From positions 1 through 63,174 of the forward strand of contig CALWDO010000011.1 of assembly GCA_944376715.1 (NCBI GenBank): a stretch of DNA of 63,174 nt. The letters are read 5' to 3'. The translations under genes and the position numbers were made by a program. Shown here in pieces: positions 1-63,174 of this stretch. The notes beneath the pieces are model-generated. The model was not told the DNA's origin. It saw nothing but the letters and a program-made list of their open reading frames with translations, and ran no database searches. The DNA is from an uncultured Lachnoclostridium sp. (lineage in GTDB: Bacteria > Bacillota > Clostridia > Lachnospirales > Lachnospiraceae). Within the stretch, counting starts at the first letter, position 1, and each line of letters starts with the position of its first letter.

Positions 1-398
1 TTCGCGGTCCGAGGAATCATCCGCAGGAAATGAAAGAAGCCAAGAAATATCATGCAAATGTTATTACTGCAAAAGAAGTAAAAGAAATCGGTTATAAGGC
101 TGCCATTGCAAAAGCATTGGAGCTGGCAAAGAAAGATACGGAAGTGCTTTATGTGACAGTATGCTCTGACTGCCTTGACGGAGCGGCAAATCCGGACGGT
201 CCGATTGATCCGTGCGGACTTACTTCTTTCGAAATCGGCATGATGATCAATGAATGCGGAGCCGCAGGTGCCTGCTCCTTTGATTTTGTAGAACTTTATC
301 CTGAAAGCAGGACACCACAGATTGGTGTACATACTGCAAATTACTTTGCTTTGTATTTTATGAACGGAGTTGCCAGAGGCCGTTTGGAGAATCGGTAA
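1..398 (+). CDS. Ureohydrolase (arginase/agmatinase/formiminoglutamase family), C-terminal part
   Basis: The frame is open to the left edge, so the gene starts outside the window; what is visible is the last 132 residues. The ureohydrolase signature is recognisable: YVTVCSDCLDGAANPDG followed by PCGLTSFE corresponds to the family's metal-binding SxDxDxxDP...PGGLT block, and VELYPE matches the later conserved glutamate segment. The family hydrolyses guanidino or formimino compounds at a binuclear manganese site. Oddity: the first aspartate of the DxD pair is a cysteine here (CSD). The substrate cannot be told from this fragment. It converges on the carbamoylase/ammonia-lyase gene and ends in a hairpin. 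Confidence 0.8.
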   Translation, partial: RGPRNHPQEMKEAKKYHANVITAKEVKEIGYKAAIAKALELAKKDTEVLYVTVCSDCLDGAANPDGPIDPCGLTSFEIGMMINECGAAGACSFDFVELYPESRTPQIGVHTANYFALYFMNGVARGRLENR

Positions 399-410
399 CA
401 AAGCTGTGAT

Positions 411-443
411 ATGCGCCGCCTGAAGATCAGTGCGGCGCATTTT
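411..443 (+). terminator. Hairpin terminator of the ureohydrolase gene
   Basis: ATGCGCCGC pairs with GCGGCGCAT (9 bp, 12-nt loop) followed by a short T run. It overlaps the last codons of the convergent gene. Confidence 0.6.
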
Positions 444-2856
444 GAGCATATACAATTTCTTTGTAGGAAACGGGATCCGTATCGCCCTCTGTATTGAACA
501 GAAGAATCACAGAATCCGGTCCCAGTTCTAAGGCCTCCCGGGCTGCCTGCATAGAGTCATCTTCCAGGAGTATTCTGACAGTTCCGAGAGTAACGGCTCC
601 GGATTCTCCGGAAACCACAGGCGGATCATCACCGGCCGGACCGGCATAAGTCCGCATCCCGCAGACAGTGACAAAATCCGGACAGGAAAAATAGCCGGAG
701 ACAAAATCCCGGAGAACCGGCCAGGCTAACCTGCTGGGAGTTCCGCAATTCAGACCGGCCATGATGGTCTTCGGATTCCCTACGACAGAATGTGCCTTAC
801 CGTCTCTATATAGTGCAGAGAGATAGATACAGGGGGCCGCATCCGGTTCCACCGTACTGACAATGGGGCGGAAATCTTCACCGTCGTAATAGTTCATCAA
901 AAAACCGCAGATTCCTCCTGCCATGGATCCGACTCCTGCCTGCAGGAATACATGAGTTGGCCGGATATCATGCGCTTCCAGTTCTTCGATTGCTTCCATA
1001 CCCATAGTCAGGTATCCCTGTGTGATCCACAGAGGAATCTGTTCATAATTCATCCATGCCGTATCCTGAATCAAGATCCATCCATTTTCTTTGCTGATTC
1101 TTTCTGCGCAGGCAACAGTTTCGTCATAATTTTTATCCGTAATTTCTACGATGGCCGGACCGGCGCTACGGATCGCCTGGGCTCTTTCTTCCGATGATCC
1201 GGCAGGCATGAGAACGTATGCCCGGCAGCCGAATAATCCTGCCGCCCATGAAACACCTTTTCCATGATTGCCGTCTGTGGCAGTTACAAATGTGATGCCG
1301 TCCGTCTGCTTCCTTATGTTTTCCTGCTGGAAGCAGGAAAAATCCGCCTGTTCCGGATCAATTTCCAGCTTTTCGCACAAAATACGATACATGGCATATG
1401 AGCTTCCAAGCCCCTTAAACGCATTTAATCCGAACCTTTTCGATTCATCCTTCACATAGATTCCTTTTATATTCCACCTTCTTGCCAGATCCGGAAGAGC
1501 GGTCAAAGGAGTGGGCCGGTATCCGGGTATGCTTCTGTGAAATCTTTGGACACGGCAGGCGTCTTCAATTGTAAGATCTTTTGGGAGTTCCAGTCCAGAG
1601 ACCGGCTTTCTTGTAATGACTCTGATTTTCGCGCGGGAAAGTTCTTCAGTTACATCCAGAAGAACATTCGCACCTGCGATCAGTTCCTGTTCCCGGGTAT
1701 ATTCCAGAGGATTATGGCTGATTCCCTTGACACTGGGAACAAAGATCATGGCGCTGGGGCACAGGTGCGCCATCATCTGAGCATCCTGACCGGCCCCGGA
1801 AGTGATTCGACGGGAAGCAAGTCCCCGGCCAGCCGCCGCGTTTTCGATCATACGCACAATATTTTCGTCGAACTGTACCGGTTCAGAGCGTGCAAGCCTG
1901 CGAACCGTGACGCTGACTCCATCACTTTCTTCCAGACTGTACAGGTATTCCATGAGTTTTTTCTCTTCTTCTTTCAACATTTGTTCATCCGGATTTCTCA
2001 TATCAACTGTAAATACCGCTCTGGATGATATGACGTTTATAGCGTTGGGCTCCAGCTTCAGATATCCAGCTGTCGCGACCGTTTTTCCTGCCGACCGGAC
2101 ACAAAGTTCTCTCAGAAAGATGATGGCCTTTGCGGCCGCCAGTCCGGCATCTTTTCTCATAGAAACCGGTGTCGTCCCTGCGTGATTGGCCGCGCCCTCC
2201 ACTGTGACTTCGTACCAGTATGTTCCCTGCAGATTTTCCACCGCGCCGATGGGAATCTTTTCTGTATCAAGGACAGGCCCCTGCTCTATGTGAAGTTCCA
2301 CATATGCGCAGGGAATCATGAATCCCGGTGTCAGCGTTCCTTTATATCCGATTCTGTCCAACTCTTCTCCCAGAACAGTTCCGTCCGTCCCCTTTGCGGC
2401 AAGCGCCTCTTTGACAGACAAAACTCCTGCGTATACAGAAGATCCCATCATATCCGGCGCGTATCGCACGCCTTCTTCGTTGGTAAAAACTGCCACAGCG
2501 ATGGGAACGGAAGGATCATACCCGGACTCTTTCAGAGCGGCGATCACTTCGATCCCCGCGATCACGCCGACGCAGCCGTCGTATTGCCCGGCATGGATTA
2601 CAGTATCAATATGCGAGCCAAGCAGTACCGGCATGCCGCCCTGATTCTGATCCGTTTCCCATATACCGAACAGATTTCCGACCATATCTGTCTCCACTCG
2701 AAGTCCTGTCTCCCTCATCCAGCCGACGACCATATCCCTGCCTTCTTTGTCTGCAGTCGTGGCAGCCAGCCTTGTCCTTCCGCCAGAGTCCTCCGCACCG
2801 ATTTTTCCCAGTTCCCGTATTCTTTCTGTCAGACGTTTCCCATTGATTGACCGCAT
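427..2856 (-). CDS. Bifunctional M20-type amidohydrolase (carbamoylase) fused to diaminopropionate ammonia-lyase
   Basis: Two complete enzymes in one 809-residue chain. Residues 1 to about 410 are a hydantoinase/carbamoylase-family (allantoate amidohydrolase-like) metalloamidase; the expected ligands are visible: H82 in GSHIDTV, D93 in QYDG, E127/E128 in TNEEG, H189 in HIEQGP and H381 in SHNPLEYT. Residues about 425-809 are a PLP-dependent diaminopropionate ammonia-lyase (YgeX family), with the PLP lysine K481 in GLNAFKGLGSSYA, the TATDGNHGKG loop, AGVGSMAGG and SGESGAVTLG. The lyase is known to turn 2,3-diaminopropionate into pyruvate and ammonia. I infer that the first domain removes a carbamoyl group from an N-carbamoyl diamino acid and passes it on. 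The ATG at 2856 has GGAGG 5 nt upstream; a GTG at 2862 sits too close. It lies 15 bp after the M24 gene, in the same operon. Confidence 0.88.
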   Translation of the reverse strand: MRSINGKRLTERIRELGKIGAEDSGGRTRLAATTADKEGRDMVVGWMRETGLRVETDMVGNLFGIWETDQNQGGMPVLLGSHIDTVIHAGQYDGCVGVIAGIEVIAALKESGYDPSVPIAVAVFTNEEGVRYAPDMMGSSVYAGVLSVKEALAAKGTDGTVLGEELDRIGYKGTLTPGFMIPCAYVELHIEQGPVLDTEKIPIGAVENLQGTYWYEVTVEGAANHAGTTPVSMRKDAGLAAAKAIIFLRELCVRSAGKTVATAGYLKLEPNAINVISSRAVFTVDMRNPDEQMLKEEEKKLMEYLYSLEESDGVSVTVRRLARSEPVQFDENIVRMIENAAAGRGLASRRITSGAGQDAQMMAHLCPSAMIFVPSVKGISHNPLEYTREQELIAGANVLLDVTEELSRAKIRVITRKPVSGLELPKDLTIEDACRVQRFHRSIPGYRPTPLTALPDLARRWNIKGIYVKDESKRFGLNAFKGLGSSYAMYRILCEKLEIDPEQADFSCFQQENIRKQTDGITFVTATDGNHGKGVSWAAGLFGCRAYVLMPAGSSEERAQAIRSAGPAIVEITDKNYDETVACAERISKENGWILIQDTAWMNYEQIPLWITQGYLTMGMEAIEELEAHDIRPTHVFLQAGVGSMAGGICGFLMNYYDGEDFRPIVSTVEPDAAPCIYLSALYRDGKAHSVVGNPKTIMAGLNCGTPSRLAWPVLRDFVSGYFSCPDFVTVCGMRTYAGPAGDDPPVVSGESGAVTLGTVRILLEDDSMQAAREALELGPDSVILLFNTEGDTDPVSYKEIVYAQNAPH

Positions 2857-2871
2857 ATTCACCTCCGAAAA

Positions 2872-4047
2872 TTAAAGGGCTGGAATTTCATGAAGTTCCC
2901 TGCGCCCACCGGAAAGAATTTCAAATCCGTCTTCTGTGACCAGAACATTTTCTTCAATGTCGAAGCATCCCAGATCACAAACATACCCGGGTTCACAAGT
3001 GATAACCATGCCGGGCTGCAGAACCGTACTGTCACAACCGGCGATAGAAGGGGGCTCTGTCAGCTGAAGTCCTACTCCATGTCCGGCTCTGCCGCACTCA
3101 AAGCTCCATGGCAGTCCGTGCTTCTCCATCTCATGTCCGCAGGTTTCATATATTTTCGCCGCTGGCATGCCGGGAGAGATGGTTTGAACCCCTTTCATAG
3201 TGATCTCATGGATGATGGACTGCAGGCGTCGCTGCTCCGCGGTAGGGCCGCCTACCACGCCGGCACGGCAGTAGTCAGTCCAATAATTGTAATACTGAAC
3301 ACCGGCATCGATCCAGACCAGATCTCCTTTTTTCAGCTGTCTGTTTGTGGGCCGCGCACTGATGCGGTCATAATTTCCGGGGCCGGAAATAACGATGATA
3401 AAGCCGGGTTGTTCTGCGCCTTCCTGCGCCATGATTGACACCAGTTTCCGTTCTACCTCTTTTTCGGTCATACCTTCGCAGATTTCAGAGAAGACCCGGT
3501 CAAAAGAACGTGCGGCGATTTGATTTGCTTTGCGCATACAGGCAATTTCTGCCGGCATCTTGATCATGCGGAGTTTCCAGATAAGCATGCTGGCGTCCAC
3601 AAATACGGCATGGGGAAGTCGTTCTTTTACGGCGAGATAATCGTTGACAGCCATGTCCATACGTTGTTCATATCCCAGTTCCCAGCCTACTTTGCCAGTA
3701 TCCATGCCCAGTTCTTTCATGATTTCAACGATACCTTCCACCGGTGCACCCATGATATCGCTAAATGTTCGTACGTCCCGTACTGCAGAACGGGAGAGTG
3801 CCTCAGGGCCGCCAAAATCCTGAACGTATAACACCGGCTCTTTGTCCCGTGGAATAAATACAAAAATAGTCCTGGTAAAAGTCGCCCAGTTCGCAAGTTT
3901 GCGGACACCGGTAAAATAATAATGATTTGCCGCCGCGGTGACTACCATGCCGGTCATGTCCGCTTCTTCCAATAACTTTTTTGCATTCTGTATCCGAAGT
4001 CTCATCTCTTCAATAGGAAAATCGAGATACTGCATCTGCTGTTTCAT
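2872..4047 (-). CDS. M24-family metallopeptidase (Xaa-Pro dipeptidase/creatinase fold)
   Basis: A 391-residue protein with an N-terminal creatinase-like domain (about 1-155) and a C-terminal pita-bread domain. The five metal ligands of active M24 peptidases are present: D in WIDAGVQ, D in WTDYCRAG, H in AGHGVGLQ, E in CEPGYV and E in DIEENVL. It is therefore more likely a metallopeptidase or a related hydrolase than a true metal-free creatinase. AGGAGG lies 8 nt before the ATG. It is the first gene of the operon with the carbamoylase/ammonia-lyase fusion, behind a promoter of MerR-activated type, so a role in breaking down a small nitrogen compound or dipeptide is likely. The substrate is unknown. 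Confidence 0.85.
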   Translation of the reverse strand: MKQQMQYLDFPIEEMRLRIQNAKKLLEEADMTGMVVTAAANHYYFTGVRKLANWATFTRTIFVFIPRDKEPVLYVQDFGGPEALSRSAVRDVRTFSDIMGAPVEGIVEIMKELGMDTGKVGWELGYEQRMDMAVNDYLAVKERLPHAVFVDASMLIWKLRMIKMPAEIACMRKANQIAARSFDRVFSEICEGMTEKEVERKLVSIMAQEGAEQPGFIIVISGPGNYDRISARPTNRQLKKGDLVWIDAGVQYYNYWTDYCRAGVVGGPTAEQRRLQSIIHEITMKGVQTISPGMPAAKIYETCGHEMEKHGLPWSFECGRAGHGVGLQLTEPPSIAGCDSTVLQPGMVITCEPGYVCDLGCFDIEENVLVTEDGFEILSGGRRELHEIPAL

Positions 4048-4099
4048 TTTTGTCCCTCCTGTCTCTTTTTCAGCTGTTTACAGACTGCCGTCTGCTTCC

Positions 4100-4130
4100 A
4101 GTATAATCGTTCTTTCCGCACGAATGTCAA
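4100..4130 (-). promoter_or_regulatory. MerR-type promoter with 19-bp spacer
   Basis: On the minus strand TTGACA (4125-4130) and TATACT (4100-4105) are separated by 19 bp, the over-long spacing typical of promoters untwisted by MerR activators. The spacer holds a TCGT-N9-ACGA inverted repeat. It lies between the merR gene and the M24 gene, about 50 bp before the latter's start. Confidence 0.7.
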
Positions 4131-4225
4131 GCGGATCAGAAAATAAAGATTTTCATTGCATCAGATCCATTTTCATTAAAATAAATAAAAAATTTACGGA
4201 ATAACTTTTGTCTTGGAAAAAGGTT

Positions 4226-5101
4226 CTATATTGCAGATACATTCAGCGGGAGATAGATCTTTGTTACAAAATTTTCCTCATGGCTGGTCATGGTTCTTCC
4301 AATGATCAGCTCCTGAAATGAGATGCCGGAGACGGAATAACCAATACTGGCGGCCCAGGCCATCAGCTCATCATAAAGCGGCTGCGTATAGCGGTAATGG
4401 CCGATATGAGTAGCGCAGGCGGCCAGAAAACCTCCGAACATCCTGCAGTGCTCCGTGTGATGTGCGCTTCCTGTAATATTGGAGAACAGTTCCAGATCCC
4501 CCTGTACTCCGTCATCTTTCAGAAACTGCTTTTTATAATGATCATGAAATACCAGAAACAGGGTAGAAGAAGTGGCCACATGTTCCGTCTCAGCGATCCG
4601 CTGCAGTTCCGCATACCGGCAAATAAAAGGATCATTTACACTGTAACTGCTATAATAGCGGGTAGAAAGGATAGGACGCTCGGCAATCGGGACAATACTG
4701 AATCCCTGAACCGGTGAGGCAATATTTTCACCGGACTGCGAGATCAAAGACAGGGCATTGTTCAGTTTCAGAAGGGTGTCTACCAGAGAATCATACCGTT
4801 TGATATGTTCGTAAAGCTGCTGCCTCTGAATCAGCATATTGCTTTCCAGCGTGGTTTTGATCTGATCCAGATTTTTGTCTTTAAGCAGACTTCCTATGCT
4901 TTTCAGCGGAAGCCCGATCCGTTTCAATTCCTTGATCAGCATAATATCTTCGATTTGCTGCTCGGTATAATAACGGTAACCATTGTATTCTCCCCGTCCT
5001 TTAGGAGAAAGTATCCCCTGCCTGTCATAGTGCCGGAGCTGTTCAGCAGACACATTACATATCTTCGCAATCTGTCCGATCGTATATTGTTTTTCTTTCA
5101 T
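4226..5101 (-). CDS. MerR-family transcriptional regulator with GyrI-like effector domain
   Basis: The 291-residue protein starts with a MerR winged helix (YTIGQIAKICNVSAEQLRHYDRQGIL, then GYRYYTEQQI), followed by a coiled-coil linker at about 75-125. The C-terminal half resembles the GyrI-like small-molecule binding domain (strands around SIVPIAERPILSTRYYS and the final EENFVTKIYLPL). Proteins of this kind bind drug-like or metabolite ligands and activate promoters with long spacers. Such a promoter lies directly downstream, facing the M24/carbamoylase-lyase operon, so that operon is its likely target. AGGAGG is present upstream of the ATG. The ligand is unknown. Confidence 0.85.
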   Translation of the reverse strand: MKEKQYTIGQIAKICNVSAEQLRHYDRQGILSPKGRGEYNGYRYYTEQQIEDIMLIKELKRIGLPLKSIGSLLKDKNLDQIKTTLESNMLIQRQQLYEHIKRYDSLVDTLLKLNNALSLISQSGENIASPVQGFSIVPIAERPILSTRYYSSYSVNDPFICRYAELQRIAETEHVATSSTLFLVFHDHYKKQFLKDDGVQGDLELFSNITGSAHHTEHCRMFGGFLAACATHIGHYRYTQPLYDELMAWAASIGYSVSGISFQELIIGRTMTSHEENFVTKIYLPLNVSAI

Positions 5102-5281
5102 AGGGAGTCATCCTCCTTTTCTGTTCGGTTGTATTTAGGAAAAATATAACACATGGCCTGAAAAAAATCCAAATCATTTCTGCCTAAACGCAGAAAACGG
5201 GATCCGAAGAGTCCGTATTGCTTCTGATCTTATTTCATGGTAAGATTAAAAGGATTAATCGGCGGATACAGGGAGATAGTC

Positions 5282-6885
5282 ATGGGCGTTTATTTAAACA
5301 GCAAAACAGCGTATACATTATACAAAAGTGAAACGGAAAAACCGTATTTTGTAGACAAGACCAGGCTGCTGGAAGAACTGTTCCCGTTGGTACAGACGGG
5401 GAATAATCATATCTGTATTACAAGACCGAGAAGATTCGGCAAGACAGTAACGGCAAATATGATTGCCTCCTTCTTTTCGAGAGCCCAGGACGCGAAAGAT
5501 ATTTTCCAATCTCTTCAAGTATCAGAGGCAGATGAATATGAGAAATACAGGAATCAGTTTTCTGTTATTCATATATCGTTTAATGAGATGAGCAGTCAAT
5601 GTAATTCTTACAGATAATATATAGAGCGAATAGAAAGAAGATTGGTGAAGGATCTAAAAAAGGAGTATCCGGAAACAGATATATCGGAAGAAGAAAGCGT
5701 GTCCGATATTCTTCTTGAATTATATGCGGCAGATGATTCTGCCCGCTTTATCTTTGTTTTGGACGAATGGGATTATATATTCCATCAAAATTTTATCAGC
5801 GAACAGGACAAACGGGAATATCTGACATTTTTACGCAATCTGCTGAAAGACAAACCCTATGTACTGCTTGCCTATATGACGGGAATACTGCCGATTACAA
5901 AGTATTCCAGCGGTTCGGAACTGAATATGTTCAGTGAATATACCCTGGCGTCGGAAGAGCGTTTTTCAGAATATTTTGGATTTACCGACAAAGAAGTAGA
6001 TATGCTCTTCAAACGTTATCTGGATCAAAATGAGAAGCCGGTACAGGTGACAAGAGACGGCCTGAAAAAATGGTATGACGGATATCATACCAAGATGGGG
6101 GAGCGGTTATATAATCCGCGTTCTGTAGTCATGGCTCTCTCCAATAACAATCTGGGAAATTACTGGACCAGCTCCGGACCTTATGATGAGATTTTTTATT
6201 ACGTACGAAACAACGTAGACGCGGTGAGAGACGATCTTGCATTGATGGTATCCGGAAACAGTATACCGGCAAAAATCCGGGAATATGCCGCCACATCTCA
6301 GGAGTTAAAAACAAAAGAAGAGATCTTGTCTGCCATGGTTGTATACGGATTTTTGAGCTATGAAAACGGTATGGTTTCCATTCCCAATAAGGAACTCATG
6401 GATCAGTTTGCCGATATGATTACGAAAGAAACTTCTCTAGGATATGTTTACCGCCTGGCTAAGGAATCTGAGAAAATGCTCCGTGCAACACTTGACGGCG
6501 ATACCGATACTATGGAGCGGATTCTGAAACTGACGCATGATATAGAATCTCCGATTCTTTCTTATAACCACGAGACAGAGCTCAGTGCAGTGGTGAATCT
6601 GGCTTATTTGTCCGCAAGGGATATCTACCGGGTAGAACGTGAAGAAAAATCCGGAAAAGGATTTGTGGATTTTATCTTTTATCCGGAACTGCCACCGGCA
6701 AAAACAGGTATTATCCTGGAATTAAAAGTAGGTCATTCCCCGGAGGAGGCGCTTGCCCAGATTAAAGAAAAAATTATGCGCTTCGTTTTACAGGAAAAAA
6801 AGCAAAAAAGGTTCTTCTGGTAGGAATCGGATATGACAAGAAGAACAAAAAGCATAAATGCAAAATAGAACAGCAGATATTATAG
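5282..6885 (+). pseudogene. AAA-ATPase-like / PD-(D/E)XK-type protein, disrupted by a stop codon and a frameshift
   Basis: This is the family with an N-terminal AAA-ATPase-like domain (YFVDKTRLLEEL, P-loop-like RPRRFGKT, Walker B FVLDEWD) and a C-terminal nuclease-like domain (GFVDFIFYP...IILELKVG). It is broken twice. An in-frame TAA at 5615-5617 splits QCNSYR from YIERIERRL, which otherwise read on in the same frame. Near the 3' end a run of six A's (about 6769-6774) is one base short: restoring it gives KNYALRFTGKKAKKVLLVG and runs on to a stop at 6883-6885, the usual end of this family. The start at 5282 has GGGAGA upstream; an ATG at 5237 has no such site. Members are common and often decay in gut Firmicutes and Bacteroidetes genomes; their function is poorly known. 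Confidence 0.8.
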
Positions 6886-6893
6886 AAGAGCCG

Positions 6894-6929
6894 GAGCCTC
6901 CTCAAAAGATGAGAAGGCTCTGATTTTTT
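6894..6929 (+). terminator. Rho-independent terminator
   Basis: GAGCCT-C-CTC pairs with GAG-A-AGGCTC (9 of 10 bp, 7-nt loop), followed by TGATTTTTTA. It closes the broken AAA-ATPase-like gene. Confidence 0.75.
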
Positions 6930-6944
6930 ATGATCATGTAATGT

Positions 6945-7008
6945 TTGAGTAAAACTTTAGTAAAAATTTAGTAAACGTTATTGACGGATATAAAATGCCG
7001 GATATAAT
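6945..7008 (+). promoter_or_regulatory. Promoter of the LacI-type regulator gene with three 11-bp-spaced repeats
   Basis: TTGACG (6981-6986) and TATAAT (7003-7008) are 16 bp apart. Just upstream, TTGAGTAAA, TTTAGTAAA and TTTAGTAAA begin at 6945, 6956 and 6967, exactly one helical turn apart, suggesting an operator or an UP-like element. Confidence 0.6.
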
Positions 7009-7035
7009 GATTATCAGAAAGGGGAGGAACATCTG

Positions 7036-8013
7036 ATGGCAACAATCAAAGAAGTGGCACAGGCTGCGCAGGTATCTGCGACTACAGTTTCCAGAGTACT
7101 GAATAAAGATGACAGCATTTCTGTAAGCGCAGAGGTGCGCATGCGGATTTTCCAGGCAGCCCATTCGCTTGGTTATGTTTCTCCGCGGCAAAGGCGTCTG
7201 TCCGCACAGAAGAAAAAACTGATAATCGGCGTAGCCGACTGGCGGATTATCCGTCCGGACAGGCCGAATGTACGATTGTCCAGTCTGGCCTGCATTGTAC
7301 AGATGATGACCGATGATTACGAAGTGTCTTTCGTGCGTCTTGCGTTCGGGGAACCTGCGGAAGTCGACGGCGTCATCGCCTTTGGAAAATTTGATGAGAA
7401 AGAACTTGCTTTCCTTCGATCCCTTTCGTTTGCAATCATATTTATCAATTCTAATCAGTACAGTTATGAGTTTGATCAGGTGAAGGTAGATTTTGACGCC
7501 GGACAGCAGCAGATGGTTTCCTATCTGCTGGACCGAAAACGTTATACAGGAATCGGCTATATCGGCGGAATCTATGAAGGTGACGGATTCCGGATAGGTG
7601 AAAACAGGCTGGCTGCTCTGACCGGAATTCTGAAGGCACGGAATCAATACCGTCCAGAGACTATTCATTTGGGTGAGATAAGCCGGGAGAGCGGATATGA
7701 ACTGGCGCTCAAGGCATACCATGAGAAGACTTTGGCAGAGGCAATGCTGCTCGGAAGCGATGAAGTGGCAGAAGGCGCTCTGGAAGCATTCCGTGAACTG
7801 GAAGTCCGTATACCTAAGGATGTGGCAGTCGTTATCTACCAGGATCTGCAGACATTGGAGAGTAAATGGCCTACAGGGACCTGTCTGGAAATGTTTCCTG
7901 ATTATGTATGGGAAAATGCCCTGGAGCTGCTCTTTGGGCGGATCAGTCAGCGGCGCAGTCAGCCTGTGACCGTGCTTGTCCCCGCGCATTTGAAAATCGG
8001 CGATACCGCATAA
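7036..8013 (+). CDS. LacI-family transcriptional regulator
   Basis: A 325-residue repressor. Residues 1-60 hold the LacI helix-turn-helix and hinge (TIKEVAQAAQVSATTVSRVL, then AAHSLGYVS); the rest is a periplasmic-binding-protein-like sensor domain (for example GIGYIGGIYEGDGFRIGENR and AMLLGSDEVAEGALEAF). GGGGAGGA precedes the ATG at a good distance. It stands directly upstream of, and in line with, the PhnD/C/E/E-nucleotidase genes, so it probably controls their expression in response to the transported compound or a metabolite of it. Sugars and nucleosides are the usual LacI ligands; which one applies here cannot be read from the sequence. Confidence 0.88.
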   Translation: MATIKEVAQAAQVSATTVSRVLNKDDSISVSAEVRMRIFQAAHSLGYVSPRQRRLSAQKKKLIIGVADWRIIRPDRPNVRLSSLACIVQMMTDDYEVSFVRLAFGEPAEVDGVIAFGKFDEKELAFLRSLSFAIIFINSNQYSYEFDQVKVDFDAGQQQMVSYLLDRKRYTGIGYIGGIYEGDGFRIGENRLAALTGILKARNQYRPETIHLGEISRESGYELALKAYHEKTLAEAMLLGSDEVAEGALEAFRELEVRIPKDVAVVIYQDLQTLESKWPTGTCLEMFPDYVWENALELLFGRISQRRSQPVTVLVPAHLKIGDTA

Positions 8014-8037
8014 ATCTATATCACCGCACAGAAGAGA

Positions 8038-8065
8038 TTGCAGGGAGAATATCACTCCTTACAAT
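8038..8065 (+). promoter_or_regulatory. Candidate promoter of the transporter operon
   Basis: TTGCAG (8038-8043) and TACAAT (8060-8065), 16 bp apart, lie in the 108-bp gap between the LacI-type gene and the binding-protein gene. Confidence 0.45.
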
Positions 8066-8121
8066 ATATATTTTGCATGCAAATGACACTTATCAACACA
8101 ACAATATGGAGGATTAACAAA

Positions 8122-9234
8122 ATGAAAAAGCTTGCAACAATACTTCTTGCCGGGCTGCTGAGCGCAAGTATTTTAACAGGATGCGGTCAGGGATCTGACA
8201 CCCAGGAGAGTGCGCAGACGGAAACAGAGACTGCAGAAGAGACCACAGAGACCGCTGCGGACGCGGAAGAGAGTGTTCCGGAGAACACCACGATTGAAAC
8301 GCTTCGTATCGCGTTTGTTCCGTCCAGAGAGCCGGAAGAAATTATCACAGCTACAGAACCGCTGAAGCAGCTTCTGACAGATGAACTTGCAAAGCTTGGT
8401 TATGATGTACAGAATGTAGATATAACTGTAGGTACCAGCTATGAGGCGGTAGGAGAGGCTCTGTCTGCAGGAACCGCTGATGTAGGACTGATTCCCGGAG
8501 GAACTTATGTGCTTTACGACGACGGATGCGACGTTCTTCTGACTGCCACTCGTGACGGACTGTCCATCGATTCCGACAATCCAAAAGACTGGAACGACAA
8601 TGCTCCTACAGAACCGACAACCGAGCAGGTAACAAGCTACCGTGCTCTGATCATCGCAGGCCCTTCTGAAAAAGGCCAGGAACTGGCGGCAAAAGTCAAC
8701 GCCGGAGAAGAACTTACATGGGAAGACGTCAGCAGCGCCAACTGGAGCGTAGCCAACTCTTCTTCACCGGCAGGATATATTTATCCGTCTCTGTGGCTGC
8801 AGGAAAATTACGGCACAAATATCACCGAACTTCCTCATGCAGTACAGTCGGATTCTTACGGAAGCGCGTTTGCAAGACTTGCCTCCGGTCAGGTGGATGT
8901 TTTATGTACCTATGCGGATGCCCGCAGAGACTATGAGGATGAATGGACCGGCGAATACGCTATGACGAACAGCATCTGGGATGATACGGCAGTGATTGGC
9001 GTGACTCCGGCTATTTACAATGACACTATCAGTGTAAGCAAAACCTCTCCGATCATGGATGACGCTTTCAAATCCGCATTGTCCGAAGCATTCATCAACA
9101 TTGGAAATACCGAAGAAGGTAAAGAAGTAATCTCGATATATGCGCATAACGGCTATCTGCCGGCGCAGTCCTCAGACTATGATTCCGAACGTGCGGCACA
9201 GGAAATGATTCAGTCACTGAACACGGCACAGTAA
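8122..9234 (+). CDS. PhnD-like substrate-binding lipoprotein of an ABC transporter
   Basis: A secreted lipoprotein of 370 residues: signal peptide with lipobox LTGC (Cys near residue 21), an acidic Thr/Glu-rich linker, then a two-lobed binding domain of the phosphate/phosphite/phosphonate (PhnD) family, with LRIAFVPSREPEEI, the typical start of the mature domain, and GTADVGLIPGGTYVL. The ATG at 8122 has GGAGGA upstream. It captures the substrate outside the cell and hands it to the two PhnE-type permeases encoded just downstream. Phosphonates are one option; the 5'-nucleotidase at the end of the operon makes a phosphoester such as a nucleotide an alternative. Confidence 0.88.
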   Translation: MKKLATILLAGLLSASILTGCGQGSDTQESAQTETETAEETTETAADAEESVPENTTIETLRIAFVPSREPEEIITATEPLKQLLTDELAKLGYDVQNVDITVGTSYEAVGEALSAGTADVGLIPGGTYVLYDDGCDVLLTATRDGLSIDSDNPKDWNDNAPTEPTTEQVTSYRALIIAGPSEKGQELAAKVNAGEELTWEDVSSANWSVANSSSPAGYIYPSLWLQENYGTNITELPHAVQSDSYGSAFARLASGQVDVLCTYADARRDYEDEWTGEYAMTNSIWDDTAVIGVTPAIYNDTISVSKTSPIMDDAFKSALSEAFINIGNTEEGKEVISIYAHNGYLPAQSSDYDSERAAQEMIQSLNTAQ

Positions 9235-9266
9235 CACGTACCGGGAAAAACGAAAGCAATAGAAGA

Positions 9267-9293
9267 GGAGGAGGCAAAAGCTTCCTCCTTTTT
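9267..9293 (+). terminator. Intra-operon hairpin (attenuator) between binding protein and ATPase genes
   Basis: GGAGGAGGC pairs with GCTTCCTCC (9 bp with one G-T pair, AAAA loop) followed by five T's. The downstream genes have no clear promoter of their own. It probably lowers expression of the ATPase and permeases relative to the binding protein. Confidence 0.7.
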
Positions 9294-9310
9294 CAAGTAA
9301 GGGGTTAAAC

Positions 9311-10066
9311 ATGATAGAATTTCAAAATGTAAGCAAACGATATCCTAACGGATTTGAAGCTCTGAAAAATATCAATCTGAAAATCGAACAGGGAGAGTTT
9401 GTGGCTGTAATCGGGCTTTCCGGAGCCGGCAAATCCACACTGATCCGTACCATCAACCGCATGCATGACATCACAGAAGGCACATTGACTGTAGACGGCA
9501 CCAATGTGATGGAACTGCAGGGGAAGCAGTTGCGGACTTTCCGGAGAAAAATCGGAATGATTTTTCAGTCCTTTAACCTGATCACAAGAACTACGGTAAT
9601 CAAGAATGTTTTGACGGCTTTTGTACCGGAACTTCCCTGGTGGCGGGCTCTTTTGGGTATTTTTACAAAAGAGGAAAAGATCGCGGCTCTGGAATCTCTG
9701 GATAAAATGGGTATCCTGGACAAGGCTTTTGTCCGGGCGGATCAGCTCTCCGGCGGACAGCAGCAAAGAGTGGCCCTGGCCCGTACGCTTGCTCAGAATC
9801 CGCAGATTATTCTGGCTGATGAACCGGTAGCGTCCCTGGATCCCATAACCGCACGGCAGGTTATGGATGACTTTCTGCGTATTAACCAGGATATGAACAT
9901 TACCGTGATTATCAATATCCATCATGTAGAGCTGGCGCTTCAGTATGCGACCCGTGTCGTAGGTATCCGGGAAGGAAAAATCGTATATGATGGTCCTGCC
10001 TCCCAGGTAGATCAGGACATTCTGGACAGTATTTACCAGGGACAGAAAGAGGAGGCATCTGCATGA
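9311..10066 (+). CDS. phnC: PhnC-type ABC transporter ATP-binding protein
   Basis: A 251-residue ABC ATPase with Walker A GLSGAGKST, Q-loop FQSFNL, signature LSGGQQQRVALA, Walker B IILADEP and the H-loop in INIHHVELA. The overall sequence (LRTFRRKIGMIFQ, VLTAFVPELPWWRALLG) is that of the phosphonate PhnC family. It powers the transporter formed with the two PhnE permeases. Its stop overlaps the start of the first permease gene (ATGA), showing translational coupling. Confidence 0.9.
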   Translation: MIEFQNVSKRYPNGFEALKNINLKIEQGEFVAVIGLSGAGKSTLIRTINRMHDITEGTLTVDGTNVMELQGKQLRTFRRKIGMIFQSFNLITRTTVIKNVLTAFVPELPWWRALLGIFTKEEKIAALESLDKMGILDKAFVRADQLSGGQQQRVALARTLAQNPQIILADEPVASLDPITARQVMDDFLRINQDMNITVIINIHHVELALQYATRVVGIREGKIVYDGPASQVDQDILDSIYQGQKEEASA

Positions 10067-10884
10067 AACTGTATGACAAGATATTTCCGCCCAGAGTTAT
10101 CGAACTTCCAAATGGAAAACAAATCTTTAAATACCGTTCCAGAGCTCCTCTGGCAGTTCTTGTGTTATTATTCCTGACGGTTCTTTCTGTAAAAGTCACC
10201 GGTTTTAACATGAATGTCCTGGTCAGAAGAATCGGTGAGTTTTTTGTGATTCTCCGGGAAATGTTTCCGCCGAACTGGAGTTATCTCTCACAGATATGGC
10301 AGCCGCTCTTCGATACGATTAAAATGTCTCTTCTGGGATCGGTGATCGGATCTGTGCTGGTGATTCCTTTTTCCATGCTGGCGTCCACAAATATCATACA
10401 TAACCGGATTGTAGTAAGCGCCATGCGTCTGATACTCAGCATCATCCGTACGCTGCCCACACTGGTAACCGCCCTGATCGCAACTTATGTGTTTGGTCTG
10501 GGAACTCTGGCCGGAACAACGGCAATTGCCATTTTTACTTTTGCCTATATCGGAAAGATTCTTTATGAGGAAATCGAGACGGTGGATATGGGCTCCTTTG
10601 AAGCTATGGAAGCCATGGGCGCTACCAAAACCCGCGCTTTCGTAAGCTCAATTATTCCTCAGGTTCTGCCTTCGTATCTGTCCAACTGTCTGTTCTGCTT
10701 TGAGGGGAACGTCCGTTATGCCTCGATTCTGGGCTATGTGGGAGCCGGCGGCCTGGGGCTGATACTGAACGAAAAAATAGGGTGGCGTGAATATTCCAGC
10801 GTAGGAATGATTCTGGTGGTTTTATTTGTCACCGTGTTTATTATCGAAACGATAAGCAGAGCAGCACGCAAGAGGCTAGTATAG
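10063..10884 (+). CDS. phnE: PhnE-type ABC transporter permease (first)
   Basis: A 273-residue inner-membrane permease with about six hydrophobic segments after a short N-terminal cytosolic part (IFPPRVIELPNGKQI). The EAA loop is visible as SFEAMEAMGATKTRAFVSSIIPQ, and the family's end motif YASILGYVGAGGLG is present. It overlaps the ATPase gene by 4 bp and is followed after 13 bp by a second permease, so the channel is probably a heterodimer. Confidence 0.88.
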   Translation: MKLYDKIFPPRVIELPNGKQIFKYRSRAPLAVLVLLFLTVLSVKVTGFNMNVLVRRIGEFFVILREMFPPNWSYLSQIWQPLFDTIKMSLLGSVIGSVLVIPFSMLASTNIIHNRIVVSAMRLILSIIRTLPTLVTALIATYVFGLGTLAGTTAIAIFTFAYIGKILYEEIETVDMGSFEAMEAMGATKTRAFVSSIIPQVLPSYLSNCLFCFEGNVRYASILGYVGAGGLGLILNEKIGWREYSSVGMILVVLFVTVFIIETISRAARKRLV

Positions 10885-10897
10885 GGAGGACGACCAT

Positions 10898-11707
10898 ATG
10901 AATAAACGTATAGAAGAAGCATATGCGAAACGGCCAAAACGCTGGATTTACGAATTGGTCATAGTGCTGATCACGGCAGCGCTTCTGGTCTGGAGCGGTT
11001 CCGCAGTGGAGACCAGCGGTACCACACAGAACGGCGCGAAGATTGCTTTGAATATTCTTGCCGGGATTTTTCACCCGGATACAGACCTGCTGTTTAATCT
11101 GACAACACAGGGAGTACCCTATCTGCTCCTTGAGACCATCTGTATTGCTTTTTTGGGAACAGTGGTGGGTGCAGTGATATCTGTTCCGCTGGCTTTTCTG
11201 TCGGCGTCTAATCTGACTCCGGCGCAGGTGGCTTTTCTCGGACGTATCATCATTATGGCTGTCAGGACTGTTCCTGCCTTTGTCTACGGCCTGATGTTTA
11301 TCCGTGTGACAGGTCCGGGCGCCTTTGCGGGACTGCTCACCATGTCGCTGTGCTCGGTAGGCATGGTAAGTAAAATGTACATAGAAGCGATTGAAGATCT
11401 GGATACAAAGATATTGGAATCTCTGGACGCTGCCGGCTGCAGTTCCTGGCAGAAAATCCGCTACGGGATTGTTCCGCAGCTTATGCCGAATTTTGCTTCT
11501 ACCGCAATCTACCGCTTTGATATTAATCTGCGCGACGCTACCGTACTCGGACTGGTGGGCGCGGGAGGAATCGGAGCGCCATTGATTTTTGCCATGAACA
11601 GTTACCGATGGAATGAAGCGGGATCGATCCTGGCCGGGCTGATTGTCCTCGTTTTGATCGTAGAATGGATCTCTACTAAAATTCGTGTAAAGTTGGCAAG
11701 AGGATGA
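10898..11707 (+). CDS. phnE: PhnE-type ABC transporter permease (second)
   Basis: A 269-residue permease related to the preceding one, with an EAA-like loop KILESLDAAGCSSWQKIRYGIVPQ in two parts and the conserved DATVLGLVGAGGIGAP stretch. Hydrophobic helices fill most of the chain. GGAGG precedes the ATG. Paired PhnE genes next to one PhnC and one PhnD are a known arrangement in Firmicutes phosphonate/phosphite-type importers. Confidence 0.88.
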   Translation: MNKRIEEAYAKRPKRWIYELVIVLITAALLVWSGSAVETSGTTQNGAKIALNILAGIFHPDTDLLFNLTTQGVPYLLLETICIAFLGTVVGAVISVPLAFLSASNLTPAQVAFLGRIIIMAVRTVPAFVYGLMFIRVTGPGAFAGLLTMSLCSVGMVSKMYIEAIEDLDTKILESLDAAGCSSWQKIRYGIVPQLMPNFASTAIYRFDINLRDATVLGLVGAGGIGAPLIFAMNSYRWNEAGSILAGLIVLVLIVEWISTKIRVKLARG

Positions 11708-11709
11708 CT

Positions 11710-13230
11710 ATGAAAAAGAACTTTTCCATTTACTATACCTCCGATACTCATGGACATATCTTTCCGACCAATTATGCAACCGGCAAGTCCGAAGCGTCAG
11801 GCCTGCTGAATATATCAGACAAGATACAAAAGGACGGCAATACTTTGGTGCTGGACGGCGGAGATTCTCTTCAGGGAACGCCTTTTATCAGTTATTACCT
11901 GAATCACCGCAAAAGGTGGCATTTTCATCCTGTCGCGCTGGCTTTCCGTGCCATGGGACTCGATTATTTTACCCTCGGAAACCACGATTTTAATTTCGGC
12001 TATCAGGTTCTGAAAGAATATTTAAATGCAATGGAAGCTGTCTGCCTGTGCGCCAATGTGGAAGATTTGAAAGGGGAACTGAGAATACAGAAGGAAGCGG
12101 TTCATACATTGGAAAACGGTCTTCGGATAGGTCTCACCGGAGTAGTCACAGATTTTGTAAACGTCTGGGAACATGAGAGCAACCTGGAAGGTCTTCGGAT
12201 CACAGATCCGTTAGAGGCGGCAAAAACAGCCTGCTCACATCTGAAGTCCCTCTGTGATCTGCGGATCTGTATCTATCACGGCGGGTTTGAAAAGGATCTG
12301 GAAACCGGGATACTGCTCTCGGAAAGTAAAGAGAACGTTGCCTGCAGGCTTGCGGAAGAAACAGATTTTGACCTTCTTCTGACAGGCCATCAGCATCTTG
12401 CAGTAGAAAGCACAGTCATTTCCAAAACGTTTGCCGTCCAGCCTCCTGCCAACGCCGGGCAGTTCCTGTGTATTACCGGAGAAGCAGACGCCGCTGCGGC
12501 AGATTTTTCATCCAGGTTTCTGGATGCCGGCGAAAATACCCCTCCAGAGCCATATAATACTCTTTCGCCCCTGGAACAGGAGGTTCAGGCCTGGCTGGAT
12601 CAGCCGATCGGCAGATTAGAAAATCCTGTTGCACCGGAAGAAAAGCTTAAGTCGGCTCTTTACGGAAGCCGGCTCGCAGACCTGTTCAATCAGGTCCAGC
12701 TGGAAGCCACCGGAGCCGATTTTTCCTGCACCAGCCTGGGAAACGAACCGGCGGGCCTCAATTCTTCAGTGACCATGAGGGATGTGACGGCCGCCTATCT
12801 TTTCTCCAATACTCTGACGGTATTGGAAGTTACGGAAGAAGTGCTCCGGAGTTGCCTGGAACGGTGTGCCGCTTATTTTGAACTGAAGGACGGGCGCCCC
12901 TGCGTCTCGGAAGCATTCCTGAAACCTAAAATAGAGCATTATAATTACGACTTTTATGCGGGTCTTTCGTATACTTTTGACCTGCGCCGTCCTGTGGGAA
13001 GCCGGGTGGTTCATCTTGCCCGTCTGGACGGATCGCCTCTCGGGGGCAAAAAATATCGTCTGTGTTTAAGCAACTATCGGGCAACTGGCACCGGCGGATA
13101 TACTTCTCTTCGGGACTGTCCCGTTCTCTGGAAAGGAATGGAAGAAATACCGGAACTCATAAGAAAATACATTAAGAAACACAGCCCTGTTCCATTGGTC
13201 CAAAACAGGGACATGAAGGTTCTGTTTTAA
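11710..13230 (+). CDS. 5'-nucleotidase/UDP-sugar hydrolase-like metallophosphatase, cytoplasmic
   Basis: A 506-residue protein with the calcineurin-like metallophosphatase domain first (SDTHGH, GGDSLQGT, GNHDFNFG, YHGGFE, GHQHL) and a C-terminal 5'-nucleotidase domain (about 320-500). Most relatives are secreted; this one starts straight into the catalytic domain with no signal peptide or anchor, so it should act inside the cell. AGAGGA at 11699-11704 fits the ATG at 11710; an ATG at 11704 overlaps that site. The gene begins 2 bp after the last permease gene, so its likely job is to remove phosphate from the imported compound. The exact substrate is not known. Confidence 0.85.
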   Translation: MKKNFSIYYTSDTHGHIFPTNYATGKSEASGLLNISDKIQKDGNTLVLDGGDSLQGTPFISYYLNHRKRWHFHPVALAFRAMGLDYFTLGNHDFNFGYQVLKEYLNAMEAVCLCANVEDLKGELRIQKEAVHTLENGLRIGLTGVVTDFVNVWEHESNLEGLRITDPLEAAKTACSHLKSLCDLRICIYHGGFEKDLETGILLSESKENVACRLAEETDFDLLLTGHQHLAVESTVISKTFAVQPPANAGQFLCITGEADAAAADFSSRFLDAGENTPPEPYNTLSPLEQEVQAWLDQPIGRLENPVAPEEKLKSALYGSRLADLFNQVQLEATGADFSCTSLGNEPAGLNSSVTMRDVTAAYLFSNTLTVLEVTEEVLRSCLERCAAYFELKDGRPCVSEAFLKPKIEHYNYDFYAGLSYTFDLRRPVGSRVVHLARLDGSPLGGKKYRLCLSNYRATGTGGYTSLRDCPVLWKGMEEIPELIRKYIKKHSPVPLVQNRDMKVLF

Positions 13231-13241
13231 TACATTTCAGC

Positions 13242-13261
13242 GGCCACGTTTTTGCGTGGCC
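13242..13261. terminator. Hairpin between convergent genes
   Basis: GGCCACG pairs with CGTGGCC around a TTTTTG loop, 11 bp after the nucleotidase stop and 7 bp before the end of the opposing GNAT gene. There is no T run on either side, so termination is only probable. Confidence 0.45.
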
Positions 13262-13268
13262 ATGAATG

Positions 13269-13781
13269 TTATTCGACACCGAATTCTTCCGGATATTGAA
13301 CGACCCCTGAGACATCGGGCGCATTTTTATCCAGTTTGCATGCCATAAAATTTTCATCGGGCACGTCGAAAGGAAAGAGTATCCCGTAGTTTTTTGCGGG
13401 AACATACCCTGCTTTCGGATAATATGCCTCACTTCCAAGGACGATGGAATATCCGTATCCCAGTCTCTCTGCCCGTTTGTGGCCCTCGCGTATCAGGGCG
13501 GAGCCGATTCCCTGTCTCTGATACTCCGGCAAAACGGACAGCGGAGCCAGCGCCAGCTGGACGCTTTCCCCTATCTGAACTTTGGTAAACATGATATGGC
13601 CTGTGATCCTGCCGTCTATTTCCGCGACCAGGGACAATTCCGGAATATAAGCGTCGCTCTGCCTTAACGCGTTCACCAGATCCTGTTCATTGCCGTCGGA
13701 ATGGTCCGCGCTTTCAAACGCGGCCTTTACTACCGCATATATGTCATGATAGTCTCTTTTCTCTTCTTGTCTGATCATCAT
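13269..13781 (-). CDS. GNAT-family N-acetyltransferase
   Basis: A 170-residue acetyltransferase with the acetyl-CoA binding signature LAPLSVLPEYQRQGIGSALIREG (in parts LAPLSVLPEYQ, RQGIGSAL) in its middle, followed by VLGSEAYYPKAGYVPA, the pattern of YhbS-like enzymes. The ATG at 13781 is chosen because AGGAGG lies 8 nt upstream; a longer frame from 13817 lacks such a site. It faces away from the radical SAM operon. The acetyl acceptor is unknown. Confidence 0.85.
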   Translation of the reverse strand: MMIRQEEKRDYHDIYAVVKAAFESADHSDGNEQDLVNALRQSDAYIPELSLVAEIDGRITGHIMFTKVQIGESVQLALAPLSVLPEYQRQGIGSALIREGHKRAERLGYGYSIVLGSEAYYPKAGYVPAKNYGILFPFDVPDENFMACKLDKNAPDVSGVVQYPEEFGVE

Positions 13782-13845
13782 ACCAAATACCTCCTGAAAC
13801 TGATCCCGTATAACCACGGCAGCATAACCTTGCGGGAATAATACT

Positions 13846-13874
13846 TTGACATATCATTATCCATATAGTACAAT
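13846..13874 (+). promoter_or_regulatory. Strong vegetative promoter of the radical SAM to Prp gene run
   Basis: TTGACA (13846-13851), 17 bp, TACAAT (13869-13874). An ATG at 13877 lies only 2 nt past the -10 box, so translation must begin at the next in-frame ATG, 13913. Confidence 0.75.
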
Positions 13875-13912
13875 TTATGCAAATTGTCAAGTACTTGAAA
13901 AGGTGTTATATC

Positions 13913-15772
13913 ATGAGAAATCTGGCTTTAAGCGATGAAATTTTATTAACGGTAGACAAACCTGCCCGTTATATCGGCGGCGAAGTAAATGCGGTCATGA
14001 AAGACCCGAAAACGGTCGATGTACGCTTCGCGATGTGCTTCCCCGATGTTTATGAGATCGGCATGTCCCATCTGGGAATTCAGATTTTATACGATATGTT
14101 CAACCGCCGGGACGATATCTGGTGTGAACGCGTTTATTCCCCCTGGGTAGACCTGGACAAGATCATGCGGGAGCGGAAGATCCCTCTGTTCGCCCTGGAA
14201 TCCCAGGATCCGGTGAAGGATTTTGATTTCCTGGGCATCACGATCCAGTACGAGATGTGCTATACCAACATTCTTCAGATCCTGGATCTGGCGCAGATCC
14301 CGCTGATGGCGTCGGAACGTACCAGAGAACATCCGTTTGTGATCGGCGGCGGTCCCTGTACCTACAATCCGGAACCGCTGGCGGACTTCTTCGATCTGTT
14401 CTATATCGGAGAGGGAGAGACCCACTATTTTGAACTGATGGATCTGTATAAGAGATGGAAGGCCTCCGGAGCGCCCCGGGAAGATTTCCTGAAGATGGCG
14501 GCGTCCGTTCCCGGAATCTATGTGCCTTCTCTGTATACGGTTTCTTACCATGAAGACGGAACTGTCGAAGCGATGATGCCGGTCTGTCCGGAAGCGCCGG
14601 CAAAGGTGCAGAAACAGGTCGTCACAGATGTGACCAATACGTATTATCCGGAGAAACCGGTGATTTCTTTTATCAAGGCCACTCAGGACCGGGTGGTTCT
14701 GGAGATCCAGCGGGGATGTATCCGCGGATGCCGGTTCTGCCAGGCGGGCATGGTATACCGGCCTACCAGAGAACGGGATTTGGATATGCTGAAAAAGTCG
14801 GCGTACGCCATGCTGAAAAATACCGGACATGAGGAGATCTCTCTCAGTTCTCTCAGCTCCAGCGACTATTCCAGGCTGGGAGAACTGGTGAATTTTCTGA
14901 TCGATGAATTCGGCTCCAAGGGCATCAATATCTCCCTGCCGTCCCTCAGGATTGACGCCTTCTCCCTGGATGTGATGAGCAAAGTACAGGATGTGCGCAA
15001 AAGCAGCCTGACTTTCGCTCCGGAAGCCGGCACCCAGAGGCTGCGCGACGTGATCAATAAGGGCCTGACAGAAGAGATGATCCTCACCGGCGCGGGACAG
15101 GCCTTTGAAGGCGGATGGAACCGTGTGAAGCTTTATTTTATGTTGGGGCTTCCCACAGAGACAGAAGAAGATATGAAAGGGATCGCTCATCTGGCGGAGA
15201 AGATCGCAGAGCGATATTATGAGATTCCAAAAGATCAGAGAAACGGCAAATGTCAGATCGTTGTCAGCACCTCTTTCTTTGTGCCAAAGCCGTTCACACC
15301 GTTCCAGTGGGCGCAGATGTGCACCAAAGAAGAATTTCTGCACCGTGCCTATGTGGTCAATCATGAAATTAAAGATCAGCTGAACCGCAAAAGCATCAAA
15401 TATAACTGGCATGAGGCGGATGTTACAGTACTGGAGGGTATCCTCGCCAGAGGAGACCGGAAAGTGGCCAGCGTTATTCTGCGCGCCTATGAGAAAGGCT
15501 GCCTGTTTGATTCCTGGAGCGAATATTTCCATAATGATCTCTGGCTGCAGGCGTTCGAGGAATGCGGCGTGGACATGGATTTTTATACCGTACGTCCCCG
15601 CGCCATGGAGGAAGTATTCCCCTGGGACTTCATCGATATCGGCGTCAGCCGCCGGTTCCTGGAAAGAGAGTGGAAGCGGGCTCAGAAAGGAACGGTGACG
15701 GAAAACTGCCGTCAGTCCTGTTCCGGCTGCGGCGCCGCTGTCTACGGAGGAGGTGTCTGCTTTGAACGTTAG
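13913..15772 (+). CDS. TIGR03960-type B12-binding/radical SAM protein
   Basis: A 619-residue protein. The N-terminal part (about 1-200) resembles a B12-binding domain (FPDVYEIGMSHLGIQILYD, then FVIGGGPCTYNPEPL); the radical SAM core follows with the iron-sulfur motif CIRGCRFCQ, near residue 275, and GLPTETEEDM. The C-terminus has a CRQSCSGCG cysteine cluster. AAAAGGTG precedes the ATG at 13913. The family is widespread in Firmicutes next to DUF2344 and RNase G genes, as here; its reaction is not established. It overlaps the next gene by about 11 bp. Confidence 0.88.
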   Translation: MRNLALSDEILLTVDKPARYIGGEVNAVMKDPKTVDVRFAMCFPDVYEIGMSHLGIQILYDMFNRRDDIWCERVYSPWVDLDKIMRERKIPLFALESQDPVKDFDFLGITIQYEMCYTNILQILDLAQIPLMASERTREHPFVIGGGPCTYNPEPLADFFDLFYIGEGETHYFELMDLYKRWKASGAPREDFLKMAASVPGIYVPSLYTVSYHEDGTVEAMMPVCPEAPAKVQKQVVTDVTNTYYPEKPVISFIKATQDRVVLEIQRGCIRGCRFCQAGMVYRPTRERDLDMLKKSAYAMLKNTGHEEISLSSLSSSDYSRLGELVNFLIDEFGSKGINISLPSLRIDAFSLDVMSKVQDVRKSSLTFAPEAGTQRLRDVINKGLTEEMILTGAGQAFEGGWNRVKLYFMLGLPTETEEDMKGIAHLAEKIAERYYEIPKDQRNGKCQIVVSTSFFVPKPFTPFQWAQMCTKEEFLHRAYVVNHEIKDQLNRKSIKYNWHEADVTVLEGILARGDRKVASVILRAYEKGCLFDSWSEYFHNDLWLQAFEECGVDMDFYTVRPRAMEEVFPWDFIDIGVSRRFLEREWKRAQKGTVTENCRQSCSGCGAAVYGGGVCFER

Positions 15773-16472
15773 AGTGAAATTTCGAAAATACGGGAATCTT
15801 AAATATATCGGACATCTGGATGTCATGCGTTACTTTCAGAAGGCCATGCGCCGGGCAGAGATTCCTGTCTGTTATTCCGAAGGGTTCAGTCCCCATATGA
15901 TCATGTCCTTCGCGTCTCCTCTGGGCGTAGGACTGACCAGCAACGGCGAATATATGGACGTACGTGTGGAAGAATCTCCTTCCTCCGCAGAGGCTGTATC
16001 CCGTCTGAACGCGGTGATGGTCGAGGGAATCGAGGTGCTGAGCTGGCGCGCGCTTCCGGACAAGGCAGGAAATGCCATGGCCAGTGTGGCCGCCGCAGAC
16101 TACGATGTGCGTTTTCGGGAAGGATACGCTCCGGAAGACGGATGGCAGGAACGCTTCCGGATATTTATGGGACGCCCGTCCGTCACTGTGATAAAAGAGG
16201 GGAAAAAAGGTTCCAGAGAACTGGATATCCGTCCATTGATCTATGACTGGAATATCTGCGGCGATGTTATTTTTCTTCAGGTGTCCGCGGGAAGCGCAAG
16301 CAATCTGAAACCGGAACTTCTGATGAAAGCATTCTCTGAAAGCGAAGGGATGGAGCTGTCTCCATTTTCACTGATGATCCACCGCAGAGAACTCTATGCC
16401 GATCAGGGAACGGAAGAGAAGCGGCGCCTGATCCCGCTGGAAATGTTGGGAGAAGAGATTGGAAGGGCGTAG
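15762..16472 (+). CDS. DUF2344 (TIGR03936) family protein, partner of the radical SAM protein
   Basis: A 236-residue protein whose first 80 residues (VRVKFRKYGNLKYIGHLD, YSEGFSPHMIMSFASPLGVG) are the DUF2344 signature. In many bacteria this domain is fused to the C-terminus of the preceding radical SAM protein; here it is a separate, overlapping gene. GGAGGAGG (15746-15753) fits a TTG start at 15762; a GTG at 15753 sits inside that site. The function is unknown but it is tied to the radical SAM enzyme. Confidence 0.82.
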   Translation: MNVRVKFRKYGNLKYIGHLDVMRYFQKAMRRAEIPVCYSEGFSPHMIMSFASPLGVGLTSNGEYMDVRVEESPSSAEAVSRLNAVMVEGIEVLSWRALPDKAGNAMASVAAADYDVRFREGYAPEDGWQERFRIFMGRPSVTVIKEGKKGSRELDIRPLIYDWNICGDVIFLQVSAGSASNLKPELLMKAFSESEGMELSPFSLMIHRRELYADQGTEEKRRLIPLEMLGEEIGRA

Positions 16473-17655
16473 GATACTCACCTTCCTTCGTCCGGATGTG
16501 CTGGCAGACGCGTATTATGAAGACAATACGCTGACGGAACTGTCTTTGATTCCCCGCGGAAAGGAATCCCTGCTCGGCAATATCTACGTGGGAAGAGTGA
16601 AGAATATAGCAAAAAATATACGCGCTGCTTTTGTAGAGGTAGAAGGGGGCATGATCTGCTATCTTCCTCTGGAGGATGTGCAGGAACCGGTCTGGGCATG
16701 CATGAAAAAGGGAGAGCAGCTGGCCGAGGGGGATCTTCTTCTGGTACAGGTTTCCAGAGAAGCTGTCAAGAGCAAGGCTCCTTCTGTCACGACGAATCTG
16801 AATCTGTCAGGAAAATATCTGGTGTTGACTACCGGGAACCGCAGGATGGGGTATTCTTCCAGATTCAGCGCAGAGGAAAAAGAGCGGCTGAAGGTTCTGA
16901 CCGGACAATGGGCAGAGGATGACGCGGGATGGATCATCCGCACCAATGCGGCAAAAGCATGCTCAGAGGAACTGGAGATGGAGCACCGTCGGCTTTTATC
17001 ACAGTATGAGTACCTGCGTACCCGGGCAGTTCACCGTCTGGCATGCTCCTGTGTATGGAAAAGCCGCCCGCCCTATCTGGATACGATTCTCGGAAGCAGG
17101 GAAAATATCCTGCAGGAAATACTCACGGATGACACAGATCTCTATGCGCAGATCCGGCAGTTTATGGAAGAGGAAATGCCGGAAGATCTGGAAAAGCTCC
17201 GGCTGTACGAAGACCGGATGCTTCCTCTGAAAGCCATGTATCGTCTGGAAAAAGGTCTGGAGGAAGCATTGAAGGAAAAAGTCTGGCTGAAATCCGGGGC
17301 CTATCTGGTTATCGAGCCCACAGAAGCGCTCACCGTGATCGACGTAAATACGGGGAAGTTCACCGGAGGAAAACAAAAAGAAGATACGATCCGGAAGATT
17401 AACCGGGAAGCGGCTCTGGAAATCGCCAGGCAGCTGCGCCTCCGGAATCTGTCCGGCATCATCCTGGTGGATTTTATCGATATGGCCCTGCCGGAAGACA
17501 GGCAGGAATTGCTGGAAGAGATGCGGCGTCTGCTGCGCAGAGATCCTCAGAAAGCTGCCGCCGTGGATCTGACCCCATTAGGTCTTATGGAGTTGACCCG
17601 CAAAAAGAAGAGAAAAACACTGAAAGAACAGGCAAAGGAGTGCGGAATCCTATGA
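16459..17655 (+). CDS. rng: Ribonuclease E/G family endoribonuclease, short form
   Basis: A 398-residue RNase G-like protein: S1-type RNA-binding domain near the start (LGNIYVGRVKNIAKNIRAAFV), an RNase H-like domain in the middle, and a DNase I-like catalytic part with the two metal-binding aspartates in IDVNTGKFTG and DFIDM. It starts with TTG, overlapping the DUF2344 gene by 14 bp. It stops just after LGLMELTRKKKR, where the E. coli enzyme continues into its CPxCxG zinc-link and small domain. That link holds the dimer together in the E. coli enzymes, so this protein must pair differently or act as a monomer. Confidence 0.88.
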   Translation: MEGRRILTFLRPDVLADAYYEDNTLTELSLIPRGKESLLGNIYVGRVKNIAKNIRAAFVEVEGGMICYLPLEDVQEPVWACMKKGEQLAEGDLLLVQVSREAVKSKAPSVTTNLNLSGKYLVLTTGNRRMGYSSRFSAEEKERLKVLTGQWAEDDAGWIIRTNAAKACSEELEMEHRRLLSQYEYLRTRAVHRLACSCVWKSRPPYLDTILGSRENILQEILTDDTDLYAQIRQFMEEEMPEDLEKLRLYEDRMLPLKAMYRLEKGLEEALKEKVWLKSGAYLVIEPTEALTVIDVNTGKFTGGKQKEDTIRKINREAALEIARQLRLRNLSGIILVDFIDMALPEDRQELLEEMRRLLRRDPQKAAAVDLTPLGLMELTRKKKRKTLKEQAKECGIL

Positions 17656-17975
17656 TACAGGTAAACGTGGAAAAGAAGCAGGGAAATTATCGAAAATTCA
17701 GCATTGACGGTCATGCGGAATATGCGGAGACAGGACAGGATATTGTCTGCGCGGCTGTATCCGCTCTGGTGATCAATACGATCAACGCTATCGAAGAATT
17801 TACAGAAGACGCTTTTACCTGCGACTGCAAAGACGGTATGATCCAGAACTGGGAATTTACATCCAATGTGTCGGACAAGGCGGCTCTTTTGATGGACGCG
17901 CTGGTTCTGGGACTTGAAAACATCGAGAAGTCTTATGGGACAGAGTATCTGACGGTGGAAGTAACGGAAGAGTGA
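17652..17975 (+). CDS. prp: Ribosomal-processing cysteine protease Prp
   Basis: A 107-residue DUF464 protein. The catalytic pair is visible in GHAEYAETGQDIVCAAVSAL (His in GHA, Cys in VCAAVS). Prp removes the short N-terminal extension of ribosomal protein L27 in Firmicutes; that extended L27 is encoded about 480 bp downstream. The ATG at 17652 overlaps the stop of the RNase G gene (ATGA), and AAAGGAG lies upstream. Usually Prp lies between L21 and L27; here it precedes L21 and is separated from it by a promoter. Confidence 0.9.
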   Translation: MIQVNVEKKQGNYRKFSIDGHAEYAETGQDIVCAAVSALVINTINAIEEFTEDAFTCDCKDGMIQNWEFTSNVSDKAALLMDALVLGLENIEKSYGTEYLTVEVTEE

Positions 17976-17991
17976 AAATAGAAAAATCCGC

Positions 17992-18020
17992 TTGACAGCT
18001 TGCCTGTCTCCTGTTAATAT
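17992..18020 (+). promoter_or_regulatory. Promoter of rplU-rpmA
   Basis: TTGACA (17992-17997), 17 bp, TAATAT (18015-18020), followed by the L21 leader. Confidence 0.7.
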
Positions 18021-18023
18021 ATA

Positions 18024-18101
18024 ACAGATGCCGCATGGCGGGGCTGAAAGTCTGCGTTTTTGCAGCGCCAAAGCCAGCGAGTAAATTACAGGAGGTGCCA
18101 T
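18024..18101 (+). ncRNA. Ribosomal protein L21 leader (cis-regulatory RNA)
   Basis: The roughly 75-nt untranslated leader between the promoter and rplU carries GGCGGGGCTGAAAG, a CTGC-GTTTTT-GCAG hairpin and an outer GGCT/AGCC pairing, the look of the Firmicutes L21 leader, at which L21 is thought to bind its own mRNA. Assignment is by position and appearance; a covariance model would decide it. Confidence 0.6.
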
Positions 18102-18410
18102 ATGTACGCGATTATTGCAACAGGTGGTAAACAGTATAAAGTATCTGAGGGCGATGTGGTCCGCGTTGAGAAACTGGGCGCAGAAGCTGGTTCCAGCTAT
18201 GTATTCGACCAGGTTCTGGCAGTTTGCGACGACACCCTGACCGTAGGTACTCCGGTAGTAGAAGGCGCTACCGTAGAAGCATCTGTAATCGGCGACGGTA
18301 AAGCAAAAAAAGTCGTTGTTTACAAGTACAAGAGAAAAACTGGATATCATAAGAAAAACGGTCACAGACAGCAGTACACCGCTGTTAAGATCGAAAAGAT
18401 CAACAAATAA
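18102..18410 (+). CDS. rplU: 50S ribosomal protein L21
   Basis: A 102-residue L21 with [18 protein letters not shown] at the start and [17 protein letters not shown] near the end, both diagnostic. It binds 23S rRNA in the large subunit. The ATG at 18102 has AGGAGG 7 nt upstream. It is the first gene of the classic rplU-rpmA-obgE group. Confidence 0.97.
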
Positions 18411-18454
18411 CTTATTGATATTTCCATATTGTGATCACAGGGAGGTGTAGACCT

Positions 18455-18748
18455 ATGTTTAATATGAACCTTCAGATGTTCGCACACAAGAAAGGTGTCG
18501 GTTCTACCAAGAACGGCAGAGATTCCGAATCCAAGAGACTGGGTGCGAAGAGAGCTGACGGACAGTTCGTGAAAGCCGGCAATATCCTTTACAGACAGCG
18601 CGGAACCAAGATTCATCCGGGCGTGAATGTGGGACGCGGCGGAGACGACACACTGTTTGCGATGGTTGACGGAGTAGTTCGTTTCGAGAGAAAAGGCAGA
18701 GACAAAAAGCAGGTATCTGTCGTTCCGGTTGCAGCTGCAGCAGAATAA
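18455..18748 (+). CDS. rpmA: 50S ribosomal protein L27 with cleavable N-terminus
   Basis: A 97-residue L27. The N-terminus [20 protein letters not shown] carries the Prp cleavage motif (after LQMF); cutting there exposes AHKKG, whose end reaches the peptidyl transferase centre. Prp is encoded just upstream. GGAGGTG precedes the ATG at 18455. Confidence 0.96.
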
Positions 18749-18762
18749 TCCGCAATGGCAAA

Positions 18763-18794
18763 GGCTTCAAATCGAAGGATTTGAAGCCTTTTTT
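18763..18794 (+). terminator. Strong Rho-independent terminator after rpmA
   Basis: GGCTTCAAATC and GATTTGAAGCC form a perfect 11-bp stem with a GAAG loop and six T's. Confidence 0.9.
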
Positions 18795-18856
18795 ATCATA
18801 CTGCTTGCGCGGCCGGGAAACACCCGATATAATAAACAGGAGACAGGAGGCAAAAT

Positions 18857-20146
18857 ATGTTTGCAGACAGAGCGAAGATCATTATTCGTTCCGGAAAAGG
18901 CGGCGACGGCCACGTAAGCTTCCGCAGAGAGCTGTTTGTCCCGGACGGCGGTCCGGACGGAGGCGACGGCGGAAGAGGCGGCGACGTTATATTTGAAGTG
19001 GACGAAGGTTTGAATACACTGACAGATTACCGCCACCGGCGCAAATACAAGGCGCAGGACGGTGAAGAAGGCGGCAAGAGGAACTGCCATGGAAAGAGCG
19101 GTCAGGACATTGTCCTGAAAGTGCCGGAAGGCACGGTCATCAAGGACGCGGCCAGCGGCAAAGTGATCGCGGACATGTCCGGCGAGAACCGCCGGCAGAT
19201 AGTCCTGAAAGGCGGGAAAGGCGGTATCGGCAATCAGCACTTTGCCACGGCTACCATGCAGGTGCCCAAGTACGCAAAGCCCGGACAGCCCGCCCAGGAG
19301 CTGGAAGTTCTGCTGGAACTGAAAGTGATCGCGGATGTGGGACTGGTGGGATTCCCCAACGTAGGAAAATCCACGCTGCTTTCCAGAGTCACAAACGCGC
19401 AGCCCAAGATCGCCAACTATCATTTCACGACGCTGAGCCCCAATCTCGGCGTGGTGGATCTGGACGGCGACGGTTTCGTCATCGCCGATATTCCGGGCCT
19501 TATTGAAGGCGCTTCGGAAGGCGTAGGGCTGGGGCTGGATTTCCTTCGTCATATTGAGCGGACAAAGGTTATCATCCATATGGTGGATGCCGCTTCCGTG
19601 GAAGGCCGAGATCCGATCGCCGATATTTATGCGATCAACAAAGAGCTGGAGGCTTACAATCCGGAGATCGCGGCCAGACCCCAGGTGATCGCGGCCAACA
19701 AGATCGACGCCATCTGGGACAGCGAAAACGATCCGGTAGAACGGATCCGCCGGGAATTTGAGCCTAAAGGGATCCGTGTATTCCCGATCTCGGCGGTCAG
19801 CGGTCAGGGACTGAAAGAACTTTTGTATCATGTAAAAGGACTGCTTGATACCATGGATGACAAACCCGTTGTCTTTGAGCAGGAGTTCTTCCCGGAGGAC
19901 ATGTTCATACGGGAGAACCTGCCCTACACCGTGGAGAAATCCACAGAAGAAGAGAACACTTATATTGTGGAAGGCCCCCGTATTGAGAAAATGCTGGGCT
20001 ATACGAACCTGGATTCAGAGAAAGGTTTTGCTTTCTTCCAGAAGTTCCTGAAAGATACAGGCATACTGGATGAATTGGAGAAAGCAGGGATCCAAGAGGG
20101 AGATACCGTCCGCATGTACGGACTTAGTTTCGAATATTTCCACTAG
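18857..20146 (+). CDS. obgE: GTPase ObgE/CgtA
   Basis: A 429-residue Obg GTPase, acting in 50S ribosome assembly and the stringent response. It has the glycine-rich Obg fold (residues 1-158, GGDGGRGGDV and similar), G-domain motifs G1 GFPNVGKST, G3 DIPGLIEGA and G4 ANKID, and a C-terminal OCT domain of about 70 residues. GGAGG precedes the ATG. Despite the usual rplU-rpmA-obgE grouping, a terminator separates it from rpmA. Confidence 0.96.
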   Translation: MFADRAKIIIRSGKGGDGHVSFRRELFVPDGGPDGGDGGRGGDVIFEVDEGLNTLTDYRHRRKYKAQDGEEGGKRNCHGKSGQDIVLKVPEGTVIKDAASGKVIADMSGENRRQIVLKGGKGGIGNQHFATATMQVPKYAKPGQPAQELEVLLELKVIADVGLVGFPNVGKSTLLSRVTNAQPKIANYHFTTLSPNLGVVDLDGDGFVIADIPGLIEGASEGVGLGLDFLRHIERTKVIIHMVDAASVEGRDPIADIYAINKELEAYNPEIAARPQVIAANKIDAIWDSENDPVERIRREFEPKGIRVFPISAVSGQGLKELLYHVKGLLDTMDDKPVVFEQEFFPEDMFIRENLPYTVEKSTEEENTYIVEGPRIEKMLGYTNLDSEKGFAFFQKFLKDTGILDELEKAGIQEGDTVRMYGLSFEYFH

Positions 20147-20164
20147 AAATATCAGGAGGACAGG

Positions 20165-20461
20165 ATGACAAGCAAACAGAGAGCTTATCTAAAAGGACTG
20201 GCGATGACCATGGATCCGATCTTCCAGATTGGGAAAAACAGCCTGACGCCGGAATTTACAAAGGCAGTGCAGGAAGCGCTGGAAGCTCGGGAACTGATCA
20301 AGATCAGCGTACTGCAGAACTGCCTGGACGATCCAAAAGAACTGGCAGGCATGATTGCGGAGCGCACGCGTGCCCAGATCGTACAGGTAATCGGTAAAAA
20401 AATCGTTTTATACAAAGAGGGAAAAGACGATAAAAAGAAAATAATTCTGCCGAAAGCATGA
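20165..20461 (+). CDS. yhbY: YhbY-type RNA-binding protein (CRM domain)
   Basis: A 98-residue CRM-domain protein: TSKQRAYLKGLAMTMDPIFQIGKNSLTPEF and the later RTRAQIVQVIGKKIVLY are typical. It binds pre-50S ribosomal particles. AGGAGGA precedes the ATG. It lies between obgE and nadD as in B. subtilis (yqeI-like) and overlaps the next gene by 4 bp. Confidence 0.93.
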   Translation: MTSKQRAYLKGLAMTMDPIFQIGKNSLTPEFTKAVQEALEARELIKISVLQNCLDDPKELAGMIAERTRAQIVQVIGKKIVLYKEGKDDKKKIILPKA

Positions 20462-21681
20462 AGCATTATATGGATGATAAAAGAAAGAAGATCGGCATTA
20501 TGGGCGGTACCTTTGATCCGATCCACAATGCCCACTTAAGCCTTGCCGAACAGGCATACCGGCAGTTTTCCCTGGATGCAGTCTGGATGCTCCCCAATGG
20601 AAATCCGCCGCACAAAAGCGAAATCCGTCAGGAGGACGTCAGTCACCGGATTCGGATGATTCAACTGGCGATCGAAGATACGCCGTATCTGAAATTCTGT
20701 AATCTGGAAACGTCAAGGAAAGAATACCACTATACTTTTGAGACGCTACAGCATTTGAAAGCCGCTTATCCTAATATGCTGTTTTACTTTATCATGGGCG
20801 CTGATTCCCTTTTTGAATTTGACGCATGGAGGGAACCGGAAATCATCAGCAGGGATTGTGTAATCCTGGCTGCTGTGCGGGATCATCGGCACAGGGAACA
20901 GATGAAAGCGAAAGTAGAAGAACTGGAACAACGTTTTGGCGCGGATATCCGGCTTCTGGATACTCCGAATATGGATATCGCGTCCAGCGAGATTCGAAGA
21001 AAGATCGCCTGCGGAGAAGACATCTCCGGCATGGTCCCGCCGAAAGTGGCGGATTATATTAAAAAAAATGCTTTATATACAGGAGGAAGAGGGAGGATGC
21101 ACAGATCGGATGCACTTAGTATCAGAGACCTGAAAAAGGAACTGGAAAAAGAGATGGATGAAAGCCGCTTCGAGCATACCATAGGGGTAATGTATATGTG
21201 CGCCGCGCTGGCTATGCGGTATGGTTATGACCTGGAAAAGGCTATGCTGGCCGGCCTTATGCATGATTGCGCCAAATGCATGCCCAATGCCAAAAAGCTG
21301 AAGACGGCAGAAAAAAATCATCTGGAGATCACCGATCTGGAACGCAGAAATCCTTTTATGCTCCACGCGAAACTGGGTGCTTTTCTGGCGCGAAAGAAAT
21401 ATGATATTGAAGATCAGGAGGTATTGGACGCCATCCGCTGGCATACGACAGGTCGTCCGGGGATGACGCTTCTGGAGAAGATCGTCTATGTGGCAGATTA
21501 TATCGAGCCCAAGCGTGATAAGGCTCCGAATCTGACGCAGATCCGTCAGCTGGCTTTCGAAGATCTGAATATGGCTCTGCTCCGCATCCTGGAAGATACC
21601 GTTGAGTACCTGGACCAGGGGGACGACGAGACCGACGATATTACAAGACAGACCTATGAATACTATAAGAATCATGTATAA
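20458..21681 (+). CDS. NadD (nicotinate-nucleotide adenylyltransferase) fused to YqeK HD-domain phosphohydrolase
   Basis: A 407-residue fusion of two proteins that are separate neighbours (yqeJ, yqeK) in B. subtilis. Residues 1-205 are NadD, making the dinucleotide of NAD synthesis: GIMGGTFDPIHNAHL holds the nucleotidyltransferase H-x-x-H and ASSEIRRKI the second motif. Residues about 220-407 are a YqeK-type HD hydrolase (H in FEHTIGV, GLMHDCAKC, RWHTTG, YVADYIEP); YqeK proteins cleave Ap4A. The joining sequence is about 15 residues. The ATG overlaps the yhbY stop; another ATG lies 12 bp downstream. Confidence 0.92.
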   Translation: MKHYMDDKRKKIGIMGGTFDPIHNAHLSLAEQAYRQFSLDAVWMLPNGNPPHKSEIRQEDVSHRIRMIQLAIEDTPYLKFCNLETSRKEYHYTFETLQHLKAAYPNMLFYFIMGADSLFEFDAWREPEIISRDCVILAAVRDHRHREQMKAKVEELEQRFGADIRLLDTPNMDIASSEIRRKIACGEDISGMVPPKVADYIKKNALYTGGRGRMHRSDALSIRDLKKELEKEMDESRFEHTIGVMYMCAALAMRYGYDLEKAMLAGLMHDCAKCMPNAKKLKTAEKNHLEITDLERRNPFMLHAKLGAFLARKKYDIEDQEVLDAIRWHTTGRPGMTLLEKIVYVADYIEPKRDKAPNLTQIRQLAFEDLNMALLRILEDTVEYLDQGDDETDDITRQTYEYYKNHV

Positions 21682-21696
21682 TCAGGAGGGAATTAT

Positions 21697-22059
21697 ATGG
21701 TAGCAAAGCAGTCCAAAGAAACAGCAAAACTGGCTGTTCATGCACTGGAGGAGAAAAAGGCAAAAGACATCAGGATCATCGATATCTCGGATGTAACGGT
21801 TGTGGCCGACTATTTCATCATTGCTTCCGGAAATAATCGGAATCAGGTGCAGGCGATGGCGGATGAAGTGGAAGAAACCTTGTATAAAGCCGGCATGGAG
21901 CCCAAACAGGTAGAAGGATATCAGACTGCCAACTGGATCCTTCTGGATTATCAGGATATAATCATTCATATTTTCGATGAAGAGAACCGTCTGTTCTACG
22001 ATCTGGAACGTATCTGGAGAGATGGCCATGAGACCACGAAAGAAGAACTGGAGGCATAA
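21697..22059 (+). CDS. rsfS: Ribosome silencing factor RsfS
   Basis: A 120-residue RsfS/YbeB/Iojap protein (DIRIIDISDVTVVADYFIIASGNNRNQVQAMAD read in parts; ending DLERIWRDG). It binds L14 and blocks subunit joining when nutrients are scarce. AGGAGGG precedes the ATG. The order nadD-yqeK-rsfS is conserved in Firmicutes. Confidence 0.95.
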   Translation: MVAKQSKETAKLAVHALEEKKAKDIRIIDISDVTVVADYFIIASGNNRNQVQAMADEVEETLYKAGMEPKQVEGYQTANWILLDYQDIIIHIFDEENRLFYDLERIWRDGHETTKEELEA

Positions 22060-22065
22060 AAAGCC

Positions 22066-22674
22066 ATGAAAATACTGTCTGTAAAAAAGACGACAGATAA
22101 CCGTTTCCTGAACATGTACGATATAGAGTTTGAGGACCGGGCAGGCAATCGGCGAATGTATTATCTGGCATCCAGGGCGCCGGAGATCAAAGACCTGAAA
22201 ATGAAGACGCATCAGAATCATCCCGACGGCGTCATTATCTACTGTGTCTATGGAAAGGACAAGGACCGTCTGGTACTGGTTCGCCAGTACAGAGTGTCCA
22301 TTGACGACTATATTTACGAATTTCCGGCAGGACTGGTAGATGAAGGGGAGACTTACGCGCAGGCAGGCGCGCGGGAGCTGAAAGAAGAGACAGGTCTTGA
22401 TTTTCAGCCTCTGGAGGTGGATGAGATGTACCACAAGCCATTCTACACCACCATCGGCATGACGGATGAATCCTGTGCCACTGTTTACGGATATGCCGAC
22501 GGAGAGGTCAGCCGGGCAGGACTGGAAGACAGCGAAGATCTGGAGATCGTCCTGGCAGACCGTACAGAGGTGGCGCGTATTTTACGGGAAGAGAGAGTAT
22601 CCATGAACTGCGGGTACCTGATGATGCATTTCCTTCATCATACAGATGAGGATCCGTTCTATTTTCTGAAATAA
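22066..22674 (+). CDS. NUDIX hydrolase (ADP-ribose pyrophosphatase-like)
   Basis: A 202-residue Nudix protein with a full Nudix box (GLVDEGETYAQAG then ARELKEETGL). The upstream FPAGLVDEGE and RQYR segments recall ADP-ribose pyrophosphatases, which hydrolyse ADP-ribose to AMP and ribose-5-phosphate, but substrates in this family are hard to predict. It lies 6 bp after rsfS and is the last gene of the run. The N-terminal 60 residues form a separate small domain. Confidence 0.85.
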   Translation: MKILSVKKTTDNRFLNMYDIEFEDRAGNRRMYYLASRAPEIKDLKMKTHQNHPDGVIIYCVYGKDKDRLVLVRQYRVSIDDYIYEFPAGLVDEGETYAQAGARELKEETGLDFQPLEVDEMYHKPFYTTIGMTDESCATVYGYADGEVSRAGLEDSEDLEIVLADRTEVARILREERVSMNCGYLMMHFLHHTDEDPFYFLK

Positions 22675-22694
22675 TAACCGGGAAAGGGCCGGGA

Positions 22695-22973
22695 TTATTC
22701 ATCCCAGCCCTCGTAAAACCGGATCGTGACCGCGATATTCCGCACCACATCTCCCTCTTTTAATTCCAGATCTTTCAGATCACTTACCGGAGGAAGCATC
22801 CATTCTTCCTCTTCTAATTCGCTGGTCAGCCAGCAGCGCGCGGCTTCATTGGCGTCGTCTACGGCTTCTTCCAATGTATCCCCTTTTGCATAACAGCATT
22901 CCAGGTCGGGGAAATACCCCTGGTAGCTCCCTTCTTCCGTTTTCCGGAATATAGCAGGATAGATAAATTTCAT
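22695..22973 (-). CDS. HicB-family protein, no HicA partner
   Basis: A 92-residue HicB-like protein: FIYPAIFRKTEEGSYQGYFPDLECCYAKGDTLEEA is the partly degraded RNase H-like fold of HicB antitoxins. The ATG at 22973 has GGAGGA upstream. A HicA toxin (about 60 residues, double-stranded-RNA-binding-like) would be expected beside it, but no such gene is seen on either side. It may be a solitary regulator. Confidence 0.75.
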   Translation of the reverse strand: MKFIYPAIFRKTEEGSYQGYFPDLECCYAKGDTLEEAVDDANEAARCWLTSELEEEEWMLPPVSDLKDLELKEGDVVRNIAVTIRFYEGWDE

Positions 22974-23061
22974 TGTTTGTTCCTCCATGCCTTTTGATAC
23001 TATCAAGAGCAGTATACAATATTTTTTTCAAAAGTTGAAGACTTTTTCTGTCCGCCGTCGT

Positions 23062-23067
23062 TATAAT
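23062..23067 (+). promoter_or_regulatory. Candidate -10 box before the ECF sigma gene
   Basis: TATAAT at 23062-23067, 28 bp before the ATG at 23095. No good -35 box is seen at 16-18 bp. Confidence 0.35.
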
Positions 23068-23094
23068 AAATGTAACAGTTCAGGAGGGAGGCGG

Positions 23095-23609
23095 ATGATA
23101 TCCATACGGAAGAACCTTATTCCAGGTTTCTTGAAACTTATGAGAAACTGGTATATACCATATGTCTGCGGATGTCGGGAAATCCATTTGACGCGCAGGA
23201 TCTGACCCAGGAAACGTTCCTGTCCGCCTGGAAGCGATGGGAAGAGTTTGATGGCGCGCATGAAAAGGCATGGATCTGCCGCATCGCCACCAACAAGTGC
23301 CTGGATTTTCTAAAGAGCAGAGAGCGAAAACCGGAGAAGCTGGAGGAAGAGTCTTTACTGGAGATTCCTGATCACAGAAGCGGACCGGAAGGACAGTATC
23401 TGATGAACGAATCCCGGGAGATGGTGCGCGAGCTCTGCAGACAGCTTTCGCCTCCTTACGATGAGATCGCGGAAGCACATTTTTACGAAGAGAAAAGCGT
23501 GCGGGAAATCGCAGAAGAGAAAGGACGCAATATAAAAAGCGTCCAGACCCAGGTTTACCGCGCCAAGGCCCAGCTGAAAAAACTGATGAAAGGAGGAATC
23601 GCCAAATGA
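23095..23609 (+). CDS. ECF-type RNA polymerase sigma factor with start-proximal frameshift
   Basis: Region 2 (FLETYEKLVYTICLRMSG, DLTQETFLSAWKRW) and region 4 (LSPPYDEIAEAHFYEEKSVREIAEE) of an ECF sigma factor are clear, but the reading frame that carries region 2 has no ATG, GTG or TTG between its upstream stop (23073) and 23172. The only ATG at the right distance from AGGAGG (23082-23087) is 23095, in another frame; one extra G after it would join the frames (M-DIHTEEPYSRF). Either one base was lost, a -1 frameshift is used, or translation starts at ATG 23172 and lacks most of region 2.1. Its anti-sigma gene follows with a 4-bp overlap. Confidence 0.75.
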
Positions 23610-24079
23610 GTGAACTTCACGGACATCTGACCGAAGAGCAGCTGTATATACTTAAAACCGGCGATCTGGCGGCGCCGGAGTGCCGCAGTATGATGGAACA
23701 TCTTGCATCCTGCAGTTTCTGTGCAGAACGGTTTGCCGATATTATAGAAGAAGATCCGGCAGCGCCGCCTGCTTATCTGAAAGAAGAAATTCTGGACAAA
23801 ACCAATTCTCTGGAAATGCAGACGGGAAAAACCGTATATCAGTTGTCAAAAAGAACTCGATTGCTTTTATACAGCCTGAAAGTAGGATTTGCGTTGACTG
23901 CGTCTTTATGTCTTTTGTTTTTCCAGGTTCGTATTGACCTGCCCGCTGTCGAAACTGTGCGGGAACCGGTGTCGTTGACCGAGACTATTAAAGAAAAGGG
24001 ATCTCAGGCAGGCGATTTCTTGAAAAACCTGGGAATCCGGATTTTAAATATTGATAATCAGGAGGTAGACAATGAGTAG
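23606..24079 (+). CDS. Anti-sigma factor with zinc-finger domain, membrane anchored
   Basis: A 157-residue protein directly after the sigma gene. The N-terminal HLTEEQLYILKTGDL and HLASCSFCAERF form a ZAS-like zinc finger (H-x3-C-x2-C) that holds ECF sigma factors; one transmembrane helix follows (LLLYSLKVGFALTASLCLLFF, around residues 92-110), with a short outer part. Release of the sigma factor presumably follows a change sensed at the membrane. It overlaps both neighbours by a few bases. Confidence 0.8.
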   Translation: MSELHGHLTEEQLYILKTGDLAAPECRSMMEHLASCSFCAERFADIIEEDPAAPPAYLKEEILDKTNSLEMQTGKTVYQLSKRTRLLLYSLKVGFALTASLCLLFFQVRIDLPAVETVREPVSLTETIKEKGSQAGDFLKNLGIRILNIDNQEVDNE

Positions 24080-24614
24080 ACGAAAAAGCAGATTTTGGAC
24101 TTTTATCTGTTCCTTGATTCCGGGAGCGGGAGAGATGTATCTGGGATTTCTGAAGGAAGGAGTCAGCATCATGGCTTTATGCGCCGTGCTTCTGGCCTGC
24201 GACAGCTGGATAGGATTGTATCCGGCGGCTTACGGACTTCCGATCCTGTGGTTTTACAGTTTTTTTGATACTCATAATAAAGCGGGGCTTCCGGAAGAAG
24301 AATTCTGCGCGCTGGAAGATAATTATCTGTTCCATCTGGATCAGGTCTTTACTCCCGGGTGGCTGGAAGGACGCAGGCGGGATGTGGCGGCATGGGTCAT
24401 GATCCTTCTGGGACTTTCTATTTTCTGGAGGCCGGCAATAGGATGGCTGGTATCCATGGTTGACGCATGGATGTCCCCCGGATTTTCCGCGGCGTTTGCA
24501 GATTTTTTGTATCAGATTCCTAAATTCATCGTTGCCGGCGTTTTGATTATAGGCGGTATCCTGCTGATCCAGGGAAAGAAAAAAGAACTTGAAAAAGATG
24601 ATGAAGTTTCTTAA
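24072..24614 (+). CDS. Membrane protein of the ECF operon
   Basis: A 180-residue protein with four or five hydrophobic segments. The start FWTFICSLIPGAGEMYLGFLKEG resembles a TM2-type helical hairpin (PGAGxxYLG). A charged loop (about 75-100, FCALEDNYLFHLDQVFTPGW) separates it from the C-terminal helices. It overlaps the anti-sigma gene by 8 bp, so it is probably part of the same envelope-stress response. Its exact function is unknown. Confidence 0.7.
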   Translation: MSRRKSRFWTFICSLIPGAGEMYLGFLKEGVSIMALCAVLLACDSWIGLYPAAYGLPILWFYSFFDTHNKAGLPEEEFCALEDNYLFHLDQVFTPGWLEGRRRDVAAWVMILLGLSIFWRPAIGWLVSMVDAWMSPGFSAAFADFLYQIPKFIVAGVLIIGGILLIQGKKKELEKDDEVS

Positions 24615-24620
24615 TTTTTA

Positions 24621-24647
24621 TGAAACTTTTTTGATACAAACTGCGTC
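24621..24647 (+). promoter_or_regulatory. ECF-sigma promoter upstream of the 129-residue protein gene
   Basis: TGAAAC (24621-24626) and CGTC (24644-24647) are 17 bp apart, the pattern of SigX/SigM/SigW-class promoters. It lies directly downstream of the ECF operon and is a likely target of its sigma factor. Confidence 0.65.
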
Positions 24648-24686
24648 TAATATGTAAGAGAAATCAAAATGAGGAGTGATCAGTGA

Positions 24687-25076
24687 ATGTACGCTTTATT
24701 AGACGCCCTTCACAGACAGCAGCTGGAGCAGTACGAAGAACAGGAGATCTACGAGCTGGATTATCACAATCCGGTAGTCAGAGACTCGGAGGTTCTTCTG
24801 ATCAACCTTGGCGCGGAATATCTCGGCCTGAAACGTACCGTTGATCTGGCGCTGGCATGCCATGCACGTATTGTCTCTCTGGTACTCTGGGATCCTGAAA
24901 ATGTTGTTTCTATCCCCTGCGGCGGTCACTGGCCAAGACCATACCGCTCTATATCTCTGGAGCAGGCTGTCATGGAATTTCAGGCAAGAAATATGGATCT
25001 GTTTTATATGAGAATTACGCAGGATGAAAACGGCAACCGTCTGATCCGACTGGATTTTCGATATCAGGCTGCGTGA
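24687..25076 (+). CDS. Conserved-looking protein of unknown function, likely ECF-sigma target
   Basis: I do not recognise this 129-residue protein. It is soluble, with no signal peptide or membrane segment; its middle (VLLINLGAEYLGLKRTVDLALACHARIVSLVLWD) looks like a compact alpha/beta fold and its end is strand-rich. GAGGAG lies about 10 nt before the ATG. It has its own ECF-type promoter and a strong terminator, so it is transcribed alone, probably as part of the response controlled by the neighbouring sigma factor. Confidence 0.65.
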   Translation: MYALLDALHRQQLEQYEEQEIYELDYHNPVVRDSEVLLINLGAEYLGLKRTVDLALACHARIVSLVLWDPENVVSIPCGGHWPRPYRSISLEQAVMEFQARNMDLFYMRITQDENGNRLIRLDFRYQAA

Positions 25077-25175
25077 TTCAGAGAAATTTTACGGAAGTTT
25101 TACAATATTTTACACAAATTTGGTAGAGGCATACGTCGGAATATCGTATAGTAAAGATGTCCAAAATCCCTTATC

Positions 25176-25236
25176 AAATGCAGGAGAACCGGCCGGAACA
25201 TGAGAGAGCGCCGGTTCTTCTGCATTTCTTTTTTTC
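25176..25236 (+). terminator. Long Rho-independent terminator
   Basis: AAATGCAGGAGAACCGGC pairs with GCCGGTTCTTCTGCATTT (18 bp, one mismatch), followed by CTTTTTTTTC. It fills most of the 232-bp gap before the response regulator. Confidence 0.9.
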
Positions 25237-25308
25237 TTTCCCATAAGATGCAAATATGATACAATCCTGTAAGACAATAGGGGTATCAATAAGAGAGAGA
25301 TATAGAAT

Positions 25309-25962
25309 ATGATAAAAATACTGATTGCGGAAGACGAAGAGCCGATCGCGAATCTGATCCGCGTAAACCTGAAAAAGGTGGGATACCACTGCCAGTGCGC
25401 GTACGACGGAGAAGAGGCGTCGAATTATCTGGAATCCGAACGGTTTGACCTGCTGCTCCTGGATATTATGCTTCCCAAGGTCAGCGGTTATGAAGTGATG
25501 GAATATGCCAGAAGCCTGGATGTACCGGTGATCTTTATCACAGCCATGAGCTCCACCAGGCAAAAAGTGGCGGGGCTTAAGATGGGAGCGGAAGACTATA
25601 TTACCAAACCGTTTGAAATTGTAGAATTGTTGGCCAGAGTGGAAGCAGTCCTTCGCCGCTGCCAGAAGATCGGAAAGCAGATCCATATCCTTGATGTGGA
25701 GATCGACTTGTCCTCCTGGATTGTATTCCAGAACGGGAAACAGGTTCTGCTGACGCCAAAAGAATACGAACTACTGATTTTTTTTGCCAGGAATCCCAAT
25801 ATTGCCCTGTACCGGGAGACCTTATATGAGCAGGTATGGGAGAGAGAATATACCGGGGACAGCCGCACAGTGGATCTGCATGTACAAAGATTGAAAAAAA
25901 AGCTGGGATGGGAGGACCATATCAGCGCCGTCTATAAAGTCGGCTATCGACTGGAGACTTGA
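25309..25962 (+). CDS. OmpR/PhoB-family response regulator
   Basis: A 217-residue regulator: receiver domain (acidic pocket AEDEEP, phosphorylated Asp near residue 51 in LLLLDIMLPK, T in FITAM, K in YITKPFE) and a C-terminal winged helix (LTPKEYELLIFF, DSRTVDLHVQRLKKKLG). It is encoded 2 bp before its histidine kinase. Target genes may include the VanY-like peptidase downstream. Confidence 0.92.
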   Translation: MIKILIAEDEEPIANLIRVNLKKVGYHCQCAYDGEEASNYLESERFDLLLLDIMLPKVSGYEVMEYARSLDVPVIFITAMSSTRQKVAGLKMGAEDYITKPFEIVELLARVEAVLRRCQKIGKQIHILDVEIDLSSWIVFQNGKQVLLTPKEYELLIFFARNPNIALYRETLYEQVWEREYTGDSRTVDLHVQRLKKKLGWEDHISAVYKVGYRLET

Positions 25963-25964
25963 TT

Positions 25965-27362
25965 ATGAAATTTTTCTGGAAAATCTATTTTTCATTTACC
26001 GCATTATTTCTGGCCTCTTTCGGTCTGTTTGGTATCTGGATGATACAGATTAATTTCGAAAAGTCTTATCAGAAGGCTTTGGAAGAAGGAGAGCAGGACA
26101 ACCGGATGTTCCAGCTGGCATTTGAAATGTCCTATCAAAACGACGGCATTGTTTCCGTGACCGCCGGCTCCGTCGTACAGAATCTGGCCGGAACAGGAGA
26201 CATCTACAGGATCTACAACAGCGACGGGCTGATCTATCAGAATCAGGAAACAGGGATCGACAGTCCTCTCTGGCTGCAGCTGACAGAGGAAAAACCAAGC
26301 GGCTACACTTTAATACGGAAAAACAGGCGTACCTGGCTTGTCTACGCATGCAGGTCCGTGCTTGGCAGCAGCACCTATTACCTGGAAAATCTGAAAGACA
26401 TATCGGACATATACTTTGATAAAGAATCTTATTACGACTGGTATACTGTCGTAGTTCTGATCCTGACGATAGTCACGGCAGTATTGGTGTATCTGGTGAC
26501 TCATATTTTGACACATTCTATCCACGAGCTATCCAGTACCGCCAGAGGATTTACCGGTGGAAATTATGGTATACGCGCCAGAGAACGGGGCAGTGATGAA
26601 ATCGCAGGACTTGCCCATGATTTTAACGAAATGGCCGACACCATCTCAGAAAAAATGCAGGAGCTGGAAGAACAGGCGCGCCGCCAGGAGGATTTTACAG
26701 CCTCTTTCGCTCATGAGTTGAAAACTCCCCTGACCTCCATTATCGGTTACGCGGACATGCTTCGCACTGTAGAATGTACAAAGGAAGAAACCTTTGAAGC
26801 GGTCAATTACATTTTTCAGCAGGGGAAGCGTCTGGAAAGTCTTTCTTTTAAACTGCTGGAGCTGATCGTGGCGGAGAAACAGGAATATGATTTTCGTCCT
26901 TTGTGTGTGGAAGAATTGGTTCAGGACGCTGTGCGTCTGACGGAAACAGGAAGAAAAGAAAAGGAAATCTGCCTGACCGTCCGCGTAGAAAAAGGCATCA
27001 TGACTGGGGATCGTGATCTGCTGGTATCCATGCTTACCAATTTATTGGATAATGCCAGAAAAGCTGTCTCGGAACACGGACAGATCCGGATCAGGGGCCG
27101 GAATAAGGCGGGAGGGTACCTGCTCAGTATTTCTGACAATGGATGCGGCATGGAAGAAAAAGATCTGGCACGCATTACAGAGGCTTTCTACATGGTCGAT
27201 AAATCCCGTGCCCGTAAGGAGGGCGGGGCAGGACTTGGTATGACCCTGTGCAGCCGTATTCTGGATCTTCACGACGCCAAATGGAAGATTTCCAGTATAC
27301 CGGGGAAAGGTACTTCCATTGCCTTATGGTTTCCCGGAGAAAAGGAGGGACAGAACATATGA
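25965..27362 (+). CDS. Sensor histidine kinase
   Basis: A 465-residue membrane kinase: TM1 (about 5-27), an extracellular sensor domain of about 130 residues, TM2 (TVVVLILTIVTAVLVYLVTHI), HAMP, dimerisation domain with the phospho-accepting His in FAHELKTPLTSIIGY, and an ATPase domain (N box LTNLLDNARKA, G1 ISDNGCGME, G2 GGAGLGM). The ATG at 25965 has GGAG upstream, two bases after the response regulator stop. The signal is unknown; the nearby cell-wall peptidase suggests envelope sensing. Confidence 0.92.
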   Translation: MKFFWKIYFSFTALFLASFGLFGIWMIQINFEKSYQKALEEGEQDNRMFQLAFEMSYQNDGIVSVTAGSVVQNLAGTGDIYRIYNSDGLIYQNQETGIDSPLWLQLTEEKPSGYTLIRKNRRTWLVYACRSVLGSSTYYLENLKDISDIYFDKESYYDWYTVVVLILTIVTAVLVYLVTHILTHSIHELSSTARGFTGGNYGIRARERGSDEIAGLAHDFNEMADTISEKMQELEEQARRQEDFTASFAHELKTPLTSIIGYADMLRTVECTKEETFEAVNYIFQQGKRLESLSFKLLELIVAEKQEYDFRPLCVEELVQDAVRLTETGRKEKEICLTVRVEKGIMTGDRDLLVSMLTNLLDNARKAVSEHGQIRIRGRNKAGGYLLSISDNGCGMEEKDLARITEAFYMVDKSRARKEGGAGLGMTLCSRILDLHDAKWKISSIPGKGTSIALWFPGEKEGQNI

Positions 27363-28276
27363 AACGAAGCTTTGCTGTCTGTCTGACCGGAACCGTCCTT
27401 CTGGCAGCGGGAGTCATATTTCTTCCCCGTTATATCAGCCGCAGTCTGGATCTGCGGAATCTGAACCGGATCAGTTTGACGGACCGGGACCAGTTCTCCT
27501 ATATGGAGCCCAGTTCTTATGATTTGCCGGGAAACGATGCAGGTTTCCGGTGCCTGGAAAATGGTACGGGTGAATTGACTCTGATCACTTCCTTTGACCG
27601 TCAGACAGTTAAACTAAATGAAGAGCTGCTTCAGGGAATCTATGACCAGATATCTGAAGCGCGGGAGTCGGGGATGCTTCCAAACCTGATCGGCGTCTTT
27701 GACTGGTATGAGGCTATGGGCCTTGAGCCTTCCTCGAACAGTGCCTCTGACTACGACAAAGATTATAACAGCAGTCTGAACTGGATGGATCAGGCAGAAT
27801 CCGCTGAGTATTACTCGTTGATTTATACATCCGCTGAAAACTCGCATGTAAAAAATATGCTGAATTTCTGGCTTGTCCATTACACGGACATGCTGCGTCT
27901 GGATTATTATTTTCTTGTGAACGAAAGCAGCTATAAGATCTATTACGCCTGGATATACAGTCCATACACGGAATATCTCTGTTCGCTTCAGGACCAGAAC
28001 TCAGCGGTTTATTCAAAGGATATAGAACAGATACTTCTGGATAATATATATATGGTTTCGGATGGCAGTACCTATTATTATGGGGCTGATTTTTGCGAAG
28101 GGTTCTCTTTGCCGGATGACCTTTCCATAAATTATCCTGTAACCATACGTCTGATCTTCGGGGAAAATGGAGTAACCATAGAGCAGCGGCCTCTCGCAGC
28201 CGGCCGCCGGGGATACCGGGGAATGGGCATCGGGCTGGAAAGTGTTGGAAATACATTTTCTGCTCCCGAAAACTGA
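27359..28276 (+). CDS. Membrane-anchored or exported protein of unknown function
   Basis: A 305-residue protein with an N-terminal hydrophobic helix (FAVCLTGTVLLAAGVIFLPRYI) and a large outer domain rich in Tyr, Asp and Ser (SDYDKDYNSSLNWMDQ, VNESSYKIYYAWIYSPYTEYL). I recognise no known domain. The start overlaps the kinase stop (ATGA), so it is co-translated with the two-component system and could be a signal-sensing accessory protein or a target. GGAGGGA precedes the ATG. Confidence 0.7.
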   Translation: MKRSFAVCLTGTVLLAAGVIFLPRYISRSLDLRNLNRISLTDRDQFSYMEPSSYDLPGNDAGFRCLENGTGELTLITSFDRQTVKLNEELLQGIYDQISEARESGMLPNLIGVFDWYEAMGLEPSSNSASDYDKDYNSSLNWMDQAESAEYYSLIYTSAENSHVKNMLNFWLVHYTDMLRLDYYFLVNESSYKIYYAWIYSPYTEYLCSLQDQNSAVYSKDIEQILLDNIYMVSDGSTYYYGADFCEGFSLPDDLSINYPVTIRLIFGENGVTIEQRPLAAGRRGYRGMGIGLESVGNTFSAPEN

Positions 28277-28308
28277 CATCAAAACTTATGATAAGGGGAT
28301 AACCAACT

Positions 28309-29097
28309 ATGAACAGATCAAGAGAAAAAAGGAAAAGAAGAATCAGAAGACTGAGGATCCGCCGCACAATGACGGTCATTATCGGAGTCTTTTTGCTGGT
28401 ATTTGCGTGGAGGACCGTTACTTTAGCACTGCATTCTCTGCAAAGCCGCCCGGACGACGAATCCTCTCGGCAGGAAGAAGGTTTTGCAGATGTGATCCCG
28501 GCTTATTCTGATCAAAAAGGGAATGAACTTTCAGACTCGGCAGAAGATATCCTGCTGGTAAATAAAGATCATCCTCTGGAAGAAAACTATCAGCCTGATC
28601 TGGTCAAGTTGAGAGACTACGGAGTGGAAGTGGACCGGGAAATCTATGACAGTCTCCTCCGTATGCTGCAGGACGGTGAAAAAGAAGGATTAAAGTTCTG
28701 GGTTGCTTCCGGTTACCGCAGTATGGAGCGCCAGCGCGAACTGCTGGACGAAGATATTGCAGCTCTGATGAAACAGGGAAGCTCTCCATCGGAAGCCTAC
28801 GAGGAAGTAGTACGGGAGACCATGCCCGTAGGCTGCAGCGAACACGCCACCGGACTGGCCGTAGATATCGTGGCGAAAGACTATCAGATCCTGGATGAAA
28901 AGCAGGCGCGCACAGAAGAGATCCAGTGGCTCCAGGAGCATTGCAGCCAGTACGGTTTTATCCTGCGCTACCCGGAAGATAAAGAGGATATCACAAAAGT
29001 ATCCTATGAATCCTGGCATTTCCGGTACGTAGGAGTGAAGGCGGCAACGGAGATCATGGAGAAAGGGATCACACTGGAAGAACATCTTGACAAATAG
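28309..29097 (+). CDS. VanY-type D-alanyl-D-alanine carboxypeptidase (M15B)
   Basis: A 262-residue exported peptidase: basic N-terminus and one transmembrane helix (about 22-42), then the M15B domain with ASGYRSMERQ, the zinc-binding SEHATGLAVDI and YESWHFRY, and the WLQEHCSQYGFILRYP segment. It trims the terminal D-Ala from peptidoglycan stem peptides outside the membrane. No vanHAX genes are seen, so a housekeeping cell-wall role is more likely than glycopeptide resistance. It lies in line with the two-component system. Confidence 0.88.
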   Translation: MNRSREKRKRRIRRLRIRRTMTVIIGVFLLVFAWRTVTLALHSLQSRPDDESSRQEEGFADVIPAYSDQKGNELSDSAEDILLVNKDHPLEENYQPDLVKLRDYGVEVDREIYDSLLRMLQDGEKEGLKFWVASGYRSMERQRELLDEDIAALMKQGSSPSEAYEEVVRETMPVGCSEHATGLAVDIVAKDYQILDEKQARTEEIQWLQEHCSQYGFILRYPEDKEDITKVSYESWHFRYVGVKAATEIMEKGITLEEHLDK

Positions 29098-29105
29098 GGT
29101 GAAAA

Positions 29106-29747
29106 ATGAAAAAAGTGAAAAATATTTTGGGATATCCGTTATTTTTTCTTATTATTCTATTGCCGCTGGGAATGATCCTCTGTTCCTGCCTGGGATATAC
29201 TTTTAAACTCGGGAGCTATTTGGCATTTGCCGTAATAACGGCTTTGCTGGCAGTCACTGCGGCTGTTATTGCGGATGCAGGCAAAGTATCTTCTGTGCTC
29301 TTTGCCCTGGCAGCACCATTATCTCTGGTTAATGCTGTATTCTATATATTTGAGTGCGGCAGGAACAGCAGAATATGGATCATACTGTGCATGCTCATCT
29401 GCATTGTCTGCGGCTGTATTTTAACTGTAAAACATGGAAAACCGCTGGCTTTGAAAATCATTGCTCTGATATTATCTGCTTTCATGATTCTGCCGGTTAG
29501 TTTTATCGGATTCGCAATGTTGATATTCGGAAACATGGGAGAAGTTACCGTTGTCCGGTCTATTGAATCGCCCGGCGGAACATATTATGCGGAAGTGGTT
29601 GACGATGACCAGGGTGCGCTGGGCGGAAATACTCTTGTCGATGTGTATCAGAACAAGGAATTCAATAATCATGAGAATATAAAAATGCCCTCATTCCATC
29701 CCAATATCAGGATAGGAAGGGGCATCTTTTATTTTAAGCATTATTAG
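29106..29747 (+). CDS. Multi-pass membrane protein, DUF5412-like C-terminus
   Basis: A 213-residue protein with about five hydrophobic helices in the first 145 residues and a short outer domain ([30 protein letters not shown]) that recalls DUF5412-type proteins. The function is unknown. It lies 8 bp after the vanY gene and its end overlaps the convergent lexA gene by 4 bp. Confidence 0.65.
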
Positions 29748-30358
29748 AAGATCCGAAGCACTCCAAAGACTTTTCCAAGAATCGTCACTTCATCTACGAT
29801 AATCGGACTCATAGAATCATTCTCCGGCTGCAGGCGGTAGTGACCGTCTTCTTTATAAAAGGTTTTTACTGTAGCCGAATCGTCGATCAACGCCACGACC
29901 ATATCTCCATTATTGGCAGTGCTCTGCTGTTGTACCAGAATCTGATCCCCGTTGAAAATGCCTGCATTCACCATGCTGTCGCCTTTTACCTTCAGCATAA
30001 AGCATTCACTGTTCGGCATGTATTCTGCCGGGATCGGGAAATAGTTCTCAATATTTTCCTGTGCCAGAATCGGCTGTCCGGCCGCTACGGTACCGATCAG
30101 AGGTACATTGACTACCTCCCGGCGGGTCAGTTGGAAAGTATCGTCTATAATCTCGATAGCCCGGGGCTTGGTGGGGTCTCTGCGAATATAACCGTTTTTC
30201 TCCAGAGTCTCCAGGTGGGAGTGCACCGAAGAGGTCGACTTCAGATGAACCGCTTCGCAGATATCTCTCACTGCAGGGGGATAGCCTTTATGTAAAATCT
30301 CTGATTTAATAAAATCGAGAATTTCCTGCTGCTTTGGCGTGATTTTTCCATATCCCAT
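29744..30358 (-). CDS. lexA: LexA repressor
   Basis: A 204-residue LexA. The N-terminal winged helix ([36 protein letters not shown]) is followed by the self-cleaving peptidase domain: cleavage site VAAGQPI, catalytic Ser in [11 protein letters not shown] and Lys in SATVKTFYK. It represses SOS genes until RecA filaments trigger self-cleavage. The ATG at 30358 has AGGAGG upstream; the longer frame lacks it. Two LexA boxes lie in its own promoter, and three lie before the yneA-like gene at 47.4 kb. Confidence 0.96.
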
Positions 30359-30377
30359 AAAAGATCCTCCTGTGAAT

Positions 30378-30424
30378 CGAACATTCGTTTTTACCAGTAT
30401 AGCACAAACGTTCGGGAAAAGCAA
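30378..30424 (-). promoter_or_regulatory. lexA promoter with two LexA boxes
   Basis: Boxes CGAACATTCGTTTT (30378-30391) and, on the minus strand, CGAACGTTTGTGCT (about 30401-30414) match the Gram-positive CGAAC-N4-GTTYG pattern in part. The second lies between TTGCTT (30419-30424) and TATACT (30396-30401) of the minus-strand promoter, which fits autorepression. Confidence 0.75.
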
Positions 30425-30429
30425 ACAGA

Positions 30430-31392
30430 TTAGAATGCAATGCCGGTATCTGCAGAGTATTGAGCCAATATGTCTTCATCCGCTTTTTCAAGCATATTCA
30501 GCAGCGCTTTTGTTGCGGACGGCAATTCTTTTTTAGGATTGTAAACAATACAAATATGGCGTTTGGGTATCTGGATATCCAAAGATAGCTGAATCAAACC
30601 GCAATTCAGCAAGAATGAACGTGCAAACTTATACGGCGTGAATCCTATACCCAGGTTGTGCAATACGGTAGGCGGAATCAGGTCATTGGAATTCACCTCT
30701 ATATTCGGATGCAGTTCCAGTCCCTGGCTCTGAAAGATTCCATCCCAGAACTTCCTGGATGTGGTCCCGCTTTCCATACAGACAAGAGGATACTGCAGTA
30801 AGTCTTTCAGAGTAAGTACCTGATCCTGCAGGTTGGTAAAATGGCTTCCCGCAACTACAATGTCCTGAAAATCCGCCACTTGTTTGACCATCATGCCTTT
30901 TGGAGGATCGAGAGGTGTGGTAAGCAGGGCAAAGTCCAATCCGCCTGTCGTTAGAGAAGAAACCGGAAAAGGTGTAGAAAAGGTATGGATCCGAATATTT
31001 ACATTCGGATAACGATGCTGAAACCGCTCCAGATAAGGAAGCAGAAAATACCGCATGGTCAGCTCGCTGGCGCCGATATCGATCTTTCCGCTCTGGCCGT
31101 CTACATATTCCTGGAGCATATTTCTGGCACGTTCCATCTGCTGGCAGGCGCGGCTGACCTGGCGGAAAAGAAGCTGTCCTTCCGGAGTCAGGGTAACTCC
31201 TTTCTGAGACCGGAAAAAAAGCTGACAGTCCAGATCGTGTTCCAGATTCTGGATACATTTGCTGATCGTAGGCTGGGTCAGACACAGATGCTGGGCCGCC
31301 AGAGTAATATTTTTCCTCTTTGCCACTTCGTAAAATACCTTATAATAGTCATAACTGATGTCCATTTTACTGTCTGTCTTATTCAAGCTCAA
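30430..31392 (-). CDS. LysR-family transcriptional regulator
   Basis: A 320-residue LysR protein: helix-turn-helix in the first 65 residues ([38 protein letters not shown] in parts) and a two-lobed effector-binding domain (about 95-300). A TTG start at 31392 has AAGGA upstream; the ATG at 31365 is an alternative. It is divergent from the ATP synthase operon with an LTTR-like site between them, so it may control that operon or itself. The effector is unknown. Confidence 0.85.
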
Positions 31393-31396
31393 ATAA

Positions 31397-31415
31397 CCAT
31401 TCCTTTTTTCTATGG
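31397..31415. promoter_or_regulatory. LysR-type operator between lysR and atpB
   Basis: CCAT-N11-ATGG (31397-31415) fits the T-N11-A form of LysR boxes. A TATAAT for the atp operon is at 31458-31463, about 75 bp before atpB. Confidence 0.5.
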
Positions 31416-31539
31416 ATATATGTAAAAAAAATGATTATACATTTCTTTTTTTCGTATTATAATAGAGTTCGGGACTTCAGGCAAGTATTATTTATATATT
31501 GCATGGAGCTCAGAATTTTAAGAGAAAGGAAGTGCAGTT

Positions 31540-32217
31540 ATGGGCAATTTGGGAGAAAAGCTGATAGAAGAATTGCAGTGTGAGACGGTATTCTCCATCG
31601 GCGGCATAGGCATCTCGGAATCGGTCGTAGTCACATGGATCATCATGGCCGTTGTACTGGTTGCTTGCCTGCTGCTGACCCGGAATCTAAAGGTAGAGAA
31701 TCCCGGTAGGGGACAGCTGCTCCTGGAATTTGCAGTAAGCTGGGTCCAGAATCTGTGCGGCGATTTCATCGGGGAAAAAGGCAGGAGGTATACCCCTTAT
31801 CTTACTTCAATCCTGATCTATCTTGGAATTGCCAATCTGATCGGTATTCTGGGATTCAAGCCTCCCACAAAAGATCTGAATGTGACAGCAGCTCTGGCTA
31901 TTATGAGTATTGTACTCATTCAGTACGCAGGCATCCATAAGAAAGGCGCAAAAGGCTGGCTGAAAAGCTTTGTGGAACCGGTAGCTATCGTGGCTCCCAT
32001 CAACATCCTCGAGCTGGTGATCAAGCCGCTGTCTCTGTGTATGCGACTGTTTGGTAACGTGCTGGGTGCGTTTGTCATTATGAAACTGATCGAAAGCGTT
32101 CTGCCGGTATTTCTTCCGGTGGTGTTCAGCGCATATTTTGACCTGTTTGACGGTCTGATCCAGGCATACGTTTTTGTATTCCTGACCGGACTATTTATCA
32201 AAGAAGCTATTGAGTAA
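31540..32217 (+). CDS. atpB: ATP synthase F0 subunit a
   Basis: A 225-residue membrane protein, the proton path of F0. The conserved helix with the essential Arg is LVIKPLSLCMRLFGNVLGAFVI, and the C-terminal helix (FDLFDGLIQAYVFVFLTGLFI) holds the usual Gln-Ala-Tyr. AAAGGAAG precedes the ATG. First gene of the atp operon; no atpI is seen before it. Confidence 0.95.
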   Translation: MGNLGEKLIEELQCETVFSIGGIGISESVVVTWIIMAVVLVACLLLTRNLKVENPGRGQLLLEFAVSWVQNLCGDFIGEKGRRYTPYLTSILIYLGIANLIGILGFKPPTKDLNVTAALAIMSIVLIQYAGIHKKGAKGWLKSFVEPVAIVAPINILELVIKPLSLCMRLFGNVLGAFVIMKLIESVLPVFLPVVFSAYFDLFDGLIQAYVFVFLTGLFIKEAIE

Positions 32218-32242
32218 AAAGTAGAAAAAGGAGAAAAGAGTT

Positions 32243-32467
32243 ATGAGTACATTAATCGCGATTGGCGCGGCGATCGCCGTTCTGACTGGTATCGGAGCAG
32301 GAGTAGGTATTGGAATTGCAACTTCTAAGGCAGCAGAAGCTGTAGCAAGACAGCCGGAGGCTGACGGAAAGATCACAAAGATCCTTCTTCTGGGAGCGGC
32401 GCTGGCCGAGGCAACCGCTATTTATGGTTTCGTTATCGCCCTGTTGATTATTATCCTCTTAGGTTAA
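32243..32467 (+). CDS. atpE: ATP synthase F0 subunit c
   Basis: A 74-residue double-helix subunit. ARQPEADGKI is the polar loop and E56 (ALAEATAIYGF) the ion-binding carboxylate. Sodium-type c subunits carry a Gln in helix 1 (GVGQG) and a Ser or Thr right after the Glu (AEST); here these are Ile (GVGIG) and Ala (AEAT), so the enzyme is probably proton-coupled. Confidence 0.95.
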   Translation: MSTLIAIGAAIAVLTGIGAGVGIGIATSKAAEAVARQPEADGKITKILLLGAALAEATAIYGFVIALLIIILLG

Positions 32468-32485
32468 AGAAAGGCGGATGTTTGC

Positions 32486-32977
32486 ATGTTAAGACTTGAT
32501 ATAAATCTGGTCTTTACCATCATCAATCTGCTGATCTGGTATGCGATTATCCGGATATTACTTTTTAAGAGGATTAACCGTGTCATCGATCAGAGGGAGC
32601 AGGCTATCCAGTCCCGCTACGCGGACGCGCAGAAGCTTCAGGATGAAGCGGCTGCCGAGAAGGATAAATATGCCACATCTCAGGCGCAGATTGAGGCGGA
32701 AAAGACCAAGGTGATGGACCAGGCACAGGAAGATGCCCGGGTGGAATACAATCACATTCTGGAAGAAGCCAACAAAAAGGCGGAACAGATCGTGGAGAAT
32801 TCCAAAAAAGAGGCTGTATTGGAGAAAGACAAGATCGTTTCCAAAGCGGAGCAGGAGATTCGTTCACTGATCCTGGATACTGCTGTTAAATCGATGCAGT
32901 CCTCCGGAAATGACAGCGCTCTTTACGATGAATTTTTGACTAAGACAGGTGAGGCGGGTCATGGAGAAAATGAATAG
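32486..32977 (+). CDS. atpF: ATP synthase F0 subunit b
   Basis: A 163-residue stalk subunit: one N-terminal membrane helix ([20 protein letters not shown]) and a long charged coiled coil, as usual. It overlaps the next gene (delta-alpha fusion) by 17 bp, the two being read in different frames. Confidence 0.94.
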
Positions 32978-34976
32978 TTATTTAGAACAACTGGCGGAAG
33001 CCCGCATCCAGCCTGACGTGCTGCAGCATGCGCTGGATATCCTGCAGGCCGTTCCCCAGATACAGGATGAACTGGAGAACCCTACCGTCCCCCATGAAAA
33101 GAAGGAGGACATTGTCCAGAAGATTTTTCCGGAAAAAGTCCGGAATTTTATTTTAAAACTGGCAGACGACAGCTGTCTTGGTTCTCTGGCTGACATCTTA
33201 AAAACATATATGGAGAAACCGGAAGAAGAGAGGACTCCGCTGGAATGCGTCCTGGAATATGTGACTGCTCCCAGCGACTCCCAGTTAGAAGGCATCCGGA
33301 AATTTCTCAGACAGAAATATCCGGGAAGGCCTCTGGAATTCCGGCAGAAAGAAAATCCGTCTATTGGAAGCGGATTTATTCTTCGCGCAGGCAACCAGGA
33401 ATATGACTGGAGCACGAAGGGAAGAGAGCGTCTCCTGGAGAAGGAGCTGGCGTCCCTGCACGTGGCAGACGGCGATCTGTTAGCCCAAAAAGGAATTATC
33501 AGTATCCTGAAAGGCAGCCTGGACGGCGTGGATATCGAGAGCCAGGAGATCGGCGTGGTCAGCAGAGTCGGAGACGGCATCGCTTATATCGATGGCGTAG
33601 ATCACGCCATGTACGGCGAGATCCTCGTCTTTGACGGAGGATTAAAAGGTATGGTGCAGGATATCCGCGCCCATGAGGTGGGTTGTATCCTGTTTGGTAA
33701 AGACACCAGTATTGAAGAAGGAACTAAAGTCGCCCGTACCGGGCGGATGGCAGGTATCCCGGTAGGCGATGCGTTTATCGGACGCGTCGTAAATGCCCTG
33801 GGAGCTCCTATTGATGGAAAAGGCGAAATTGAAGCTTCTGATTACCGTCCTGTAGAGAATAAAGCGCCTGGAATCGTAGACCGTAAATCCGTAGACACAC
33901 CGTTGGAAACCGGTATTCTGTCCATCGATTCCATGTTCCCTATCGGAAGAGGCCAGCGTGAGCTGATCATCGGGGACCGTCAGACAGGTAAAACCTCCAT
34001 TGCCACGGACGCAATTCTGAACCAGAAAGGGAAGAATGTAATCTGTATCTATGTGGCAATCGGGCAGAAAGCGTCTACTGTGGCTAAATTGGTACGCACT
34101 TTTGAACAGTATGGCGCTATGGACTATACGATCGTCCTGTCTGCTACGGCCAGTGAACCGGCGCCGCTGCAGTATATCGCGCCTTATTCCGGCACTGCCC
34201 TGGCAGAATATTTCATGTACCGGGGACAGGATGTACTGATCGTTTATGATGATCTGTCAAAGCATGCGGTAGCATACCGTTCTCTGTCCCTGCTGCTGGA
34301 GCGTTCGCCCGGACGTGAAGCCTATCCTGGGGATGTGTTCTATCTTCATTCCCGTCTGTTGGAGCGTTCCAGCCGGCTTAGCGATGAGTTAGGAGGCGGA
34401 TCCATTACGGCGCTTCCGATCATAGAGACTCAGGACGGCGACGTATCCGCTTATATACCGACCAACGTGATCTCCATCACTGATGGACAGATTTTCCTGG
34501 AAAGCGATCTGTTCTTTGCAGGTATGCGTCCGGCAGTCAATGTAGGGCTTTCCGTATCCCGTGTGGGCGGCGCGGCCCAGACAAAAGCAATGAAAAAAGC
34601 GGCTGGAAGTGTACGTATCGACCTGGCTCAGTACCGCGAGATGGAAGTATTTACCCAGTTCAGCTCCGATCTGGACGCTGTAACTCAGGAACAGCTCCAG
34701 TATGGCAAGGGATTGATGGAACTTCTGAAGCAGCCTCTGTGCCAGCCTCTTTCTCTGCACGAGCAGGTAATTACACTTTGTGCAGCCACACATAAACAAC
34801 TGTTGGATGTGCCTGTCAAAGATGTGAAGTCCTTCCAGAGAGGATTTTTGGACTGGATCGACCAGAAACATCCGGAGATCGGCAACGAGATCGAACAGAT
34901 GCATACGCTGAATGACAGTCTCACTGATAAAATCATCAATGCGGTTAAGGAATACAAGAGTCAGGTGGTGAAGTAA
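32961..34976 (+). CDS. atpHA: ATP synthase F1 delta-alpha fusion subunit
   Basis: A 671-residue chain in which subunit delta (about 1-166) runs into subunit alpha (about 175-671) with no stop or start between. The delta part shows [17 protein letters not shown] and, at its end, [24 protein letters not shown], the standard C-terminus of delta. The alpha part has all main features: [13 protein letters not shown], Walker [39 protein letters not shown] (in parts) and [14 protein letters not shown]. Delta normally sits on top of the alpha3beta3 head, one per enzyme, whereas three alphas are needed; a fusion would give three deltas unless it is cut or unless extra domains stay unused. The ATG at 32961 is chosen by its upstream AGGTGAGG; the next is at 32970. 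Confidence 0.93.
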
Positions 34977-34977
34977 G

Positions 34978-37277
<2,300 letters not shown>

Positions 37278-37293
37278 GGGAAAGGAGCATATT

Positions 37294-37707
37294 ATGGCGA
37301 GTTTTTCTTTAAGAATCATATCCAGTACCCGTGTTTTTTACGAAGGTCCCTGCAGATGTCTGATAGTACCTGCTCCTGATGGAGAAAAAGCGATTCTGGC
37401 GCATCATGAGGAGATGATCCTGGCGCTGCGGGAAGGCGAAATGCGGATGCAGATCGAAGAGGGCGGAGAGTGGTTATATGCCGCTTTAAGTCCGGGATTC
37501 TGCCAGGTGGCGCATAACCGCGTCACACTGTTGGCAGATACGGTAGAACGTCCGGAAGAGATCGACGCAGTCAGAGCAAAAGAAGCTCTGGAGCGTGCGG
37601 AAGAGAAAATGCGTCAGAAACAAAGTACCCGGGAATATCATATTACCCAGGCAGCGCTTGCCAGAGCCCTGGTGCGTCTCAAAGAAACGGAACGGTTTAC
37701 TCATTAA
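37294..37707 (+). CDS. atpC: ATP synthase F1 subunit epsilon
   Basis: A 137-residue subunit with the N-terminal beta-sandwich (LRIISSTRVFYEGPCRCLIVPAPDGEKAILAHHE in parts) and a C-terminal helical pair that regulates the motor. AAAGGAG precedes the ATG. Last atp gene. Confidence 0.92.
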   Translation: MASFSLRIISSTRVFYEGPCRCLIVPAPDGEKAILAHHEEMILALREGEMRMQIEEGGEWLYAALSPGFCQVAHNRVTLLADTVERPEEIDAVRAKEALERAEEKMRQKQSTREYHITQAALARALVRLKETERFTH

Positions 37708-37728
37708 AACCGGACATTTTCCGGGATT

Positions 37729-37770
37729 TGTCCCTATCATATTTATGCAGGTCATATTATGATAGGGACA
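37729..37770. repeat. 13-bp perfect inverted repeat before an unknown gene
   Basis: TGTCCCTATCATA (37729-37741) and TATGATAGGGACA (37758-37770), 16-nt spacer. There is no T run after it, so an operator is as likely as a terminator. It is 28 bp before the ATG of the 337-residue gene and 21 bp after atpC. Confidence 0.65.
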
Positions 37771-37798
37771 TAGAAAAACCGGAAAAGGGGATGCGTAT

Positions 37799-38812
37799 AT
37801 GAAACAGGAGGTTTTGGCGCGGACGATCATAGAAACCATGCTGAATAAATCTTTGCGCGATATTGAAAGAGACCCGGACCGCAGTATTCGAAATCTGATT
37901 GATCTGGGCATCAATTTTGCAAAAGGAAGATTTCAGCGTGAATTTCTTCATGTGCTTCAGGAAATGATGCAGAATGAACGAAGCGCCTATTATACATTAG
38001 TGAAAAATGTGGTGTCATATACAGATCACCGAAGGCTGATGACGATCGGCATGAACATTGGATTTCAGGCCTGCACCGTCGGCGCCACACTGATCCGTGA
38101 AAATGAGGAGCGTCTGCATTTTAATATTCCATGGATTTATCAGGTGAATTTCGGGAAAAACGGCCTGCCCTGTGAGGATTTGGATAAATTAATCTGCCAG
38201 GGTAAGGAACTGGGAACTTTTATTTATCTGTTAAACGGGAACGGACCGATTCAAAAAGAACATATCACCGTTGTGAAAAATCATACCGACTGTGCATTTA
38301 TTCTATTAGTGACAGCGGAGATGATTCTGGGTGACCTGATGGATAAATTAGAATCTACCGCCAACTGCCTGATCTTGGTAGACGGTGATTCCGAACTGCT
38401 GGCAGAGGCGGCAGATGAACTGAAAAAGCACGCCTTTCTTTATGGCGTCTATCTGCGTTGCCGCAGGGCTGACCAGAACCTTTATTTTGAGCCTGATTAT
38501 TTAGAAAGGATTGAAGATACGGGCGCGGCGTTCTGTGTGCTGATGCCGGAAGATCAGTTTTCTTTTGAGGAAGATGAATTAAGGAAGGGACAGACCGCAC
38601 AGATCCGCGGACAGCAGGAATATCCGTTTATCCTTGTGGATTATACATCTGATATACAGCAGATAGACCGTGTAATCTCCAATGATTCCTGCGCGGTAGC
38701 CTTTGATTCAGAAGGTTATGTGTACACAGATACAGGAAAATGGCAGGGAAGTCCATACAATATCCATTATAAAAATCTCCGGGACATCCTGGAAAACGTG
38801 ACTAAAAAATGA
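37799..38812 (+). CDS. Protein of unknown function, 337 residues
   Basis: I do not recognise this protein. It is soluble with no signal peptide. The N-terminal 95 residues are helical (LARTIIETMLNKSLRDIERDPDRSIRNLIDLG); the rest alternates strands and helices (TFIYLLNGNGPIQKEHI, CAFILLVTAEMI, NCLILVDGDSEL, FILVDYTSD), hinting at an alpha/beta barrel, but its scattered cysteines do not form a CxxxCxxC cluster. CAGGAGG lies just before it. It is flanked by an inverted repeat upstream and a terminator downstream, so it forms a unit of its own. Confidence 0.65.
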   Translation: MKQEVLARTIIETMLNKSLRDIERDPDRSIRNLIDLGINFAKGRFQREFLHVLQEMMQNERSAYYTLVKNVVSYTDHRRLMTIGMNIGFQACTVGATLIRENEERLHFNIPWIYQVNFGKNGLPCEDLDKLICQGKELGTFIYLLNGNGPIQKEHITVVKNHTDCAFILLVTAEMILGDLMDKLESTANCLILVDGDSELLAEAADELKKHAFLYGVYLRCRRADQNLYFEPDYLERIEDTGAAFCVLMPEDQFSFEEDELRKGQTAQIRGQQEYPFILVDYTSDIQQIDRVISNDSCAVAFDSEGYVYTDTGKWQGSPYNIHYKNLRDILENVTKK

Positions 38813-38818
38813 AAATAT

Positions 38819-38852
38819 CCGGATACGGTGCCAAGGCCATATCCGGTTTTTT
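38819..38852 (+). terminator. Rho-independent terminator
   Basis: CCGGATA pairs with TATCCGG, followed by TTTTTT; it ends the unknown gene and touches the end of the convergent tetR gene. Confidence 0.8.
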
Positions 38853-39369
38853 ATATCATTCTTCCGCAGCATGCCCGCAGCTGTCTTACATATTCTTCCG
38901 GTTCCAGACAGTCACGTGCGGAGAGCCACCGTATCATAGAGACAATCAACGCGTCAGAGATAAATGTGATAAAGAAATCCGGCGGATTTTCAAAATCAAA
39001 CATTTCTGCGGAGTACTGCAACAGGATTGGTTCCAGAATCTCCTGAAAATAATCCCGAAAAGAGTTCTGGCCTGTAATCTCAAACGCTTTTTTATAGAAG
39101 GCATGATTTGCGTAAAAGTATTTACATATACCCAAAATAAACTCCCATCCATCCGCATAGGGTTTTGCGCAGGCCGCCGCAAAAAATTCCGTATGGAAAA
39201 TCCAGTTCACCAGATCATATTTATCCCGAAAATGATAATAGAAACTTTTCCTGTTCATACCGCAGATGTCACAGATGTCGCTGACACTGATCTTGGAAAA
39301 CGGCATGGTGCCAAGCAGTGTTTTCATCGCTTCTGCGAGCGCTTTTTTCGTAATATTAGAGTCTGCCAA
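38851..39369 (-). CDS. TetR-family transcriptional regulator
   Basis: A 172-residue regulator with an N-terminal TetR helix-turn-helix (ITKKALAEAMKTLL, ISVSDICDICGMNRKSFYYHFRDKYDL in parts) and a helical C-terminal domain of the DhaS-like type. It is divergent from the calcium ATPase gene across 195 bp; a link in regulation is possible but no clear palindrome was found between them. Confidence 0.82.
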   Translation of the reverse strand: MADSNITKKALAEAMKTLLGTMPFSKISVSDICDICGMNRKSFYYHFRDKYDLVNWIFHTEFFAAACAKPYADGWEFILGICKYFYANHAFYKKAFEITGQNSFRDYFQEILEPILLQYSAEMFDFENPPDFFITFISDALIVSMIRWLSARDCLEPEEYVRQLRACCGRMI

Positions 39370-39564
39370 AGCCTTTTCCCTCCATTCGCCAAGTCCAGTA
39401 TATCAAACCGGTACAAGAACTGCAACGAAAGAGAAAAAAACTTTTTTTGGGACAGATTCTTTAAATTGGGTAAAAATAAGACAGATAATAATATTGTGGA
39501 ATATCCATTTAAAAATCATTCAAGTATAATGCAAAAAGTAAAAACTATCTGAAGGAGAATACAC
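39370..39564. other. Intergenic region between tetR and the calcium ATPase gene
   Basis: AT-rich. A TATAAT (39525-39530) suits the ATPase gene, whose start has GAAGGAG upstream; no convincing -35 box or operator was found. Confidence 0.35.
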
Positions 39565-42225
39565 ATGGAATTACATGGGTTAAATGACCTGGAAGTAAAA
39601 AAATCCAGGGAAACTTATGGAAGCAATGAGATACCAGATTCAGAACCGACCACGTTTTGGAAAGAGTTCAAAGAAACTTTTAAGGATCCTATGATCCGGG
39701 TTCTGCTGGCGATCTCCGCTCTGATGATCGTCATGTTCTTTCTGGGGTATGCGGAAATTTTCGAACCGGTTGGAACGCTGGTGGCAATACTGATCGTAGC
39801 ATTCGTGACCGCAAAGACAGGAGTGGCAAGCGACACCAAATACCGGGACCTGAAGCATTCTGTGAAAGAAGAAGAGATCAAAGTTTACCGGAATGGAAAT
39901 ATCTGTAATGTGGGTATTAATCAGGTCGTTGTGGGAGATCTGGTGCTTCTTCAGGCCGGAGATAAGATTCCTGCTGACGGAATCCTGGTCACAGGACACC
40001 TGAATGTAAATAATGCGGCCTTAAACGGAGAAGCTGAGGAATGTCCCAAGACGGCCGCCGCGCCGGACGCGCCGTTTCCGGAGGAGATCACAGGGGATAC
40101 CTTCGTGGATGATTCTTCCCTCTTCCGGGGAGCCATTGTTTTTGACGGCGAAGGCGTTATGCTGGTCAAGAAGACAGGCATAAAAACCATGATGGGCCGT
40201 ATGGCGCTGGAAATGCAGGAGGAGGAACCTCCTTCTCCGCTTCAGGTAAAACTGTCCATCCTGGCCGGCCAGATATCCAAAATCGGATACATTGGAGCAA
40301 TATTAATCGCCGTTTTTTACGTGATTCATTTTGTTTCTCTGGCGGGAGGCGTAGAGCCTTATCTGAGCATGGGATGGGAATATATTCTGATGGATCTGAT
40401 CGATGCGGTGACGATCGCCATCGTCATTATCGTCTGCGCGGTTCCGGAGGGACTTCCGCTGATGATATCCATCGTCCTCATGCAAAATACCAGCAAAATG
40501 CTGGATCACAATGTATTAGTGCGGAAAGCGGAAGGCATCGAAACTGCCGGCGCGCTGAATATACTCTTCAGCGACAAAACCGGAACGATCACCAAAGGAG
40601 AACTGGAAGTCGTTGAATTTTTCACAGCCGACGGGTTTGTCATACCATTCGACGAGTTGAAAAAATATCCGGAAGTCCGGAACGGTCTGCGGATCGCCAT
40701 CGGGCAGAATTCTTCTTCCATGTATGACGAACGGCATCGGGTTATCGGCGGAAATGCCACAGATCAGGCTTTGATGAAATTTCTGGGAGAGGAATCTTAT
40801 CAGGAACTTCAGCGGGATGAAAATCTGCATGTGGTTAAATCCCAGAAATTTAATTCTGCAAATAAATTCAGCCAGGCGCAGATAGGATCCAGAACTTACT
40901 ATAAAGGCGCGCCGGAGCGCCTGCTCCAGAAAGCTACCCACTATCTGGGTATCGACGGGCAAATCCATCCGCTGGATCTGGATCGCCTGAATGAAAAGAT
41001 CGACCAGCTCGCCAGCAAAGCCATGAGGGTGCTATCCTTTGGATACAGCGACCATCCTATGGAAGAAGATGTGATTGAAGACGGTCTGGTGCTGATCGGC
41101 CTGACAGCCATCCGGGACGATGTGCGTCCGGAGGCAAGGGAAGCGATCCGGGAAGTACAGGAGGCCGGCATTCAGGTGGTCATGATCACCGGAGACCGCC
41201 TGGAAACAGCAGCGGCCATCGCCGCAGACGCGGGGCTGGTCACTTCAGAAGAGGATATCTGCCTTACTTCCTCGGAACTGAATTCTATGAGCGACGACCG
41301 GGTGAAACAGATCCTTTCCCGGATCCGCGTGATTGCCAGGGCCCTGCCTACTGATAAATCCCGCATGGTCCGCATCTGCCAGGAACAGAATCTGGTAGTC
41401 GGCATGACCGGCGACGGAGTCAACGACTCCCCGGCGCTGAAACGTGCAGATGTGGGATTTGCTATGGGCAGCGGTACGGAAGCGGCAAAAGAAGCCGGAA
41501 AGATCGTGATCCTGGATGACAATTTTAACTCTATTAAAGACGCTATCTGGTATGGCAGAACCATCTATCATAATATACTGAAGTTCTGTAAATTCCAGCT
41601 GGTAGTAAACGTAGCAGCAGTACTGGTCAGCGCGATCGCTCCATTTTTAGGCGTGGAAGAACCGTTAAAAGTTACGCATCTTCTGTTCGTCAATCTGGTA
41701 ATGGACGGACTGGGCGCCATGATGCTGGGCAATGAACCGGCTCTGGAGATCTATATGAAAGAGAAGCCGCGCCGACGGGATGAAAGTCTGGTAAGCAAAG
41801 AAATGATGACACAGATCGGCATCATGGGCGTCTGGCTGACGCTTATGAGCCTGGTTTACCTGACGTCCGACTGGACAAGATCTTTCTTTGAGACAGACGC
41901 CCAGTTTATGACTTCTTACTTTGTGTTGTTTATCGCCAGCGCGCTGTTCAACGGATTTAATGTCAGAGACGACGGATTCGGTATTTTCAAAAACCTGAAA
42001 GACAATCCTGATTTTCTGAAAGTAATGTTCATGATCCTGGGCATTCAGTTCTGCCTGGTCAATGTTTCACTGATCCCGGCAGCGCCCGCGGAATGGATCG
42101 GAAATATGTTCAGCTGCGTACCGTTCGGCATAGCCGGATGGATTCTGGTATTGGTACTGGCATTTACCATGATACCGGTGGACATGGTCCGCAAGATTAT
42201 ATTTCGTAAATTAAAAAATAAATAA
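39565..42225 (+). CDS. Calcium-translocating P-type ATPase (PMCA-like)
   Basis: An 886-residue type IIB P-type ATPase: N-terminal cation-ATPase domain, about ten membrane helices, the helix-4 ion site VPEGLP, the phosphorylated Asp in FSDKTGTITKGE, nucleotide-binding KGAPE, and the hinge GDGVNDSPALK. It pumps Ca2+ out at the cost of ATP. The actuator loop, usually TGES, reads NGEA here (NNAALNGEAEEC), keeping the catalytic Glu. It is a single-gene unit with a terminator. Confidence 0.9.
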   Translation: MELHGLNDLEVKKSRETYGSNEIPDSEPTTFWKEFKETFKDPMIRVLLAISALMIVMFFLGYAEIFEPVGTLVAILIVAFVTAKTGVASDTKYRDLKHSVKEEEIKVYRNGNICNVGINQVVVGDLVLLQAGDKIPADGILVTGHLNVNNAALNGEAEECPKTAAAPDAPFPEEITGDTFVDDSSLFRGAIVFDGEGVMLVKKTGIKTMMGRMALEMQEEEPPSPLQVKLSILAGQISKIGYIGAILIAVFYVIHFVSLAGGVEPYLSMGWEYILMDLIDAVTIAIVIIVCAVPEGLPLMISIVLMQNTSKMLDHNVLVRKAEGIETAGALNILFSDKTGTITKGELEVVEFFTADGFVIPFDELKKYPEVRNGLRIAIGQNSSSMYDERHRVIGGNATDQALMKFLGEESYQELQRDENLHVVKSQKFNSANKFSQAQIGSRTYYKGAPERLLQKATHYLGIDGQIHPLDLDRLNEKIDQLASKAMRVLSFGYSDHPMEEDVIEDGLVLIGLTAIRDDVRPEAREAIREVQEAGIQVVMITGDRLETAAAIAADAGLVTSEEDICLTSSELNSMSDDRVKQILSRIRVIARALPTDKSRMVRICQEQNLVVGMTGDGVNDSPALKRADVGFAMGSGTEAAKEAGKIVILDDNFNSIKDAIWYGRTIYHNILKFCKFQLVVNVAAVLVSAIAPFLGVEEPLKVTHLLFVNLVMDGLGAMMLGNEPALEIYMKEKPRRRDESLVSKEMMTQIGIMGVWLTLMSLVYLTSDWTRSFFETDAQFMTSYFVLFIASALFNGFNVRDDGFGIFKNLKDNPDFLKVMFMILGIQFCLVNVSLIPAAPAEWIGNMFSCVPFGIAGWILVLVLAFTMIPVDMVRKIIFRKLKNK

Positions 42226-42236
42226 TACAGCTCTTT

Positions 42237-42269
42237 ACCGGTCATATATCTGCGTATATGGCCGGTTTT
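42237..42269 (+). terminator. Terminator of the calcium ATPase gene
   Basis: ACCGGTCATATA pairs with TATATGGCCGGT (one mismatch, TCTGCG loop), followed by TTTT. Confidence 0.75.
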
Positions 42270-42392
42270 ACTTTTACCATTTCTTAAGAAATCTTCGGAA
42301 TTCTTTAAGAGGATTCCCGCCGGTAATGTGCTAAGATAGATACAGTTTATCGGTGATTCCCGGGGAATCTCCTGAAATGTACGAGGTGGAAA

Positions 42393-43277
42393 ATGAAAGC
42401 AGAAGAGCGAGAATACAAAAACCGGAAAAGAGAGCGGCAGCGCAGGCGTAAACGCCGCAAAAGACTCCAAAGGCTATACAGCTTCGTCCTTTTCCTGTGC
42501 GTGGCCGTACTGGCCGTGTGGGGCGTCAGACGATGGATCATCGGGGATAATAATGCCTCTTATGAAATATCTGCCCCTGTCGTGCGTACCGAAGAAGAGA
42601 CACTGGAAGAACTCCGGCATATGGCAGAAAACAATAGCGACATACGCAAAATACTGGACAGGGCAGAAGAGTATCCTCCGGAAATGCTGGCAGCGCTGGC
42701 AAACAATCCGGAGATGTTAGAATTTGTATCCGGCTATCCGGATCAGAATAGTTCAGAATCAGATCCTCAGCTTACCGCCGCAGAACGCAGTGAACGTTAT
42801 CCGCTTTTCCTCCAATGGGATCAGCGGTGGGGATACCTTCCCTACGGAAATTCCAACATCGGGATGGCCGGATGCGGTCCTACCTGTCTGTCCATGGCGG
42901 TTCACGCCATGACGGGAGACAACTCCGTCACGCCCGCCTCTCTGGCACAATTTTCAGAGGACCAGGGTTACTACGTGGAGGGGACCGGAACCTCCTGGAC
43001 CCTTATGACAGACGGAGCCGCCGCTTTCGGGCTGACAGGCACAGAGCTTTCTCTGGACGAAGGAATCATGAAAAGGGAACTGGATGCAGGCCATCCCATT
43101 ATCTGTGCCATGGGACCGGGGGATTTTACCACGGCAGGGCATTTTATCCTGATCTACGGGTATACAGACGACGGTTTCCAGATCAATGATCCTAACTGTA
43201 AGGCCAGAAGCGGGAGAGTGTGGAGTTACGAAGACCTTTCCTGGCAGATCCGGAATCTGTGGTCATATCAGGCATAA
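42393..43277 (+). CDS. Membrane-anchored C39-family (papain-like) peptidase-like protein
   Basis: A 294-residue protein: very basic N-terminus (KRERQRRRKRRKRLQ), one transmembrane helix (about 28-47), a Glu-rich linker, and a C39-type domain with catalytic Cys in AGCGPTCLSMAV, His in TAGHFILIYGY and Asp/Asn in INDPN. It acts outside the membrane. No bacteriocin or ABC exporter genes are nearby, so a role in processing leader peptides is not supported; the substrate is unknown. It ends 5 bp before the convergent xer gene. Confidence 0.82.
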   Translation: MKAEEREYKNRKRERQRRRKRRKRLQRLYSFVLFLCVAVLAVWGVRRWIIGDNNASYEISAPVVRTEEETLEELRHMAENNSDIRKILDRAEEYPPEMLAALANNPEMLEFVSGYPDQNSSESDPQLTAAERSERYPLFLQWDQRWGYLPYGNSNIGMAGCGPTCLSMAVHAMTGDNSVTPASLAQFSEDQGYYVEGTGTSWTLMTDGAAAFGLTGTELSLDEGIMKRELDAGHPIICAMGPGDFTTAGHFILIYGYTDDGFQINDPNCKARSGRVWSYEDLSWQIRNLWSYQA

Positions 43278-43281
43278 ACCT

Positions 43282-44328
43282 TTATTCCTTCTCTCTGAGC
43301 TGCACCACATTGGCGGCCCTGCGCTTTCTTTCTTCTTTCATGGCTGCATAATGCTTACGGGTAGTATTTACATTTTTGTGTCCCAGGACGTCTGCCACCA
43401 GGTAGATGTCCCCGGTTTCCTGGTATAAAGCGGTTCCGTAAGTACTCCGTAATTTGTGGGGCGTGATCCTTTTTGCCGTGGCTGTGGAGGCATATTTTTT
43501 TACCAGGCGCTCCACGGACCGCACCGTGATCCGGGTATTATTCTGGGAGATAAACAAAGCGTTTTCATGTCCCGGCTCCGGAGTCATCTCCAGACGTTCG
43601 TCCAGATAATTCCGGAGCATTTCCTCCACTTCTTCGCCAAAATATACAATATCTTCATTTCCTCCTTTGCGGATCACCCGCATGGCGCCGTTGTCAAAAT
43701 CCAGATCTCCGATATCCAGACCCACCAGTTCCGTAACCCGAACACCTGTTCCCAGAAGAGTCACGATGATCGCCAGGTCGCGGGCACGGGTCTTTTCATG
43801 CCAGCATTTCTGCGCTTTGGTCAGTTTTTCTCCTGATTCCACATTATCGATCAGCTGGGCCACTTCGTTTGCATCCAGACGGATAATATTTTTTTCCTTT
43901 ACTCTGGGAACGTCCACCACTGAAGGAGCATTTTTTTCGATCATTCCTTTTTTGTGGTAATAGCCGAAAAAGGTATTTAAAGTCGCCAGTTTGCGCGCCT
44001 TGCCTTCCTCGTGGTTGCGGTGAAGCTGACCGTCCCTTTCATAATAGGTCAGAAAGGAGAGATATTCCTCAATGTCTACAGGCTGGATATCATCCAGAAT
44101 CGATACCGGAAGCGTACGGATGTCCTTATCCTTAAAGTACGGATTCTGTGTACGGAGAAAATAAAAAAACGTATTCAGATCATAAGCATAATTGCGCCGG
44201 GTATTCGTAGCTTTTTTGATTTCCATGGCGCGGAAGAAATCAGAAGCGAACGCAGGAAGTTCCTTTACAAGTTCTCTGAGTTGGGCAGTGTTTTTCAGGT
44301 CCAGTTGTTCGTGGTAAGTCAATGCCAT
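43282..44328 (-). CDS. Tyrosine recombinase, XerS-like
   Basis: A 348-residue tyrosine recombinase. The N-terminal core-binding domain (about 1-150) has LPVSILDDIQPVDIEEYLSFL, close in form to streptococcal XerS; the catalytic domain has Arg in TGVRVTELV, Lys in RKGGNED, H-x-x-R in TPHKLRSTYG, His in LGHKNVNTT and the nucleophile Tyr in RKHYAAM. It is longer than XerC/XerD (about 300) and about the length of the single-recombinase XerS, which resolves chromosome dimers at a dif site placed next to its own gene. An 11-6-11 palindrome lies 36 bp upstream of the start. No phage or plasmid genes surround it. Confidence 0.85.
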   Translation of the reverse strand: MALTYHEQLDLKNTAQLRELVKELPAFASDFFRAMEIKKATNTRRNYAYDLNTFFYFLRTQNPYFKDKDIRTLPVSILDDIQPVDIEEYLSFLTYYERDGQLHRNHEEGKARKLATLNTFFGYYHKKGMIEKNAPSVVDVPRVKEKNIIRLDANEVAQLIDNVESGEKLTKAQKCWHEKTRARDLAIIVTLLGTGVRVTELVGLDIGDLDFDNGAMRVIRKGGNEDIVYFGEEVEEMLRNYLDERLEMTPEPGHENALFISQNNTRITVRSVERLVKKYASTATAKRITPHKLRSTYGTALYQETGDIYLVADVLGHKNVNTTRKHYAAMKEERKRRAANVVQLREKE

Positions 44329-44363
44329 AAAAATGCCTCCTTGAAAGTGGTTTTAGGTATATT

Positions 44364-44391
44364 GCGTCGTAAAACTGCGATTTTGCGACGC
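44364..44391. other. Candidate dif site (chromosome dimer resolution)
   Basis: GCGTCGTAAAA (44364-44374), CTGCGA, TTTTGCGACGC (44381-44391): two 11-bp arms, complementary but for one G-T, around a 6-bp centre. This is the geometry of dif, placed just upstream of the xerS-like gene as in streptococci, and at the point where gene orientation switches from mostly + to mostly -. An autoregulatory operator is the alternative. Confidence 0.6.
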
Positions 44392-44468
44392 GTTATATCA
44401 GTACCACTATTGTACAATTTATGTATATATTTTTCAAGAAAGTTCTGTATATTTTTTCCCCTTGGTCG

Positions 44469-44498
44469 TTGTATTTTTCCGGTATTCTATGTTATGAT
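44469..44498 (+). promoter_or_regulatory. Promoter of the small toxin gene
   Basis: TTGTAT (44469-44474), 18 bp, TATGAT (44493-44498), about 70 bp before the toxin start. Confidence 0.5.
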
Positions 44499-44570
44499 AA
44501 TCCGGTAATCGAAAAGAAGGCAGATAAGGATGCTTTTCTGGTGCCCTCTAGTCTATAGGGGGTGATGCCC

Positions 44571-44648
44571 ATGAACACAATGGAAGTCTTGACTTTAGTG
44601 CTCGTGATTTTTGCTGTTCTGACATACATAGACAACAAAAAGAAATAG
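44571..44648 (+). CDS. Type I toxin, putative holin-like (Hol-Tox) peptide
   Basis: A 25-residue peptide, MNTMEVLTLVLVIFAVLTYI then DNKKK: one membrane helix and a basic tail, the form of holin-like type I toxins of Firmicutes. The strong site AGGGGGTGATG lies before the ATG and is partly folded away by CCCTCTA-GTC-TATAGGG just upstream, a common way to delay toxin translation. An antisense transcript covers its 3' end. Alternative in-frame start ATG 44565. Confidence 0.78.
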   Translation: MNTMEVLTLVLVIFAVLTYIDNKKK

Positions 44649-44729
44649 CATCCCCCGCCCAAGGTTGATGCTATCTCTTTTATAAAATAGTCTTCACTGA
44701 GGGCATCGGATTTCTCCGACTGCCTTTCT
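44636..44729 (-). ncRNA. Antisense antitoxin RNA
   Basis: A minus-strand RNA of about 94 nt is predicted from the promoter at 44736-44765 to a T run after the shared hairpin. It includes a hairpin (GGCAGTCGGAGAAATCCGATGCC region) and overlaps the end of the toxin mRNA, as in TxpA/RatA-type systems. Ends are estimates. Confidence 0.65.
44645..44674. terminator. Bidirectional terminator shared by toxin and antitoxin RNA
   Basis: ATAGCATC (44645-44652) pairs with GATGCTAT (44667-44674). On the + strand CTCTTTT follows; on the - strand TTCTTTTTG follows. Confidence 0.75.
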
Positions 44730-44735
44730 AAGTAG

Positions 44736-44765
44736 ATTATACTACAGGGTGCTTGTTTTATGCAA
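44736..44765 (-). promoter_or_regulatory. Antitoxin RNA promoter
   Basis: On the minus strand TTGCAT (44760-44765), 18 bp, TATAAT (44736-44741); stronger than the toxin promoter, as expected for an antitoxin. Confidence 0.7.
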
Positions 44766-44784
44766 GTACCCTTTTATATCTTTG

Positions 44785-45675
44785 TCAGTTACTCGTTTCC
44801 TCGGCCGCGGTTCCCTGATTCAGTACTTCCGTGATTTTTTCAATCATCTCATCTTCCTTCAGGCGGAATTTGATCTCTACCCGGCGGGAAGCGGCCATAT
44901 CAACCTTCGTGGAATTCATCTGATAGATAGGCTCACTGTAGGAACGGCCATTGACCGTCATAAGCTCCTGGAGCTGCCCGATCTGTGTGTCCGTCAGGCC
45001 ATTATCGGAATCCAGGCAAAAGTTCGCGACCGCGTTTGCCCGGTTGAAGGACAATGTCATGTTGCTCTGGTATCCTCCGTCGGTATCCGTATGTCCTTCT
45101 ATAATAATCTCCGCAATATATGGGCGGAAATTATCCTGCAGCAGCACCCCCAGGTACATAGGAATAATCTCCTCAAGAGTCTTCTTACTGTTCTCTGTCA
45201 GGACAGAGCTGTTATATCGGAACAAAACGTCCGAGGAAAAGGCGATGGATCCCGTCTGAGAATCCACCTGCATGGAGGAATTGCTGAAGCGCTCCTGAAG
45301 CGCCCTGATAATATCCGTCCGGATCCCCACGATGTCTTCCAGTTCACTCTTAGTAGCACGAAGTTCTGCCTGCGCCTCATCGATCTCGCGGTACGCCGCG
45401 GCCAGTTCCGCTTCTGTACTGCTCGCCTGGGCGTACGCCTTCTCCAGCGCATCCATAGAAGCCTGCAGATCTTCCTGGGACAGTTCCAGTTCCGATCTGG
45501 TGGCGTTCAGGCTGATCTGAGCGTTTTCCAGATCGGTCTGCTTCTGCCGGTAAATACCCAGCGTGATGGCAATCATCAGGATAAAGATCAGAAGCAATGC
45601 GGCCATCATGTCGGAATACGACTGCCAGTAACTGGGAGCCTCAAATACTGCCCTGTTCTTTCTTTTATTTCTCAT
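44785..45675 (-). CDS. OmpA/MotB-like channel partner with peptidoglycan-binding domain
   Basis: A 296-residue protein: one N-terminal membrane helix with an acidic residue (SYSDMMAALLLIFILMIAI; Asp22 is the likely proton-carrying residue), a long coiled coil (about 45-125), and a C-terminal OmpA-like domain (IIIEGHTDTDGGYQSNMTLSFNRA, DMAASRRVEIKF in parts) that binds the cell wall. It pairs with the MotA-like protein encoded just upstream (11-bp overlap), forming a stator-like ion channel. The pair resembles ZorA/ZorB of Zorya defence, but no ZorC or ZorD gene is present, and no flagellar genes are seen. Confidence 0.82.
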   Translation of the reverse strand: MRNKRKNRAVFEAPSYWQSYSDMMAALLLIFILMIAITLGIYRQKQTDLENAQISLNATRSELELSQEDLQASMDALEKAYAQASSTEAELAAAYREIDEAQAELRATKSELEDIVGIRTDIIRALQERFSNSSMQVDSQTGSIAFSSDVLFRYNSSVLTENSKKTLEEIIPMYLGVLLQDNFRPYIAEIIIEGHTDTDGGYQSNMTLSFNRANAVANFCLDSDNGLTDTQIGQLQELMTVNGRSYSEPIYQMNSTKVDMAASRRVEIKFRLKEDEMIEKITEVLNQGTAAEETSN

Positions 45676-46795
45676 ATAAATCCCTCATCTGATGAAAGGT
45701 ATAAAGTTCATTGCTCAAATCGTCGCAGGTACTGGAGAGTTTCTCTTCCAGCTCTCTCTGCCGTTCCAGCGTCATGGTCAGCGTCTCGTTCATGGTACGG
45801 CTGGATTCCAGCAGAAGCCTGGTGCTCTCTTCCAGTCTCTGGAAGTTCCTGGCATAGGTTCCCTGGGCTTCGCAGGATTCATGCAGGGTCTTTCCCAGCT
45901 GTTCAAAGTCGGCTCCAAGCACATCCGACATCTGATTGACAAATTGCTGAACGATCCGGTCCAGCCCTTTGCTCTGTTCCTCTGCATTCCCTTTCAGAAG
46001 CTCCAGAATCCGCTTCAGCGCATTCGCCATATTAGCCTGATAGATCAGCATGGCGCTGGTAGTCTCGTCCACAGAAGCCGGCACAGGAGCTGCGCATTCC
46101 TGAAAAGTCATCAGAAAACGGGATAATTTTCCATAGGCGTCCGCCATCAGGCTGCGGTAAACAAAGTTAAATACGATAGAAAAGAAAATGCCGTACACGG
46201 ATGTGTGAAAGGCCACTTTCATACCGTCCAGAAGCGGAGCAATATTGTCCGAAATAGTAAACACATCGCTTCCTGTAAATGAAATCATCCCCATGGACAA
46301 ACCGATAAAAGTACCAAGGATACCAAGCCCTGTCAGCGTCCCGCCGACCGCGGAATTAAAATGGGCGCTGACCACGCTGTCCAACAGGTCTTCATTGATA
46401 TACTCCTCCAGAGAACACACCTGGGATACGGCGCCCTTCGCGTTCGTAGACGCGGAGATTCTCTTCTGATACCGCTCAAACTGACGGTTCAGCACCGGAC
46501 TGGAAAAAGTGTCCTTTTTCGTGCGGTATTCTTCCCACAGGCTCTTCTGTACGGATTCATGTTTTGCCTGCATCTCTTCTGCCGTATCCACAAGGGAATC
46601 GGTCACGCGGTTCAGCCTGGAAAAGCTGACAAAAGATATGATGAACAGAATCCCGATCACAATCAGAAAAGCGACATTGATCGCCAGATTGCTGACAGAT
46701 ATGGATTCACCGGAAAAGGCTCCGTTTATGTACAGGATGATGGCAAACATCAGTACATACAGCACAGCCAGTAAATAATAAAGTCTGTTTCTCAT
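45665..46795 (-). CDS. MotA/TolQ/ExbB-like channel protein with long cytoplasmic tail
   Basis: A 376-residue membrane protein. Two helices near the start (LYYLLAVLYVLMFAIILYI, INVAFLIVIGILFIISFVSF in parts), a cytoplasmic section of about 80 residues, the MotA-like helix GTLTGLGILGTFIGLSMGMI, a further helix (TSVYGIFFSIVFNFVYRSL), and a helical coiled-coil tail of about 150 residues. AGGAGG fits the ATG at 46795, 21 bp inside a longer frame. It is the channel ring partner of the OmpA-like protein; what its ion flow drives is unknown. Confidence 0.82.
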   Translation of the reverse strand: MRNRLYYLLAVLYVLMFAIILYINGAFSGESISVSNLAINVAFLIVIGILFIISFVSFSRLNRVTDSLVDTAEEMQAKHESVQKSLWEEYRTKKDTFSSPVLNRQFERYQKRISASTNAKGAVSQVCSLEEYINEDLLDSVVSAHFNSAVGGTLTGLGILGTFIGLSMGMISFTGSDVFTISDNIAPLLDGMKVAFHTSVYGIFFSIVFNFVYRSLMADAYGKLSRFLMTFQECAAPVPASVDETTSAMLIYQANMANALKRILELLKGNAEEQSKGLDRIVQQFVNQMSDVLGADFEQLGKTLHESCEAQGTYARNFQRLEESTRLLLESSRTMNETLTMTLERQRELEEKLSSTCDDLSNELYTFHQMRDLYEK

Positions 46796-46954
46796 GAATA
46801 ACCTCCTCTTTTGCATGCAGCCCGATATACAACTACTGCTGCTCTACTGCATCTAATGTAACATATTTTATATTGACCTACAATCCAGGACAGGGAATCT
46901 TAAAGGAATCTTCATGAAATCTTAATACAGCCTTTGCCATATTTTCAAATGACG

Positions 46955-46983
46955 GGCGCCGCCGTCTGCAGGACGGCAGCGCC
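46955..46983 (-). terminator. GC-rich hairpin after the yneA-like gene
   Basis: GGCGCCGCCGTC pairs with GACGGCAGCGCC (one mismatch, TGCAG loop), 9 bp after the stop. No T run follows, so it may be an RNA 3' end stabiliser. Confidence 0.5.
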
Positions 46984-46992
46984 AATAAGAAA

Positions 46993-47379
46993 TTACTGTT
47001 GAACAACCGAATAATATGGGACGATCAGGCTTTCACCTGATATTAATTTATCTGATGACAAACCATTTATCTTCATCACTTCACTGATATAATCGGACCG
47101 GTTTTCATAATATGCTCTGTCCATATAGGTGTCCGCAATATCCCAGAGCGTATCTCCTGATTTTATCTCTATATTGGAATAATACTTATATGCCGGAGTC
47201 TTTTCCGGTTCCTCAGCTCTCGTCATCAGCGTACCAAATCCAAAACCGATTCCGAATACTACAATCAATGTCAACGCCAGAAGAAAGAAAAAAGTCCTGC
47301 GTGCTCTCTGCAGTCTGACTGCCTCTGCCCTCCGGCTCCTCCGGAACTCTTCCCTTGCCAAACGATCTGCTGCGTACAT
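46993..47379 (-). CDS. YneA-like SOS cell-division inhibitor (membrane LysM protein)
   Basis: A 128-residue protein with a basic N-terminus (REEFRRSRRAEAVRLQRARR), one membrane helix (FFFLLALTLIVVFGIGFGFG) and a C-terminal LysM domain (SNIEIKSGDTLWDIADTYM ... VMKINGLSSDKLISGESLIVP). This is the design of B. subtilis YneA, which halts division during DNA damage. The sequence match to YneA itself is loose; the regulation supports it: three LexA boxes lie upstream, one inside the promoter. AAGGGAG precedes the ATG. Confidence 0.8.
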   Translation of the reverse strand: MYAADRLAREEFRRSRRAEAVRLQRARRTFFFLLALTLIVVFGIGFGFGTLMTRAEEPEKTPAYKYYSNIEIKSGDTLWDIADTYMDRAYYENRSDYISEVMKINGLSSDKLISGESLIVPYYSVVQQ

Positions 47380-47407
47380 TCTGACACACTCCCTTCAAAT
47401 GTAAAAC

Positions 47408-47486
47408 CAAACATTTGTTCTTTTGTATGGTTCCATTATAATAATCGAACGTGTGTTTGTCAACAATAAAATCGAAAGTTTGTTCG
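47408..47486 (-). promoter_or_regulatory. SOS promoter with three LexA boxes
   Basis: Minus-strand promoter TTGACA (47458-47463), 17 bp, TATAAT (47435-47440). CGAACGTGTGTTTG (47446-47459) is a perfect match to CGAACRNRYGTTYG and lies in the spacer. Two more boxes, each with one mismatch, are at 47408-47421 and 47473-47486. Confidence 0.88.
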
Positions 47487-47510
47487 ATTCGGCAGATAGC
47501 TTTCTGATAT

Positions 47511-47557
47511 AAAAATCCTTCCGGAGAGCAGGGACATATCCCTGTTCCAGAAGGATT
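47511..47557 (-). terminator. Terminator of the acc operon
   Basis: On the minus strand AATCCTTCTGGA ... TCCGGAAGGATT with an inner CAGGGA/TCCCTG stem, followed by TTTTT. Confidence 0.85.
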
Positions 47558-47580
47558 CTGCTATATTGTTATATTTTTTA

Positions 47581-49284
47581 TTACATATTCCGGAATCTGT
47601 CGTAACGCTGACATACCAGCTCTTCTCCGCTCATTTTCCCGTATTTTTCCATAAATTCTTCGATTCTTCCATCCATACGCCTTGCAACTTCCGGAAGGGT
47701 CTCGGCGGTGACCGGCTCTTCTTCTTCAATCACCTGCTCGATGATTCCCAGATCCTTCAGGTCATCTGCGGTCAGACGCATCTTCCCGGCAGCCTCTTGC
47801 GCGCGGCTGCTGTCTTTCCAGAGGATAGATGCAAATCCTTCCGGAGACAGAATAGAATAAGTAGAATTTTCCAGCATCCATACTTCATTGCCTACAGCCA
47901 GCGCCAGCGCCCCTCCGCTGCCGCCCTCTCCGATCACGATGGAGAGTATCGGCACTTTCAGTCCGGACATTTCCAGGAGTGAACGGGCGATGGCTTCTCC
48001 CTGCCCTCTCTCTTCTGCTTCCATACCGCAGAAAGCTCCCGGCGTATCCACAAAGCAAATGACGGGACGGCCGAACTTCTCTGCCTGTTTCATCAGGCGC
48101 TGCGCCTTGCGGTATCCTTCCGGATACGGCATGCCGAAATTGCGGATGATATTTTCCTTTGTTGTCTTGCCTTTCTGCTGGCCGATAACAGTTACCGGAA
48201 CCCCATGAAACTTGGCGATTCCGCTCACAACTGCCCCATCGTCGCGGAAAGTCCTGTCTCCATGCAGTTCGATAAACCCGTCGAAAAGCTGTTCAATATA
48301 ATCCAGACTGGTGGGACGTTCCGCGCTCCTGGCCGCCTGAACCTTCTCCCAGGCGTTTGCCGGACGTTTCTTCTTATCCTTGGACTTTTTATCATGAAGC
48401 ATCTCCGGAGTCTCTAAAGACTGTTCCAGGTGTTCCGGAACAGCTTCCTTATGCAGACAGATCAGATGATACAGCGTGTCTTTTAACTCCATACGCTCTA
48501 CGATGCCGTCGATAATGCCATGCTCAAGCAGGAATTCCGAACTTTGAAATCCCTTTGGCAGTTTCTGACCGATCGTCTGCTCAATCACGCGGGGACCTGC
48601 AAAACCAACAAGAGCTCCCGGTTCCGCCAGAATGATATCTCCCAACATCGCGAAACTTGCCGTCACGCCTCCGGTGGTCGGATCAGTTAAAACTGTAATA
48701 TAGAGAAGCCCCGCATCCGAATGACGTCTCAGAGCGGCGCTGGTTTTTGCCATCTGCATCAGGGAGACGATTCCCTCCTGCATCCTGGCCCCTCCGGAAG
48801 CGGTAAACAGGATCAGAGGAAGACGAAGCTCCGTCGCCTTCTCGATCGCCCTTGTCAATTTTTCCCCTACCACATATCCCATACTGCCCATCAGGAAACG
48901 GACGTCACAGACGCCGATCACCGCTTCTTCTCCATTTATACGGATCTTTCCGGTGACAACCGCTTCATCCAGTTTGGTTTTTTCTTTCAATCCGGCAATC
49001 TTTTCCTGGTATCCTTCATAGTGCAGCGGATCCGGAATTTCTATCCCTCTATCCCATTCTTCAAAGGATTTGGGATCAGCCACCATACGTATGCGGTTGC
49101 GGGCCCTTACGCGGAAATATCCTCCGCAGCGGTAGCAGACATATTGATTGCTTACCACATCATCCTTGTAGAGAGTCTCTCCGCATTTCGGACATTTGAT
49201 CCAGAGGCCTTCCGGAACGGACGGCTCCGCAAGCTTGCCCGGCAAATGGATATGCCCCGTTTTCTTAAACATTTCCTTTAACAT
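47581..49284 (-). CDS. accDA: Acetyl-CoA carboxylase carboxyltransferase, beta-alpha (AccD-AccA) fusion
   Basis: A 567-residue fusion of both carboxyltransferase subunits. The AccD half (1 to about 285) starts with the zinc ribbon [12 protein letters not shown] ... CYRCG and has [10 protein letters not shown] and [16 protein letters not shown]. The AccA half (about 305-567) shows [34 protein letters not shown] and [15 protein letters not shown] charged linker with KKSKDKKKR joins them. It moves the carboxyl group from biotin to acetyl-CoA, the first step of fatty acid synthesis. It follows accC after 8 bp. Confidence 0.93.
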
Positions 49285-49292
49285 CTTCTATC

Positions 49293-50636
49293 CTACTCCC
49301 CGTAATGTTCCTGAATAAAATGCGTATTTACATTTCCGTTCTGAAAATCCGGATCATTCAGAATCTCAAACTGAAAATCTATATTCGTGGTGACTCCTTC
49401 GATCACCATTTCCCCTAAAGCGCTCTGCATTTTACGAATCGCGTTGCGGCGGTTTCTGTCATGCACAATCAGCTTCGCGATCATAGAATCATACATAGGC
49501 GGGATCGAATACCCCTGATACAGGGCCGTTTCCACACGCACGCCGTTTCCGCCCGGAAGATGCATATTCTCGATCGTTCCGGGGCAGGGCATAAAGTCAC
49601 GTTCCGGGTCTTCAGCATTGATACGACATTCAATAGCATGTCCCTGGATATGGATGTCATCCTGCGTCATGCTTAAAGGCAGACCGGAAGCAATCAGTAT
49701 CTGTTCTTTGATCAGGTCAATGCCTGTCACCATCTCCGTCACCGGATGCTCCACCTGAATACGGGTGTTCATCTCCATAAAGTAATACTGTCCGCTCTTG
49801 TCCAGCAGAAACTCAATAGTGCCCGCATTGACATATCCCACCGCTTTCGCTGCGCGTACTGCGGTTTCTCCCATTTTTTTCCGCAGTTCATCCGAGATGG
49901 CGCTGGACGGACTCTCTTCGATCATCTTCTGATGACGCCGCTGAATCGAACAGTCACGCTCTCCCAACTGTACTACATTGCCATAATTATCAGCCAGAAT
50001 CTGAAACTCGATATGCCGGGGTTCCACAATATATTTCTCAATATACATGGTGCCGTCCCCGAAGGCTTTTTCCGATTCCTGCTGCGCCATATTGAACTGA
50101 GTCTCAAACTCGTCCGGATTCTCAGCGATGCGCATACCTTTTCCGCCGCCGCCAAGAGCCGCCTTGATAATCACCGGATATCCGATGCCCTCTGCCAGCT
50201 CTTTTCCTCTGGCCGCGTCCAGCACCGGTTCTTTTGTTCCCGGAACCACCGGCACCCCGGCCGCCATCATGGTATTTCTGGCTTCCGCCTTGTCCCCCAT
50301 GCGCCGGATCAGATCCGCAGAAGGCCCTATGAAAGTCACATGGCATTTTTCGCACATATCCACGAATTTACTGTTTTCAGAAAGGAAGCCAAACCCGGGA
50401 TGAATTGCCTGGGCCCCGCTGACAATCGTAGCGCTTAAGATCTGCTCCATATTCAGATAACTCTTACCTGCCGGAGCCGGACCGATACAGATGGCCTCAT
50501 CTGCCAGCTGTGTATGCAGAGCTTCCCGGTCTGCCTCAGAGTATACAGCTACGGTCCGGATCCCCAGTTCCCGGCAGGCGCGGATAATCCTGACCGCAAT
50601 CTCTCCTCTGTTTGCAATTAATACCTTATCAAACAT
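49293..50636 (-). CDS. accC: Acetyl-CoA carboxylase, biotin carboxylase subunit
   Basis: A 447-residue biotin carboxylase: [22 protein letters not shown], the ATP-grasp glycine loop [20 protein letters not shown] and [14 protein letters not shown] are all as expected. It carboxylates biotin on AccB using ATP and bicarbonate. GGGAG fits the ATG at 50636; an ATG at 50645 is too close to it. Confidence 0.96.
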
Positions 50637-50663
50637 ATCTGTCATCTCCCGATTCCGCTGAAC

Positions 50664-51104
50664 TTAACCAATCACAAACAGAGGCTGTCCGTATTCTACC
50701 ATCTGCTCATTTTCTACAAGGATTTCTTTTACCGTTCCGTCATATTCAGAAGTAATTTCATTCATCAGTTTCATAGCCTCGACGATGCCCAGGACCTGTC
50801 CTTTGGCCACCTTATCGCCTACATGTACATACGGATCCGCGTCCGGAGACTGTGCATTATAAAAAGTTCCTACCAGAGGGGATTTTACCACGTTTCCTTC
50901 CGCTTCCGGACTTTCCTGCGGAACTGCCTCCTGTACGGAAAGAGTCTCCTCCAGCACTGCCGCCTCCGGAGCCGGAACTGCCGTGACTTTCATGCCGCGA
51001 TCCGCTTTCATAGTAATTTTACATCCTTCATACTCGATGGAAAACTGAGTAAGCTTTGAAGAAGATACCGTATTGATCAGTGTGATCAGATTTTCAAATT
51101 TCAT
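50664..51104 (-). CDS. accB: Acetyl-CoA carboxylase biotin carboxyl carrier protein
   Basis: A 146-residue carrier: short N-terminal domain, a Pro/Glu/Ala-rich linker, and the biotinyl domain with the biotinylated Lys in VEAMKLMNEI. AAGGAG lies 6 nt before the ATG at 51104 (a second ATG at 51107). First gene of the acc operon, behind two FabT-like operators. Confidence 0.94.
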   Translation of the reverse strand: MKFENLITLINTVSSSKLTQFSIEYEGCKITMKADRGMKVTAVPAPEAAVLEETLSVQEAVPQESPEAEGNVVKSPLVGTFYNAQSPDADPYVHVGDKVAKGQVLGIVEAMKLMNEITSEYDGTVKEILVENEQMVEYGQPLFVIG

Positions 51105-51148
51105 CATACTCTCCTTATCCCTTTTCCAATAAAAATTCTTCTTAAAAC

Positions 51149-51206
51149 TTTGAAATTCAAATATTTTGACATTCAAAATATTATAGAATATGAAAGCATT
51201 TGTCAA
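51149..51206 (-). promoter_or_regulatory. acc promoter with two FabT-like operators
   Basis: Minus-strand TTGACA (51201-51206), 17 bp, TAATAT (51178-51183). Just downstream lie two TTTGA-N3-TCAAA palindromes, 51165-51177 and 51149-51161, 16 bp apart, over the transcription start. This is the operator form of FabT, the fatty-acid-responsive repressor. The fabT gene is not in the window. Confidence 0.78.
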
Positions 51207-51278
51207 GTTGATTTTTTACCGGGAGGTGTCCGGCGCTGTTCTTAAAAGATAAAGTATGGAGTCTTCTTTGGTTCTTGT

Positions 51279-51323
51279 TCCGCATATAATTTACATAAAA
51301 ATATTATGTAAATTATATGCGGA
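51279..51323. repeat. 20-bp perfect inverted repeat
   Basis: TCCGCATATAATTTACATAA (51279-51298) and its exact complement (51304-51323), 5-nt centre, in the gap between the acc promoter and the transporter gene's end. No gene explains it. AT-rich with CCGC ends; a recombination site or the remnant of a small mobile element are possible. Confidence 0.8.
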
Positions 51324-51333
51324 TAACACAATG

Positions 51334-51360
51334 AAAAAGGCCACGACAAAAATCGTGACC
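51334..51360 (-). terminator. Terminator of the sodium-dependent transporter gene
   Basis: On the minus strand GGTCACGA pairs with TCGTGGCC (one G-T), followed by TTTTT. Confidence 0.75.
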
Positions 51361-51386
51361 TTCCCCTGAACTAAGATGTATTCGAT

Positions 51387-52859
51387 TTATTTCTTTGCCG
51401 CTTTTTTGCCGCCTTTCAGCGCGCAGTAGAAAATAAATACCAGGAAAATGACCGCCGCCGCCATCCATCCCCACAGCATAACAGGTCCTTTGGCGCTGAA
51501 GTAATCATAGTATCCTTTCAGATAGATCACCGCAATGATGAGCGGAATACCGTAAGACACATATGTCTTCAGTCCCTTCGGGAATTTCAGTCCTTCGCCG
51601 GCATTGACTTCATCCATAAACGCATTCCATCCCCAGCCATTCTTACTGGTACAGAACAGCACATACCCCAGGCTTCCCAGAGGCAGCAGGTTGTTGGAGA
51701 CGATAAAGTCCTCCAAGTCCATGATCGTGGTGCCTGCTCCAAGAGGCTGAACGCCGGAGAGAAGGTTATACCCAAGCACGCACGGCATGCTCAGGATAAT
51801 CATCAGTACCGCGTTGACTATGACGCCCTTTTTGCGGGACCAGCCCAGTCCGTCCATATAAAATGCGATGATATTCTCAAATACGGCGATAACCGTAGTC
51901 AGAGCGGCAAAAGCCAGGAACAGGAAAAACAGCGCGCTCCAGACAGCTCCGCCGGGAATCTGCGCAAAGATATTCGGCAGAGTCACAAATACCAGGCTGG
52001 GTCCGGATCCGGGTTCGATGCCGAAGGCGAAACAGGCCGGAATCACGATAAATCCGGCGGTCAGCGCCACAAAGGTATCCAGCGCAGTGATGCTGATCGC
52101 TTCGCCGGTAAGGCTTCTGGAACGGTCCAGATAACTTCCGAAGATCAACATGGCGCCGACACCCAGAGACAGTGTAAAGAAGGACTGGCTCAACGCCGCG
52201 AACACGGCCGTTCCGATACCGTTTTCCAGGATTCTCTGGAAATCCGGGATCAGATAAAACTTAACTCCCTCTCCCGCGCCTTCCAACGTTACAGAATGTA
52301 CCGCCAGCACTACCATGATCAAAAGAAGAGCCGCCATCATGAATTTGCTTACTTTCTCAACGCCGCCGTTCAGTCCGAAAATACATACCACAAATCCCAG
52401 AATGCAGACCAGCACTGTCCAGAACGTCATCAGCGGCGCGTCCGCCAGCATACCGCTAAACGCCGCTTCTACCGCTTCTGAAGAAGCCCCCACAAAATCG
52501 CCTCTCAGGCTGCGGAAGCAATAATACAGCATCCAGCCTGCCACAGTGGTATAAAACATCATCAGAAGGTAACAGCCTACGATACCGATGTATTTCAGCC
52601 GGTGCCATATGGTGCCGCGGGGCTCCAGCTCTTCAAAACACATGGCCACACTTTTGCGGCTGCTTCGGCCCACGGAAAATTCGCAGACCAGTACCGGGAT
52701 TCCCAGGATCACCAGGAACAAAAGATAGATCAGGATGAACGCGGCTCCGCCGTATTCACCGCATATGTACGGGAATTTCCATACGTTGCCCAGACCGATA
52801 GCGCATCCTGCCGATACCAGAATGAACCCCAGTCTGGACCCAAAAGTCTCTCGTTTCAT
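51387..52859 (-). CDS. Sodium-dependent transporter of the neurotransmitter:sodium symporter (SNF) family
   Basis: A 490-residue membrane protein with about 12 helices. GCAIGLGNVWKFPYICGEYGG is the family's first-helix signature with the sodium/substrate site, and GIPVLVCEFSVGR follows. Relatives import amino acids with sodium (LeuT, MhsT). The substrate is not evident. GAGAGA-type ribosome site before the ATG; its own terminator makes it a single-gene unit. Confidence 0.9.
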   Translation of the reverse strand: MKRETFGSRLGFILVSAGCAIGLGNVWKFPYICGEYGGAAFILIYLLFLVILGIPVLVCEFSVGRSSRKSVAMCFEELEPRGTIWHRLKYIGIVGCYLLMMFYTTVAGWMLYYCFRSLRGDFVGASSEAVEAAFSGMLADAPLMTFWTVLVCILGFVVCIFGLNGGVEKVSKFMMAALLLIMVVLAVHSVTLEGAGEGVKFYLIPDFQRILENGIGTAVFAALSQSFFTLSLGVGAMLIFGSYLDRSRSLTGEAISITALDTFVALTAGFIVIPACFAFGIEPGSGPSLVFVTLPNIFAQIPGGAVWSALFFLFLAFAALTTVIAVFENIIAFYMDGLGWSRKKGVIVNAVLMIILSMPCVLGYNLLSGVQPLGAGTTIMDLEDFIVSNNLLPLGSLGYVLFCTSKNGWGWNAFMDEVNAGEGLKFPKGLKTYVSYGIPLIIAVIYLKGYYDYFSAKGPVMLWGWMAAAVIFLVFIFYCALKGGKKAAKK

Positions 52860-52944
52860 TTTCTCTCTCCGTAACTACAGAATTTCTTCAGTCAATCTGT
52901 ATTATAGTCTCCCGGAAGGGAGCTTGTCAACGAGAAGAGACGCT

Positions 52945-53601
52945 TTAAAACTCCCTTTTCTCCATAATCCGCACAGATATCCGGTAACAGGCCTGTATAA
53001 CCGCCAGATACAGAATCACGGCTACAGAGACAGACGCGGCTGTGTAACGTGCCAAAACCAGTTTCAATGATTCCACAGCGGCGTCCGCGCTGCCTGCAGT
53101 ACGGGATATTATAATCAACAGCAAGGTAAATATTCCTATCATTCCCACCAGTCCCAGACGTCCCTTTTCGGGGCCGAACCTCAGAATCATCGGGATCGCC
53201 GCAAACAACAGCAGTAGAAAAACGGCCAGAAAACCAAGCATGGGAGGTATAAGCGATAATGGGTTTTCACCGGGTTTCCGGAGCATCAGGAACACAGCCG
53301 ACAACAGGCAGGATACCAGCCAGCTTCCTCCCGTCAGCAAAATTCCAAATAAAAATTTCTCCTTCACATAGGTCTTCCGATCTGCAGGCAAAGTCATAAG
53401 AAAGCCTGTGCCTCCATTTTCTTCATCGTAGCTGAACGTGCTCAGGGTAAATAAGGAAGCCAGGAACGTCAGATAATATCCGGCAAACGTATATCCGCTC
53501 TCACTGGCAGCCATAACGACCAGTGCGAAAAGTACAATTACAGCATAAAATCTTCCCTGATTTTTCAAAAGTTTCCAGTCTTTGATCAATAATCCTTTCA
53601 T
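52945..53601 (-). CDS. ABC-2-type transporter permease
   Basis: A 218-residue membrane protein with six hydrophobic segments; FSYDEENGGTGFLMTLPADRKTYVKEKF is typical of ABC-2 permeases of the YtrC/bacitracin-type exporters. It overlaps the ATPase gene by 4 bp and forms the exporter with it. Last gene of the GntR operon; no clear terminator was found after it. Confidence 0.82.
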   Translation of the reverse strand: MKGLLIKDWKLLKNQGRFYAVIVLFALVVMAASESGYTFAGYYLTFLASLFTLSTFSYDEENGGTGFLMTLPADRKTYVKEKFLFGILLTGGSWLVSCLLSAVFLMLRKPGENPLSLIPPMLGFLAVFLLLLFAAIPMILRFGPEKGRLGLVGMIGIFTLLLIIISRTAGSADAAVESLKLVLARYTAASVSVAVILYLAVIQACYRISVRIMEKREF

Positions 53602-54449
53602 CCCTGCCCTCCCTGTACCATCATCGTGATCACATCGTCCATACTGCCCTTTTCCATGGTGATCTCCGGATAATTTTCCATGTAATACTGCCGTTGTCCG
53701 GTCAGTGCGCTATATCCGTACGGCTCCCTTTTCACCTTTAAAATCCATTCCTTATCCAGCGCTTGGTACTGTTCTTCCGTCATCTTCAGGACTCCGTAGC
53801 TTTCCAGCAGCACGTCTGTTTCCTCGTGCAGCAGAATCTTTCCGCTGTCGATCAGGTAAAAATCATCACAGAGCCCCTCCAGATCACCTGAAATATGAGA
53901 GCTGATCAGAACGGACCGGTCTCCTGGCATCATATATTCCCGCAGCAGATCCAGGATCTGGTCCCGGGCGATCACATCCAGCCCGGCGGTAGGTTCGTCC
54001 AATACCAGAAGCTTTGCCTTATGGGTAACGGCAGTCAGCACCTTCAGCTTCGCCTTCATGCCTGTGGAAAATTCTTTGATTTTCTTATCCAGAGGCAGGC
54101 CGAACTGCCCGCACCTTTTTATGAAATCTTCTTCCTGAAAATCCCTGTACATACTCTTTAATACGGGCAGAATATCGCGAATAGACAGATATCCGCTGAA
54201 TCCGCTTCCGGGCAGGACGGCGCCGACGGCCTCTTTATCGTCAGACGTAAGGCTGCGGGCCGTTTTCCCCAGCACAGACACCTCTCCCGCTTCCGGGCAG
54301 ACCAGTCCCAGGATCAATTTAAACGCGGTACTTTTTCCAGCCCCGTTGGGACCGATTAATCCGGTGACATATCCTTCCCTGACTTCCAGGGAACATTGCA
54401 GACAGAATGAATCATAATGTTTTTCCGCTTCATGCAATCGAACCAACAT
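53598..54449 (-). CDS. ABC transporter ATP-binding protein
   Basis: A 283-residue ABC ATPase with Walker A GPNGAGKST, signature FSTGMKAKL, Walker B LLVLDEPTAGLD and the H-loop SSHISGD. The C-terminal 80 residues are a separate domain common in this exporter type. It starts 2 bp after the GntR gene, which controls the unit. Confidence 0.88.
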   Translation of the reverse strand: MLVRLHEAEKHYDSFCLQCSLEVREGYVTGLIGPNGAGKSTAFKLILGLVCPEAGEVSVLGKTARSLTSDDKEAVGAVLPGSGFSGYLSIRDILPVLKSMYRDFQEEDFIKRCGQFGLPLDKKIKEFSTGMKAKLKVLTAVTHKAKLLVLDEPTAGLDVIARDQILDLLREYMMPGDRSVLISSHISGDLEGLCDDFYLIDSGKILLHEETDVLLESYGVLKMTEEQYQALDKEWILKVKREPYGYSALTGQRQYYMENYPEITMEKGSMDDVITMMVQGGQG

Positions 54450-54451
54450 CT

Positions 54452-54823
54452 CTACTCCTCCAGAATTATGTGAAATAAATCTGCAATCTCCTGATTGCTC
54501 ATTCCGCAGCTTCGTCCTTTCCGGATGGCCAGTTCCAGATCAGTCTCCACTTCTCTTCTTTTCTCCTCCAGCAGGACTTCCTGCCCGGCACAGGCTACAA
54601 AACTCCCTTTTCCGTGCACAGTGACGATAAACCCTTCCTGTTCCAGGGTATCGTAGGATTTCTTCACAGTCAGTGCACTGACCCGAAGTTCCTTTGCCAG
54701 AGAACGTACCGAAGGAAGCATCTCCTCTTCTTTTAATTCTCCATGCAGGATCAGCTCTTTGATCCGTCCTGAGATCTGTTCGTAGATAGGCTGCATGGAA
54801 GAATGGTTGATGATCAGCTTCAT
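54452..54823 (-). CDS. GntR-family regulator, YtrA type
   Basis: A 123-residue GntR protein: winged helix (QPIYEQISGRIKELILHGELKEEEMLPSVRSLAKEL in parts) and a short C-terminal helical part for dimerisation, as in YtrA, which represses the ABC exporter encoded after it. AGGAGA precedes the ATG. The promoter upstream is covered by interlaced AACAGT repeats, the probable operator. Confidence 0.86.
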   Translation of the reverse strand: MKLIINHSSMQPIYEQISGRIKELILHGELKEEEMLPSVRSLAKELRVSALTVKKSYDTLEQEGFIVTVHGKGSFVACAGQEVLLEEKRREVETDLELAIRKGRSCGMSNQEIADLFHIILEE

Positions 54824-54843
54824 ATCTCTCCTCCTTCGTTATA

Positions 54844-54890
54844 AACAGTATATAACAGTTTATAACTGTTGTCAACTGTTATATGCTGTT
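54844..54890 (-). promoter_or_regulatory. GntR operon promoter and operator
   Basis: Minus-strand TTGACA (54870-54875), 17 bp, TATACT (54847-54852). Over it lie AACAGTATATAACAGTT (54844-54860) and AACTGTTATATGCTGTT (54874-54890), an inverted pair with one mismatch, plus a central AACAGT-N5-ACTGTT (54854-54870). Confidence 0.75.
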
Positions 54891-54901
54891 TGTTTCAAGA
54901 C

Positions 54902-54939
54902 AAAAAAATACAGCAGAACCATCCTTATGATCCTGCTGC
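54902..54939 (-). terminator. Terminator of the ybjQ-like gene
   Basis: CAGCAG and CTGCTG arms with a T run (seven T's on the minus strand). Confidence 0.55.
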
Positions 54940-54949
54940 ATATTCTGTA

Positions 54950-55270
54950 TTAATCCGTAACAACCGCCGTTCCGCTGGCTGTCACCATCAGCATACCGTT
55001 GTTGCTGCCCAGCACCTCGTAATCGATATCCACGCCTACGACTGCGTTGGCTCCCATGTCACGGGCACGGTCTTCCATCTCCCGGAGCGCATCCTGACGG
55101 GCCTGAATCAGTTCACCCTCATAAGTGCTGGAGCGTCCTCCAAAAAAGTTGCTGAGTCCGGCGGTGAAATCTTTGATCACGTCCACGCCGGCGACCACCT
55201 CGCCGAACACAATCCCCTTGTATTCCCGGATCTTTTTCCCTTCAATGGAAGGAGTCGTTGTTGTAATCAT
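54950..55270 (-). CDS. YbjQ/UPF0145 family protein
   Basis: A 106-residue UPF0145 protein: [18 protein letters not shown] and [17 protein letters not shown] are diagnostic. Members form homo-pentamers and have been called heavy-metal-binding, but their role is not settled. It overlaps the end of the DUF975 gene by 29 bp, so the two are linked. Confidence 0.88.
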
Positions 55271-56144
55271 AATTCTCCTCCTTAATCTCTTCCTGCGGAA
55301 CTTCGCGCCACTGGGCTTCCGGCTGCGGATTGCTGTAGCGCTGCTCGGTCAGTTCCCTGTAAAACGCCGCTCTGGACGCTTCAATATAAGGAGACAGGAA
55401 AAGAAGTCCGACCAAAAGCACCAGCAGGCCAAACATGGCAAGCCCTATACTTCCAATCAGAATTCCCGCTACGAACAAAACCATAAATAGCAGAACATCA
55501 AGCAGGATCCATCCGATGAAGGAGAATTCCAGACAGAACAGGCGCCAGCGGTTCCCTTTCATCATGTTTTTGGATTCCCGGATGGCATCCCTGGCTCTCA
55601 GTTCCGGGTGCTCCGCCATAATGTAAGGCACACAGGCATAACTATAAGTAGCGACAATACCCGGAATCACCAGAAGAAGACTCCATAAGGTAATATACAG
55701 CCCGCGCCAGAACCACATGCAGATGCCTGCGCCCACGCGTCCTATATTTGAAAATACATCTCCCGCCCGGGCCTGGTTTCCATCCACCAGGTTCAGGTTA
55801 AACTGGGCGTATCCCAGAGTGACAGCTCCGCCTATAATGATGCAGACCAGCATATAGATCAGCAGCACCGTCAGCAGCGTCCCCAAAAACGCCATCATTG
55901 GCATAAAAAAATCGCTTTCTACAAAATTCTGAATCGCGCTGTCGCCGATCTCCGCCACGGCATATGGATCAGACACGTCTGATACGCTGGCGTTTCCCTG
56001 GACCACATTATTTAAATTGATCCAGCTGGAGCCGTACATGGCGGAGCCCAGAAGTCCTGATACAAAGCTTGTCAGGATCGCTGTAGGCCACATCCCTCTC
56101 AGGCTCTCCCGACCGATTCTTCGATAATCTCTTGCGTACATCAT
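55242..56144 (-). CDS. DUF975 family membrane protein
   Basis: A 300-residue protein with about six membrane helices. [27 protein letters not shown] at the start and [36 protein letters not shown] in the middle (in parts) identify DUF975. The tail ([32 protein letters not shown]) is acidic and polar. Unknown function. Two adjacent ATGs (56144, 56141) follow AGGAGGGAG. Confidence 0.85.
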
Positions 56145-56228
56145 ATTTATTTTCTCCCTCCTGAAGAAAAGTTTGTCATATGCATTATATCATTCCTTCC
56201 GTGTTTTGACATCTTAATTTTTACTGAA

Positions 56229-56765
56229 TCACCACAGGTCCTCATATTCGCTCCGGTAAAGAACAATCTCTCCGCGCTCCCGGCTCTTGTTAAGATCGAT
56301 GATCCGCTGGTTGGCGCTCCCCCGGTACTGAAGGGTCAGATCCCGCTGTCCCTCCATGTAGGGGCCGTCCACCAGAATATCCGCCAGCTCCAGCAGCTGT
56401 TTTACGCCCGGACGATCCATAGCCTGCAGTTCTTCCAGCAAATATCCGGTATAAACCATCAGATTCTTTCCACGGTCTTTGATCAACCGGGCCAGAGGTA
56501 CCAGCGCGTCGGCCTGTACGAACGGCTCCCCTCCGGAGAAAGTGACGCCGGAAATAAGCGGATTGCCAAAGATCTGTTCTGCTATCTGATCCATATCCGC
56601 ATCTTTTCCTCCCTGAAAATCATGGGTCTGCGGATTGTGGCAGCCCGGGCAGTGGTGGGGACACCCCTGGGTAAAGATCACATAGCGAAGACCGGGACCG
56701 TCCACAATAGAATCCTGGACGGTCCCGGCGATCCGAAGCGGTTTAGGATAAGGTGTGTTTAACAC
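56229..56765 (-). CDS. nrdG: Anaerobic ribonucleotide reductase activase NrdG
   Basis: A 178-residue radical SAM activase: FTQGCPHHCPGCHNP carries the CxxxCxxC iron-sulfur motif, VTFSGGEPF and LMVYTGYLLEEL follow. It makes the glycyl radical on NrdD. I take the GTG at 56765, overlapping the small glycyl gene by 23 bp; this gives the usual length. A longer frame starts at ATG 56849, within the small gene. Confidence 0.88.
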   Translation of the reverse strand: MLNTPYPKPLRIAGTVQDSIVDGPGLRYVIFTQGCPHHCPGCHNPQTHDFQGGKDADMDQIAEQIFGNPLISGVTFSGGEPFVQADALVPLARLIKDRGKNLMVYTGYLLEELQAMDRPGVKQLLELADILVDGPYMEGQRDLTLQYRGSANQRIIDLNKSRERGEIVLYRSEYEDLW

Positions 56766-56901
56766 GGTCTCTTTCTTCCGCGCGTTTTGCGTTGTTAAAC
56801 CGGTCTGTGGTCCCCACCAGATAACCGGTGATCCTGCGGATCCTGTCAAATTTCACATTTTCTCCCGCCATTCCGTTTTCTGCAATCACTCTTCCTGCCA
56901 T
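56743..56901 (-). CDS. Separate glycyl-radical C-terminal peptide of anaerobic ribonucleotide reductase
   Basis: A 52-residue protein with its own AGGAGG 8 nt before the ATG. Its RIRRITGYLVGTTDRFNNAK followed by EERDRVKH matches the last 35 residues of other class III NrdD proteins (E. coli: RRVCGYLG ... EVKRRVKH), where the glycine of the GY pair carries the radical; here this would be Gly26. The large NrdD gene just upstream ends after its zinc ribbon without this part. So the radical-bearing tail seems to be a subunit of its own, like a permanent version of the spare part GrcA for pyruvate formate-lyase. Confidence 0.8.
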   Translation of the reverse strand: MAGRVIAENGMAGENVKFDRIRRITGYLVGTTDRFNNAKRAEERDRVKHTLS

Positions 56902-56959
56902 ATGTATTACCTCCTGTATAATATGTTTTATCTATAGATTCCGCCCGCGGCGGCTTCTG

Positions 56960-59275
56960 TCAATGATTGGCGTCCAGATAAACCGGCACGTCCGGATATT
57001 TTTTGCGCAGCTCGTTTAGTTTTTCCAGAGAAACAGCCTCTCCTTCCCGTCTTCCGCAGCGCGGGCACACGTCGTCGATGACGCCGGTGTAGCCGCAGAC
57101 CGGATCCCGGTCCACCGGATGGTTCACAGAGCCGTATCCTACGCCGTTTTCCTTCATGCAGCGGATCACCGCTTCGAAGGCTTCCGGATTCTTCGCTGTG
57201 TCGCCGTCCAGCTCCACATAGCTGATGTGGCCCGCGTTGGTCAGAGCATGGTATGGACCCTCGATCCGAATCTTTTCAAAGGCACTGATCGGATAATATA
57301 CCGGTACATGGAAAGAGTTGGTATAGTATTCGCGGTCTGTGACTCCCGGAATCTTTCCATAGCGTTTCTGATCCATCCGCACGAAACGGCCGGACAGGCC
57401 CTCCGCAGGCGTCGCCAGCAAGGTAAAGTTAAGTCCTGTCTCCTCAGACTTGTCATCCAGGTACTTTCTCATGTGGGAGATGATCTCGTATCCCAGCCTG
57501 CGGCTTTCTTCGCTCTCTCCATGGTGATGTCCCGTCAGAGCCACCAGCGTCTCCGCCAGACCGATAAATCCCACGCTTAAGGTTCCGTTTTTCAGAACTT
57601 CGCCCACCTGATCGTCCATGGCCAGATGATCGGAATCGATCCAGATTCCCTGACCCATCAGAAACGGATAATTCTTTACTGTCTTCTTCCTCTGGATCTC
57701 AAACCGGTGCAGCAGCTGCCGGCAGCAAAGAGCCAGCCTCTTGTCCAGGTTTTTATAAAATACATTCAGATCCCCTTTTGCCTGGATTCCCAGACGGGGA
57801 AGATTGATGGATGTAAAACTCAGGTTGCCTCTCCCGCAGGTCACTTCCTTGGTCGGGTCATAATGGTTGCCCATCACACGGGTCCGGCATCCCATATACG
57901 CCACTTCCGTGTTATAATCCCCTTCTTTGTAATACTGCAGATTGAAGGGAGCGTCCAGGAAGCTGAAGTTCGGGAACAGTCTCTTGGCGGACACTTTGAT
58001 CGCCATCCGGAACAGATCGTAGTTGGGATCGCCCGGATTATAATTGACGCCTTCCTTTACCTTGAAAATCTGTACCGGGAAGATGGCGGTCTCCCCGTTT
58101 CCAAGTCCCGCGTCCGTCGCTTTCAGCAGATTCTTGATCGCCATGCGGGCTTCCGGCGTGGTACAGGTTCCATAATTGATGGAGCTGAAAGGCACCTGCG
58201 CGCCTGCGCGGGAATTCATGGTATTCAGGTTATGGACCAGCGACTCCATCGCCTGATAGGTGGCAAGATCCGTTTTATGAGTAGCGATCCGTACAGAAGT
58301 CTTATGACATCTGCGGATATCCGCCTCGTCCGGCTGAATTCCCAGCATCTTGCCGCCTTCTTCACTCATCCAGCCTACCAGGTCTTCCTCATACTGGTCC
58401 ACATTTCCCATGTGAATCCGTTCCGGCATGGCGTCTTTGAGCGCCTGGCGGAAGGACTCGTCCAAAGCCTGTTCACAGTCATACTCCAGCCAGAAATAAC
58501 GCTGTACCGCATCATAATACTCTTTGCGGTAGGTACATGCCACACCCTCCGCCATGGCATAATCAAAGTTCGGCACAGACTGTCCGCCGTGCATCTCGTT
58601 CTGGTTTGCCTGAATGGCGATGCAGGCCAGCGCCGCATAGCTCTGGATCGACTTTGGCTGCCGGATATATCCGTGCCCGGTGGAAAAACCTCCGTGGAAC
58701 AGTTTCAGAAGATCAATCTGGCAGCAGGTCTCCGTCAGCATATAAAAATCTTTATCGTGGATATGGATGTCTCCATTAATGTGGGCAGCCGCGATATCCT
58801 TGGGCAGAATATAATTGTCCACAAAATAATTGGCCCCTTCGGACCCGTATTTCAGCATCGTACCCATGGACGTGTCGGCGTCTATATTGGCGTTTTCTCG
58901 TTTAATATCCGCATCTGCCGCGCTGGTGAACGTCAGCTCCCGGTAGATCTTGACCAGATCCGCTTCCGTCTTACGCAGCTTCGTATGCTCCTCCCGGTAG
59001 AGGATATATGCCTTTGCCGTTTTGGCAAATCCGTTCTGGATCAGTTTCTCCTCGACCAGATCCTGTACCTGCTCCACATTGGGAGTCTCTCCTTCCGGAA
59101 TCGCTTCCACGACTTCATCCACCAATTTTTCAAACTGATACGGGGCGATCGCTTCCACCCGCGCCGCGTCATTGGCTTTCCGGATCGCATCCCTGATTTT
59201 CTTCACATCGAACGGCACCGGAATTCCGTTTCTCTTTTTTATCATTTCCGGGCACACGATGGCAGTTTCCCTCAT
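56960..59275 (-). CDS. nrdD: Anaerobic ribonucleoside-triphosphate reductase, large part
   Basis: A 771-residue class III reductase: N-terminal ATP-cone (IKKRNGIPVPFDVKKIRDAI), the ten-stranded barrel (HIHDKDFYM, CCQIDLLKLFHGGF, SFTSINLPRLGI), active-site finger loops, and a C-terminal zinc ribbon (DPVCGYTG ... CPRCG). It ends at YPDVPVYLDANH with no glycyl-radical motif; that lies in the small gene 58 bp downstream. GGAGGGAAGG precedes the ATG at 59275; a longer frame lacks it. It makes dNTPs without oxygen. Confidence 0.94.
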   Translation of the reverse strand: MRETAIVCPEMIKKRNGIPVPFDVKKIRDAIRKANDAARVEAIAPYQFEKLVDEVVEAIPEGETPNVEQVQDLVEEKLIQNGFAKTAKAYILYREEHTKLRKTEADLVKIYRELTFTSAADADIKRENANIDADTSMGTMLKYGSEGANYFVDNYILPKDIAAAHINGDIHIHDKDFYMLTETCCQIDLLKLFHGGFSTGHGYIRQPKSIQSYAALACIAIQANQNEMHGGQSVPNFDYAMAEGVACTYRKEYYDAVQRYFWLEYDCEQALDESFRQALKDAMPERIHMGNVDQYEEDLVGWMSEEGGKMLGIQPDEADIRRCHKTSVRIATHKTDLATYQAMESLVHNLNTMNSRAGAQVPFSSINYGTCTTPEARMAIKNLLKATDAGLGNGETAIFPVQIFKVKEGVNYNPGDPNYDLFRMAIKVSAKRLFPNFSFLDAPFNLQYYKEGDYNTEVAYMGCRTRVMGNHYDPTKEVTCGRGNLSFTSINLPRLGIQAKGDLNVFYKNLDKRLALCCRQLLHRFEIQRKKTVKNYPFLMGQGIWIDSDHLAMDDQVGEVLKNGTLSVGFIGLAETLVALTGHHHGESEESRRLGYEIISHMRKYLDDKSEETGLNFTLLATPAEGLSGRFVRMDQKRYGKIPGVTDREYYTNSFHVPVYYPISAFEKIRIEGPYHALTNAGHISYVELDGDTAKNPEAFEAVIRCMKENGVGYGSVNHPVDRDPVCGYTGVIDDVCPRCGRREGEAVSLEKLNELRKKYPDVPVYLDANH

Positions 59276-59288
59276 AACCTTCCCTCCA

Positions 59289-59357
59289 CGTCTATATCTG
59301 GTATCTTTTTTTACATCTTGCGCTAAATATAGTACCACTAACTGATTGAAGTTGCAA
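59289..59357 (-). promoter_or_regulatory. nrd promoter with two NrdR-like boxes
   Basis: Minus-strand TTGCAA (59352-59357), 17 bp, TACTAT (59329-59334). A box at 59320-59335 (GCGCTAAATATAGTAC) fits ACACWAWATRTWGTGY at 13 of 16; a weaker one (10 of 16) starts exactly 31 bp away at 59289, the usual in-phase spacing for the repressor NrdR. Confidence 0.7.
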
Positions 59358-59391
59358 GAGGGAATCCATCCTACAGAATGCAGGATTCCAT

Positions 59392-60255
59392 TCAGAGCAC
59401 ATCGGCAAACAGATCTTTATACCCTTCCCCGTAGATCTCGCTGGCGCTGGTAACGATCATGAAGGCGGAAGGATCCTCTTCTTTCACGATTTCTTCTACC
59501 TGCGGGCCCTGGGGACCGTGTACGGCACAGAAAACGATTTCCTTTTCCCTCCCGGTAAAACCGCCTTTTCCCTGCAGGTAAGTGACGCCCGCTTCCAGAT
59601 TTTTCAGGAGACGCTCCCCGATTTCCCGGGGTCTTTCCGTTATAATGTAGAACATCCGTGCTTCGTCTCCTCCATAAAGCACAAAATTTAATGTGCGGCC
59701 GGAGACGACGACCGTAATCAGGGCATACAGCGCCACATTCAGATTACGGAAAATAAGTCCGGATAAGGATGCGATCACCAGATCCGAACATAAAAATAAA
59801 AACCCTGTTTTCAGATGGCGATAGCGTCTGCGCAGGATCTTAATGATGATATCCATACCGCCGGTGGTGGCTCCCGCCCGGAAAGCCATGCCGATGCCGC
59901 AGGCGATCAGCACGCCCCCTGCCAGTCCTGCCAGCAGAGGGTCTTCGGTAACCGCGCCCCGGTCCGCCAGCATATCAGTGACGAAAGAAGTCAGCGTCAC
60001 CACATAGGCAGTTTTCAAGATAAAACGCAGACCGAACTTCCAGGCGCCCAGGATCAGGATCGGCAGATTGAGCAGGAAAAGAATTGTTCCTGTTCCGACT
60101 CCGGTCAGGTAACTTAAAATCACGGAAATTCCGGTCATGCCGCCGGGGGCCAGATGATTTGGATCCAGAAACAGGCTGATCCCCGCCCCGTATATCAGCG
60201 GCGCCGCCGTAAGCAGCGCAAATCTCCCGGCTGATTTTCCCCATGTCCTCTTCAT
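59392..60255 (-). CDS. YitT family membrane protein (DUF161/DUF2179)
   Basis: A 287-residue protein: five or six membrane helices (first 165 residues; NHLAPGGMTGISVILSYLTG and FRAGATTGGMDIIIKIL are family marks), then a cytoplasmic DUF2179 domain (FYIITERPREIGERLLKNL). Members may be transporters; the function is not established. It lies 42 bp after miaB in the same direction. A GGAATCC/GGATTCC hairpin (59361-59389) may end it. Confidence 0.85.
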   Translation of the reverse strand: MKRTWGKSAGRFALLTAAPLIYGAGISLFLDPNHLAPGGMTGISVILSYLTGVGTGTILFLLNLPILILGAWKFGLRFILKTAYVVTLTSFVTDMLADRGAVTEDPLLAGLAGGVLIACGIGMAFRAGATTGGMDIIIKILRRRYRHLKTGFLFLCSDLVIASLSGLIFRNLNVALYALITVVVSGRTLNFVLYGGDEARMFYIITERPREIGERLLKNLEAGVTYLQGKGGFTGREKEIVFCAVHGPQGPQVEEIVKEEDPSAFMIVTSASEIYGEGYKDLFADVL

Positions 60256-60297
60256 ACTGATCTGACCTCCATATCCGGTCCTTCCGCATACAGAATC

Positions 60298-61746
60298 TCA
60301 GTCTATGAGGCTTCCCATATAATAAAAGCCTCTGCACTCGTCCAGCCGTACTTCCACGATCTGTCCGATCAGGCTGTCCGGTCCGCGGAAATGAACCACA
60401 TGATTATTGCTCAGGCGGCCCGTCACATATCCCTCCATCTGGCTGTTTTTCTCTTCCACCAGCGCCTTCTGGCAGGAACCGGTGAAACGTTCTGCCATTT
60501 TTTTTGAGATCGTCTGGACTTCTTTCAGCAGCCGGTCGAACCGGTCCTTCACCACATCTTCCGGGATCTGGTCTTCCATGGCTGCAGCCGGAGTCCCGGT
60601 CCGCTTGCTGTAGATGAACGTAAACGCGCTGTCATAGCGCACCCGGCGCACCACATCCAGAGTTTCCTGAAAATCTTCTTCTGTCTCTCCCGGAAATCCC
60701 ACGATGATATCCGTCGTAAGAGCAATATCGGGGATCGCTTTCCGGATCCGGTCTGCCAGATCTAGATACTGTTCCTTGGTGTATTTCCGGTTCATAATCT
60801 TCAGGATACGGGAACTGCCTGACTGCAGGGGCAGATGCAGATGGCGGCAGATCTTTTCCGACTCTGCCATAACCCGAATCAGCTCGTCGGACAGATCCTT
60901 GGGATGGGAAGTCATAAACCTCACTCTTTCCAGACCGTCGATCTTTACCACCTCCCGCAGAAGCTTTGCGAAGGTGATCGGATGCGCCAGGTTCTTTCCG
61001 TAAGAATTCACATTCTGTCCCAGCAGCATGACTTCCTTGACCCCGTCGTCCACCAGCTGGCGGATCTCTTTCAGGATCTCTTCCGGATCCCGGCTGCGCT
61101 CCCGTCCCCGTACATAAGGAACGATACAATAGCTGCAGAAATTATTGCACCCAAACATAATATTCACGCCGGACTTAAATGAATATTTCCGTTCCACCGG
61201 CAGGTCTTCCACGATCTGGTCCGTATCCTTCCAGATATCGATGATCATCCGGTCCGATTCCAGCATGGCTGTCAGCAGCTCGGCGAATTTGAAAATATTG
61301 TGGGTGCCAAAGATCAGGTCTACAAACGGATAGCTTTTCTTCAGCTTCTCCACCACATCCGGTTCCTGCATCATGCAGCCGCAGAGCGCGATCTTCATAT
61401 GGGGATTTTTCTTTTTATATCCATGAAGCACCCCCAGTCTTCCGTAGACCCGCAGGTTGGCGTTCTCCCTCACGGTACAGGTATTGTAGATGACGAAATC
61501 CGCCTGCTCGTCCTGCGTCTCCTGATACCCTGCTTCTTTCAGGATACCCAGAAGTTTCTCAGAATCTCTGGCGTTCATCTGGCACCCGAAGGTAGTGACG
61601 CAGCAGGTCAGCGGACGGCCCAGCTCCTGTTCCTTCCGGGCAGTCAGCTCTCTCGCCTTTTTCAGGAAATAGTACTGTCTCTGCGGCTCCGTAAGCGGCG
61701 CGGGCATATTTTGCTGCATTTGCGTATCTATATTTGTATTATTCAC
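60298..61746 (-). CDS. miaB: tRNA-2-methylthio-N6-dimethylallyladenosine synthase MiaB
   Basis: A 482-residue methylthiotransferase with three domains: N-terminal UPF0004 (TTFGCQMNARDSEKL, then CTVRENA and CGCMMQ), radical SAM core (FGCNNFCSYCIVPYVRGRERSR holds CxxxCxxC), and a C-terminal TRAM domain. It modifies A37 of tRNAs reading U-starting codons. AAAGGG fits a GTG start at 61746; an ATG at 61764 lacks a ribosome site. Confidence 0.94.
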   Translation of the reverse strand: MNNTNIDTQMQQNMPAPLTEPQRQYYFLKKARELTARKEQELGRPLTCCVTTFGCQMNARDSEKLLGILKEAGYQETQDEQADFVIYNTCTVRENANLRVYGRLGVLHGYKKKNPHMKIALCGCMMQEPDVVEKLKKSYPFVDLIFGTHNIFKFAELLTAMLESDRMIIDIWKDTDQIVEDLPVERKYSFKSGVNIMFGCNNFCSYCIVPYVRGRERSRDPEEILKEIRQLVDDGVKEVMLLGQNVNSYGKNLAHPITFAKLLREVVKIDGLERVRFMTSHPKDLSDELIRVMAESEKICRHLHLPLQSGSSRILKIMNRKYTKEQYLDLADRIRKAIPDIALTTDIIVGFPGETEEDFQETLDVVRRVRYDSAFTFIYSKRTGTPAAAMEDQIPEDVVKDRFDRLLKEVQTISKKMAERFTGSCQKALVEEKNSQMEGYVTGRLSNNHVVHFRGPDSLIGQIVEVRLDECRGFYYMGSLID

Positions 61747-61770
61747 GTTTTTTAACCCTTTCATACTCGA

Positions 61771-62382
61771 TTAATAGTAAATCCGGTTTTCAAATACCAG
61801 GTCAAATCTGCCGTTTTCCACATGCAGACGAGTCACTCCGCAGTTTTTATGTACCATACCGCTCCATGTCCCTCCATTGGCGTATGGCCAAATTCCGGTC
61901 AGCAGCCCGCGGATCGCCGCTCCATGGGAAGACAGAAGAATCGTTTTGTCCGCATTGGCAGGATCGTTCATAAGTTCCAGCGCAAAAGAAGACGTCCTTT
62001 TTATCATGTGTTCTATCGTTTCACCTTTCGGCGGCGTATGATATTCTTTCAGATTATCAAAAAATTTCATAAAATCCGGATCCGGAAGATTATAATGCTC
62101 TCCTTTACAGATCAGGCCTTCATATTCACCGAAACATAATTCTATCAGACTGTCCGTGGGAATGATTTCAATCGGACGGTCCCTGCGGATAATCTCGGCG
62201 GTCTGGTAGGCTCTGGAAAGCGGACTGGAATAAATCACATCGAACGGAACGTCTTTCAGCCCTTCCGATGTTTTCTCGGCCAGCTCAATTCCATATTCAT
62301 TAAGCGGAACGTCTACCACGCCCTGCAGTTTTTTATTTTTATTGTAATCAGTCTGTCCGTGCCGGATCATATAAAGTTCCAT
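61771..62382 (-). CDS. Histidine phosphatase family protein (phosphoglycerate mutase-like)
   Basis: A 203-residue protein with the catalytic IRHGQTDYNKNKKLQG at the start, YSSPLSRAYQTAEII, the acidic FGEYEG and the second His in LSSHGAAIRGLL. The family covers cofactor-dependent mutases and many phosphatases; the size suggests a phosphatase. GGAGGAAG precedes the ATG. It is first in line before miaB and yitT. Confidence 0.88.
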   Translation of the reverse strand: MELYMIRHGQTDYNKNKKLQGVVDVPLNEYGIELAEKTSEGLKDVPFDVIYSSPLSRAYQTAEIIRRDRPIEIIPTDSLIELCFGEYEGLICKGEHYNLPDPDFMKFFDNLKEYHTPPKGETIEHMIKRTSSFALELMNDPANADKTILLSSHGAAIRGLLTGIWPYANGGTWSGMVHKNCGVTRLHVENGRFDLVFENRIYY

Positions 62383-62493
62383 ATTTCTTCCTCCTCATTC
62401 GTATTCCATACAACTATTCATCATACAATACTTTCGAAGCCTGGTCAAAATATATTTTTCTGGCACAGTCCGACAAAAATTGAAACTATTGAC

Positions 62494-62523
62494 AGTGTAT
62501 TGTATCCGTTCATGCACATACTA
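62494..62523 (+). promoter_or_regulatory. Sigma-G-type promoter of the spore protein gene
   Basis: CATACTA (62517-62523) is the sigma-G -10 box; GTGTATT around 62495-62501 is a weak -35. This fits forespore expression late in sporulation. Confidence 0.65.
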
Positions 62524-62593
62524 GGGATGTAACAAACAACAACAAATTGCAGAGCGGCTTCATCATATGCTCTGCAGTAAGGAGGAGTTTATT

Positions 62594-62797
62594 ATGTCTA
62601 AATCTACAAACAAAGCTGCAGTACCGGAGGCCATGAGCGCCCTTGAACGTTTCAAGTACGAGGTGGCAAGCGAGATCGGTGTCCCGCTGACTGACGGTTA
62701 CAACGGCGACCTGACTTCAAAACAGAATGGTTCTGTGGGCGGATATATGGTCAAGAAAATGATCGAGGCCCAGGAACGTCAGATGGCAGGGAAATAA
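62594..62797 (+). CDS. Small acid-soluble spore protein, alpha/beta type
   Basis: A 67-residue spore DNA-binding protein: ALERFKYEVASEIGV with the GPR protease site and LTSKQNGSVGGYMVKKMIE. It coats spore DNA and protects it from UV and heat. AGGAGGAG precedes the ATG at 62594. It is the clearest sign that the organism makes spores. Confidence 0.95.
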   Translation: MSKSTNKAAVPEAMSALERFKYEVASEIGVPLTDGYNGDLTSKQNGSVGGYMVKKMIEAQERQMAGK

Positions 62798-62827
62798 CCC
62801 TTGTCTATAAACCCCCAGTACAATCGG

Positions 62828-62866
62828 CGGCAGGCTGCTGCAAAATATGCGGCAGCCTGCCGTTTT
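62828..62866 (+). terminator. Terminator of the spore protein gene
   Basis: CGGCAGGCTGCTGC pairs with GCGGCAGCCTGCCG (14 bp, one G-T), followed by TTTT. Confidence 0.85.
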
Positions 62867-62876
62867 CCTGATTCAC

Positions 62877-63174
62877 TTATAAATTCAACTGTTCTCCGCC
62901 CTTTTCCAGATATCGCTCCAGCCTTTCTGAAAGCGCCTGATGCTCTTTCATGGACAGATCCGGATCTTTCTCAAGGAGCTCGGCCGCCGCCTGACCGGCC
63001 ATCTGAAGTATTCTGGCATCCTGAAATACGTCTCCGATCCGGAATTCCAGGATTCCGCTCTGCCGTATTCCAAACAGGTCTCCCGGCCCCCGCATTTTCA
63101 GATCTTCACTGGCTATATAAAAACCGTCATTGGAACGATTCAGCACTTCCAGTCTTTTCTTTGTTTCTTTACTT
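62877..63174 (-). CDS. recG: ATP-dependent DNA helicase RecG, C-terminal part
   Basis: The frame is open to the right edge. NRSNDGFYIASEDLKMRGPGDLFGIRQSG is the end of the RecG helicase core (the TRG-like part), and the last residues (ERLERYLEKGGEQLNL) its C-terminus. RecG rescues stalled forks and Holliday junctions. About 99 residues are visible of a protein of about 680. Confidence 0.93.
   Translation of the reverse strand, partial: SKETKKRLEVLNRSNDGFYIASEDLKMRGPGDLFGIRQSGILEFRIGDVFQDARILQMAGQAAAELLEKDPDLSMKEHQALSERLERYLEKGGEQLNL

What the first reader, a model, noticed from the sequence alone, without database searches (positions are those of the whole stretch)
44329..44570. Possible replication terminus: dif-like site next to a XerS-like recombinase, at the gene-orientation switch
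Seen: an 11-6-11 palindrome (44364-44391) 36 bp before a 348-residue XerS-like tyrosine recombinase gene; left of it genes are mostly on +, right of it almost all on -. Known: streptococcal XerS works alone on a dif site beside its own gene. Inferred: the terminus of this chromosome lies here.
Basis: partly seen in the sequence, partly recalled or inferred. Interest (0 to 1): 0.8.

Follow-up and report, generated by a model that had tools for sequence, protein, structure and literature searches.

The report
New dif/Xer system in gut Lachnospirales
This stretch very likely holds the chromosome's dimer-resolution site beside its recombinase gene at the replication terminus; it is an apparently undescribed version shared across an order of mostly gut bacteria, and some bacterial viruses carry copies of the same kind of site.

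Summary
The palindrome (44364-44391; conserved site 44361-44394) is single-copy in the held genome and lies 35 bp before a tyrosine recombinase gene; GC skew switches sign about 245 bp from it. Orthologues occur in 106 of 116 sampled genomes of the order (E<=1e-60). A site with 14-bp arms and a variable 6-bp centre lies upstream of the gene in 42 of 55 regions examined, and its three arm types follow the recombinase tree with the minimum of 2 changes. In 16 genomes where site and gene are 0.9-56 kb apart, skew changes sign across the site in all 16, and the fitted breakpoint is nearer the site than the gene in 14. In 5 of 6 near-complete genomes the gene lies 47-49% of the way round from dnaA. 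In two records a filamentous-phage-like element sits between dif-type direct repeats beside the gene, natural evidence that the site recombines. Corrections: the enzyme fails NCBI's XerS cut-off and forms its own clade; the genome also keeps a XerD-like gene; whole-genome skew of this fragmented genome could not be computed. My searches found no description of this system. Recombination and dimer resolution are inferred, not shown.

The parts
   Evidence: single copy; conserved in relatives, arms conserved and centre variable; skew switch
43282..44328 (-). tyrosine recombinase, 348 aa, XerS-like clade special to Lachnospirales in the sampled set
   Evidence: NCBIfam and Pfam scans; R197, K221, H291, R294, H317, Y327 each invariant in 82 of 82 orthologues; tree
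44409..44437 (-). promoter-like TTGAAA-17-TACAAT upstream of the site, so dif would lie in the leader of the recombinase mRNA (weak)
   Evidence: consensus scan: 1 found where shuffles give a mean of 1.6; similar hexamers visible before the site in L011, L012 and L023 (read)
44571..44649 (+). 25-aa hydrophobic small ORF right of the site, adjacent but not shown to belong
   Evidence: read; no Pfam or NCBIfam hit

Best explanation
The 34-bp site is the chromosomal dif of this bacterium, and the adjacent gene encodes the tyrosine recombinase that binds its two arms and exchanges strands at the borders of the 6-bp centre. When replication leaves a chromosome dimer, recombination between the two dif copies at the division septum turns it into two monomers, presumably driven by the FtsK/SpoIIIE translocase. 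The system is shared across Lachnospirales, is separate in sequence from XerC/XerD and from the XerS set compared here, and marks the place where GC skew changes sign. Shown by sequence: site, gene, linkage, co-variation of site and enzyme, position at the skew switch and opposite dnaA, phage-like elements between site repeats. Inferred: binding, cleavage positions, dimer resolution, FtsK control, and possible self-repression because dif lies between the predicted promoter and the start codon.
For: (1) Orthologues at E<=1e-60 in 106 of 116 genomes of the order and, by my count of the table, in 180 of 200 of the family (195 of 200 at E<=1e-3). (2) Core pattern TCGYWAAA-N6-TTTNRCGA in 101 of 200 family genomes, against 14 of 200 (my count of the table) with the reversed control. 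Of the 78 listed places in genomes with a listed gene, 58 lie within 10 kb of it, 57 of them upstream; chance gives about 0.5. (3) Of 55 regions around the gene, 42 have an upstream site scoring 6.9 or more, including 13 of the 20 chosen because they lacked the exact pattern. (4) Arms conserved, centre variable: in 50 host sites the outer AACTA columns not fixed by the search carry 0.7-1.5 bits, neighbours beyond them 0.4 or less, centre columns 0.1-0.6. (5) Three arm types need 2 changes on the recombinase tree, the minimum; shuffled mean 22.9, 0 of 200 as low. (6) Skew: sign flip at the gene start in 36 of 52 regions against 0 of 36 control segments; across dif in 16 of 16 regions with gene and site apart, breakpoint within 150 bp of dif in 9 of 16; in G144 and G166 the gene is 56 and 37 kb away and the switch is at dif. 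(7) dnaA-to-gene distance 47.2, 48.2, 48.8, 47.3 and 48.5% of the chromosome in G185, G191, G085, G046, G035. (8) Phage-like elements between dif-type repeats in L017 and L258.
Against: No experiment. In 11 of 55 regions no site scored above 6, and in two more (G144, G190) the top score was not the real site (the matrix was trained on 44 sites from these same regions). 17 of 78 pattern places are on other contigs than the gene and 3 are more than 10 kb away. Skew jumped the other way in 2 of 55 regions (G164, G193) and 16 of 52 showed no sign flip. In G198 and G154 the breakpoint is nearer the gene than dif; for sites close to the gene it often falls at the far end of the gene, as head-on coding pulls the skew: median 929 bp from dif in 28 regions. 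In G178 dnaA is split over two places and dif lies 34% or 21% round. The own genome has a XerD-like gene in a recA-rny-proC neighbourhood, so it is not strictly a one-Xer genome.
Confidence: 0.92

Rival explanations
1. The palindrome is only an operator or RNA hairpin controlling the recombinase gene, and its place at the skew switch is incidental.
For: It lies in the gene's 5' region, downstream of a promoter-like sequence, and within 300 bp of the gene in many relatives.
Against: The same site lies 0.6 to 10 kb upstream in many genomes and 37-56 kb away in two; skew follows the site; only the centre varies; phage-like elements are inserted exactly at it. A secondary role in autoregulation is not excluded.
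Confidence: 0.03
2. The gene is the integrase of a mobile element and the palindrome its attachment site.
For: It belongs to the phage integrase superfamily; phage-like elements use the site.
Against: One orthologue in nearly all sampled genomes of the order at a conserved chromosomal position opposite dnaA; no mobile genes between it and core genes in the window; in L017 and L258 the inserted element lies beside the gene, not around it.
Confidence: 0.02
3. The site is dif but is worked by the XerD-like protein, alone or together with the XerS-like one.
For: The own genome has a XerD-like gene (309 bits, cut-off 329.6), and G046 has one over the cut-off.
Against: In G185, G191, G035 and G178 no hit of the XerD model reaches 160 bits apart from the XerS-like gene's own 152-165; the best other hits of the first three do not group with XerD in the tree (G178's was not put in). 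Yet G185 and G178 have the exact-pattern site, and G035 and the G191 leader a variant. Arm types follow the XerS-like protein.
Confidence: 0.04

Closest known systems
XerS/difSL of streptococci and lactococci (PMC5357621, passages seen)
   Different: NCBIfam XerS model 186 bits against a cut-off of 267; separate clade from the three over-cut-off XerS proteins sampled, all from one other family, about 27-35% local identity; difSL is a 31-bp site with TTTCCGAAAA and TTTTCTTGAAA arms and an 11-bp central region, here 14-bp arms and 6 bp
XerL/dif of Legionellales (PMC9765430, abstract, outline and passages seen)
   Same: Order-wide single-recombinase system missed by homology searches, with a mobile element integrated at dif and a dif near the cumulative skew maximum
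   Different: There dif and xerL are more than 400 kb apart; here they are mostly neighbours; unrelated host group; there proven by experiment
XerH/difH of Helicobacter and Campylobacter (PMC2731167, passages seen)
   Same: Single recombinase, usually next to its site; variable central hexanucleotide
   Different: Low sequence similarity (PDB XerH 66 bits, below XerA 81 and XerD 73)
XerC/XerD/dif
   Same: Same chemistry expected; site build of two arms and 6 bp; place at the skew switch
   Different: Two recombinases and another site; P0001 scores 162 against 335 (XerC) and 150 against 330 (XerD)
IMEX such as CTXphi, which integrate at dif with host Xer (PMC4246890 listing; PMC5357621 passages)
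   Same: Filamentous-phage-like elements between dif repeats in L017 and L258
   Different: Hosts are Lachnospirales with this other recombinase; the tailed-phage contigs carrying the site beside terminase are not shown to integrate

Membership tests
Xer/dif chromosome dimer resolution | Tyrosine recombinase with the catalytic R-K-H-R-H-Y set (set recalled) | tested here: met
   R197, K221, H291, R294, H317, Y327 each 82 of 82; PF00589 at 121 bits
Xer/dif chromosome dimer resolution | Site of about 28-34 bp, inverted arms around a variable centre, non-coding, one per chromosome | tested here: met
   one copy in an 88% complete assembly, up to 3 mismatches
Xer/dif chromosome dimer resolution | Site at the GC-skew switch opposite the origin | tested here: met
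   window; 16 of 16 sign changes across dif; 5 of 6 dnaA distances 47-49%, the sixth unclear. Whole-genome skew of the own genome not computed
Xer/dif chromosome dimer resolution | Recombination at the site, dimer resolution, FtsK dependence | not testable with these tools
   Only indirect: phage-like elements between dif repeats
XerS/difSL | Scores as XerS in NCBI's curated model | tested here: not met
   186.3 bits, cut-off 267
XerS/difSL | Groups with XerS in a tree | tested here: not met
   Own clade 100/99; XerS (3 proteins of one family) 100/100 apart, within a larger 98/88 group. No streptococcal protein was in the tree
XerS/difSL | difSL arms and 11-bp central region | tested here: not met
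   Different arms and 6-bp centre by reading; difSL as described in PMC5357621
XerS/difSL | Site adjacent to the recombinase gene | tested here: met
   57 of 78 listed places within 10 kb upstream
XerC/XerD | XerC and XerD over NCBI cut-offs, with a canonical dif | tested here: not met
   P0001 far below both; own XerD-like 309.5 of 329.6; canonical dif pattern (recalled) 0 in own genome, but found in only 7 of 10 comparison genomes, so a weak test. XerC model not run genome-wide
IMEX target | Mobile elements integrated at the site with site repeats at both ends | tested here: met
   L258: 29-bp direct repeat around 6,228 bp; L017: 18-bp direct repeat 5,777 bp apart; Zot-like and replication proteins inside. 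Not in the window itself

The most novel reading that the evidence does not exclude
An order-wide Xer/dif system that has gone undescribed in a dominant group of gut bacteria, in which the dif site itself, wherever its gene lies, sets the composition boundary of the chromosome to within about 100 bp in half of the cases, and which is exploited by two unrelated kinds of virus: filamentous phages that insert at dif, and tailed phages that carry a host-type dif beside their terminase genes, perhaps to have the host recombinase circularise or monomerise their genomes as Cre-lox does for phage P1.
Probability: 0.3. Interest if true: 0.82.

Novelty: new variant of a known kind. Interest (0 to 1): 0.68.

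Why it matters
Lachnospirales are major gut bacteria, and their chromosome dimer resolution does not appear in the papers I could search. The site gives a simple genetic handle for cell-division and segregation studies, a landmark for orienting genomes, and a predictable insertion point used by phages. Genomes in which dif has moved up to 56 kb from its gene are natural experiments for the open question whether skew and termination follow dif.

Tried and rejected
First upstream listing of L032-L061 ignored strand, so part of it showed the wrong end of the gene; redone with orientation. GTCG-type site in IMG/VR: 0 contigs. Prophages flanked by two sites in tailed-phage records: the far ends of the records of L223, L282, L277, L276 and L229 showed no second site. 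Viral and host centres share only 2 hexamers (of 43 and 33), which speaks against simple integration into the sampled hosts. Two GenBank phage-labelled records with a 55% identical recombinase (H1, H2) were checked for prophages at dif: L381 has the site about 1.35 kb upstream with the skew switch near it, L380 a variant site; no flanking pair seen. A terminase search in the phage collection gave distant matches only, all below 60% identity. G135's two sites 2.8 kb apart are in inverted order and were not followed up. Canonical-dif search was too noisy to weigh much. Literature searches; none listed a Lachnospiraceae dif or XerS by title or abstract, and only PMC9863647 held 'dif site', 'Xer' and 'Lachnospiraceae' together (listing seen, not read). 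Papers seen: PMC5357621, PMC3025954, PMC2731167 passages; PMC9765430 abstract, outline, passages; PMC6199493 and PMC3317982 abstract and outline.

Full report
What is there. At 44364-44391 the window has GCGTCGTAAAA-CTGCGA-TTTTGCGACGC, 35 bp before the start of a 348-aa tyrosine recombinase on the minus strand. It is single-copy in the held genome up to 3 mismatches. Symmetry alone would not carry the case, as the window has three such dyads.

The enzyme. It matches XerS (186 bits), XerA (176), XerC (162) and XerD (150) models, all below NCBI's cut-offs of 267, 220, 335 and 330. Six recombinase residues (assignment recalled) are invariant in 82 of 82 orthologues. In a tree of 62 proteins the Lachnospirales sequences form one clade (100/99; it includes the gene from viral record L258, which is the host's), apart from three XerS proteins of another family and from XerD. 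Orthologues at E<=1e-60 are in 106 of 116 genomes of the order; in the family 195 of 200 match at E<=1e-3, of which I count 180 at E<=1e-60.

The site family. Upstream of orthologues the palindrome recurs in unrelated surroundings. The core pattern is in 101 of 200 family genomes; the reversed control is in 14 by my count. The printed list covers 89 places in 81 genomes. 78 places are in genomes whose gene was listed: 58 within 10 kb (57 upstream, 34 bp to 9.6 kb), 3 further on the same contig, 17 on other contigs. A matrix built from 44 sites finds an upstream site scoring 6.9 or more in 42 of 55 regions, 13 of the 20 chosen for lacking the pattern among them; 11 regions have none above 6, and in G144 and G190 the best score is not the real site. 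The consensus is about AACTAT-TCGYNAAA-N6-TTTNRCGA-ATAGTT, with low information in the centre. Three arm types (GTCG, TTCG, ACGAC) fall on the recombinase tree with 2 changes, the minimum, in 52 proteins from 53 of 98 regions; near copies are included. This ties the site to this enzyme.

Terminus. In the window the skew breakpoint is 245 bp from the site. In the one-contig genome G185 skew switches at about 1.78 Mb, where its site (1,778,566) and gene (1,780,487) lie; in G191 at about 1.54 Mb, where its gene lies (1,536,129). dnaA lies 47-49% of the chromosome away in G185, G191, G085, G046 and G035; in G178 dnaA is split and the distance is 34% or 21% (lengths), though skew switches at the site there too. 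Around the gene, skew changes sign in 36 of 52 regions, against 0 of 36 control segments of G185 and G191. To part site from gene I took 16 of the 30 places at least 0.9 kb apart: skew is plus before and minus after the site in 16 of 16; the fitted breakpoint is within 150 bp of the site in 9, within 500 bp in 11, and nearer the site than the gene start in 14 (not G198 and G154). The clearest are the five with more than 9 kb between them (G190, G159, G099, G144, G166): breakpoints 449, 51, 70, 100 and 1,882 bp from dif. dif lies between convergent genes in such cases, so gene orientation contributes to the sharpness.

Natural recombination. L017 (GTDB contig JAUNHB010000020.1) has two dif-type sites as direct repeats 5,777 bp apart, the nearer one a hybrid about 66 bp before the recombinase; between them are a Zot-like protein and a Rep_trans replication protein, as in filamentous phages. 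L258 (IMG/VR, isolate source) has a 29-bp direct repeat around 6,228 bp with a G2P-like replication protein, a virion-protein match and a weak Zot match, then the recombinase gene. These look like elements inserted at dif by the host enzyme.

Viruses with the site. The pattern AACTATTCGYDAAA-N6-TTTHRCGAATAGTT is in at least 120 IMG/VR stretches (scan stopped at its limit; 80 held). Among the 80, two carry the full host gene. Frequent neighbours of the site are terminase small subunits (clusters of 25 and 17 loci), large subunits (24 and 14) and a P22-like portal (17), named from one representative each. Of 44 of the 80 records searched, 18 have a tyrosine recombinase, one being L258's host gene. 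What the site does in tailed phages is open; P1 lox-like circularisation is my guess.

Other Xer. The own genome has a XerD-like gene (309 bits) in a recA-rny-proC neighbourhood. Four of six near-complete relatives show no XerD-grade hit, so XerD cannot be essential to this system.

Prior work. Single-recombinase systems are known (XerS, XerH, XerL). In the library searched no paper held 'XerS' with 'Lachnospiraceae', and the searches listed none on this group. Subscription papers are mostly outside the library, so 'undescribed' is provisional.

Noticed in passing
window 32949-34976 (+): ATP synthase delta (OSCP) and alpha subunits in one 675-aa reading frame.
   Followed up: no
window 47581-49284 (-): AccD and AccA (acetyl-CoA carboxylase beta and alpha) fused in one 567-aa frame.
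   Followed up: no
window 44571-44649 (+): 25-aa hydrophobic ORF between dif and the OmpA/MotB-like gene; looks like a type I holin-like toxin (recalled likeness, no database hit).
   Followed up: no
window 44785-46816 (-): OmpA/MotB-like and MotA/ExbB-like pair next to dif; resembles ZorB/ZorA but far below those cut-offs; an OmpA/MotB-like neighbour is also present in L017.
   Followed up: partly
window 1-5200: Mostly minus-coded with negative skew, unlike the rest of the left side; perhaps a local inversion.
   Followed up: no
L020 upstream of the gene: Only the left half of a dif site remains 38 bp before the gene.
   Followed up: no
L222-L301 (IMG/VR): Tailed-phage contigs with a host-type dif beside terminase genes.
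   Followed up: partly
L140-L142 (G221, G304, G265): XerS over NCBI's cut-off in all 3 of 199 phylum genomes that reach it, all of one unnamed family with 5.6-7.3 Mb genomes.
   Followed up: no
L029, L038, L076: Extra half-sites next to dif (read), perhaps accessory binding sites.
   Followed up: no
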